Origin: Olivibacter domesticus
GTDB taxonomy: Bacteria; Bacteroidota; Bacteroidia; Sphingobacteriales; Sphingobacteriaceae
NCBI RefSeq assembly: GCF_900109575.1
Contig: NZ_FOAF01000018.1
Coordinates: 1-37,444, forward strand
Reading direction: 5' to 3'
Length of the DNA stretch: 37,444 nucleotides
Shown piece after piece: positions 1 through 37,444 of the stretch. The position numbers were made by a program, and so were the translations under genes. A model generated the notes under the pieces. That model had not been told where the DNA came from. It saw only the letters and a list, made by a program, of their open reading frames with translations, and ran no database searches. Position 1 is the stretch's first letter. Each line of letters begins with the position of its first letter.

Positions 1-51
1 TGACCCTCTGCTTGTAAGGCAGATGCTCTGAACCAGCTGAGCTAAGCCTCC
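1..51 (-). tRNA. tRNA-Val (anticodon UAC), 3' part outside the window
   Basis: Read on the minus strand the sequence begins GGAGGCT (acceptor arm), TA, then a D-arm GCTC...GAGC, an anticodon stem TCTGC/GCAGA and the loop CTTACAA. Anticodon UAC reads valine GUA codons and related ones. The window starts in the variable loop, so the T-arm and 3' acceptor strand are missing. Nothing looks abnormal in the visible half. A matching promoter lies just upstream. Confidence 0.93.
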
Positions 52-97
52 TATTTATTAAGCTCTATTTGAATAAGCTTATTCCCGTTTGGGAATG

Positions 98-128
98 CAA
101 ATATAGAGTTGTTCATTAATATTGCAAA
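98..128 (-). promoter_or_regulatory. Promoter of the tRNA-Val transcript
   Basis: On the minus strand there is a -33 TTTG (128-125), a 19-base spacer and a -7 TATATTTG (105-98). This matches the Bacteroidota housekeeping consensus. The start would fall near 92, about 40 bases before the tRNA. The leader between them holds two overlapping small inverted repeats: GAATAAGCTTATTC at 71-84 and ATTCCC-GTTT-GGGAAT at 81-96. Confidence 0.75.
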
Positions 129-192
129 ATATTTTTTCATAAAATATTAGTTTTTTGTGTAAGTAGATAACTGCTAGCTTATTGCAATTAAA

Positions 193-443
193 ATGATTTT
201 TTGCGATGATAATGGAAACCTTGAATATACAGCGGATAATAAGCTGAAAAATCGTAATGGATATTTTATGAACACTCGTTTACCAGCCAAGGTAATTTTC
301 TTTCATCTAAAATTAGATTTATAAAAGATCATTTAAATTTTGATTTATCACTAGTTTGTCATACTTTTAGAAAGCCAATTGCAAATCTAATGTGTCAAAT
401 GGGCGGCCACGTTTTGAGGTCGCCCATTTTTTGTTTGGCATAA
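193..443 (+). pseudogene. Possible tyrosine-recombinase C-terminal remnant, frameshifted
   Basis: No intact gene lies in 52-633. One frame is open from an ATG at 193 to a stop at 324 (43 codons). A second frame is open through 443 and contains CHTFRK at about 363-380 and a GGH at about 402-410. The order H-x-x-R followed by a small helix and Gly-His recalls the catalytic end of phage-type tyrosine recombinases, but the Tyr box is absent. The downstream part overlaps the hairpin at 397-433. If real, it is a decayed integrase beside a tRNA gene. It lies on the 5' side of the tRNA, whereas integration usually uses the 3' end, which weakens the case. Chance resemblance is quite possible. Confidence 0.25.
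397..433 (+). terminator. Hairpin with T-run in the intergenic region
   Basis: AAATGGGCG (397-405) pairs with CGCCCATTT (421-429), with a second short pairing inside the loop, and is followed by Ts. It looks like an intrinsic terminator for rightward transcription, although no intact rightward gene lies upstream in the window. Confidence 0.6.
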
Positions 444-547
444 AGTTTGTAACTATTCTTTGTAGACTATTGAGGTATGATCGATTGCGTATATTAAGAT
501 AGTTTTTAGAGAAGTCTTTTCATAATTTAGGTTTATAATTGGTTAGT

Positions 548-582
548 AAAATCCTGGCGCTCATCGTCAGGATTTTCTTTTT
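548..582. terminator. Hairpin terminator downstream of the peroxidase gene
   Basis: AAAATCCTG (548-556) pairs with CAGGATTTT (568-576), followed by CTTTTT on the plus strand. For the minus-strand peroxidase gene, which ends at 634, it lies about 50 bases past the stop and could terminate that transcript. The T-run is better on the plus strand, so it may act in both directions. Confidence 0.6.
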
Positions 583-633
583 GGCTATTAAAAGACGCTT
601 TATTATTGCATCTTTTGTAATAAATGTAAATAA

Positions 634-1146
634 TTATAGCTGCGAAGTGATTTCCTTCGAGAGAGGCTTTATAGCAGAACGATAGCGATGAATCAATTTT
701 CCATTTTCGTTAACTAAAAACTTTTCAAAGTTCCATTTAATCTCACCGGTAAAATCGGGATTTTCCGCATTAGTTAAATAAGCAAATAAGGGATTAATAT
801 CGCTTCCTTTTACACTGCTCTTCTCGGACAGTAAAAAGGTTACGCCATAGTTTTCTTCACAGAAACTTTTGATGTCCTCATTTGCTCCGGGCTCTTGACT
901 TCCAAAATTGTTAGCAGGAAATCCAATGACAACCAATTTATCTTTGAACTTTTCTGAGAGTTCTTCCAACTCTTTATACTGTGGCGTAAACCCGCATTTA
1001 GATGCCGTGTTTACGAAGAGTATTTTTTTACCCTTAAACTGGCTTAAGTCGATAGTTTGGCCATCGATCGAAGTGATTTTAAATTGGTAAATATTGTCGG
1101 CAGGCAATGTTACCAATAACGTTATAACTAACAGCAACGTTTTCAT
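634..1146 (-). CDS. Glutathione peroxidase family thiol peroxidase, exported
   Basis: This 170-aa protein belongs to the glutathione peroxidase family, which reduces hydrogen peroxide and organic hydroperoxides. Motifs seen are NTASKCGFTPQY with the peroxidatic Cys51, FPANNFGSQEPG with Gln84, and KWNFEKF with Trp138, the usual catalytic triad. Cys96 in FCEENYGVTF sits where yeast and plant members carry the resolving cysteine. The enzyme is therefore probably thioredoxin-dependent rather than glutathione-dependent. Residues 1-17 form a hydrophobic signal-like segment, suggesting a periplasmic location. The cleavage site is not obvious and there is no lipobox. It starts 12 bases after the sugar-kinase stop codon, so the two are probably one transcript. 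The physiological link between them is unclear. Confidence 0.93.
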   Translation of the reverse strand: MKTLLLVITLLVTLPADNIYQFKITSIDGQTIDLSQFKGKKILFVNTASKCGFTPQYKELEELSEKFKDKLVVIGFPANNFGSQEPGANEDIKSFCEENYGVTFLLSEKSSVKGSDINPLFAYLTNAENPDFTGEIKWNFEKFLVNENGKLIHRYRSAIKPLSKEITSQL

Positions 1147-1158
1147 ATTTTATGAGTT

Positions 1159-2010
1159 TTAAACAGTTTCTCTTTCAATAACGAAGTTAAATAATTCTTC
1201 AATAGGACGGCGAATTATTTTTCCAATTTGAACAGCATACTGATTGCATACAAGCCTTAGCTGCTCACTAAAATAATAGGCGATAGAGCCGACAAAATGA
1301 AAAATATGCTGTTGATAATCTGGGAATAGTAGAATGTTTGTTTTGACGAATTCCTCAAACCCTTTATGCAGCAAACCCTGAATATAAGGGTGTTCTTGAT
1401 TGCTTTCCATAAAAGGTGCAAAAGAAGCGAGGTATGTGTTAGGTGAGGCCCGTTGATAAACGTTTTTTATAACAATTTCTTTATTGACACGATAGGTATG
1501 TTCAAATTTGTAAGCCAATTCTTCAGGCATAGCTTCATAAAGAAAAGCAGTAAGTAGCTTTTTTCCAAACCAGGCTCCTGATCCTTCATCCCCCAGGATA
1601 AAGCCTAATCCCTGTTTTGTAGGCTGCACTTGTTCTCCATCAAAAAAAGTGACATTTGATCCTGTACCAAGCACTGCAGTATAACCACTGTCATTACCAC
1701 AGGTGGCATAAGCCGACCCGATTAGATCTGTCTCAACTGAGATAAAAGCATTTTTAAAAATTTGTGATAAGGCATTTGACACCATTTCTCTTCTATCAGG
1801 ATTTGTACACCCCGATCCAAAGAAATAAAGCTCGGAAATCTGATTAGCGTATGGTATGATATCGGTGATGTTCTGTACAATTTTTACAATTTCCTTTTCG
1901 GTGGTAAAAAATGGGTTTAGTCCTCTCGTTCTAAAAGTTAATGGTTCACTATTAGGAAGCGCAAGCATCCAATCGGATTTATAGGAACCACTATCTACGA
2001 CTAATATCAT
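1159..2010 (-). CDS. BadF/BadG-type ATPase, N-acetylglucosamine kinase-like
   Basis: This 283-aa protein is of the ASKHA fold (BadF/BadG/BcrA/BcrD family), close to eukaryotic-type N-acetylglucosamine kinase. It would phosphorylate an amino sugar, possibly one recovered from cell wall or chitin, using ATP. Visible motifs are the phosphate-1 loop DSGSYKSDW at residues 6-14, ETDLIGSAYA with the likely catalytic Asp, LGTGSN, LGDEGSGAWFG, and a late GSIAYYF adenosine-type motif. The Tyr in DSGSYKSDW replaces the usual Thr; this may be normal for the subfamily. No signal peptide is present, so it is cytoplasmic. It is the first gene of a two-gene unit with the peroxidase and has a good promoter upstream. 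The substrate is inferred from the family. Confidence 0.85.
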   Translation of the reverse strand: MILVVDSGSYKSDWMLALPNSEPLTFRTRGLNPFFTTEKEIVKIVQNITDIIPYANQISELYFFGSGCTNPDRREMVSNALSQIFKNAFISVETDLIGSAYATCGNDSGYTAVLGTGSNVTFFDGEQVQPTKQGLGFILGDEGSGAWFGKKLLTAFLYEAMPEELAYKFEHTYRVNKEIVIKNVYQRASPNTYLASFAPFMESNQEHPYIQGLLHKGFEEFVKTNILLFPDYQQHIFHFVGSIAYYFSEQLRLVCNQYAVQIGKIIRRPIEELFNFVIERETV

Positions 2011-2050
2011 AGTTATTATTCACCAGGTTTTAAGTATGTTAACGTATATG

Positions 2051-2082
2051 CAAACTTAATTAAAGTTGCGAGTATTTGCAAA
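2051..2082 (-). promoter_or_regulatory. Promoter of the sugar kinase-peroxidase unit
   Basis: On the minus strand there is a -33 TTTG (2082-2079), a 20-base spacer and a -7 TAAGTTTG (2058-2051). The predicted start near 2045 leaves a leader of about 35 bases to the ATG at 2010. Confidence 0.7.
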
Positions 2083-2117
2083 AAATATGCTATCTATAAG
2101 GATGTGAGTCGGTAGCA

Positions 2118-3425
2118 TTAATCGAGGGTCAGCGCACCAGAAATTTGTTTCAACCCGATTTCGGCCATTTTTGCTTCGTATTGTGCATTGCTGAAACGTA
2201 CACTTGCGTCTACATAGTTTCTTTGAGCTTCACGAAATTCTAGCGGTGTAATGCTTCCTAATCGATACTTTTCCAGCGTGATATCCATGTTCTGCTTAGC
2301 TACCGATTGATTTTTGTTTTCAAGTTCAACTAATTCAAGATTAACTAAGTAGGTTTGGTAAGCGGCTGATAGTTGCGATAAAATGCCTTGATTAACTTTT
2401 TCTAAACTTATGCTGGCATTATCTATTTCTAAGGTAGCATTTTTTTCATTTCTTTTTTGCAGGAAGCCATTGAAGATATTTACGGAGGCCGATACGCCGT
2501 AACTGAATCCATTTCCTATGTTTTTTGTAGCAAAACCGAGTTCAGCTGTCGTACGTGTACGCGTATAAGCTGAATTCAAATTAATCGTCGGATAGCGTTG
2601 TCCCTTCACCTGTTTGAGGTTTAATTGTGCAATTCTTCGATTAATGAGGGCTGCCTGTAGATCTGGATTATGCTGGAGAGCTAAGTTGAGTAAAAGATCG
2701 TATTTTAAGTTGTCTTCTATGCTGATGCTGTCGGTTACGTCAAATGGCGTGTTTACGTCTCTAGCTAATACTTCGTTAAGCTTGATTTTTGTATTACCGA
2801 AAAGTACGTTTTGGCGCATTAAATTAGTAGTGTCTGTATTTAAGTCGACTTTAGAGGCGAGTACTTCAAGTTTTGATACTCTACCTATCTGATAACGGTT
2901 TTCTGCCATTTCAAGCCTATAACGTGACAGATCTAACGCTGTTCGAAGGGCATTGAGTTGCTGCTTTTGCTGTATTAAATCAAAATACTGGCTTACCACA
3001 TTAAAAACGGTGGCTAAAACAGATTGTTGGAGGTTCGCTTCCCCCAGCTTTTTTAATTCCTTTAGTTGATCATATTTTGCAAACATTTGAAACCCATCGA
3101 AAATCGTCCAGTCAAGATTCGCGCCATAAGCAAGTGAGGTATTTCTAGCCCCTTTTAGTGATCTAGTTTCTCCACTAAGTAGCGTTTGTGTGGTGTTTTG
3201 TAACGCGGCAGAAGAGGAAGCATCGCCTGTTACGCGAGGTAGCATACCGGCATTTGCAACGCTTGCATTGTTCTCTGCAACAACGAGATTATTGCTAACT
3301 AATCGAATGTCATAGTTTTGCTTGAGTGCTATAGCTATAGCGTCTTCCAGACCAAGTGTGTCTTGAGCGTAGGCTAAATATGGGGCAATATATATTATTA
3401 GGAAGATACACAATATCTTTTTCAT
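2118..3425 (-). CDS. TolC-like outer membrane efflux protein
   Basis: This 435-aa outer-membrane factor is the exit duct of the tripartite efflux pump encoded upstream. It has a signal peptide (MKKILCIFLIIYIAPYLAYA) and two tandem efflux-protein repeats rich in long amphipathic helices, the standard TolC layout. Features such as LGLEDAIAIALKQNYDIRL near the N-terminus and LGSITPLEFREAQRNYVDA near the C-terminus are typical. It is the third gene of the operon adaptor-permease-duct. It lies 123 bases after the permease, and that gap carries a nested inverted repeat (3464-3524). Length is normal for the family. Confidence 0.95.
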   Translation of the reverse strand: MKKILCIFLIIYIAPYLAYAQDTLGLEDAIAIALKQNYDIRLVSNNLVVAENNASVANAGMLPRVTGDASSSAALQNTTQTLLSGETRSLKGARNTSLAYGANLDWTIFDGFQMFAKYDQLKELKKLGEANLQQSVLATVFNVVSQYFDLIQQKQQLNALRTALDLSRYRLEMAENRYQIGRVSKLEVLASKVDLNTDTTNLMRQNVLFGNTKIKLNEVLARDVNTPFDVTDSISIEDNLKYDLLLNLALQHNPDLQAALINRRIAQLNLKQVKGQRYPTINLNSAYTRTRTTAELGFATKNIGNGFSYGVSASVNIFNGFLQKRNEKNATLEIDNASISLEKVNQGILSQLSAAYQTYLVNLELVELENKNQSVAKQNMDITLEKYRLGSITPLEFREAQRNYVDASVRFSNAQYEAKMAEIGLKQISGALTLD

Positions 3426-3463
3426 CTGTAAATAATTTTAACCCATCAGTCAGATGGAGCTTA

Positions 3464-3524
3464 CCATGTTTAATCCGCCAGCTGGCGGACCACCTGTGTG
3501 ATAAAAATGAAATTTTAAACATGG
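3464..3524. repeat. Nested inverted repeat (REP-like) inside the efflux operon
   Basis: CCATGTTTAA (3464-3473) is repeated inverted as TTAAACATGG (3515-3524). Immediately inside the left arm is a perfect 16-bp palindrome, TCCGCCAGCTGGCGGA (3474-3489). It lies between the permease and duct genes of one operon. It could be an mRNA stability or attenuation element, or a dispersed intergenic repeat. Only one copy was seen in the window. Confidence 0.7.
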
Positions 3525-3548
3525 ACGGTTCATAAACCTATAAACTGT

Positions 3549-6500
3549 TTATATTATTGGTTGCACGTCTTTTATTTCTTGTTTCTCTATTTCTTCTGCT
3601 TCTTTCAAATCGAGATTTGGCTTGTACGGGCGTGACCATAATAAGTAAATAGCAGGAATAACAAACAGCGTTAGAATCAAGGAAAACATCGTTCCACCTA
3701 CGATAACAACCCCCATACCTATACGACTAGTAGCTGCTGCTCCGAGAGCCAAAGCAATGGGTAAGGCGCCAAGCACAATGGCTAAACTAGTCATTAAAAT
3801 AGGACGTAAACGAGCTTCTGCAGCTTCTAAAATGGCTTGCTTTATTGGTCTTCCTTCTTCTTTTAATTGATTTGCAAATTCAACAATTAAAATTCCATTT
3901 TTCGTGACCAAGCCAATTAACATGATGGTACCAATCTGGCTAAAAATATTCCAACTTTGGCCCGTTATCCATAAAGATAGCATTGCGCCGGCAACTGCCA
4001 TAGGCACCGTCAGAATAATCATAAAGGGATCTAAAAAACTTTCAAATTGTGCGGCTAATATAAGGTATACTAGCAGTAGTGCTAAGCCAAACGCGAATAA
4101 GGTGTTTGAGCCACTTTCGCGAAAGTCGCGCGACTCCCCTCCTAAATCAGTAGAAAAACTATCATCCAAAACCTTGTCTGCAATACGATCCATAGCTTCA
4201 ATGCCATCACCCAAACTTTCGCCTGGAGCAAGTCCCGCTGATATCGTGGCCGACATAAATCGGTTGTTATGATAAAGTTGTGGAGGGCTCGACCGCTCTT
4301 CAATTTTAACAACATTGTCAAGTTGAATTTGTTGGCCATTACTGCTCCTGACGAATATGGAAGCTAAGTCTATCGGTGAGCTTCTGTCAATATCATCAAA
4401 TTGACCAATAACTTGGTATTGCTTTCCATTCATAAGAAAATAGGCAAAGCGTTGCCCGCTGAGTGAAAGTTGAAGTGTCTGCGCGACATCAAGTACCGAA
4501 ACACCTAAACTTTGTGCTTTGTCTCGATCAATACTAATATTTAATTCCGGCCGATTAAACTTTAGATCTACATCTACCACCGAAAAAGTAGGATCACTAT
4601 TCGCCATATTTAAAAAAACAGGGATTTTTTCTCGGAGTTTGTCAAAAGTAGGAGCTTGAATGACATACTGGATCGGTAATCCACCACGTCTATTGACAGA
4701 AATGGTTGGCTGTTGTGTTATGAATGTTCTGGCCTCAGAATATTTTTTTGTTTGCTTAGTTAAAGCTTCTGCTATCGCTTCTTGGCTTCGGTCTCTTTTT
4801 TCAGGATCAACCAAAGAGATACGTAACCTTCCGCTGTTTGTACTGGCACTTCCACCATATCCAGGTGAGGTCATTACTAAATTTACGGTTTTTTCAGGAA
4901 TTGAATCATTAACTAGCTGTGCCAGCTCCAACATGAATCGATCCATATACTCATAAGAGCTGCCTTCAGGCGCTGTTATATTGGCGCTGATTCTACTTCT
5001 GTCTTCATACGGCGCTGTTTCTTTTTTTAAGTTCTGCCAAAAATAAAATATAAGTGCAAAACAGACTCCCAGAATTGGAAAGCTGAGCCATTTGTGTTTT
5101 AGAAAATGGTATAGGATCTTTCCATATCCCGAAGTCATCTTTTCAAAATAGGGCTCAGTAAGTTCATAAAAGCGAGAATGTTTAATCCCTCCCTTTGGCA
5201 TGAGATACGCATTTAACATCGGCGTAAGCGTCAAAGAGACAAATGAAGAAATTAACACAGCTGATGCAACTACGACGCCAAATTCTCTAAACAAGCGTCC
5301 TACGAAGCCTTCTAAAAACATGACGGGTAAAAAAACAGCCGCTAGTGTGACCGAAATAGAAATCACAGCAAAGAAAATTTCATTAGATCCTTTTATTGCT
5401 GCCTGCATAGGAGACATACCTTCTTCTACTTTTTTATAAATATTTTCCGTGACAACTATACCGTCATCCACCACCAGTCCTGTTGCTAATACCACAGCCA
5501 ACAACGTTAATACGTTAACAGAAAAGCCCAGAATATACATGATAAAGAAAGTCGCAATAAGTGATACTGGTATATCGATCAACGGACGGAAGGCAATGCC
5601 CCAATTTCTAAAAAAGAGGTAGATAATAAGGACAACTAATATTAAGGATATAAGAATAGTTTCGGCAACTTCCGTTACTGATTTTTTTATAAATATTGTA
5701 TTATCAACCGCTACATTCATTTGAACATCGGTTGGTACTTCATTCTTTATTTGTTCTAATCGAGTATAAAAGGCATCTGCAATCTCAATGTAATTGGTGC
5801 CTGGCTGTGGAATAATGGCTAAACCAACCATTGGCGTGTTCGACTCACGCATATTGGTTTCCAAATTTTCTGGTCCTAACACGGCCTTGCCAATATCACT
5901 GAAGCGAATAATACGATTACCATCAGTCTTGATGATGAGATTGTTAAAATCATCTTCCGTTGCTAAATTGCCAATGGTTTTTACCGTTAATTCCGTATTG
6001 GCCCCAGTGATTTTTCCCGAAGGTAGCTCAACATTTTGAAGCGTAAGGGCATTTCTCACATCTAAAGGAGTAAGGCCATAAGCTGCTAGGCGCATGGGTT
6101 CAATCCACATACGCATTGCGTAACGTTTTTGCCCATAAATTTGAACGGTACTAACTCCAGGTAAGGTCTGTAGCCTCTGCGCAATCACATTTTCTGCTAT
6201 GTCATTAAGGTCTAAAATGTTTCGCTTTTCACTTCTAACTGTTAGTATTATAATGGGTTCAGAATCGGCATCGGCCTTGGAAACAACGGGTGGGGCATCT
6301 ATATCTTCGGGTAAACTTCTCAGTGCTTGCGAAACTTTATCACGCACATCGTTTGCTGCTTCCTCTAGATTTTTCCCTAAAATAAATTCAATATTAATAT
6401 TACTTGAACCTTGATTGCTTGTAGATGAGATATTTCGGATCCCATCAATCTGATTAATTGATTTTTCTAACGGTTCCGTAATTTGCGATTCGATGATATC

Positions 6501-6668
6501 TGGATTGGCGCCAGCATAGTTCGTCCTAACGGAAACAATAGGAGGATCTATGGAAGGGAATTCTCGAATGCCTAAAAAAGAGTAACCAATAATACCAAAG
6601 AGAATGAGAAGCAGGTTAAGAACAATAGTGAGTACCGGCCGCTTTATACTTGTTGTTGATAAACTCAT
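3549..6668 (-). CDS. RND (HAE1/AcrB-type) efflux permease
   Basis: This 1039-aa inner-membrane proton antiporter drives drug or lipophile export. It has the full RND layout: TM1 (about 12-32), a large periplasmic porter/docking loop, TM2-6, a second loop, and TM7-12 ending near residue 1013. The proton relay is present as Asp401-Asp402 in GLVVDDGIVVTEN and Lys923 in GLVTKNGILIVEF, equivalent to the Asp-Asp and Lys of AcrB. These residues place it in the hydrophobic/amphiphilic efflux group rather than the heavy-metal group. Only four bases separate its ATG from the adaptor stop codon, indicating translational coupling. The substrate cannot be deduced. Confidence 0.96.
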   Translation of the reverse strand: MSLSTTSIKRPVLTIVLNLLLILFGIIGYSFLGIREFPSIDPPIVSVRTNYAGANPDIIESQITEPLEKSINQIDGIRNISSTSNQGSSNINIEFILGKNLEEAANDVRDKVSQALRSLPEDIDAPPVVSKADADSEPIIILTVRSEKRNILDLNDIAENVIAQRLQTLPGVSTVQIYGQKRYAMRMWIEPMRLAAYGLTPLDVRNALTLQNVELPSGKITGANTELTVKTIGNLATEDDFNNLIIKTDGNRIIRFSDIGKAVLGPENLETNMRESNTPMVGLAIIPQPGTNYIEIADAFYTRLEQIKNEVPTDVQMNVAVDNTIFIKKSVTEVAETILISLILVVLIIYLFFRNWGIAFRPLIDIPVSLIATFFIMYILGFSVNVLTLLAVVLATGLVVDDGIVVTENIYKKVEEGMSPMQAAIKGSNEIFFAVISISVTLAAVFLPVMFLEGFVGRLFREFGVVVASAVLISSFVSLTLTPMLNAYLMPKGGIKHSRFYELTEPYFEKMTSGYGKILYHFLKHKWLSFPILGVCFALIFYFWQNLKKETAPYEDRSRISANITAPEGSSYEYMDRFMLELAQLVNDSIPEKTVNLVMTSPGYGGSASTNSGRLRISLVDPEKRDRSQEAIAEALTKQTKKYSEARTFITQQPTISVNRRGGLPIQYVIQAPTFDKLREKIPVFLNMANSDPTFSVVDVDLKFNRPELNISIDRDKAQSLGVSVLDVAQTLQLSLSGQRFAYFLMNGKQYQVIGQFDDIDRSSPIDLASIFVRSSNGQQIQLDNVVKIEERSSPPQLYHNNRFMSATISAGLAPGESLGDGIEAMDRIADKVLDDSFSTDLGGESRDFRESGSNTLFAFGLALLLVYLILAAQFESFLDPFMIILTVPMAVAGAMLSLWITGQSWNIFSQIGTIMLIGLVTKNGILIVEFANQLKEEGRPIKQAILEAAEARLRPILMTSLAIVLGALPIALALGAAATSRIGMGVVIVGGTMFSLILTLFVIPAIYLLWSRPYKPNLDLKEAEEIEKQEIKDVQPII

Positions 6669-6672
6669 AGCA

Positions 6673-7731
6673 TTAAGGTTTTAATTCAACTTTTATCGCC
6701 ACGCTATCTTTTAAAGACATGATACCAGAAGTGATAACGGTATCGCCAATTTGGATACCTTTAGTTACTAAAACATCTTCCCGAGTTCGACTTTCCGTTT
6801 CAATATCAACGGCTTTGGCTACCCCATTTTTATATAAGAAAGCTTGTTTGCCATTCTGTATAGGAACAATAGATTCGGTAGGTATTAATACAGCATCTTT
6901 TACAGTTGATAAGGGAAGCTCCACGCTAGCAAAAGCACCAGGGAACAGCTCGCCCGAATCATTATTGGCTAGTGCTCTTATCTGTATGGTTCGTGTTATG
7001 GCATCTATACCCGGTTCGATAGCATAAATTTTTGCATTATATTTTTTATTGGATCCACTTACAGCGAAGGTCAGTGTCTGTCCCTCATTAATTTGAGTTG
7101 TATATTTTTCGGGAACAGAGAACATCACTTTAATGGGATTTGTACTCATTAAATTTGCTACTATCGTATTAGGCGTCAAATATTCCCCTGCTGAAACAGA
7201 TCTTAAGCCTATTTTGCCATCAAAAGGAGCTCTCACTTTGGTTTTGAATATTTGAGCATTTACAAGCTGTGTTTGCGCCTTGGCAGATTGAAGATCGGCA
7301 TTAGCTACATCGTTTTCTTGTGAGCTGATAGCTTCTTTTTCGAAAAGCAAGCCAGCTCTCCTGGCGTTTTCATTTGCCAATTTCTCCTGGGTTTGTCGTT
7401 GAAGTAATTGAGCCTGTAATTCTGTATCATCAATAGTAAATAAGACTTGACCTTTATTAACGTGTGTCCCTTCCTTGAAATACAAATTGCGTATTATCCC
7501 AGAGACCTCACTTCTAATTTGAACCTGCTCATTCGCCTCTATTGCGCCTGAAACAGTTAAGGCATTAGAAAAATTGCGCGGTTTAATAATTATGGCATTT
7601 ACAGTTATAGGAGAACCAGCAGATGGGCCTGTAGGAGCTTCAATTTTTCCTTCTCCTTTATTAGAATATTTGTAAGCAGCAAAGGCAACGAAGCCTACAA
7701 TAATGGTTAAGTAAATGTACTTTCTCTTCAT
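6673..7731 (-). CDS. RND efflux periplasmic adaptor (membrane fusion protein)
   Basis: This 352-aa HlyD/AcrA-family adaptor bridges the permease and the TolC-like duct. The ATG at 7731 gives MKRKYIYLTIIVGFVAFAAYKYSNKG, a good N-terminal membrane anchor. The frame continues upstream to 7818, but those 29 residues would put a polar stretch before the anchor. There is no lipobox Cys. Then follow a lipoyl-type half-motif (VSGIIRNLYFKEGTHVNKGQVL), a coiled-coil hairpin (about 110-155), the second lipoyl half (VRAPFDGKIGLRSVSAGEYL), and beta-barrel and membrane-proximal domains. It is the first gene of the efflux operon. No TetR-type regulator is adjacent and I could not define a convincing promoter. 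Confidence 0.93.
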   Translation of the reverse strand: MKRKYIYLTIIVGFVAFAAYKYSNKGEGKIEAPTGPSAGSPITVNAIIIKPRNFSNALTVSGAIEANEQVQIRSEVSGIIRNLYFKEGTHVNKGQVLFTIDDTELQAQLLQRQTQEKLANENARRAGLLFEKEAISSQENDVANADLQSAKAQTQLVNAQIFKTKVRAPFDGKIGLRSVSAGEYLTPNTIVANLMSTNPIKVMFSVPEKYTTQINEGQTLTFAVSGSNKKYNAKIYAIEPGIDAITRTIQIRALANNDSGELFPGAFASVELPLSTVKDAVLIPTESIVPIQNGKQAFLYKNGVAKAVDIETESRTREDVLVTKGIQIGDTVITSGIMSLKDSVAIKVELKP

Positions 7732-7926
7732 TAAGAAAAATATTGACTGTGTTTTAGTGTTTATTACAATGGTAAAAGCAATATTAACAGTTGATCTGAC
7801 GTCATTTATTTGTAACAAGGGCTAAAGTTAACCATTATTTGTAATACGTTTCTGCAACATTATTGATGTGAAATAGGATCAAGAAGACGAAACACAAAAA
7901 AGAAGAGGCTTGATGCTCGAAATTAG

Positions 7927-7934
7927 TACCTTTG
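7927..7934 (+). promoter_or_regulatory. -7 box upstream of the M61 peptidase
   Basis: TACCTTTG fits the TAnnTTTG consensus and is placed so that transcription would start near 7940, about 15 bases before the ATG at 7955. A TTG lies upstream but only 14 bases away, so the -33 element is weak. Confidence 0.55.
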
Positions 7935-7954
7935 CGACTTAATTGTTTTTAAGT

Positions 7955-9760
7955 ATGTGTAAGTCGTTTATTAAAACTATTATTTTTTCAATTTTTATGG
8001 TAATCATCGGATCCTCTGAATTATATGCGCAGGCACCTATTAAATTTGAAGTGTCATTTAAAGAACCGCAAGCTCATTACGTCGAAGTACAAATGGAAAT
8101 TAAGGATGTTTCGAAAGACTATATTGATGTGAAAATGCCTGTATGGGCGCCTGGATCTTATTTAGTGAGAGAATTTTCAAAAAATGTAGAGGGTTTTCGC
8201 GCTAAGACGGTAAGTGGTGGTGAATTAGGTGTCCAAAAGATGACTAAAAATACCTGGCGAATTACGACTGGGAAAGAGAAGACCGTTTTAGTAAATTATA
8301 GGGTTTATGCTTTTGAAGTATCTGTTCGTACGAGCTTTGTAGATGCCTCACACGCATTTTTGTCTCCTACGGGCATTTTTATGTATCCAGATGGCCAGGT
8401 GAAAAGACCTGCCGAAGTGACTATTAAACCTTTTAAGACTTGGTCGCGCGTTTCAACTGGTTTAACGCCGGTTGATCAAAAGCAATTTACTTATACCGCG
8501 ACAGATTTTGATGTCTTATTTGATTCACCGATAGAGGTTGGTAATCAGGACGTATTTAATTTTACTGCAGCTGGCGTGAATCATGAAGTAGCTATGTATG
8601 GTGGTGGAAATTATGATAAGGAACGGCTTAGCGCAGACATGGCGAAAATTGTTGAGTCCGCTACAGCAGTATTTGGAGAAAACCCTAATGAACACTATGT
8701 GTTTATCGTGCATAATTATCAATCAGGGGGAGGAGGGCTGGAGCACCTTAACTCTACTGTATTAGGTGCCTCAAGATTTGCCTATGGTACTGAAAATGGA
8801 TATAAGTCCTTTTTGAGCTTAGTAGCACATGAATATTTTCATTTATGGAATATTAAAAGATTGCGACCAGTAACATTAGGGCCATTTGATTATGACAAAG
8901 AAAATTATACAACAGATTTGTGGATAGGGGAGGGATTCACGGCTTATTATGACAATTTGTTGGTCAGACGTGCCGGTTTTTATACAGAAGATGCTTATTT
9001 ACAGTTATTAGCGAGTGATATAGCCGCTGTAGAAAATCGACCGGGAAATCTGGTACAACCGTTAAGTGAATCGAGTTTTGATGCCTGGATCAAATATTAT
9101 AGACAAGATGAAAATTCGGTCAATAGTATCGTATCTTATTATAACAAAGGAGCACTTATGGCAATGATGATGGATCTTAAAATATTGAAGGCAACCAACG
9201 GCGAAAAGGGTTTAGACGATGTAATGAAAGCGGCGTATAACGAATTTTATAAGAAGAGGGCCAAGGGTTTTACCGACCAGGAATTTAAATCAATCGCTGA
9301 AAAGGTAGCAGGAATTTCGCTCGACGATGTTTATGAAATGGTTAATAGTGCAAGCTCACCTGATTATAATAAATATTTACAGTTGGTTGGTGCTGAACTT
9401 TCAGATCTAAATAAGGGTTATGAAATACCTGATTTAGGTATTAAAACAACAATTAGTGATGGGAAGTTAACCGTTCAAAATGTGTACAGAGGTAGTGGTG
9501 CGTGGGAGGGCGGATTAAATGTGAAGGATGAACTTATCGGTATTAACGGATATCGTATTGATATTGCTGGGAAAGAACTTGAACGCACTATTCAAGCGAG
9601 CAAAATCGAGGACGTAGTTAAAATACTTGTAGCCAGGGACGGTGTTTTAAAAGAGTTGGATATAAAACTCGGAACAAACAAAAGTGGCAAATATTTAATA
9701 AAGTTTATAGACAATCCGCTGCCAGAACAAAGCAAATTAAAGGATAAATGGCTACACTAA
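7955..9760 (+). CDS. M61 family peptidase with C-terminal PDZ domain
   Basis: This 601-aa exported zinc metallopeptidase is of the glycyl-aminopeptidase (M61) family. The ATG at 7955 is chosen over an in-frame TTG at 7943, because it starts a clean signal peptide ending ...SSELYAQ. A beta-rich N-terminal domain is followed by the catalytic region. The zinc motif is HEYFHLWN (His292, Glu293, His296), and the third ligand is probably Glu326 in WIGEGFTAYYDN. A PDZ domain covers about 505-585 (GAWEGGLNVKDELIGINGYRI). Family members cleave N-terminal Gly or Ala from peptides, with the PDZ helping substrate binding. The location is periplasmic. It stands alone and converges on the outer-membrane protein gene across a palindromic terminator. 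Confidence 0.92.
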   Translation: MCKSFIKTIIFSIFMVIIGSSELYAQAPIKFEVSFKEPQAHYVEVQMEIKDVSKDYIDVKMPVWAPGSYLVREFSKNVEGFRAKTVSGGELGVQKMTKNTWRITTGKEKTVLVNYRVYAFEVSVRTSFVDASHAFLSPTGIFMYPDGQVKRPAEVTIKPFKTWSRVSTGLTPVDQKQFTYTATDFDVLFDSPIEVGNQDVFNFTAAGVNHEVAMYGGGNYDKERLSADMAKIVESATAVFGENPNEHYVFIVHNYQSGGGGLEHLNSTVLGASRFAYGTENGYKSFLSLVAHEYFHLWNIKRLRPVTLGPFDYDKENYTTDLWIGEGFTAYYDNLLVRRAGFYTEDAYLQLLASDIAAVENRPGNLVQPLSESSFDAWIKYYRQDENSVNSIVSYYNKGALMAMMMDLKILKATNGEKGLDDVMKAAYNEFYKKRAKGFTDQEFKSIAEKVAGISLDDVYEMVNSASSPDYNKYLQLVGAELSDLNKGYEIPDLGIKTTISDGKLTVQNVYRGSGAWEGGLNVKDELIGINGYRIDIAGKELERTIQASKIEDVVKILVARDGVLKELDIKLGTNKSGKYLIKFIDNPLPEQSKLKDKWLH

Positions 9761-9769
9761 AAATAGTAG

Positions 9770-9813
9770 CTAAACAAACGAGGCGGTTCATATGAACCGC
9801 CTCGTTTGTTTAG
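9770..9813. terminator. Bidirectional terminator, 44-bp perfect palindrome
   Basis: The 44 bases are perfectly self-complementary about the CATATG centre (9789-9794), with 22-base arms whose GC-rich part is GAGGCGGTTC/GAACCGCCTC. It ends in GTTTGTTT on either strand. It lies between the converging M61 and outer-membrane protein genes and includes the latter's stop codon (TAA at 9812-9810). Confidence 0.9.
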
Positions 9814-10304
9814 AATGCAAATCTGATTGATAATCCAAATCCTGCAAAGTCTACACCTGTATTGTCAGGCGCGAATCGCATTTCGGGCTTCCAATCTAAA
9901 GAAAGATTGATTGGTGCCCCATCAATTTTATAATCGAGTCCCAGCACCCCATCAATACTAAAGGCCGCGCCGCTATTATCAGTTTCTTTATTTTTATACG
10001 TACCGATTCCTGCACCGCCACCATAATACCACCTTAATCCGGGAGCTGTATCGATTGGGTTATGTATTTCATATAGTCCGACCAATTTGAAAGTAGAAGA
10101 TTTACTGTTTGAACGGAAATTTAAAATTACGTCGAGTGCGTTTTGGTCATTTAAAAAGGTTTTAAAAGTTATACCATTTGCTACCCCAAATCTACCTCCT
10201 ATCGCATTTTTATAGTCATGCCCTTCTGTAGCTTGCGCCTTCACTTCTAATCCAACTAACGACAATGAGATAATACTTATGGCCGTCAATAATAATCTTT
10301 TCAT
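9810..10304 (-). CDS. Small outer-membrane beta-barrel protein
   Basis: This 164-aa protein has a clear signal peptide (MKRLLLTAISIISLSL...VKAQA). The rest alternates polar and hydrophobic residues with Gly-rich turns and ends in a Phe-terminated strand (FGLSIRFAF), as in eight-stranded outer-membrane barrels. GGRFGVANGITFKTFL and YYGGGAGIGTY are typical of small Bacteroidota porin-like proteins of unknown role. No catalytic residues are evident. It is monocistronic, with its own promoter and a strong terminator overlapping its stop codon. A precise function cannot be assigned. Confidence 0.8.
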   Translation of the reverse strand: MKRLLLTAISIISLSLVGLEVKAQATEGHDYKNAIGGRFGVANGITFKTFLNDQNALDVILNFRSNSKSSTFKLVGLYEIHNPIDTAPGLRWYYGGGAGIGTYKNKETDNSGAAFSIDGVLGLDYKIDGAPINLSLDWKPEMRFAPDNTGVDFAGFGLSIRFAF

Positions 10305-10356
10305 AAAATAATCTTTAATAAATAATCTTTATTAGCTATACTTTTTAAACAAGCTC

Positions 10357-10386
10357 CAAAGTTACATTTAGTTGAGGCAAAAACAA
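10357..10386 (-). promoter_or_regulatory. Promoter of the outer-membrane protein gene
   Basis: On the minus strand there is a -33 TTG (10386-10384), a 19-base spacer and a -7 TAACTTTG (10364-10357). The predicted start near 10351 gives a leader of about 47 bases, which contains a direct repeat of TAAAGATTATT (10317-10307 and 10331-10321). Confidence 0.65.
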
Positions 10387-10432
10387 TCTTTACTGTATAT
10401 TATTGTTTACAAAAGAAATGTCAATTATTTTT

Positions 10433-10458
10433 TTTATTATGCTTGCATAATATATTTG
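10433..10458 (+). promoter_or_regulatory. Putative MarR operator and -7 box of the acyl-CoA ligase gene
   Basis: TTTATTATGCTTGCATA (10433-10449) contains the inverted repeat TATGC-TT-GCATA. The same 17 bases occur inverted at 13640-13656, ahead of the marR operon. Two bases on is TATATTTG (10451-10458), a consensus -7 box. The repeat would therefore sit between -33 and -7, where a bound repressor blocks polymerase. No convincing -33 is visible; a T-run occupies that spot. The predicted start near 10465 gives a leader of about 110 bases. Confidence 0.65.
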
Positions 10459-10578
10459 TATGCTCAAAGAGCTGTAGGCCGTTTTTTTATTTCAATACCA
10501 ATACGGTTTACATATTTTTTGCTTACCTTTAATGAAGCGCTAGTTAACCGATTAATATAAATATATAAGTAATGTGTT

Positions 10579-12375
10579 ATGATAAAAGTAGAGCGTGTTT
10601 TCGACTTATTAGAATATTATAGAACTAAATATGGTCAGAAAATAGTAGTTTCCGGAAAGGAAAAGGGAAAATGGGTGGAGTATAAAACGGATGATTTCCT
10701 GGCAATTGTTGATAACTTGAGTAGGGGCTTGGTTGATTTAGGTATCAAAAAAGGTGATAAGATAGCTATTATGTCCGCCAATCGGCCTGAGTGGAACTTT
10801 GTCGATTTTGCAATTAATCAATTAGGAGCGGCTACCGTACCCTTATATCCCACGCTATCCGACAATGATCTTCATTACATTATGGAGGATGCAGATGTCG
10901 TAATGATGTTTATAGGTACACAGGATTTATGTGAAAAAGTAGAAACTGCGCTGAAACAACATGAAAAAAACATGCCAATATACACTTTTGAGGAGGTACA
11001 GCATAAGAAATATTGGAAAGAAATAGAAAGGAAAGGCGCTACACTTAATACCGATTTGGAACCTTATAAAAGCGCGATAGATGGAGATGATTTGTTAACC
11101 TTGATTTACACGTCTGGTACAACCGGGAAGCCTAAAGGGGTTTTTCTATCTCACCAAAATTTAATAAGTAATTTTACCGATTGCGCACATCTTCTCCCTT
11201 CAAATTATAAAAAAGCTATCAGTTTTTTGCCGCTGTCTCATATTTTCGAAAGAATGGTGGTTTATATGTACTACTTTAAAGGTATATCTATTTATTATGC
11301 AGAAAGCATGGACACGATTGTTGCTGATATAAATGATGTTAAACCTAATGGATTTACTACCGTGCCTCGTGTGTTGGAAAAGGTATATGATAAAATAGTG
11401 GCAAAAGGAGCAGCGCTTACGGGTATAAAGCGATCATTGTTTTTTTGGGCACTTAATTTAGGGTTGAAATTTAAAGAGCCTTATAGGAATTCCTTTTTCT
11501 ATAAGATTAAACTTTCAATTGCTAGGGCGATAATATTTAAAAAGTGGAGAGAAGCTTTGGGAGGTGAGATCGTAGCTATCATCAGTGGTGGCGCAGCGCT
11601 ACAGGAACGCTTGGCTCGTATATTTTGGGCAGCGGGGATACCGGTCTTGGAAGGTTATGGCCTTACTGAAACATCACCTGTGATAGCCGTTAACAATTTG
11701 GAACCAAAGGGGCTGTTATTCGGTTCCGTAGGAAAAGTACTGAAATCGGTTGATGTAAAGATAGCTGCAGATGGAGAAGTTTTGTGTAAAGGACCAAATA
11801 TTACAAAAGGTTACTATAAAAACGACCAGGCAACTCAAGATTCCTTTAATGAGGATGGTTACTTTAAGACGGGTGACATTGGCGAGCTAACGTCAGACGG
11901 GTTTTTGAGAATTACGGATCGCAAAAAGGAAATGTTTAAAACTGCTGGTGGGAAATATGTAGCCCCTCAAATGCTAGAAAATAAATTTATGGAATCGGTG
12001 TTAATTGCACAAGTTATGGTCATAGGAGAAGGTAGAAGATTTCCATCGGCCTTAATTATTCCTTCTTTTGATGATTTGAAAAAATGGGCAGAAAAAAAAG
12101 GAATTTCTTTTTCTTCTAAGGAAGAAATTGTTGAAAATGAACAGGTTTTAAGCAAATACCAAGAAATAATAGATAAAGCTAATGAAGGGTTTGGTCATTG
12201 GGAACAAGTGAAAAAATTTGCTTTGTTACCTAATGAGTGGAGTATAGATGGCGGTGAATTGACGCCAAAATTAAGTTTAAAAAGAAAAGTTATTCTCGAA
12301 AAAAATAAAGAGATTATTGACGACATCTATCGGGAAGAAGGTGCAGACGTAACGAGCGATCATAAGCATGAATAG
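10579..12375 (+). CDS. Long-chain fatty acid-CoA ligase (AMP-forming)
   Basis: This 598-aa adenylate-forming enzyme activates fatty acids with ATP and CoA to acyl-CoA, the first step of beta-oxidation. Motifs are the phosphate loop YTSGTTGKPKG (about 177-187), GYGLTETSP, GYFKTGDIGEL with the conserved Asp, and DRKKEMFKTAGGKYVAPQ with the C-terminal hinge region. The layout and length match the Bacteroidota type related to the eukaryotic long-chain synthetases rather than E. coli FadD. No signal or membrane segment is seen. It lies about 1.3 kb upstream of the beta-oxidation operon, separated by a minus-strand cupin gene. It shares that operon's putative operator, so the two are probably co-regulated. 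Confidence 0.94.
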   Translation: MIKVERVFDLLEYYRTKYGQKIVVSGKEKGKWVEYKTDDFLAIVDNLSRGLVDLGIKKGDKIAIMSANRPEWNFVDFAINQLGAATVPLYPTLSDNDLHYIMEDADVVMMFIGTQDLCEKVETALKQHEKNMPIYTFEEVQHKKYWKEIERKGATLNTDLEPYKSAIDGDDLLTLIYTSGTTGKPKGVFLSHQNLISNFTDCAHLLPSNYKKAISFLPLSHIFERMVVYMYYFKGISIYYAESMDTIVADINDVKPNGFTTVPRVLEKVYDKIVAKGAALTGIKRSLFFWALNLGLKFKEPYRNSFFYKIKLSIARAIIFKKWREALGGEIVAIISGGAALQERLARIFWAAGIPVLEGYGLTETSPVIAVNNLEPKGLLFGSVGKVLKSVDVKIAADGEVLCKGPNITKGYYKNDQATQDSFNEDGYFKTGDIGELTSDGFLRITDRKKEMFKTAGGKYVAPQMLENKFMESVLIAQVMVIGEGRRFPSALIIPSFDDLKKWAEKKGISFSSKEEIVENEQVLSKYQEIIDKANEGFGHWEQVKKFALLPNEWSIDGGELTPKLSLKRKVILEKNKEIIDDIYREEGADVTSDHKHE

Positions 12376-12590
12376 CGAATGATTTTCCTGGCGCGTAAGG
12401 GATCGAACAGCTAGTTATTCTTGCTCCTTTCTTAACGAAAAGGGCGCCTATATTTACCTAGAGGCGGCTCATATAAGCGCTATATTGTTATTGTATTACC
12501 GTTAATATTTGGTTTCCGTCTCTGATAATCAATAGCGTCTTGCTACTATCAACGAACAATGAATAACCAACAACCAATAACGAATAACTC

Positions 12591-13457
12591 TTATTTTAAT
12601 TTTTTTATCGCGCGGTTTGCTCTGGAAGTAGCAATTGCTATTTTATATTCGTACCATTTGTTTTTAAAAATTTTTCGCATAGTGTTGTCAAAATGCCTGG
12701 TAATTACCAGGTTGCGAAATCCCTTCCATTTATCCATCCTTTTTGACGGTAAAGCCCTTACACTTATAGAATAACCTTCAGTTACATATTGTATGTAATG
12801 CCAATATCCAGAAGGCATGAGCAAGGTTTCCCCGGGATGTATTTCTGCTTCATAACCATTTAAATATTCTAAAGCAGGGTATTTAGTATAGTCTGGATTT
12901 TTTAGATTTGCGATGCTATGAAAGTTATAGGGGAGTCTGTACATCAAATCTGATTGCTCTAATGGAAATAACCAGACTCTCTTAATACCTTTATATTGTG
13001 TTATAAACACGTTGGACATATCAATATCAAAATGATTGCGCGTACTAGAGCCTTCTCCCCCGAAAAATAAGAAGGGTAGCCATTTTAATACTTTTCCGCC
13101 TGTTAAATCATTGTAGATAATATCGTTATTAAGTTCAGGTTTTAACTTTATCAGATTAAATAGAAAAATGCGTAAGTCGGTTGGTTCTTTTTCGATTAAA
13201 TCCAAATATTCTGAGAATTTCATTTTTGCAACCGGAGCACTCTTTGCCCTGTCATTAGATCCATCCTCTTTTCCATACAACTCGATTATATTGTCTCCGG
13301 CAATCTCTTTGAAATAACTATAATTCCATTTGCTGAAGGCCGGGCTATCTTTACGAACAAAATCATCTAAAATAACTGGGATTCCCTTGTTAAAATATTG
13401 TTCAAGAAACTCCTTTGAGCTTAATCCTGACCGTCTGTCTGTCTGTTTTAGTTGCAC
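12591..13457 (-). CDS. JmjC/cupin-8 family Fe(II) oxygenase-like protein
   Basis: This 288-aa cupin-like protein is of the family related to FIH/JmjC hydroxylases. The iron triad is visible as His142-x-Asp144 in NHFDID and His220 in SGYWHYIQY. These enzymes usually hydroxylate proteins or small molecules with 2-oxoglutarate; the substrate is unknown here. The start is GTG: no ATG occurs in frame until residue 79, and the predicted transcription start near 13484 leaves only this GTG. A (CAGA)n tract of 3.5 units lies just inside the gene (13433-13446). It is transcribed away from marR, between two fatty-acid genes. It could act on lipids or be an unrelated passenger. Confidence 0.82.
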   Translation of the reverse strand: MQLKQTDRRSGLSSKEFLEQYFNKGIPVILDDFVRKDSPAFSKWNYSYFKEIAGDNIIELYGKEDGSNDRAKSAPVAKMKFSEYLDLIEKEPTDLRIFLFNLIKLKPELNNDIIYNDLTGGKVLKWLPFLFFGGEGSSTRNHFDIDMSNVFITQYKGIKRVWLFPLEQSDLMYRLPYNFHSIANLKNPDYTKYPALEYLNGYEAEIHPGETLLMPSGYWHYIQYVTEGYSISVRALPSKRMDKWKGFRNLVITRHFDNTMRKIFKNKWYEYKIAIATSRANRAIKKLK

Positions 13458-13489
13458 TGCTCTAAATAGGGTTAATACACGTCTATCTG

Positions 13490-13497
13490 CAAACTTA
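13490..13497 (-). promoter_or_regulatory. -7 box of the cupin gene
   Basis: TAAGTTTG on the minus strand fits TAnnTTTG. The predicted start near 13484 lies 26 bases before the GTG at 13457 and supports that start codon. A TTTG further upstream (13513-13510) is only 12 bases away, so the -33 is poor. Confidence 0.5.
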
Positions 13498-13607
13498 TAA
13501 ATTCTTTTGCAAATGTGCGACAGTTTTATTTAGAGAGATTATAAGCAATGATAGTTTCGAACTTTTTTTAATGTATATGAAAGGATATAATAAAATAGAT
13601 AAAGTTC

Positions 13608-13638
13608 TTGTTTCTTACATTATTAAAGATTAGATTTG
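13608..13638 (+). promoter_or_regulatory. Promoter of the marR beta-oxidation operon
   Basis: There is a -33 TTG (13608-13610), a 20-base spacer and a -7 TAGATTTG (13631-13638). Transcription would start about 13644, inside the operator-like repeat that follows, with a leader of only about 14 bases. Confidence 0.7.
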
Positions 13639-13639
13639 C

Positions 13640-13656
13640 TATGCAAGCATAATAAA
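13640..13656 (+). promoter_or_regulatory. Putative MarR operator at the marR start
   Basis: TATGCAAGCATAATAAA is the exact reverse complement of the 17 bases at 10433-10449. It contains TATGC-AA-GCATA, begins two bases after the -7 box and ends one base before the marR ATG. It thus covers the predicted transcription start, suggesting autoregulation of marR and its operon. Confidence 0.65.
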
Positions 13657-13657
13657 T

Positions 13658-14104
13658 ATGAACCAAGATAATACAATAGATTATTATTTAAAGATAACAT
13701 GGCAATCTATAGCCAACCGATATAACTATTTAGCTTCCAAACATGGTATAACACAAGCAACTGGCTACGTGTTAATCAATATTAGGAAAGAGGGGACGCC
13801 TGTTACACAAATTGCTACCCTCTTAGGTGTGAAGTCAACCAGTTTGTCACGAATGTTAAGCGGTATGGAAGAACAAGGGTTTATTTATAGGGAAGCTGAT
13901 ACACGTGATAAGCGTTCCGTTAGAGTTTTTTTAACAGAAGAAGGCCAAAAAAAACGTGAAATTGCAAAAGATATTGTGAGAGAATTCAATAGCTATCTTG
14001 ATGGTTATATAAAAGATACCGATCGAGAAAAACTTATTGATACGCTGAAGCGTTTAAATGACCTAGCTGTTAAATATATTCCAAAAGAGGATCTGTCGAA
14101 ATAA
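13658..14104 (+). CDS. MarR family transcriptional regulator
   Basis: This 148-aa winged-helix regulator of the MarR family would bind DNA as a dimer. The helix-turn-helix is about residues 46-75 (PVTQIATLLGVKSTSLSRMLSGMEEQGFI), followed by the wing with YREADTRDKRSVRVFLTEEGQ. It leads an operon with the fused dehydrogenase/hydratase (25-base gap), thiolase and acyl-CoA dehydrogenase. It is therefore most likely the repressor of fatty-acid degradation, perhaps released by acyl-CoA; that ligand is inferred from gene context only. An inverted repeat directly before its ATG is repeated at the acyl-CoA ligase promoter. Confidence 0.93.
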   Translation: MNQDNTIDYYLKITWQSIANRYNYLASKHGITQATGYVLINIRKEGTPVTQIATLLGVKSTSLSRMLSGMEEQGFIYREADTRDKRSVRVFLTEEGQKKREIAKDIVREFNSYLDGYIKDTDREKLIDTLKRLNDLAVKYIPKEDLSK

Positions 14105-14129
14105 TTATTTTATAAAACCATTTTCAATT

Positions 14130-16559
14130 ATGACTAACAGACATATTAATAAGGTTGCAGTACTTGGTTCAGGGGTAATGGGATCGCGAATCGCTTGTCA
14201 TTTCGCTAATATCGGAGTATCTGTAATGTTGCTCGATATCGTTCCGAAGGAACTGAATGCGCAAGAAGAAGGTAAAGGTCTTACGCTCCAAAGCAAGGCG
14301 GTGAGAAATAGAATCGTTAATCACTCACTTGAAACTGCCGTTAAAAGCAACCCATCTCCGCTATTTAGTAAAAGTTATCTTAACCGCATAAGTACAGGCA
14401 ACTTTGAGGATGATATGAAAGATATTGCACAAGCGGATTGGGTGATAGAAGTAGTTATTGAGCGATTAGATATCAAAAAGCAGGTGTTTGAGCAGGTGGA
14501 GAAATATAGAAAACAGGGGGCTTTAATTACATCAAATACCTCTGGTATTCCAATACACTTAATGATAGAGGGTAGAAGTGACGACTTCGTGCAGCATTTT
14601 TGTGGCACACACTTCTTTAACCCACCACGTTATTTGAGACTGCTTGAAATTATACCCACCGCCAATACAAATACGGAAGTTATAGATTTTCTGTTAGATT
14701 ATGGCGACAAGTTTTTAGGAAAAACAACTGTTCTATGTAAAGATACGCCAGCCTTTATAGGGAACAGGATAGGTGTTTATTCGATGTTAGCAGTCACCCA
14801 TCTTATTGGCCAACTTGAATTAACGATAGAAGAGGTAGATAAATATACCGGGCCTGCAATGGGGCATCCAAAATCTGCTACTTTCAGAACGTCTGATGTG
14901 GTAGGTTTAGATACGATGGTTAATGTTGCCAATGGGCTTTACGACAATGTTCCTCAAGATGAGGCTAGAGAAATCTTTAAATTGCCTTCTTATGTCCTAA
15001 AAATGGCTGAAAATAAGTGGTTAGGTGAAAAAACACAGCAGGGATTCTATAAAAAAACTAAAGATAAAGAGGGTGGCACGGAGATACTTGTACTCGATTT
15101 AAAAGACTTATCCTATCGTAAACAGGAAAAAGTTAAATCGCCAACCTTGGATGAAACTAAAAAGGTTGATGATCTAACTAAGCGAATGAAGGTCTATGAA
15201 GAAGGGAATGATAAAGCCGGTGAACTTTTTAGGGCAATGCATTACCCTTTGTTTGAGTATGTGTCTAAACGTGTTCCTGAAATTACGGACGATTTCTTTA
15301 GGATAGATGATGCAATGAGGGCTGGCTTCGGTTGGGAATTGGGACCTTTTCAGATATGGGATGCCCTAGGTGTAAAAGATACGTTAGAAAAAATAAAAAA
15401 TGAAGCTAAGCGTCTACCGGGCCAAACAGGTGAGGTAGCCCAATGGGTTTACGATATGCTCGAGGCTGGGTGCGAGCGCTTTTACAAAATAGAAGAGGGT
15501 AAAAAGAAATTCTATGACATTAAAACTAAGAGCTATCAGGATATTCCGGGAACGGAAGAACTGATTATATTAGATTACATCAGAGAAAACAATACTATAT
15601 GGAAAAACTGCGGCGTTTCCATTATTGATCTGGGCGATGGAATTATTAATGCTGAAATTCATACTAAAATGAATACAATTGGCGGCGATGTGATACAAGG
15701 TGTAAATAAAGCAATTGAATTGGCAGAAAAGGATTATAAAGGCTTAGTGATAGGTAATGATGGCCCTAATTTTTCTGCAGGAGCTAACATCGCTATGATT
15801 TTTATGATGGCTGTTGAACAAGATTACGACGAATTAAATATGGCCGTTAAGGCGTTTCAAGATACTTCCATGCGATTGCGGTACTCAAGTATTCCGGTGG
15901 TTGCTGCGCCTTTTAACTTAGCGCTTGGAGGAGGATGCGAATTTTCTATGCATGCCGATTTTGTTCAGCTACACGCAGAGACGTATATGGGCTTAGTCGA
16001 ATTCGGGGTAGGCGTAATACCTGGTGGTGGCGGATCAAAGGAATTTGCTTTACGAGCGTCGGATGATTTTAAAAATGATCAAATAACGCAGAATATATTT
16101 AGAGATAGGTTTTTAACGATCGGACAAGCAAAGGTAAGCACCTCTGCCGAAGAAGCATTTGAACTAGGGTATTTACAAAACGGTAAGTATGCAATTACCA
16201 TGAATCGGAGTCGTTTATTGGCAGATGCTAAAGCAAAGGCGCTTGAATTGGCCAATGGGGGGTATACGCAACCGGTAAAACGTAATGATATCAAAGTACT
16301 TGGTAAGCAAGGACTCGGTATTGTGTACGTGGGAGCAAATTCAATGATGTCAGGCAATTATATTAGTGAGCATGATCAAAAGATATCGGAGAAACTCGGT
16401 TGGGTAATGTGTGGAGGAGACCTTTCTGCTCCTACAGAAGTATCAGAGCAATATCTATTAGATCTGGAACGCAAAGCATTTTTAGAATTAACTGCAGAAA
16501 GAAAAACGTTAGAACGTATTCAGCATATGTTAACTAAAGGAAAGGCATTAAGGAACTAA
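14130..16559 (+). CDS. 3-hydroxyacyl-CoA dehydrogenase / enoyl-CoA hydratase fusion
   Basis: This 809-aa bifunctional beta-oxidation enzyme hydrates trans-2-enoyl-CoA and oxidises the 3-hydroxyacyl-CoA with NAD. The domain order is dehydrogenase first and hydratase last, the reverse of E. coli FadB. The NAD-binding loop GSGVMGSR is at residues 13-20, and the dehydrogenase active site His161 is in GTHFFNPP. The hydratase domain is roughly 490-720, with the oxyanion region FSAGANI. Both catalytic acids are retained: Glu604 in GGGCE and Glu624 in GLVEFGVG. A C-terminal helical segment follows. It probably forms a trifunctional complex with the thiolase encoded 42 bases downstream. Confidence 0.95.
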   Translation: MTNRHINKVAVLGSGVMGSRIACHFANIGVSVMLLDIVPKELNAQEEGKGLTLQSKAVRNRIVNHSLETAVKSNPSPLFSKSYLNRISTGNFEDDMKDIAQADWVIEVVIERLDIKKQVFEQVEKYRKQGALITSNTSGIPIHLMIEGRSDDFVQHFCGTHFFNPPRYLRLLEIIPTANTNTEVIDFLLDYGDKFLGKTTVLCKDTPAFIGNRIGVYSMLAVTHLIGQLELTIEEVDKYTGPAMGHPKSATFRTSDVVGLDTMVNVANGLYDNVPQDEAREIFKLPSYVLKMAENKWLGEKTQQGFYKKTKDKEGGTEILVLDLKDLSYRKQEKVKSPTLDETKKVDDLTKRMKVYEEGNDKAGELFRAMHYPLFEYVSKRVPEITDDFFRIDDAMRAGFGWELGPFQIWDALGVKDTLEKIKNEAKRLPGQTGEVAQWVYDMLEAGCERFYKIEEGKKKFYDIKTKSYQDIPGTEELIILDYIRENNTIWKNCGVSIIDLGDGIINAEIHTKMNTIGGDVIQGVNKAIELAEKDYKGLVIGNDGPNFSAGANIAMIFMMAVEQDYDELNMAVKAFQDTSMRLRYSSIPVVAAPFNLALGGGCEFSMHADFVQLHAETYMGLVEFGVGVIPGGGGSKEFALRASDDFKNDQITQNIFRDRFLTIGQAKVSTSAEEAFELGYLQNGKYAITMNRSRLLADAKAKALELANGGYTQPVKRNDIKVLGKQGLGIVYVGANSMMSGNYISEHDQKISEKLGWVMCGGDLSAPTEVSEQYLLDLERKAFLELTAERKTLERIQHMLTKGKALRN

Positions 16560-16601
16560 TTTTCAATGTATTACTTATTTAGAAGGTAAATACTCATAAT
16601 T

Positions 16602-17774
16602 ATGGAAGCATATATTATAGCAGGTTATAGAACAGCGGTTGGAAAGGCTCCAAGGGGAGCTTTCCGTTTTACTAGAGCGGATGATTTAGCTGCAGACGTT
16701 ATCAGACACTTGATCGCATCTGTTCCCAATTTAGATAACGAACAAATAGATGATGTGATTGTTGGCAATGCTACTCCCGAAGCTGAACAAGGGCTAAATG
16801 TAGCGCGACTTATTTCGTTGATGGCCTTAGATACAGATAAGGTACCGGGCGCTACTGTGAATCGTTATTGTGCGTCTGGACTTGAAACGATTGCCATTGC
16901 CGTGGCTAAGATTAAAGCGGGCATGGCGGATGTCATAATAGCAGGAGGAGTAGAGGTTATGTCAGGGATGCCTATGGGTGGATGGAAAATTGCGCCTAAT
17001 GCAGATGTAGCTAAGAAACATCCTGATTGGTACTGGAATATGGGTTTAACGGCAGAAGCAGTTGCGAAAGAGTTTAAGGTTAATCGACAAGACATGGATG
17101 AATTTTCTTACCAGTCTCATCAGAAGGCTATTTCGGCTATAACGAGCGGTAGGTTTAAAGATGATATTGTACCGATTACGATTAAGGAAAATTTACTAGA
17201 AAAGGGGAAGTTAACAAGCAGAGAATTTATCGTTGATACAGATGAAGGACCCAGAGCAGATACTAACCTAGAATTATTAGGGAAATTAAAACCCGTTTTC
17301 GCTGCAGGTGGGAGTGTTACGGCTGGCAATTCTTCCCAGACTTCTGATGGAGCAGCTTTTGTACTAGTTGTTTCTGAGGCAAAAATGAAAGAGCTCAATG
17401 CAACGCCTATTGCCAGACTAGTGAGTTATAGTGTAGCAGGTGTCCCACCGCGCATTATGGGAATTGGACCGATTGAAGCAATTCCCAAAGCGTTGAAACA
17501 AGCCGGACTTAAACAAGATGATTTAGCGCTTATAGAGCTAAATGAGGCTTTCGCATCACAGTCTTTGGCTGTGGTAAGAACATTAGGACTCAATCCAGCT
17601 ATTTTAAATGTTAATGGTGGTGCTATTGCACTTGGTCATCCGCTCGGTTGTACAGGGGCTAAATTAAGTGTGCAACTTTTTAATGAACTTAGAAGAAGAG
17701 ACCAAAAGTATGGAATGGTAACAATGTGTGTTGGCACTGGCCAGGGGGCGGCTGGTATATTTGAAATGATGTAA
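16602..17774 (+). CDS. Acetyl-CoA C-acyltransferase (beta-ketothiolase)
   Basis: This 390-aa thiolase cleaves 3-ketoacyl-CoA to acetyl-CoA and a shortened acyl-CoA, the last step of the cycle. The nucleophile is Cys90 in VNRYCASG. His346 in GGAIALGHPLGCTGA and Cys376 in TMCVGTGQGAAG complete the active site. Length is normal. It is the third gene of the marR operon, directly after the dehydrogenase/hydratase fusion, which argues for the degradative type rather than a biosynthetic thiolase. Confidence 0.95.
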   Translation: MEAYIIAGYRTAVGKAPRGAFRFTRADDLAADVIRHLIASVPNLDNEQIDDVIVGNATPEAEQGLNVARLISLMALDTDKVPGATVNRYCASGLETIAIAVAKIKAGMADVIIAGGVEVMSGMPMGGWKIAPNADVAKKHPDWYWNMGLTAEAVAKEFKVNRQDMDEFSYQSHQKAISAITSGRFKDDIVPITIKENLLEKGKLTSREFIVDTDEGPRADTNLELLGKLKPVFAAGGSVTAGNSSQTSDGAAFVLVVSEAKMKELNATPIARLVSYSVAGVPPRIMGIGPIEAIPKALKQAGLKQDDLALIELNEAFASQSLAVVRTLGLNPAILNVNGGAIALGHPLGCTGAKLSVQLFNELRRRDQKYGMVTMCVGTGQGAAGIFEMM

Positions 17775-17874
17775 TTTTAAATCATAGGTAATTTAAGGTA
17801 AATAACAGAAAATAAAATGGGCAAATTATCTAAGAGCCTACATCTTAATTCTTTGCTTTTTTAATCTAAGTGGT

Positions 17875-19665
17875 ATGGAAACGAAAGAAAAAATAGTTAT
17901 CAAAGGAGGTGAATTTGTTATAAAAGAAACAAATTTTCAAGATATTTTTATTCCTGAGGAATTTGATGAGGAACAAATGATGATTAAGAAAACCTGTGAG
18001 GATTTTCTTGAAACAGAGGTAACACCATACTTAGATCGGATAGATAACCAAGAGGAAGGTCTCATGCAAAGTCTGCTTGATAAGGCTGGTGAACTTGGGC
18101 TATTAGGGGTTTCAATTCCGGAAGAATTTGGAGGGTTTGGAAAAAATTTCAATACCTCGATGTTAGTTACAGATGCAGTAGGAGCAGGGCATTCCTTTGC
18201 TGTCTCCCTCTCTGCACATACAGGTATTGGCACCTTACCGATTCTTTATTATGGCAATGAAGAACAAAAAAACAAATACATACCAAAACTATCTACCGGC
18301 GAATTTAAAGCTGCTTATTGCTTAACCGAACCAAATGCCGGTTCTGATGCAAATAGCGGACGAACAACTGCCAAGCTGAATGCCGAGGGCACTCACTATT
18401 TAATTAATGGTCAGAAGATGTGGATCACAAATGGCGGATTTGCTGATGTTTTTATTGTCTTTGCTAAAATAGACGACGATAAAAATTTGTCGGCATTTAT
18501 CGTGGAAAAATCTTTCGGTGGCATTACGATGAATCCGGAAGAGCATAAACTCGGCATAAAAGGGTCGTCTACCCGGCAAGTTTTTTTTAATGATTGCCCA
18601 GTGCCAAAAGAAAACTTGTTATCTGATCGGGAAAATGGATTTAAAATAGCTGTCAACATTTTAAATATAGGTAGAATAAAGCTTGGAGCAGCTGCTATCG
18701 GTTCTTCGAGAAAAGTGGTTACACAGGCTATTAAATATGCAAACGAGAGGGTTCAGTTTAAGCTACCCATTTCAAAATTTGGGGCTATTCGGTATAAATT
18801 GGCTGAAATGGCAACTAGAAATTTTGCAGTTGAAAGTGCCGCTTATCGCGCCGGACAGAATATTGATGATGCTTATGACGCATTAATTGCTGAAGGCATG
18901 GAGCCTGCTAAAGCTAAATTAAAGTCGACCGAACAATTTGCCATTGAATGTGCTATCTTGAAAGTGTGGGGATCCGAGATGCTTGATTATATCGTTGATG
19001 AGGGTGTTCAAATTTACGGGGGGATGGGGTATTCTGCTGAAGCTCCAATGGAACGGTCATATAGAGATTCAAGAATAAATCGAATATTTGAAGGTACGAA
19101 CGAGGTAAATAGGTTGTTGATTGTCGATATGTTATTAAAACGTGCACTGAAAGGTGAGCTGGATCTGATGGGGCCCGCGCAGATGGTAGCAAGTGAATTA
19201 ATGGCTATTCCTGATTTTGGAGAAATAGAGGATACATTGTTTGCGGCGGAGAAAAAAATCATTCGTAATTTAAAGAAGACCGGGTTAATGATAGCTGGAG
19301 CTGCTGTGCAAAAACTGATGATGACACTTCAAAAAGAGCAAGAAATTTTGATGAATATCGCGGATATTATAGGATCTGTTTACGTGGCGGAATCGACATT
19401 ATTGAGAGTTGAAAAGCTAGTACATCTTAAAGGGGAGGAGAAAGTAAGTAGGCAATTAGACATGGCTAGCATATTTTTACATAACACTATTGACAAAGTG
19501 TATCTTGCTGGAAAGGAAGCATTGTATTCTTTTGCTGAAGGAGATGAATTAAAAATGATGTTAGTTGGTTTAAGGCGTTTTACAAAGGCTGAACCTTTTA
19601 ATATTAAAGAGGCCAGACAACGAATAGCAAAAGAATTGATTGATGCAAATCAGTATTGTTTTTAG
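17875..19665 (+). CDS. Acyl-CoA dehydrogenase with C-terminal extension (VLCAD/ACAD9-like)
   Basis: This 596-aa FAD enzyme makes the trans-2-enoyl-CoA. Residues 1 to about 420 form the usual dehydrogenase fold, with CLTEPNAGSDA (about 149-159), MWITNGG and the catalytic-base candidate Glu406 in NRIFEGTNEV. A further 170 residues form a helical extension, as in very-long-chain dehydrogenases that bind membranes. Typical family members have about 380 residues. It is the last gene of the operon, 100 bases after the thiolase, and ends at a strong terminator. Long-chain preference is inferred from the architecture. Confidence 0.94.
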   Translation: METKEKIVIKGGEFVIKETNFQDIFIPEEFDEEQMMIKKTCEDFLETEVTPYLDRIDNQEEGLMQSLLDKAGELGLLGVSIPEEFGGFGKNFNTSMLVTDAVGAGHSFAVSLSAHTGIGTLPILYYGNEEQKNKYIPKLSTGEFKAAYCLTEPNAGSDANSGRTTAKLNAEGTHYLINGQKMWITNGGFADVFIVFAKIDDDKNLSAFIVEKSFGGITMNPEEHKLGIKGSSTRQVFFNDCPVPKENLLSDRENGFKIAVNILNIGRIKLGAAAIGSSRKVVTQAIKYANERVQFKLPISKFGAIRYKLAEMATRNFAVESAAYRAGQNIDDAYDALIAEGMEPAKAKLKSTEQFAIECAILKVWGSEMLDYIVDEGVQIYGGMGYSAEAPMERSYRDSRINRIFEGTNEVNRLLIVDMLLKRALKGELDLMGPAQMVASELMAIPDFGEIEDTLFAAEKKIIRNLKKTGLMIAGAAVQKLMMTLQKEQEILMNIADIIGSVYVAESTLLRVEKLVHLKGEEKVSRQLDMASIFLHNTIDKVYLAGKEALYSFAEGDELKMMLVGLRRFTKAEPFNIKEARQRIAKELIDANQYCF

Positions 19666-19691
19666 TTGTTTTTGAAAACTGAAATAATTTT

Positions 19692-19727
19692 ATCCGTAGC
19701 GTACTAAATTACGCTACGGATTTTTTT
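19692..19727 (+). terminator. Terminator of the beta-oxidation operon
   Basis: ATCCGTAGCGTA (19692-19703) pairs perfectly with TACGCTACGGAT (19710-19721) around a six-base loop and runs into seven Ts (19721-19727). This is a textbook intrinsic terminator 26 bases after the acyl-CoA dehydrogenase stop. Confidence 0.93.
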
Positions 19728-19878
19728 GTGGTTTAACATTATATAGTTTACTAAAAATATTTTTAACGCGAGCATTTATTAATGTGCTTTGTTATGCTAA
19801 TTAATGTAAGTTTATATTGGTTTTATATTTAATATGTTAAATATTGACCAAATTTTTTACTAAATAAAAATTTTGTAT

Positions 19879-19886
19879 TAGGTTTG
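19879..19886 (+). promoter_or_regulatory. Possible -7 box of the DUF4198-like gene
   Basis: TAGGTTTG fits TAnnTTTG. It lies 29 bases before the ATG at 19916. No -33 sits at the right distance, so this is weak. Confidence 0.35.
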
Positions 19887-19915
19887 GGTTCAAATAAAGT
19901 ATAACATATTTTCAA

Positions 19916-20722
19916 ATGCGAAATATTTCCATAAGTTGCTTCATAGTTTCTCTTTTCTTGTTGATTTCACTTGCGGTTCGTGCACAGGATTATGCTCTTA
20001 TTGCAAACAAATATGTAGCTTCTCAAGGAGACAGTATAACGTATACTCTTTTTCAAGGACGTGGATTAGATACTACTGAGATTGCACCCGAAGCTGTTAA
20101 AAGTCTAATTTATGCAAACTATTTGCAAGGAGGGAAGAAAGTAGCAGATACCATTCCATTGAATGGAAGCTTTGTGAAATATAGCGCGGTGCAATCAAAT
20201 GGAGGGCAAAGTTTGTTAACGATAGAATTTAAAGGTGGGGCCGTTACTTATGATCAATTGGTGGTTGAAGACTTTGCTAAAACGGAGAATTTGAAAGAAT
20301 TGGCATCTATTATCGATTCTTCTGGCTTTACTACCGAGTATACTGCTAATACATTCTTTACGGCAAAGGCCTTAACGAGAACAGATAAGTCAAACGGTAG
20401 CCTATATAAAAATAAAGAATGCCAACAGTTAGAAATAGTGCTTGAACAAAACCCTTATAAGTTGCAATACGGGGATGATATCACAGCGGTCATCTTGTTA
20501 GGTGGTAAACCAATTGAAGGAACGAGTACGACCATTTATACGAAATCTATAACGGGGCAGGTACATTCGGCAAAATATAGGTCTAATAGTGAGGGTAAGA
20601 TATTCTTTAAATTAAATAGATCAGGAACATGGTTATTGCAAACTGTTTATGCAAAACCGAGTGAAGAAAAAGGAATAAACTACAACTACTACCAAAGCTC
20701 ATTTTCTTTTAACTTCGAGTAG
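19916..20722 (+). CDS. Secreted DUF4198-like protein, function unknown
   Basis: This 268-aa protein has a signal peptide (MRNISISCFIVSLFLLISLAVRAQ). The remainder is predicted beta-rich. The C-terminal half (LEIVLEQNPYKLQYGDDITAVILLGGKPIEGT..., then SNSEGKIFFKLNRSGTWLLQTVY) resembles the DUF4198 family. Those are periplasmic proteins of beta-sandwich type that sometimes accompany nickel or cobalt transporters. No transporter gene is nearby and I see no His-rich metal site, so a metal role is not supported. It converges with lutB across a 19-base gap that holds no clear terminator. Confidence 0.75.
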   Translation: MRNISISCFIVSLFLLISLAVRAQDYALIANKYVASQGDSITYTLFQGRGLDTTEIAPEAVKSLIYANYLQGGKKVADTIPLNGSFVKYSAVQSNGGQSLLTIEFKGGAVTYDQLVVEDFAKTENLKELASIIDSSGFTTEYTANTFFTAKALTRTDKSNGSLYKNKECQQLEIVLEQNPYKLQYGDDITAVILLGGKPIEGTSTTIYTKSITGQVHSAKYRSNSEGKIFFKLNRSGTWLLQTVYAKPSEEKGINYNYYQSSFSFNFE

Positions 20723-20741
20723 TTTAATATAATTTAAAAAA

Positions 20742-22130
20742 TTATAACTTTTCTTTTTCCTGTGTTTTCCATTGTTTATTGAAAGATTCTTGCGTTAGCG
20801 GTGGTAATACACGCTTCGCTCCCCAACTTTTTTTGAAAAACTTTCCCAGAAGATAGTTTTTAACTTTACCACCCAAAAAATCCATCCATTTTCTTTTTAC
20901 GATGATTTTTGTAAAAGCCTGCCATCCCCACTTTTCGAATGCAGGAGATAGGTCTTCTTTGACAGCATCTCGTCGATTTAAAAGGAGCATTTTTTGAATA
21001 TCTATCTTAACTGGGCAAACTTCTGTACATTTTCCACAGAGACTACTTGCATAACTTAAATGTTTAAAATCAGAGAGACCTTTCATGTGGGGTGTAATAA
21101 TGGAACCTATAGGGCCGCTATAGGTTGTGCCATAGGTGTGGCCCCCAATATTTTTGTAAATGGGGCATGCATTTAAACATGCTCCGCATCTAATACAATA
21201 TAGTCCTTGTCTTTGTTCTTTTTGCGCTAATAAATCTGTACGTCCATTATCGAGTAAAATAACATACATCTCTTCAGGACCGTCAATTTCCCCTTCTTTT
21301 TTTGGTCCACTGATTATACTATTGTAAACCGTTAAGTTCTGCCCGGTGCCATGATTTGCTAGTAAAGGCCAATATAGATCTAAATCATTAAGTGAGGGAA
21401 TCAACTTTTCAATGCCCACAATAGCTATGTGGATTTTAGGAAAGGTAGTGCTTAAACGTGCATTCCCTTCATTTTCTGTTATAGCTATACTTCCAGTGTC
21501 TGTAATGAGGAAATTTGCGCCGGTTATGCCAACGTCGGCTTTTAAATATTCGTTTCTCAGTAAATCCCTTGCTTTTAATGTAAGTTGTTCCGCTGTAGCC
21601 TCTAGTGGTGTGCCAAAACGTTCGTTAAATAGCTTGGCAATATCTGCTAGGCTAAGATGCATGGCGGGTGTTACAATATGATAAGGTTTTTGCCCTAATA
21701 ATTGTACGATGTATTCTCCTAAATCTGTTTCAATAGAAGTGACATGATTGTCTTTCAAAAATTGATTTAACTCAATTTCTTCCGTAACCATGGATTTCGA
21801 TTTTACTACGGATTTTGCATTTACACGCTTTAGAATAGTTAAGATTTCCTCTTGTGCCTCTTTGATATCATTAGCCCATATAACCTTGCCCCCGTTTTTC
21901 TGAAAGTTGGCTTCAAACTCCGGTAAAAGCTTATCGAGGTTTTCCATTACACGCCATTTAATGCTATGCGCTTTGCGCTTAGCATTTTCAAGGCTATTCC
22001 AACGATTCAGACCAATGCTAACTGCACTATCATATTTATCAATATTGTGATTGATAACTTTTCTGTGGTGCAAGTCGAATGCTTTTGTTTCACTTGCTTG
22101 AATGAAATCCGAGGCAGTTTTGGTAGACAT
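20742..22130 (-). CDS. LutB-like iron-sulfur protein of lactate oxidation
   Basis: This 462-aa protein is the LutB (YkgF) type: an N-terminal LUD domain (about 60-300) followed by a ferredoxin-like domain with two [4Fe-4S] motifs. These are Cys312-Cys315-Cys318...Cys322-Pro and Cys365-Cys368...Cys372-Pro. In other bacteria LutABC together oxidise L-lactate to pyruvate and pass electrons to quinone. Here lutA and lutC are not adjacent. The gene lies 51 bases downstream of an M28 peptidase gene and is probably the last in the tatC-rpiB-M28-lutB run. The lactate role is inferred from the family. Confidence 0.88.
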   Translation of the reverse strand: MSTKTASDFIQASETKAFDLHHRKVINHNIDKYDSAVSIGLNRWNSLENAKRKAHSIKWRVMENLDKLLPEFEANFQKNGGKVIWANDIKEAQEEILTILKRVNAKSVVKSKSMVTEEIELNQFLKDNHVTSIETDLGEYIVQLLGQKPYHIVTPAMHLSLADIAKLFNERFGTPLEATAEQLTLKARDLLRNEYLKADVGITGANFLITDTGSIAITENEGNARLSTTFPKIHIAIVGIEKLIPSLNDLDLYWPLLANHGTGQNLTVYNSIISGPKKEGEIDGPEEMYVILLDNGRTDLLAQKEQRQGLYCIRCGACLNACPIYKNIGGHTYGTTYSGPIGSIITPHMKGLSDFKHLSYASSLCGKCTEVCPVKIDIQKMLLLNRRDAVKEDLSPAFEKWGWQAFTKIIVKRKWMDFLGGKVKNYLLGKFFKKSWGAKRVLPPLTQESFNKQWKTQEKEKL

Positions 22131-22181
22131 ACGCTAAAATAATCAATAAGATGTTAAATCTATAACGTAAATTGATAAAGC

Positions 22182-23765
22182 TTATTTTTTATTTGAATCT
22201 ACTAAAGGTCTTTTTTCTCTATTAGCCAAATCCCAAGCGGTGTAAAATACCAGCTGCGCGCGCTTTGTAAGCAGCCTAAAATCAATCTTATCAACTGTAT
22301 CTCCAATATTATGATAATCCTCATGTACACCGTTAAAGTAGAAGATTACCGGAATATTGTGTTTTGCAAAGTTATAATGATCAGAACGATAATAAATTTT
22401 CTCGGGATCATCAGGATCATTATACTTATAGTCTAAACGAAGCTTTGTATAGGTTTGGTTAACCCTTTCACTCAGCAGGTGAAGTTCAGAGCTTAATTTA
22501 TCTGAACCTACTAAATATACGTATTCTGGGGTTGAGAAATGCGGAGGGTCTATTCTGCCAATCATATCGATATTGAGGTTTGCTATCGTACTATCTAAAG
22601 GGAAGACCGGATAACGTGTATAATAGTCAGATCCTAGTAGTCCTTTCTCTTCACCGGTAACTGTCATGAAAAGGATGCTCCTTCTAGGACCATGTCCTTC
22701 TTGCTTTGCTTTAGCAAAGGCATTGGCAATTTCCAAAACACCCGTTACACCAGATCCATCATCATCCGCACCATTATTAATCTGTCCATCAGGATTAATT
22801 CCTATATGGTCATAATGAGCAGTAATAATCAGCAGTTCATTCTTTAAGTCGGTACCTTCTAAATAGCCTAAAATATTTTGAGCTTTCACGTCGAGTGTTT
22901 CTGTCCCGTAGTCGGCCTTAAATGATGTATTTATTTTTAGGTTAATTGGTTTGCCAGTAGTATTGATCTTTTTTTTAATACCGTAATAGGTATTGCCGGA
23001 AGATTTAAGAATGAGGTCAGCGGTCTTGATCGTAATGTAGGCAACTATCGATTGTTTCTCCTCTGGAGCTTGTTGCTGTAAGATGTCTTCTTTAAGAAGA
23101 ACTCTCTCGTCACGCTTGGTTTGTCTGATTTTATTCAATAATGTATCAACGTCAGGAGAAACGGCGAGCACCATTTTTGGTTTTTTTGCGAGAACGTGAT
23201 TTAAGCGCTTATTTCGGCTTGTTGACCAGGCCGATTTATTACTTGAACCTGTTATGATAGATTGTCCTTTATTGTTAACTGGCTCATCGCTATTTAGGAG
23301 GAGTACTACTTTATCGGTAATATCAATGTCTTTTAGATCATCATAATTTTTGTCGCTGATACCATATCCGATAAAGATAATTTCATCGCTTTTTACGGAA
23401 TTTTTTTTTCTCGAATTGATAATCAAAAAATCTTGACCCGATATTAAATGAGCGTTTCCGACCTGAAAATCTTTAACCAAAAATTTATTTGTTGCGAGTG
23501 GTACCGCTTGGAAATATGAATGGTTTAAGGGCGCTTTTAATCCAATATTTTTGAATTCTTTTGAGATATAATCAGCAGCTTTTTCAGCCCCCTTTTTACC
23601 AGTTTCTCTACCTTCAAACTCGTCAGAAGCAATAACCATTAAATGTTTTTTTGCAGAATCTTCATTTATTAACTGGGCGTATTTCGTTTGTGGCGAATCT
23701 TGAGCTAAGCATCCGCCAATAAATAGGTTAATAATGAAGCAAACTGTTAAACCCTTTCGAATCAT
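22182..23765 (-). CDS. M28 family metallopeptidase with PA domain, exported
   Basis: This 527-aa zinc aminopeptidase-like protein is exported. The ATG at 23765 is preferred because it starts a signal sequence (MIRKGLTVCFIINLFIGGC). The frame stays open to 24014, but that part overlaps rpiB in another frame and is not coding. IGGC could be a lipobox, making it a lipoprotein; cleavage after LAQ is the alternative. A PA-like insert lies at about 110-250. Zinc ligands are seen in AHYDHIG, NNGADDDGSG, GEEKGLLGS, NLNIDMIGR and a late HEDYHNIGDT. It starts ten bases after rpiB stops. It would act in the periplasm or at the outer membrane on peptides. Confidence 0.91.
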   Translation of the reverse strand: MIRKGLTVCFIINLFIGGCLAQDSPQTKYAQLINEDSAKKHLMVIASDEFEGRETGKKGAEKAADYISKEFKNIGLKAPLNHSYFQAVPLATNKFLVKDFQVGNAHLISGQDFLIINSRKKNSVKSDEIIFIGYGISDKNYDDLKDIDITDKVVLLLNSDEPVNNKGQSIITGSSNKSAWSTSRNKRLNHVLAKKPKMVLAVSPDVDTLLNKIRQTKRDERVLLKEDILQQQAPEEKQSIVAYITIKTADLILKSSGNTYYGIKKKINTTGKPINLKINTSFKADYGTETLDVKAQNILGYLEGTDLKNELLIITAHYDHIGINPDGQINNGADDDGSGVTGVLEIANAFAKAKQEGHGPRRSILFMTVTGEEKGLLGSDYYTRYPVFPLDSTIANLNIDMIGRIDPPHFSTPEYVYLVGSDKLSSELHLLSERVNQTYTKLRLDYKYNDPDDPEKIYYRSDHYNFAKHNIPVIFYFNGVHEDYHNIGDTVDKIDFRLLTKRAQLVFYTAWDLANREKRPLVDSNKK

Positions 23766-23775
23766 ACTATAGGGG

Positions 23776-24219
23776 CTATATACAAGCGATTTTTCCAACA
23801 CGTGTACCATGGCGTCCTCCTTCGAAGTCAGTAGACAAGAAAGTCCGTACCATATCTTTACACTCTTCGATAGACGTGAATCTTGCTGGTAAGCAAATAA
23901 TGTTTGCATTGTTATGTTGACGAGCCAAGATGGCAATTTCCGGCTTCCAACAAATGGCGGCTCTGATCCCCTGATGTTTATTAGCCGTGATGGCAACACC
24001 ATTTGCACTTCCACAAACTAAAATACCTGCGTCACAATCTCCACGTTCTACAGCATTAGCGGTCGGGTGCGCAAAATCTGGATAATCTACAGAGTCAATA
24101 CTATCTGTGCCAAAATTGCTAACAACATACCCAAGATCTTCCAAAAACTTGATGATTTCAGTTTTATATTCAAAGCCGGCATGATCTCCTCCTATCGCAA
24201 TTTTCATTTTATTGTTCAT
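23776..24219 (-). CDS. rpiB: Ribose-5-phosphate isomerase B
   Basis: This 147-aa RpiB/LacAB-type isomerase interconverts ribose-5-phosphate and ribulose-5-phosphate in the pentose phosphate pathway. Motifs are GGDHAGFEYK at 10-19, ILVCGSANGVAITANK with the catalytic Cys69, and ARQHNNANI with His102, matching Cys66 and His99 of E. coli RpiB. Length is normal. ATG codons at 24219 and four codons later both precede MKIAIGG; the first is taken. It sits 21 bases after tatC and ten before the M28 gene, an arrangement that suggests one transcript. Confidence 0.95.
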   Translation of the reverse strand: MNNKMKIAIGGDHAGFEYKTEIIKFLEDLGYVVSNFGTDSIDSVDYPDFAHPTANAVERGDCDAGILVCGSANGVAITANKHQGIRAAICWKPEIAILARQHNNANIICLPARFTSIEECKDMVRTFLSTDFEGGRHGTRVGKIACI

Positions 24220-24240
24220 TGGTTTATTTTTTATCGTTCC

Positions 24241-25119
24241 TTAGTTTTCATAAAAAGCTTTTTCAGCCTTCAGTTTATTCTTTTCTACTTTTCCAGCAAT
24301 AACAATACTTAGCTCATAGAGTAAAAACAATGGGAAACTCACTGTAAGCATGGTAAGGATATCAGGAGTAGGTGTAACAATGGCGGCAATGATCAGAATT
24401 ACAATAATTGCATACCGACGAGTTGCCTTCATGAATTTCGGGGTCATGATGCCTACTTTAGATAGGATGTAGATGATAATAGGTAGCTCAAATACAATAC
24501 CGCTACCGAGGGTTAACGTAGCAACGGATGATAGATAAGAATCAACAGTAATCTGGTTATCAATTTCAGGACTTACGGTGTAATGAGCTAGAAAGTTAAC
24601 CGATAAAGGAGCGATTATATAGTACCCAAATAATATACCTATAACAAATAGTAATGTTGCATAAAAGACGAAACCATTAGCAGATTTTCTTTCAATATCA
24701 CTCAACGCAGGCTTAACAAAAAGCCAAATTTCATAAAGCAAATAAGGAAAACCCAGTACGAGGCCAATTAATAGAGAAGAATTCAATTGGAGTGTAAATT
24801 GGCCGGCCATATCTGTATTGATAATGTTGATGGGAATATCTGTAACACAGAAATCTGGTCCGAGATTAAACTTTTCTCCGATTATACACATTATACGATA
24901 TGTCCAAAAATCAGGCTTTTTAGGCCCCATAATAATGGTGTCGAAGATAAAGTCGTAAAAGGAGAAAGATAGTCCCATGAAAACAGCAATAGCTATCGCA
25001 GAACGTATTAGATGCCACCTTAAAACCTCTAGGTGATCAAAAAAAGACATTTCAGCTTCTAAAGACTTGCCTTTTTGTTTAATGGTTTCAATGAGTTTTT
25101 TACCGGAAATCTCGTTCAT
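24241..25119 (-). CDS. tatC: Sec-independent translocase subunit TatC
   Basis: This 292-aa integral inner-membrane protein recognises twin-arginine signal peptides and forms the Tat translocase with TatA/B. Six hydrophobic spans are visible, with the family motifs EMSFFDHLEVLRWHLIRS near the N-terminus, FPYLLYEIWLFVKPAL in the middle and TPTPDILTMLTVSFPLFLLYE late. The ATG at 25119 is used; the frame extends five codons further to a TTG with no better start signal. The region between the first spans is longer than in E. coli, as is common in Bacteroidota. It heads a run with rpiB, and a terminator separates it from accC. Confidence 0.95.
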   Translation of the reverse strand: MNEISGKKLIETIKQKGKSLEAEMSFFDHLEVLRWHLIRSAIAIAVFMGLSFSFYDFIFDTIIMGPKKPDFWTYRIMCIIGEKFNLGPDFCVTDIPINIINTDMAGQFTLQLNSSLLIGLVLGFPYLLYEIWLFVKPALSDIERKSANGFVFYATLLFVIGILFGYYIIAPLSVNFLAHYTVSPEIDNQITVDSYLSSVATLTLGSGIVFELPIIIYILSKVGIMTPKFMKATRRYAIIVILIIAAIVTPTPDILTMLTVSFPLFLLYELSIVIAGKVEKNKLKAEKAFYEN

Positions 25120-25174
25120 GGTTTGATAATACAATAAGTACTATTTATAAATTATTAGATGCTTGTAAGAAAGC

Positions 25175-25209
25175 AAAAATACCATTCTTATAGCAAGAAT
25201 GGTATTTTT
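25175..25209 (-). terminator. Terminator of the accBC transcript
   Basis: AAAAATACCATTCTT (25175-25189) pairs perfectly with AAGAATGGTATTTTT (25195-25209) around a five-base loop. On the minus strand the stem ends in TTTTT and continues GCTTTCTT. It lies 32 bases past the accC stop and before tatC. Confidence 0.88.
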
Positions 25210-25240
25210 AAATTAAGATTGTCTAAATGGAATTGTCATT

Positions 25241-26581
25241 TTATTCAGAGAGGTCAAATGTTTCCATAAATTTGGTTGTAAAGTTGCCAGCTCTAAAATT
25301 TGGATCTTTCATTAACTTTAAATGTAGCGGAATTGTTGTTTTAATCCCCTCTATTACAAATTCGCTTAACGCACGCTCCATGGTGGAAATTGCTTCTTCT
25401 CTTGTTTGCGCAACGCAAATAAGCTTAGCAATCATCGAATCATAATTGGGGGGAATTTGATAGCCTGCATATACATGCGTATCAACCCTCACTCCATGTC
25501 CTCCAGGTGAATGAAAAGTTGTAATTCTTCCTGGAGAGGGTCTAAAGCCATTAAAAGGATCCTCCGCATTTATTCTACACTCAATTGCGTGCATATTTGG
25601 TTCGTAGTTCTTTCCCGATAAAGGTACGCCTGCCGCAACTTTAATCTGCTCTTTTATTAAATCAAAATTAATTACTTCTTCTGTTACTGGATGTTCCACC
25701 TGTATACGAGTGTTCATTTCCATAAAGTAGAAGTTTCGATGCTTATCAACTAAAAATTCAATAGTTCCAGCGCCTTCATAGTTTACGGCTTTCGCTCCGG
25801 CGATAGCTGCTTCTCCCATTTTTTGACGTAATTCCTGTGTTATAAAAGGAGATGGGGCTTCCTCAATAAGTTTTTGATGCCTCCTTTGAATAGAACAATC
25901 TCGTTCAGATAAATGGCAAACAGTACCATATTGGTCGCCGATAACTTGAATTTCTATGTGCCTGGGATCTTCAACAAATTTCTCTAAATAAAGGCCATCA
26001 TTGCCAAATGCAGCACCAGCCTCTTGTCGCGCAGAATCCCAAGCTGGTTCAAATTCACTGTCTTTCCAAACCACACGCATTCCTCTTCCTCCTCCTCCTG
26101 CTGTAGCTTTAAGTATTACAGGATATCCAATTTCATTTGCTATTTTAATCCCTTCTTTGATGGAAGACACCAATCCATCGGAACCTGGGATTGTGGGTAC
26201 GCCTGCTTTACGCATTGTATCTTTAGCAGAAGCTTTATCGCCCATGCCTCGTATTTGCTCCGGCGTAGCGCCTATAAATTTGATTCCATAATCACGGCAA
26301 ATTGTCGAAAATTTTTCATTCTCTGATAAGAAACCGTATCCAGGATGAATAGCATCTGCATTCGTTAATTCGGCGGCGGAAATTATATTTGGAATATTTA
26401 AATAAGAATCTTTACTTGCTGGTGGGCCAATGCAGACTGCTTCGTCGGCAAATCGAACATGCAGGCTTTCACGGTCGGCAGTAGAATAAACTGCCACACT
26501 CTTAATACCCATTTCCTTACATGTTCTGATGATGCGTAGGGCGATCTCTCCGCGATTAGCTATTAGTATTTTTTTAAACAT
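25241..26581 (-). CDS. accC: Acetyl-CoA carboxylase biotin carboxylase subunit
   Basis: This 446-aa ATP-grasp enzyme carboxylates the biotin on AccB using ATP and bicarbonate, the first half-reaction of malonyl-CoA formation. Visible motifs are [10 protein letters not shown] at the N-terminus, [10 protein letters not shown], the ATP-binding glycine loop [10 protein letters not shown], and [14 protein letters not shown] with the metal and catalytic residues. Length is that of a stand-alone AccC. It is the last gene of the lipid cluster, 43 bases after accB. The carboxyltransferase genes are not in the window. Confidence 0.96.
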
Positions 26582-26624
26582 GAAATATATAAATAAACCA
26601 ATATCAATTGGCTAATGTTTATAA

Positions 26625-27119
26625 CTAAGAAGGGTCAACTAAAAATAATGGCTGATCGTATTCAACAGGCTGAGCATTATCTACCAAGACCTTAACAATC
26701 TTACCTGAAATATCAGATTCAATCTCATTAAATAACTTCATTGCTTCAACTATACATACTACTTGACCAGCTTTTACCTCATCTCCCACATTTACAAAAG
26801 CACCTTTATCTGGACTGGACGAACGGTAAAAGGTTCCTATCATTGGAGATTTAATGGTAATGAACTTAGCAGCATCATCCAAGGGCTTTGCTATATTTGG
26901 CGTGTCGGTAGAAGGTATTGGATTTATTGCTTGTGTATGTGTCACAGACGGCGTTTGCACGACAGGTGCAGCTGTTGGAATAGATGCTGTTACGTACGTG
27001 GGTTCCTGACTAGTTTTGATCGTGATTTTAAAATCCTTTTCTTCAATAGCTACTTCATTTACCCCTGATTTTGCAACAAACTTAATCAGGTCTTGTATCT
27101 GTTTAATATCCATGCTCAT
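26625..27119 (-). CDS. accB: Acetyl-CoA carboxylase biotin carboxyl carrier protein
   Basis: This 164-aa protein carries the biotin prosthetic group. A short N-terminal dimerisation segment is followed by a Pro/Thr/Ala-rich linker (about 38-85) and a biotinyl domain with EAMKLFNEI, where Lys128 is the modified residue. The start is ATG at 27119; a second ATG two codons on (27113) is equally possible. It is paired with accC. A separate promoter and hairpin seem to lie in the 154-base gap after fabH. Confidence 0.95.
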
Positions 27120-27208
27120 ATTTGTTGGTTCTATTTTAATATCTTAACTCTTTAAATTTTAATTTGATCGCCTAAAATAGGTGAAATAATTCATTCTGAA
27201 GGGACTAA

Positions 27209-27237
27209 TTCCTGCAAAGTTAGCATCTTTGCAGGGA
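27209..27237 (-). promoter_or_regulatory. Hairpin overlapping a -7 box upstream of accB
   Basis: CCTGCAAAG (27211-27219) pairs with CTTTGCAGG (27227-27235), extended by two more pairs. It could weakly terminate the fabH transcript. On the minus strand 27222-27215 reads TAACTTTG, a consensus -7 box within the left arm, giving an accB leader of about 90 bases. No -33 is evident. Confidence 0.45.
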
Positions 27238-27273
27238 AATGTCTTTATAAAAGGCTTCTAAACGAAGTTTTTA

Positions 27274-28263
27274 TTAGTATGCCCATTTTAGGTAAACAGA
27301 GCCCCAAGTAAAACCTCCGCCAAAGGCAGCCAAAATAAGAACATCACCCTTTTTCAATTGTTTTTCCCATTCCCAAAGGCATAAAGGAATAGTTCCGCTA
27401 GTTGTGTTACCATATCTTTGAATATTAATCATCACCTTTTCTGATCCTAATCCCATACGTTCCGCAGTAGCGTCGATAATACGTTTATTTGCCTGATGGG
27501 GAACCAACCAACTAACATCATCAGAAGTTAGATGATTCCTGTCCATAATTTCAGCGGCAACATTTGCCATATTTGTCACAGCAAATTTAAAAACAGTTCT
27601 TCCTTCTTGAAAAGCGTAGTGTAATTTTTCGTCCACTGTTTGGTGGGTAGCAGGCATCAATGAACCTCCTGCTTTTATATTCAAAAAGTCTTTTCCGCTA
27701 CCATCACTTTTAAGAATAGCATCTAACACCCCAAAACCTTCCGTATTAGGTTCCAGTAGAACAGCTCCGCAGCCATCGCCAAAGATAATACAGGTCGCTC
27801 TATCTTCATAGTTAATAATGGAAGACATTTTATCTCCCCCTACAACTAAAACTTTTTTATGCTTCCCCGATTCTATGAATTGAGCTCCCGTTGTAAGGCC
27901 ATATATAAAACCCGAACAAGCAGCTTGTAGATCAAAACCCCAGGCATTCACCGCACCAATTTTATCCGCTAATATGTTGGCGGTTGCAGGAAAAGGCATG
28001 TCGGGGGTACTTGTACAGAAAATTATAAGTTCAATTTCTTCAGCTGATATACCTCTTTTTTTTAAAAGCCCTTCAACTGCGGGTACAGCCATATCTGAAG
28101 TAGCTTTCCCTTCGCCTTTAAGAATTCGACGTTCTTTTATACCGGTACGGGTAGTTATCCACTCGTCATTGGTATCAACCATCGACTCTAGTTCCTGATT
28201 TGTTAAAATATATTCAGGAACATATCCATTTACGGCTGTTATAGCAGCGTGAATTTTAGACAT
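27274..28263 (-). CDS. fabH: Beta-ketoacyl-ACP synthase III
   Basis: This 329-aa condensing enzyme starts fatty-acid synthesis by joining acyl-CoA to malonyl-ACP. The Cys-His-Asn triad is visible: Cys116 in [11 protein letters not shown], His256 in [11 protein letters not shown] and Asn286 in [17 protein letters not shown]-type sequence ([16 protein letters not shown]) closes the protein. Length is normal. It starts nine bases after the plsX stop and is translationally close to it, the classic plsX-fabH arrangement. Confidence 0.96.
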
Positions 28264-28272
28264 TCTTTTATT

Positions 28273-29211
28273 TTATTTAAATGCAGCTTTTACTTTATCA
28301 ATAAATTTAGATTCAATCATATTACGCGAGAGCAATACCATGTTTTTTATGGCCTCAGGATTTGAAATACCGTGTCCAATAATTACAGGGGCATTCACTC
28401 CTAAAATAGGGCTACCACCATATTGCTCGTAATTGAAACGGTCAAAAAAGTCGTCCTTGAATCCTTTTCTTAAGGTTAAAGCATAAAATGATTCAGCTAA
28501 TTTCAGCACTACATTGCCGGTAAAGCCGTCGCATACAATTACATCTATATGATCTTCAAAAAGATCCCTGCCTTCAATATTGCCTATAAAATTAAAGGCT
28601 GCAGTTTCTTTCATTAACGAATGAGTTGCAATCGTTAACATATTACCTTTTTCCTCTTCCTCGCCAATATTCAATAGCGCAACAGAAGGGTTTTCTGCAC
28701 CGTAGACATGTTGGGCATATAAGCTTCCGAGCATACCGAATTGTAATAAGATATCTGGTTTGCAATCAGCATTAGCACCTACGTCTAATAATACGCCAAA
28801 ACCATTTTTTAACTTAGGTACATTTGTGGCGATTGCCGGCCTGATTACACCCGGTACTGTCTTAACACTAAACATTGAACCTACCAACATGGCACCTGTA
28901 TTGCCTGCCGAAGAGAAGGAGTCTAGAGCCCCCTCTTTTAATAATTGAAAACCTAAACTTATGCTTGCTTGGGGTTTTTGGGTGATAGCCTTCGTTGGAT
29001 GTTCCCCCATACCTATCGTTTCTGTAGTATGAACGAATTCAAATAAAGAAGAGTCAGCCCCTGCTTCTTCCAAGATAGGTAATGCTAGCTCTTTATTACC
29101 AATAAGCACTAGTGTTTGATTATCTGATAATATTTTTGAGGCCTCAACTGCACCTAAAACAGTCGCTCTAGGTGCATAATCGCCTCCCATAATATCTAAG
29201 CCAATCTTCAT
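28273..29211 (-). CDS. plsX: Phosphate acyltransferase PlsX
   Basis: This 312-aa enzyme converts acyl-ACP to acyl-phosphate for phospholipid synthesis at the membrane. Recognition rests on the N-terminal MKIGLDIMGGDYAP, the middle FSSAGNTGAMLVGS, LLDVGANADCKP and DGFTGNVVLKLAE. Length is slightly below that of E. coli PlsX. It lies between rpmF and fabH, as in many bacteria. A long hairpin in the 107-base gap after rpmF may separate the two transcripts. Confidence 0.95.
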   Translation of the reverse strand: MKIGLDIMGGDYAPRATVLGAVEASKILSDNQTLVLIGNKELALPILEEAGADSSLFEFVHTTETIGMGEHPTKAITQKPQASISLGFQLLKEGALDSFSSAGNTGAMLVGSMFSVKTVPGVIRPAIATNVPKLKNGFGVLLDVGANADCKPDILLQFGMLGSLYAQHVYGAENPSVALLNIGEEEEKGNMLTIATHSLMKETAAFNFIGNIEGRDLFEDHIDVIVCDGFTGNVVLKLAESFYALTLRKGFKDDFFDRFNYEQYGGSPILGVNAPVIIGHGISNPEAIKNMVLLSRNMIESKFIDKVKAAFK

Positions 29212-29243
29212 CCTTGATTATCGATTATTTTCCATTAGTAACT

Positions 29244-29299
29244 AAAACATCCCAAAGTACCGCATTTTTTTTAGCAAATAGCGAACTTTGGGATGTTTT
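29244..29299 (-). terminator. Long hairpin between rpmF and plsX (terminator or attenuator)
   Basis: AAAACATCCCAAAGT (29244-29258) pairs perfectly with ACTTTGGGATGTTTT (29285-29299). The 26-base loop contains short extra complementarity. For leftward transcription the stem ends in TTTTAGTT, a modest T-run. It may reduce read-through from DUF177-rpmF into plsX. Confidence 0.6.
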
Positions 29300-29318
29300 T
29301 TAATATTGAAAAATCAAC

Positions 29319-29510
29319 TTAGGCAATCGAGGTGTTTTCAATAAGTAACTTGCCATTATAATAGAGATTGCCATCTACATTATATGCACGGTGTGGAAGA
29401 TGAACTGCCCCAGTAGTTTGGCAAGTGGTAAGGCTTGGTAATTCTGCCTTATAATGTGTTCTTCTTTTGTCTCTTCTAGACTTAGAGGTTTTACGTTTTG
29501 GATGTGCCAT
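29319..29510 (-). CDS. rpmF: Ribosomal protein bL32, zinc-independent form
   Basis: This 63-aa protein of the large ribosomal subunit starts with [20 protein letters not shown], diagnostic of bL32. Only one cysteine (Cys30) remains where zinc-binding forms carry four, so this is the C-minus type and would not bind zinc. The tail ([21 protein letters not shown]) is typical of Bacteroidota. It follows the DUF177 gene by 19 bases, a conserved pairing. Confidence 0.95.
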
Positions 29511-29529
29511 CTCGTCTTTTTATTTTTAA

Positions 29530-30069
29530 TTAATTGTTTTTTATGTTTTTTAATATATCCCACCGAGGATCGGTATTCTCTTGTTCTTCTTCCTCTTTTT
29601 GGTCGGTTAAGCTTTTTAATTTATCCACCATCACTTTATCACAGCTGGTATTTTTGCCTTGTTCATCACACCTGCTGTAATAGGGTACGGATAAATTAAT
29701 ATATTCATAGATCGTTGATGCTAAATCGAGCTCATGCTCGTTCCTTTTGAGCACTAAAATCTCATCTGTTAAGTCTGAAAGATCATTTTCTTCGTCAAAC
29801 TTGACTATGAGTCGTTCCTTGATATCCGTTTCTTTTAAGAATTGACTTAAACAAACATCACAAGTGAGCTCTATCGTTCCGGTAATGTGAAAGTTTGCTG
29901 TCATCATTGATTCTTGTTTATCAAGAATAACCGAGATTTTTAAATCACCGTTTTTGACAATAGAATATTCAAATTCTTCAAAGAAGAGCTTGTTTACTTC
30001 AAACTCAAAATCATGTTTACCGAGTTTTAGTCCTGTAAATGGTATACGATATTGATTTAAAATTTTCAA
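29530..30069 (-). CDS. DUF177 (YceD-like) protein, 23S rRNA accumulation
   Basis: This 179-aa protein is of the DUF177/YceD family, whose E. coli member helps 23S rRNA accumulate and whose gene precedes rpmF. The core shows ITGTIELTCDVCLSQF and a later acidic region (EENDLSDLTDEI). The reading frame has no ATG at the family start. Translation probably begins at TTG (30069-30067), giving [M]KILNQYRIPFTGLKLGKHDF, the usual beginning. The predicted transcription start near 30083 leaves no room for an earlier codon. The C-terminus is highly acidic (KEEEEQENTDPRW). Confidence 0.88.
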   Translation of the reverse strand: MKILNQYRIPFTGLKLGKHDFEFEVNKLFFEEFEYSIVKNGDLKISVILDKQESMMTANFHITGTIELTCDVCLSQFLKETDIKERLIVKFDEENDLSDLTDEILVLKRNEHELDLASTIYEYINLSVPYYSRCDEQGKNTSCDKVMVDKLKSLTDQKEEEEQENTDPRWDILKNIKNN

Positions 30070-30088
30070 AGCACGACAATTAAGCTCG

Positions 30089-30096
30089 CAAATTTA
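30089..30096 (-). promoter_or_regulatory. -7 box of the DUF177-rpmF transcript
   Basis: TAAATTTG on the minus strand (30096-30089) fits the consensus. The start near 30083 gives a leader of about 14 bases and supports the TTG start codon. No TTG or TTTG was found at the expected -33 distance. Confidence 0.5.
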
Positions 30097-30208
30097 GAAA
30101 TAATAAATAAGATGTGAAAGTTTTTGTGAAAAATAGATTTCCCATACTGGTTAGACTATCTAAAGGGCAATGTTGTTTGAGCTCCTTTAAATTAATGATT
30201 TATTAATT

Positions 30209-31264
30209 TTAATCTCTATCTTTTGAAAGCTTTCTGATTTTTAGTGGATTAGCGGTTAATTCTACTTGTTCTTTACGGTGTTTAATTATTTTGAGCGCTA
30301 AAAAAATAGCTTCTCTAAAAGATTCCTCCGAGGCCTTATTCTTGCCGGCTATATCATAACCAGTACCATGATCGGGCGAAGTACGGATAACGGGAAGGCC
30401 GGCAGTAAAATTTACCCCATTATGAAAGGCGATTTGTTTAAAAGGTATTAATCCTTGATCATGGTACATGGCTAATACACCATCGAAGTTTTTATATTGA
30501 TCGCCAGCAAAAAATCCGTCAGCCGCGTAAGGTCCAAAGGCAAAAATATCCAATTCATTGGCTTCCTGAATTGCAGGGAGAATTATTTCCTGATCTTCAT
30601 TTCCAATTAAGCCGTTGTCGCCAGCATGAGGGTTTAAGCCTAAAACTGCTATTTTAGGTTTTTGAATCCAAAAATCAGTTTTTAAGCTATTGTTCATTAC
30701 GCTTAGCTTAGTGAGGATTGCCTCTTTTGTTATATTCTTTGCTATTTCATTAACCGGTATATGTCCCGTAACAACTCCTACTTTGAGCTCGTCACTAACC
30801 ATAAACATTAGGACTTCATCTGATGCTGTTTTTGCTTGTATATACTCTGTATGCCCTGGGAAATTAAAATCTTTCTGCTGTATATTGTGTTTGTTAATGG
30901 GTGCAGTAACAAGTGCATCGATCTTTTTATTTATTAAGTCAGCAGTTGCCCGTTCTAACGACAAGAAAGCGTATTTGCCACCTATTTCGTTTGACTCTCC
31001 AAGACTGATTTTTACATCTTCTTGCCAACAGTTAATCATATTAGATTTCTTATCGAGCGCTTGTTCGGGATTGTTAACGACGTTGAAGCTGAAATCATTG
31101 ATGCCTATAGATTTACGATGAAAGGATGCAACCTTTGTGTTTCCATAGACAATTGGTGTGAAAAAATCCAGCATTCTGTTGTCGGCTAACGTTTTTATAA
31201 TGACCTCTAACCCGATACCGTTGATATCTCCAATACTGATGCCTATTCTTAATTTATCACTCAT
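30209..31264 (-). CDS. pdxA: 4-hydroxythreonine-4-phosphate dehydrogenase
   Basis: This 351-aa NAD-dependent enzyme is of the DXP-dependent pyridoxal phosphate pathway. The metal-binding histidines are His138 in FPGHTEYIQ, His268 in MYHDQGLIPFK and His299 in TSPDHGTGYDIAGK; GISIGDINGIGLEV starts the protein. Length is slightly above that of E. coli PdxA, from a short basic tail. It is transcribed alone, divergently from rsmA, across a 126-base interval holding both promoters. In many genomes pdxA and rsmA (ksgA) are neighbours, usually in the same direction. Confidence 0.96.
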   Translation of the reverse strand: MSDKLRIGISIGDINGIGLEVIIKTLADNRMLDFFTPIVYGNTKVASFHRKSIGINDFSFNVVNNPEQALDKKSNMINCWQEDVKISLGESNEIGGKYAFLSLERATADLINKKIDALVTAPINKHNIQQKDFNFPGHTEYIQAKTASDEVLMFMVSDELKVGVVTGHIPVNEIAKNITKEAILTKLSVMNNSLKTDFWIQKPKIAVLGLNPHAGDNGLIGNEDQEIILPAIQEANELDIFAFGPYAADGFFAGDQYKNFDGVLAMYHDQGLIPFKQIAFHNGVNFTAGLPVIRTSPDHGTGYDIAGKNKASEESFREAIFLALKIIKHRKEQVELTANPLKIRKLSKDRD

Positions 31265-31286
31265 GGTTGCTTCACTTTGATTTGGT

Positions 31287-31316
31287 CAAAAATAGGCAAA
31301 TAGTAGAAACAATCAA
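31287..31316 (-). promoter_or_regulatory. Promoter of pdxA
   Basis: On the minus strand there is a -33 TTG (31316-31314), a 19-base spacer and a -7 TATTTTTG (31294-31287). The predicted start near 31281 gives a leader of about 17 bases. Confidence 0.6.
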
Positions 31317-31335
31317 TAAAGAAAATAGGAGAACA

Positions 31336-31368
31336 TTTGGATAAAGTCATCTAAAGCTACTACTTTTG
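31336..31368 (+). promoter_or_regulatory. Promoter of rsmA
   Basis: There is a -33 TTTG (31336-31339), a 21-base spacer and a -7 TACTTTTG (31361-31368). The start near 31374 favours the ATG at 31391 over the in-frame TTG at 31382. Confidence 0.7.
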
Positions 31369-31390
31369 GCTCGACATTAATTTGAAGTAC

Positions 31391-32173
31391 ATGGGATCAG
31401 TTCGAGCGAAAAAGCATCTCGGTCAACATTTTTTGACCGATAAGAATATAGCAACAAAGATTGTAGGAGCCCTGCAGCCAGATAAAGGATTTAATCGTGT
31501 GCTTGAAGTTGGGCCGGGAATGGGCGTTTTATCTGATATCTTACTTGAAAATAATATATATGATACGTGGCTAATCGATATTGACGGAGAGTCAATTGAA
31601 TATCTTAAAGATCGATATCCTTCATTACAAGACCATTTAATCCATGGTGATTTTTTGACCTTAAATATCAATGACTGGTTTAAAGGCCCTTTGGCGATTA
31701 TTGGAAATTTTCCCTATAATATATCTTCACAGATTCTCTTTAAAGTGCTTGAGCACCGTAACCAGGTGGTTGAAGTAGTAGGAATGTTTCAGAAAGAGGT
31801 TGCTGAACGCTGCACAGCTAGCCCAGGAAATAAAGATTATGGTATATTAAGTGTTTTTTTACAAGCATATTACGATGTTCGCTATCTATTCACGGTGAAG
31901 GCTGGTGCTTTCAACCCACCTCCAAAAGTACTTTCGGGTGTAATCCGATTGGAGCGAAATAACATATTGCATTTAGCCTGCAATGAGCTTTTATTTTGGA
32001 AAGTAGTGAAAGCCGGTTTTAATCAGCGGCGAAAAACATTGCGAAATGCATTATCAGTAATCGTAGATAAAAATCGTTTAAATGGTAATGCTATGCTTGA
32101 TTTAAGAGCAGAGAGGTTAAGTGTAGAAAATTTTGTTGAATTAACCAATTTTATTGAAGGGCTTGCTAAATGA
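31391..32173 (+). CDS. rsmA: 16S rRNA dimethyladenosine transferase
   Basis: This 260-aa SAM-dependent enzyme (KsgA) dimethylates two adjacent adenosines near the 3' end of 16S rRNA, a late ribosome assembly step. Motifs are AKKHLGQHFLTD at the start, the SAM loop VLEVGPGMGVLS and the catalytic GNFPYNISSQI (NFPY instead of the enterobacterial NLPY). The C-terminal helical domain has FNQRRKTLRNAL. ATG 31391 is chosen because it lies 17 bases after the predicted transcript start. Its TGA overlaps the ATG of the next gene (ATGA at 32170-32173), indicating coupling. Confidence 0.96.
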   Translation: MGSVRAKKHLGQHFLTDKNIATKIVGALQPDKGFNRVLEVGPGMGVLSDILLENNIYDTWLIDIDGESIEYLKDRYPSLQDHLIHGDFLTLNINDWFKGPLAIIGNFPYNISSQILFKVLEHRNQVVEVVGMFQKEVAERCTASPGNKDYGILSVFLQAYYDVRYLFTVKAGAFNPPPKVLSGVIRLERNNILHLACNELLFWKVVKAGFNQRRKTLRNALSVIVDKNRLNGNAMLDLRAERLSVENFVELTNFIEGLAK

Positions 32174-33126
32174 TGAATAACAGAGAACTACCAGGAAATA
32201 TTAAAATTCTAATAGTAGACGACCTTCACCCTGTGTTTTTGGAAAAGTTAGATGAAATGGGGCTACATTACGTTTACCAACCGAATATCGACCGATCGGG
32301 TGCTTTAAAAATAATTGAAGATTATGAGGTGTTAGTAATCCGTTCTAAATTTAAAGTTGATCAAGCGCTTTTAGATCAAGCAAAACGCTTAAAATATATA
32401 GCCAGGGCAGGTGCCGGAATGGATAATATTGATGAAGACTTGGCTTTAACAAAAGGAATTCACTTATTAAATGCACCTGAGGGAAACAGAGATGCTGTAG
32501 GTGAACATTTAATAGGAATGTTATTTTCATTATTGAATAACCTACTACGGGCCGACAAACAGGTTCGAAATGGAGAATGGTTTCGTGAAATGAATAGGGG
32601 GGTAGAATTAGGGGGCAAAACGGTTGCACTAATTGGGTATGGCAATAATGGAAGGGCGATGGCTAAAAAGTTGTCGGGCTTTGATGTCAAGGTAATTGCT
32701 TATGATAAATATAAAACTGGTTTTTCCGATGAATATGCACAAGAGGTAAGCATGGAACAAATAGTCAAGGGAGCGGACGTATTAAGTTTACACATACCAC
32801 TTACTAGAGAGACGAGGTACTTAGTTAATAAAGAATACTTATTTCATTTTCGAAAACCTATTTTCTTTTTAAATGGAGCCCGCGGTGAAATTGTTGATAT
32901 AGAAGCAGTCCTGGAAGCGATCCAAAATGGAAGAATCTTAGGAGCAGGCTTCGATGTGCTGCCAATTGAGAAATTTCCAGATTTAAATGGAACGACTTGG
33001 TTTAATAGGCTTGTCGAGCATGATAGGGTTATTCTTAGCCCTCATGTAGCAGGATGGACCACTGAATCATATTTTAAAATCGCAGCTATTCTAGCTGATA
33101 AGTTGATTGCGAGTCTCCAGAGTTGA
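32170..33126 (+). CDS. D-isomer specific 2-hydroxyacid dehydrogenase (SerA-like)
   Basis: This 318-aa NAD-dependent dehydrogenase has the fold of phosphoglycerate dehydrogenase without the C-terminal regulatory domains. The Rossmann loop is VALIGYGNNG. Catalytic residues are visible in NGARGEIVD (Arg), GAGFDVLPIEKF (Glu) and SPHVAGWTTES (His). It overlaps rsmA by four bases, so it is translated from the same mRNA. The substrate is not certain: 3-phosphoglycerate (serine synthesis) is possible, but several 2-hydroxyacid dehydrogenases share this layout. Confidence 0.9.
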   Translation: MMNNRELPGNIKILIVDDLHPVFLEKLDEMGLHYVYQPNIDRSGALKIIEDYEVLVIRSKFKVDQALLDQAKRLKYIARAGAGMDNIDEDLALTKGIHLLNAPEGNRDAVGEHLIGMLFSLLNNLLRADKQVRNGEWFREMNRGVELGGKTVALIGYGNNGRAMAKKLSGFDVKVIAYDKYKTGFSDEYAQEVSMEQIVKGADVLSLHIPLTRETRYLVNKEYLFHFRKPIFFLNGARGEIVDIEAVLEAIQNGRILGAGFDVLPIEKFPDLNGTTWFNRLVEHDRVILSPHVAGWTTESYFKIAAILADKLIASLQS

Positions 33127-33161
33127 ATGTAGTAGACGATTTGCTATTTACATCAACTCTG
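33118..33161. terminator. Possible hairpin between converging genes
   Basis: CAGAGTTGA (33118-33126) pairs with TCAACTCTG (33153-33161) across a 26-base loop. The left arm includes the TGA stop of the dehydrogenase gene. There is no T-run, so it is a weak candidate. Confidence 0.4.
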
Positions 33162-33212
33162 AAATTTCTATGAACCAAAAAATGGGTGCTTGCGAATATA
33201 CTAAATAACGGA

Positions 33213-33566
33213 TTAGGCCGAAAACGAGGTGCCACAGCCACACGTACTGGATGCATTTGGGTTATTAAAAGTAAAACCTCTCGCATTCAAACCATTTTGA
33301 AAATCAATTTCCATTCCTGCTAAATACAATCCATGAGCCTTATTCATGAAGACCTTAATCCCTGAAATTATATATTCGGTATCGCCATCTTTTTTTTGAT
33401 CGAAGCCTAATATATAATTCATACCGGCACATCCGCCACCTTCTACACCAACGCGTAATCCAAAATCATCCGCGATTTCTTGTTGTTCTTTGAGTTTTTT
33501 AAGTTCTTTTACTGCCCCCTCTGTCAATTGCAAAGGAGCAGGGCCTGTTGCTATATCTACACTCAT
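33213..33566 (-). CDS. A-type iron-sulfur cluster carrier (IscA/SufA/ErpA family)
   Basis: This 117-aa A-type carrier helps insert Fe-S clusters into apoproteins. The three conserved cysteines are one in GGGCAGMNY and two in the C-terminal CGCGTSF. The N-terminal region (LTEGAVKELKKLKEQQ) fits HesB/IscA. No other isc or suf gene is adjacent. It is monocistronic with its own promoter. Which of the three subfamilies it belongs to cannot be said from the sequence alone. Confidence 0.93.
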   Translation of the reverse strand: MSVDIATGPAPLQLTEGAVKELKKLKEQQEIADDFGLRVGVEGGGCAGMNYILGFDQKKDGDTEYIISGIKVFMNKAHGLYLAGMEIDFQNGLNARGFTFNNPNASSTCGCGTSFSA

Positions 33567-33616
33567 TTTCTAATAATTTGTCGCTATTACACTAAATAAA
33601 GTAACCGTTTGTCATA

Positions 33617-33648
33617 CAAAGATACGGCTAATTGTTATTAATTATCAA
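33617..33648 (-). promoter_or_regulatory. Promoter of the A-type carrier gene
   Basis: On the minus strand there is a -33 TTG (33648-33646), a 21-base spacer and a -7 TATCTTTG (33624-33617). The predicted start near 33611 gives a leader of about 45 bases. It sits just downstream of the thioesterase gene, which ends at 33679. Confidence 0.65.
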
Positions 33649-33678
33649 TGCTTTTCGTTTATGACCCTTCATTAACAA

Positions 33679-34122
33679 TTATAATGAGAGCGTTGATTTC
33701 ATTTCTTTCTCCATAGCCTCTTTGTATTTTTGTGGTATGAAAGCAGTAACACTATTCTTGTAATCAATGCATACACATACTGTTGATGCAGAGGCATGGA
33801 TAATTTGCTCACCTTTTAGTTTAGAAGTGAGCATATATTCTAATTCAAAACTTTTATTCCCAACTTTTGAGGTTCTGACATAAAGAATAAGTTTATCTTT
33901 TAGTGTAAGCGGTTTTAAATAGTCTATTTCAACGCGCGCGATGATAATTCCTAATTTATTCCAGTCCCACTTTATCTTTTTTTTCCAATATTCGGTACGA
34001 GCTATTTCACAAAATGTTAAGTAATTGGCATTGTTTACATGCCGGAATGCATCCATATCAGCAAAGCGTATCTGGACTTTAGTATGGAAAGGGAAGCGGT
34101 CAAAATCTAAAATAACTGCCAT
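33679..34122 (-). CDS. Hotdog-fold acyl-CoA thioesterase (4HBT family)
   Basis: This 147-aa thioesterase is of the 4-hydroxybenzoyl-CoA type. The active-site region RFADMDAFRHVNNANYLTFCEIARTEYW carries the Asp and the HVNN motif of YbgC-like enzymes. It would hydrolyse an acyl-CoA or acyl-ACP in the cytoplasm; the substrate is unknown. It diverges from the small heat-shock gene. A TGAC-AAAAA-GTCA inverted repeat lies in the shared interval at 34148-34160. Confidence 0.9.
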   Translation of the reverse strand: MAVILDFDRFPFHTKVQIRFADMDAFRHVNNANYLTFCEIARTEYWKKKIKWDWNKLGIIIARVEIDYLKPLTLKDKLILYVRTSKVGNKSFELEYMLTSKLKGEQIIHASASTVCVCIDYKNSVTAFIPQKYKEAMEKEMKSTLSL

Positions 34123-34235
34123 AATGTCTGTTTGTTTTTATTTTAAGTGACAAAAAGTCATGTTTTTTGAAGAAACAAGTACTTTTGATGTACTGGTATA
34201 CACTTTGAACTAAGCGTTTAAAATAAATAAAAATT

Positions 34236-34240
34236 GGAGG
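34236..34240 (+). promoter_or_regulatory. Strong Shine-Dalgarno of the small heat-shock gene
   Basis: GGAGG lies eight bases before the ATG at 34249. This fixes the start over an in-frame TTG at 34234, which the Shine-Dalgarno itself overlaps. Such a site is uncommon among the genes of this window. Confidence 0.75.
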
Positions 34241-34248
34241 ACAATATA

Positions 34249-34692
34249 ATGAACATTTCACGATTAATTGACAACAATAACAGAGTAAAGGCGATCGATC
34301 CTTGGGTAGATAACTTGTTTAGTAATCTTTTCTATGATTCATCGAGTGCTGGGCGTACTTTTTCTAAATATCCTGCGGTGAATGTGGCGGAGTCAGATAC
34401 AGGTTTTTACGTAGATTTTGCTGTTCCCGGCTTTAATAAAGAAGATTTTAAAATTAATGTAGAAAAAGATGTTTTAACAGTAAGTGGTGAGCATAAAGCG
34501 GAAAACTTGGATGAGACCAAGAAATATAGCAGAAAGGAATTTAGCTATAGCTCCTTTAAAAGATCATTTACGTTACCAGAGAATGTAGATTTTAATAAGA
34601 TAGATGCTAATTATAAAGATGGTGTGCTTACTTTAGATGTTGCAAAAAAAGAAGACGTAAAACCAGTAGTAAAGGAAATAGCTGTTAAGTAA
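34249..34692 (+). CDS. Small heat-shock protein, Hsp20/alpha-crystallin family
   Basis: This 147-aa ATP-independent holdase binds unfolding proteins as large oligomers. The alpha-crystallin domain is about residues 40-130 (YPAVNVAESDTGFYVDFAVPGF, then VLTVSGEH, and YKDGVLTLDVAK near its end). The final VKEIAVK provides an I-x-V tail motif that docks to neighbouring subunits. Start and length agree with the family. It is preceded by a strong Shine-Dalgarno and followed by a clean terminator, as for a gene needing fast induction. No CIRCE-type inverted repeat was seen upstream. Confidence 0.94.
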   Translation: MNISRLIDNNNRVKAIDPWVDNLFSNLFYDSSSAGRTFSKYPAVNVAESDTGFYVDFAVPGFNKEDFKINVEKDVLTVSGEHKAENLDETKKYSRKEFSYSSFKRSFTLPENVDFNKIDANYKDGVLTLDVAKKEDVKPVVKEIAVK

Positions 34693-34715
34693 AATTTTAG
34701 AGGTTAGTTTTATCG

Positions 34716-34745
34716 GGGTGAAGCCGTAGGGTTTCACCCTTTTTT
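34716..34745 (+). terminator. Terminator of the small heat-shock gene
   Basis: GGGTGAAGCC (34716-34725) pairs with GGTTTCACCC (34730-34739, one G-U) around GTAG, followed by six Ts (34740-34745). It lies between the converging heat-shock and dnaA genes; the reverse direction lacks a T-run. Confidence 0.9.
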
Positions 34746-34757
34746 ATGCAAAATAGA

Positions 34758-36185
34758 CTAGCTCATTTTTAGCTTTTTTTGAATGTCCTGTACATAAGCC
34801 TTGAATTTTTTATCAGTGTCAATTAAGTCTTCGACTGTTTGACAGGCATAAATGACAGTTGAATGGTCACGACCACCAAAAAAAGCACCAATGGATTTTA
34901 GTGATGTTTTAGTGTGGTTTTTTGCCAAATACATCGAAATTTGCCTTGCTTGTACAATTTCTCGTTTTCTGGTTTTTGATTTAACCATCTCGACCGGAAC
35001 TTCAAAATACTCACAAACAAGCTTCTGTATATAATCTATTGAAATTTCCTTATGAGAGTTTTTGATAAAATTTTTGAGCATCGATTTAGCTAAATTTAAA
35101 TCGATTTCTTTTTTATTTAGTGTAGCTTGCGCCAGTAGAGAAACCATTGCTCCTTCAAGCTCGCGAACATTGTTATCGATGTTGTTTGCTACGTATTCTA
35201 CCACTTCGTAGGGTAAATCTATACCGTCTGCATACATTTTCTTTTTTAGGATGGCCATTCTTGTTTCAAGATCCGGCACTTGCATGTCCGCCGAAAGTCC
35301 CCACTTAAAACGGCTTAATAGACGTTCTTCTAATCCTGCTAAATCTTTTGGTGCTTTATCAGAAGTTAAGATGATTTGTTTCCCAGATTGGTGCAGGTGA
35401 TTAAATATATGAAAGAATATATCTTGCGTTTTGTCTTTGCCTGCAAAATTATGAACATCATCCATAATGATAACATCCATTGCTTGGTAAAAATTGACAA
35501 AGTCATTAATGGTATTGTTTTTCAGCGAGTCCACAAACTGTTGACAAAATTTTTCGCAGGAAACGTAAATGACCAATTTGTCGGGCATATTACGTTTAAC
35601 TTCGTTACCTATTGCTTGTGCAAGATGCGTTTTCCCAAGTCCAACCCCTCCGTAAATCATTAGTGGATTAAAAGAAGTACCCCCGGGTTTACTGGCAACG
35701 GCATAACCCGCAGATCTAGCTAAGCGATTACAGTCACCTTCAATAAAATTGTCAAATGTATAGTTTTGGTTAAGTTGTGGATCTACTTGAAGCTTCTTTA
35801 GTCCAGGAATAACAAAGGGGTTTTTAATATCCTTGTTTAAGGAAACCGGAACAGGTATCGATTGCCTCTTCCCTTCTGCACCATTTCCATTAGAAGGCAT
35901 ATTAGTTGTATATGGTATGTTCTTAGAAGATTTCTCAACAACTATATTATATTCGAGCCTGCCATTTTCTCCTAATTGTTTTTTGACAGTTTTTCTTAGT
36001 AAACCAACATAGTGCTCTTCCAACCATTCGTAAAAAAATAAACTGGGTACTTGTATGGTTAATACATTTCCTTCCAAACGCAACGCAGATATAGGCTCAA
36101 ACCATGTCTTGAAGCTTTGGGCAGGAATGTTATCTTTTATGATCTCTAGACAGCTATTCCATACACTTGTACTCGTTTTTTCCAT
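34758..36185 (-). CDS. dnaA: Chromosomal replication initiator DnaA
   Basis: This 475-aa AAA+ initiator opens the chromosome origin. Domain I (about 1-75) starts WNSCLEIIKDNIPAQSFKTWFEP, and a variable linker follows to about 120. The AAA+ domain has Walker A GGVGLGKT (179-186) and Walker B IIMDD (Asp242-Asp243). The C-terminal DNA-binding domain carries GGRDHSTVIYACQ. The ATG at 36185 is used; the frame extends two codons to a TTG. No dnaN or recF is adjacent. It reads away from the rRNA promoters. No cluster of DnaA boxes was found in the gene-free stretch upstream. Confidence 0.97.
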   Translation of the reverse strand: MEKTSTSVWNSCLEIIKDNIPAQSFKTWFEPISALRLEGNVLTIQVPSLFFYEWLEEHYVGLLRKTVKKQLGENGRLEYNIVVEKSSKNIPYTTNMPSNGNGAEGKRQSIPVPVSLNKDIKNPFVIPGLKKLQVDPQLNQNYTFDNFIEGDCNRLARSAGYAVASKPGGTSFNPLMIYGGVGLGKTHLAQAIGNEVKRNMPDKLVIYVSCEKFCQQFVDSLKNNTINDFVNFYQAMDVIIMDDVHNFAGKDKTQDIFFHIFNHLHQSGKQIILTSDKAPKDLAGLEERLLSRFKWGLSADMQVPDLETRMAILKKKMYADGIDLPYEVVEYVANNIDNNVRELEGAMVSLLAQATLNKKEIDLNLAKSMLKNFIKNSHKEISIDYIQKLVCEYFEVPVEMVKSKTRKREIVQARQISMYLAKNHTKTSLKSIGAFFGGRDHSTVIYACQTVEDLIDTDKKFKAYVQDIQKKLKMS

Positions 36186-36934
36186 ACTCAATTTTCTAAT
36201 AATCTGATTTTCAATATTTGAAGGTTAAAATGTTAATAACCTATCGGAGATTCGAAGTTCACAAAAAAAAACAACTAAAAAAATTAAAATTTAAATAATG
36301 TTTAAAATCACTGATAATCAAGGATTTAATTTGGTTTTTTTGTCTTTTGTTGGGCTTGTTTATATTAATGGAATAATTTTCCACATTATAAACATTGATG
36401 ACAAAATTACGTGAGGTAATATAGTGGTTTTTCTCTAACTTTTAAGGAAATTTAAAATTGTTTTTATCGAGTGTTGTTTGCCGGTAGTTTTGACTAAGTC
36501 CTGATTTTGCTCGACCTATTCTAAGTAATTGTTTATGACTTTTAGTAGGCCAAGTTTTGGTTACGTATTTGGTAAGCTGAGGTTATACTGTTTGATTCGT
36601 ACATTAGTGTTTACCAAGTGAGGTTTGACTATTCTTATTATTCTCTATGTTTCGTTGGTTTTAAGATTCGAGCACCTAGATCGCTATTTGTTGTACTGCG
36701 CTCAAAATATTCAATTTTTCGCAAGAAAAACGATTACGAGGTGAATCTATATAAATAGGATAGGTTGTCTATATAGGATAGGTTGTTTAAGGAAGTGTTC
36801 TGAAGTCGTACGTTACTGCTTGTAAAGGCTTGTCTTTTATGGGTAGCCTTGCCTTGCGGGGGGACGCTTTTCTCCAAGATTTCTAAAATAAAAGTACTTA
36901 GAAGATAAAAAGAAGGCATAAAGAGATCCGGTTT
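36186..36934. other. Gene-free region upstream of dnaA
   Basis: This stretch carries no convincing gene. The part next to dnaA (36230-36420) is very AT-rich with A- and T-runs. One sequence, TTTTCCACA (36377-36385), differs by one base from a DnaA box. The only other structure seen is the short tandem repeat at 36755-36786. No consensus dnaA promoter was found. Confidence 0.6.
36755..36786. repeat. Short tandem repeat, two units of 18 bp
   Basis: ATAGGATAGGTTGT occurs at 36755-36768 and again at 36773-36786, an 18-base period with four bases between. It is of unknown meaning. Confidence 0.8.
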
Positions 36935-37010
36935 GATCGTAAACAGATCGTTTATTTACCGTAAATCCATCGTGAATTTTACGATGGAAACACGATCCAT
37001 TTACGATGAG
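36935..37010. promoter_or_regulatory. Array of seven ATCGTnAA-like half-sites at 11-bp spacing
   Basis: Four units read forward: GATCGTAAACA (36935), GATCGTTTATT (36946), TACCGTAAATC (36957) and CATCGTGAATT (36968). Three follow inverted: TTTACGATGGA (36978), AACACGATCCA (36989) and TTTACGATGAG (37000). The CGT/ACG cores are centred at 36939, 36950, 36961, 36972, 36982, 36993 and 37004. That is 11 bases apart with a single 10, so all lie on about one face of the helix. The turnover forms CCATCGT...ACGATGG (36967-36987). The array lies 150-230 bases before the rRNA promoter P1. It is probably a protein-binding array; the protein is unknown. Confidence 0.7.
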
Positions 37011-37163
37011 ATATAAGATCTATCCGGGATCATTACAATTTTCAGGCATGTTCAGTCCGGTCTCCTGTATGGGGCCGGGGCGGCATCGGGGGGCTTCCGT
37101 GAAAAAAAAAGGGGCTGTTTTCCAGGCCTTTGCGCAGCAGGTAAAAAAAAGGGGGCGTCAGTA

Positions 37164-37194
37164 TTTGGAAAAGGGGAAAAGGTGCGTATCTTTG
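37164..37194 (+). promoter_or_regulatory. rRNA operon promoter P1
   Basis: TTTG (37164-37167), a 19-base spacer and TATCTTTG (37187-37194) match the Bacteroidota consensus exactly. An A-run (37143-37150) lies just upstream, as in strong promoters. Transcription would start near 37200. Confidence 0.8.
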
Positions 37195-37278
37195 CACTCC
37201 GCAAACGAAGGGATGTGGGAAGTTGTTTGAAGCAGGTGAGGGGTAACAGAGGGGGTTGAAAAAATATTAAAAAAATAT

Positions 37279-37309
37279 TTTGGAAAGGCGGAAAAGATTT
37301 CTACCTTTG
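37279..37309 (+). promoter_or_regulatory. rRNA operon promoter P2
   Basis: TTTG (37279-37282), a 19-base spacer and TACCTTTG (37302-37309). It is preceded by an A/T-rich stretch (37258-37281). The spacer resembles that of P1 (GGAAAGGCGGAAAAG against GGAAAAGGGGAAAAGG), so the two look like duplicates 115 bases apart. Confidence 0.85.
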
Positions 37310-37444
37310 CAGCCCCGCAGGGGGAAACCGGAGGCGCGATGCCGATGGGGATGAAAGAAAAGAGGGTTTCGTGCAGTGATGTGACGGGATACCACAACAG
37401 GCAGGAAGCGCGAGCGGAAGGCCGGAAAGTTCTTTAAGGAAATG
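37310..37444 (+). other. Leader of a ribosomal RNA operon (16S lies beyond the window)
   Basis: This GC-rich untranslated stretch starts at P2 and runs off the window. It has no reading frame of substance. It ends in GGAAAGTTCTTTAAGG (37424-37439), which contains a boxA-like GTTCTTTAA (37429-37437) of the kind bound by the Nus antitermination complex. No mature 16S sequence is present yet. That an rRNA operon follows is inferred from the tandem promoters and the boxA. Confidence 0.75.
37429..37437 (+). promoter_or_regulatory. boxA-like antitermination site
   Basis: GTTCTTTAA resembles the rRNA boxA core (GCTCTTTAA in E. coli) and sits at the expected place in the leader before 16S. Confidence 0.55.

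Follow-up and report, generated by a model that had tools for sequence, protein, structure and literature searches.

Close to an rRNA operon of Olivibacter domesticus, in the gap that separates it from a divergently transcribed dnaA gene, half-sites recur once per helical turn. Does this array serve the rRNA promoters or dnaA, as the initial annotation had proposed, or is it one copy of a more general chromosomal element? The window, meaning the whole stretch of DNA that was analysed, comprises 37,444 nucleotides of contig NZ_FOAF01000018.1 (assembly GCF_900109575.1).

The window array has an uninterrupted 11-bp period

The initial annotation described seven half-sites at 36935-37010, four forward and three inverted. 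CGT is indeed found at 36938, 36949, 36960 and 36971 and ACG at 36981, 36992 and 37003, and the core centres that it gave (36939, 36950, 36961, 36972, 36982, 36993 and 37004) match exactly. A 4+3 pattern with 21 specified bases has an exact match in the window, and none of 100 dinucleotide shuffles of the whole window matched it at up to three mismatches, in agreement with the view that such phasing is unlikely by chance. Two details had to be revised. The 11-bp steps stand but the 10-bp step at the turnover does not: the CG dinucleotides start at 36938, 36949, 36960, 36971, 36982, 36993 and 37004, so that all six steps are 11 bp from CG to CG. The apparent shorter step arose because CGT was compared with its own complement, ACG, and is an artefact of the choice of core. 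The motif ATCGTnAA was too loose, and the part common to the half-sites is YCGT/ACGR (ATCGT three times, ACCGT once, ACGAT three times).

The array in the window is one unit short. A paralogous rRNA operon on contig C23 bears a perfect 4+4 array, longer than that of the window by exactly 11 bp, or one unit. The features of the locus are collected in Table 1; the phased A residues of the left outer zone occupy positions -47, -36, -25 and -14 of the genus consensus described below. The D1 repeats are rRNA promoter-like, judged against the promoter consensus. Two 18-bp direct repeats (TAAATAGGATAGGTTGTC-like) are also present at 36752-36787, between dnaA and the array.

Table 1. Coordinates of the array and neighbouring features in the window
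Feature	Position	Strand	Remarks
dnaA	34758..36191	-	divergent left neighbour
Left outer zone	36878..36935		A at 36891, 36902, 36913 and 36924, phased at 11 bp with the CG steps
Core array	36936..37007		seven YCGT/ACGR half-sites, CG every 11 bp, dyad near 36977
Forward half-site 1 (TCGT)	36937..36940	+	
Forward half-site 2 (TCGT)	36948..36951	+	
Forward half-site 3 (CCGT)	36959..36962	+	
Forward half-site 4 (TCGT)	36970..36973	+	
Inverted half-site 1 (ACGA)	36981..36984	-	
Inverted half-site 2 (ACGA)	36992..36995	-	
Inverted half-site 3 (ACGA)	37003..37006	-	C23 paralogue has one more 11-bp unit
Right outer zone (putative)	37008..37064		would mirror the left zone, shorter by the lost unit
First rRNA promoter-like repeat (TTTG...TATCTTTG)	37164..37196	+	repeat D1; ~215 bp right of the dyad
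Second rRNA promoter-like repeat	37279..37311	+	repeat D1

Arrays recur in Olivibacter, mostly away from rRNA operons

A BLAST search with the window array against five genomes of the genus retrieved further copies away from rRNA. Using a 24-base 4+4 pattern with up to three mismatches, we identified 14 distinct arrays in four of the five Olivibacter genomes (two in G000, four in G001, three in G003, five in G004 and none in G002), while the reversed control pattern gave no arrays in the same genomes. Two arrays lie at rRNA, three at tRNA-Pro/ybeY and nine elsewhere; these nine have unrelated protein genes as neighbours and no Rfam RNA gene within 5 kb (one has a tRNA at 5.5 kb). Conservation elsewhere in the genus is strong, and arrays are not as frequent in shuffled sequence or with reversed patterns. 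Within the window's own genome, only two of the four rRNA upstream regions examined carry an array, those on contigs C2 and C9 being without one. With these absences, and with most genus copies located off rRNA, we rejected a dedicated rRNA or dnaA element; dnaA is merely the other neighbour of the window copy. The further suggestion that a protein binds along one face of the helix fared better, a nucleoprotein being the likeliest cause of the phasing.

The three arrays between ybeY and tRNA-Pro (L041, L046 and L050, in three of five species) are orthologous. In this gap the array and the tRNA promoter align well, and the stretch between them aligns poorly. Arrays L043 and L045 share the same HD-domain/DUF6266 gap. 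L043, L045 and L052 all adjoin genes of DUF6266, a family without known function, and L052 lies beside a different DUF6266 gene. When protein ORFs alone were considered, 4 of 13 arrays fell in divergent gaps, which is no divergent preference; with rRNA and tRNA genes added by hand, the count was 9 of 14.

To describe the anatomy of the element, we took 13 of the 14 arrays, excluding the window copy with its missing unit, and combined their 26 half-elements into a consensus. The core unit is AYCGTAAAT every 11 bp. The flanking positions -25, -36 and -47 are A in all 26 half-elements, -14 in 25, -58 in 23 and -59 in 22, and these phased A/T positions carry the 11-bp register onward, giving a whole element of ~195 bp.

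The base before CGT is genome-specific. It is C in 2 of 15 units in G000, 2 of 27 in G001, 15 of 23 in G003 and 26 of 39 in G004, or 4/42 in the first pair against 41/62 in the second when pooled (p = 2e-4, permutation on array labels). The same preference holds at orthologous loci, and the GC content of the spacers shifts oppositely (p = 0.02). These sequence comparisons, made among four related genomes, suggest a sequence-reading factor that co-evolves with the arrays, for which such a base would be expected; shared ancestry or homogenisation could also have produced it. Base pairing within arrays was compared with 2000 permutations, which reached the observed value 84 times for the whole core, 155 times for the spacers, 1081 times for the AAA columns and 336 times for the flanks. 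Only the Y/R position of the inner units stood out (3/2000), a signal accounted for by the genome-specific base in front of CGT. We rejected covariation of the arms as proof that a hairpin forms.

A second family of 11-bp units is present in the window's genome. Its gap between ybeY and tRNA-Pro, where three sister species have the palindromic family, holds a directional run of GAGTCCGTAGT-like units (L150:2076-2120, near 180,390 of contig C3). Further examples are L162, L166, L159 and L171; by eye, similar runs lie on contigs C6 and C12 of this genome, and G003 has two. A single genome thus holds more than one spelling. We rejected phages or plasmids as the source of the Olivibacter array, as the C23 copy had no match in PLSDB (72,556 records, BLAST) or INPHARED.

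Arrays are found in few genomes and vary in spelling

We scanned one genome per species for 84,980 species with a 3+3 pattern (YCGT/ACGR at 11 bp, dyad CGTN7ACG) and obtained 36 stretches in 11 genomes. One match, in Streptomyces (L073), lies in coding-like DNA and was put aside. The others, which by their record titles belong to three phyla, comprise 16 stretches in two Cloacimonadota MAGs, six in the Bacteroidales MAG RUG649, three in the Bacteroidetes MAG RUG12227, three in two Prevotella genomes, two each in Bacteroides, Dysgonamonadaceae and Olivibacter XZL3, and one in a Verrucomicrobia MAG. With up to three mismatches allowed, each of the 10 genomes examined, Streptomyces apart, gave 5-198 raw forward matches (a number that includes overlapping frames) against 0-1 for the reversed pattern. 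Sampling by taxonomy gave a similarly sparse picture. In a phylum sample of 395 genomes, only the window's own contained an array; in a family sample, 11 of 301 genomes matched at up to two mismatches (reversed control, one), of which five were not genuine and one was doubtful by eye. The seven genomes of the family that matched outside the genus resemble coding tandem repeats by eye at their matches, except G092 and possibly G171.

The letters of the unit vary by lineage: it is CCGTTTGTTGT in Prevotella, CCGTTCTTTCT in Dysgonamonadaceae and CCGTGGGTCAA in one Cloacimonadota MAG. The outer zones of the Prevotella arrays consist of [TACTATAACCA]-like units whose TA step keeps the register of the core CG, a reading for which one underlying scoring was offset and some rows were out of register. 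Dysgonamonadaceae arrays reach 26 and 30 CG units. Whole elements measure ~195-320 bp in Olivibacter, Prevotella and Dysgonamonadaceae, and the CG span across lineages is 57-321 bp. In a Bacteroides genome (G307, BRZ_SL bin118; e.g. C17:6456 and C55:10339), TCGGGACATG followed by TTCGTTCCAAG-like 11-bp units was seen in at least 12 places.

The general array pattern was not found in viral contigs. Eight IMG/VR contigs (L255-L262, e.g. L256 and L258), two of which resemble copies of others in the set, contain direct CCGTTTGTTGT-like units as in the Prevotella arrays. Among three of these contigs whose neighbouring genes were searched, we identified one Erf-like annealing gene and one RecE-like exonuclease gene. 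It is possible that such phages exploit the host's putative array-binding factor.

Period, gap type and spacing in a densely populated genome

For a whole-contig analysis we used seven contigs of RUG12227 (1,185,425 bp, with C3 lacking its last 79 bases); the choice was not blind, five of the seven (C2, C3, C4, C6 and C9) being already known to match. A home-made codon-usage caller assigned 926 genes, with 87% of the sequence coding. Chains of CG with at least 6/7 sites at period 11 numbered 62 in intergenic and 3 in coding DNA, and no intergenic chain was found at periods 7-10 or 12-15 in the 1,185,425 bp. Coding chains at the codon multiples 9, 12 and 15 numbered 23, 32 and 24. At a threshold of at least 5/6 sites we obtained 72 arrays after merging, with 0-1 in controls at other periods, which corresponds to about one copy per 16 kb. 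Their CG span is 57-178 bp (quartiles 90-128). A lag test that ignores the letters, applied to one RUG12227 contig, found lag 11 best in 8 of 49 gaps and all other lags together in one. On a whole Prevotella contig (219 kb), lag 11 was best in 4 of 92 gaps, as was lag 8, and the four lag-11 gaps were all tandem and none divergent.

Arrays occupied 35 of 88 divergent gaps, 29 of 254 tandem gaps and 6 of 43 convergent gaps (divergent vs tandem, p = 4e-8; divergent vs convergent, p = 0.003). Half of the gap-assigned arrays (35/70) are therefore divergent, though divergent gaps make up 88 of 385. We prefer these whole-contig counts to earlier orientation counts, which came from array-selected loci and a rough ORF rule that took no account of RNA genes.

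The copies also keep apart from one another. Among 65 spacings the median is 12.4 kb and a single one is under 6 kb (907 bp), while a class-matched null of random gaps gives 18-19 such spacings, with a minimum of 9 in 4000 draws. Gene layout does not explain this spacing, because divergent gaps taken all together give 24 of 81 spacings under 6 kb. A strict rule (5/5 CG) left 0 of 63 spacings under 6 kb; a looser one (4/5 CG) gave 80 arrays with 6 of 73, yet also 19 chains at period 9. The spacing rule is seen in one lineage, the copies in Olivibacter and Prevotella being too few.

Array positions are conserved and arms change by whole turns

Sorting by a 24-base core with up to four mismatches separated two types, palindromic and polar (type II). 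For the polar type, 39 of 40 copies yield the consensus [CGTATCCTCTC]3 CGACAAAAAAC CGTTAAACAAC CGTTGAACAGT [CGGAGCGGGTA]3; its conservation declines near -44 and +77, and no terminal repeats were seen by eye. Polar direction is independent of gene direction (II+, 6 tandem- and 5 tandem+; II-, 3 and 4). On contigs C3, C5, C6 and C9 of genome G304, convergent gaps hold 0 of 31 palindromic and 6 of 38 polar arrays, and those six are all of one orientation class.

RUG649 carries 18 arrays in 198,936 bp, with six spacings of which the smallest is 6,640 bp. Because its proteins are 86% identical to those of RUG12227 (median; 84 of 171 with a match), the two are not independent evidence for the spacing rule. 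They allow positions to be compared: across 22 adjacent-gene gaps common to both, arrays are present in both genomes in four, in neither in 18 and in only one in none, the other 14 RUG649 arrays falling outside the comparison.

We aligned eight pairs of orthologous or paralogous arrays (four RUG, three Prevotella and one Olivibacter paralogue). All seven clear arm indels are multiples of the unit, six of 11 bp and one of 33 bp; the exceptions are a 1-bp change at the dyad in three RUG pairs and edge gaps of 3 bp and 10 bp in two RUG arrays. In the orthologous Prevotella arrays L120 and L123, the 5-base centre is inverted (ATTTG vs CAAAT) in nearly identical surroundings, so the palindrome centre must have flipped at least once. 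Within a single genome, copies also agree well at positions other than CG, which may reflect recent copying.

A model for the arrays and its alternatives

We interpret the arrays as dyad-symmetric DNA-wrapping platforms that would probably act as supercoil insulators. The comparisons above establish the architecture, the exact period and the positional conservation and, in one lineage, a preference for divergent gaps and a minimum spacing; the protein, the wrapping and the topological function are inferred. The complete proposal, set out below, is a tentative one whose likelihood we put a little short of evenly balanced. Each platform, mostly dyad-symmetric, would present one flexible pyrimidine-purine step exactly per 11 bp over ~110-320 bp, the step being CG in the core, with phased A/T or TA taking its place further out in some lineages. 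A putative architectural complex would bind cooperatively on one helix face, touching the DNA once per turn, and would wrap or underwind it at 11 bp per turn. The wrapped array would then act as a barrier to supercoils on the upstream side of promoters, most of all where two promoters diverge, and dense copies would split the chromosome into ~10-kb segments.

A complex with one contact per turn is suggested because the letters drift while the register, dyad, pyrimidine-purine step and positions persist, and because arm indels are whole turns. Relaxed DNA has 10.5 bp per turn; as the period of 11.0 exceeds this, full occupancy would imply underwinding or a positive wrap, and with it a barrier to supercoil diffusion. 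Under the twin-domain model, negative supercoils gather in divergent gaps, and both the divergent-gap preference and the spacing fit a supercoil barrier. Counted against the platform proposal are the arrays of 26-30 units, which exceed a gyrase-sized footprint, the very patchy distribution (1/395 in the phylum), the Prevotella lag test, the orientation of Olivibacter arrays by ORFs alone, the conservation of non-CG positions and a spacing rule seen in a single lineage.

Gyrase is the best known positive wrapper of DNA, and the arrays might be its strong sites, with the 11-bp phasing serving a positive wrap on the GyrA C-terminal domains while the letters drift. The published motif spans ~130 bp, with two 47-bp wings of phased G/C wrapped on the C-terminal domains, and is likewise long, dyad-related and helically phased (PMC6379681, PMC12324340, PMC12393610); a CG every 11 bp fits it, as do the CG spans and the 12.4-kb median spacing in RUG12227, and BIMEs are described as gyrase-cut candidate domain barriers (PMC6379681, PMC6907758). 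However, that motif has a centre of ~36 bp between its periodic wings, whereas the array CG register runs uninterrupted through the dyad, and it is degenerate, whereas YCGT in the arrays is nearly invariant. Whole arrays are also longer in Olivibacter, Prevotella and Dysgonamonadaceae, and gyrase is described as present in nearly all bacteria (PMC12324340) while arrays are rare, so we consider this reading unlikely. We think it distinctly unlikely that they are selfish palindromic repeats spread by copying, held apart by a rule resembling target immunity and without host function. Many alike copies per genome with lineage-specific sequence, Prevotella subfamilies whose asymmetric ends can be recognised by eye, the minimum spacing and the patchy distribution all agree with mobility. 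Against it, inspection of type II and Prevotella copies by eye revealed neither the fixed ends nor the terminal inverted repeats or target-site duplication expected of a MITE, unit number varies, and phase outlasts spacer divergence. Positions are concordant in 22 of 22 common gaps, though only four hold arrays, and no transposase was found among the 25 most-matched Pfam families of array neighbours.

The neighbouring genes bear on a reading close to that of the initial annotation, an operator for a sequence-specific regulator, for example of the OmpR/PhoB type, bound head-to-tail on 11-bp units and acting on rRNA or adjacent genes. The arrays fit the 11-bp direct repeat units of such operators (PhoP boxes in Streptomyces are described as runs of 11-nt units, PMC7866108), the start codon lies at a median of 195-403 bp from the array centre across five groups, and the base before CGT is genome-specific. 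A functionally related target set is where the arrays differ. We searched 123 of 132 neighbouring ORFs across lineages (nine omitted as likely spurious, cut off or orthologue duplicates; long proteins shortened to 450 aa) and found 149 Pfam families with none in more than six proteins, on which ground a regulon defined by neighbouring genes was rejected. The lack of shared function, the density in RUG12227 and the spacing rule make an operator improbable, as does the fact that both kinds of dyad, with half-sites pointing inwards or outwards, keep CG in register, with 1-bp shifts only at the centres of some RUG arrays. We regard it as very improbable that the palindrome acts as a cruciform or RNA hairpin (terminator or attenuator). 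All 13 arrays tested folded better as single-stranded DNA than their shuffled versions, with z between -2.6 and -10, pairing in the Olivibacter core is slightly above permutation and the loop inversion in Prevotella is compatible with it; yet the Olivibacter outer zones pair no better than chance, polar arrays are not full palindromes and, in RUG12227, arrays are enriched in divergent gaps, so that neither of the two transcripts should read across them.

The wrapping-platform proposal can be extended to an undescribed class of chromosomal element that is defined by rules of geometry (a pyrimidine-purine step per 11.0 bp, a dyad and a minimum spacing of ~6 kb) and not by letters. Such elements would be sequence-encoded domain rulers, marking supercoil domain boundaries of ~10 kb in some Bacteroidota, Cloacimonadota and Verrucomicrobiota. 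We put this forward as a doubtful but real possibility. It bears on what sets topological domain borders in bacteria: if true, borders would be predictable from sequence and could be deleted singly, and the arrays would offer a natural test of the 11.0-bp period against supercoiling and a path to a DNA-organising protein.

Comparison with known elements

Consistent with the initial annotation, we recognised no described element of this form in the open-licence literature, as represented by titles and the starts of abstracts. ParR binds cooperatively to the 11-bp iterons of parC in plasmid R1, a plasmid locus with the parMR genes. The arrays share this period, but they have several chromosomal copies, and the C23 array had no BLAST match among the plasmid records searched. 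The window copy lies between dnaA and rRNA, and neither parM nor parR was among the 25 most-matched of the 149 families of other neighbours.

Like REP and BIME sequences, the arrays are intergenic, dispersed, palindromic and present in many copies, and BIMEs are proposed supercoil barriers and gyrase sites (PMC6907758, PMC6379681). REPs are described as 20-40 bp long and located mainly between unidirectional and convergent ORFs (PMC3733652), whereas the arrays consist of 11-bp units over ~70-320 bp and, in one MAG, half are divergent. In PHO boxes, flanking 11-nt units are reported to be filled at higher PhoP levels (PMC7866108); the tandem 11-bp units are alike, but the arrays are mirror-image and dispersed, with no regulon seen. 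A genome-wide periodic signal of ~11 bp is commonly tied to negatively supercoiled DNA (PMC4132750). The arrays have the same period and, unlike this genome-wide bias, are discrete elements.
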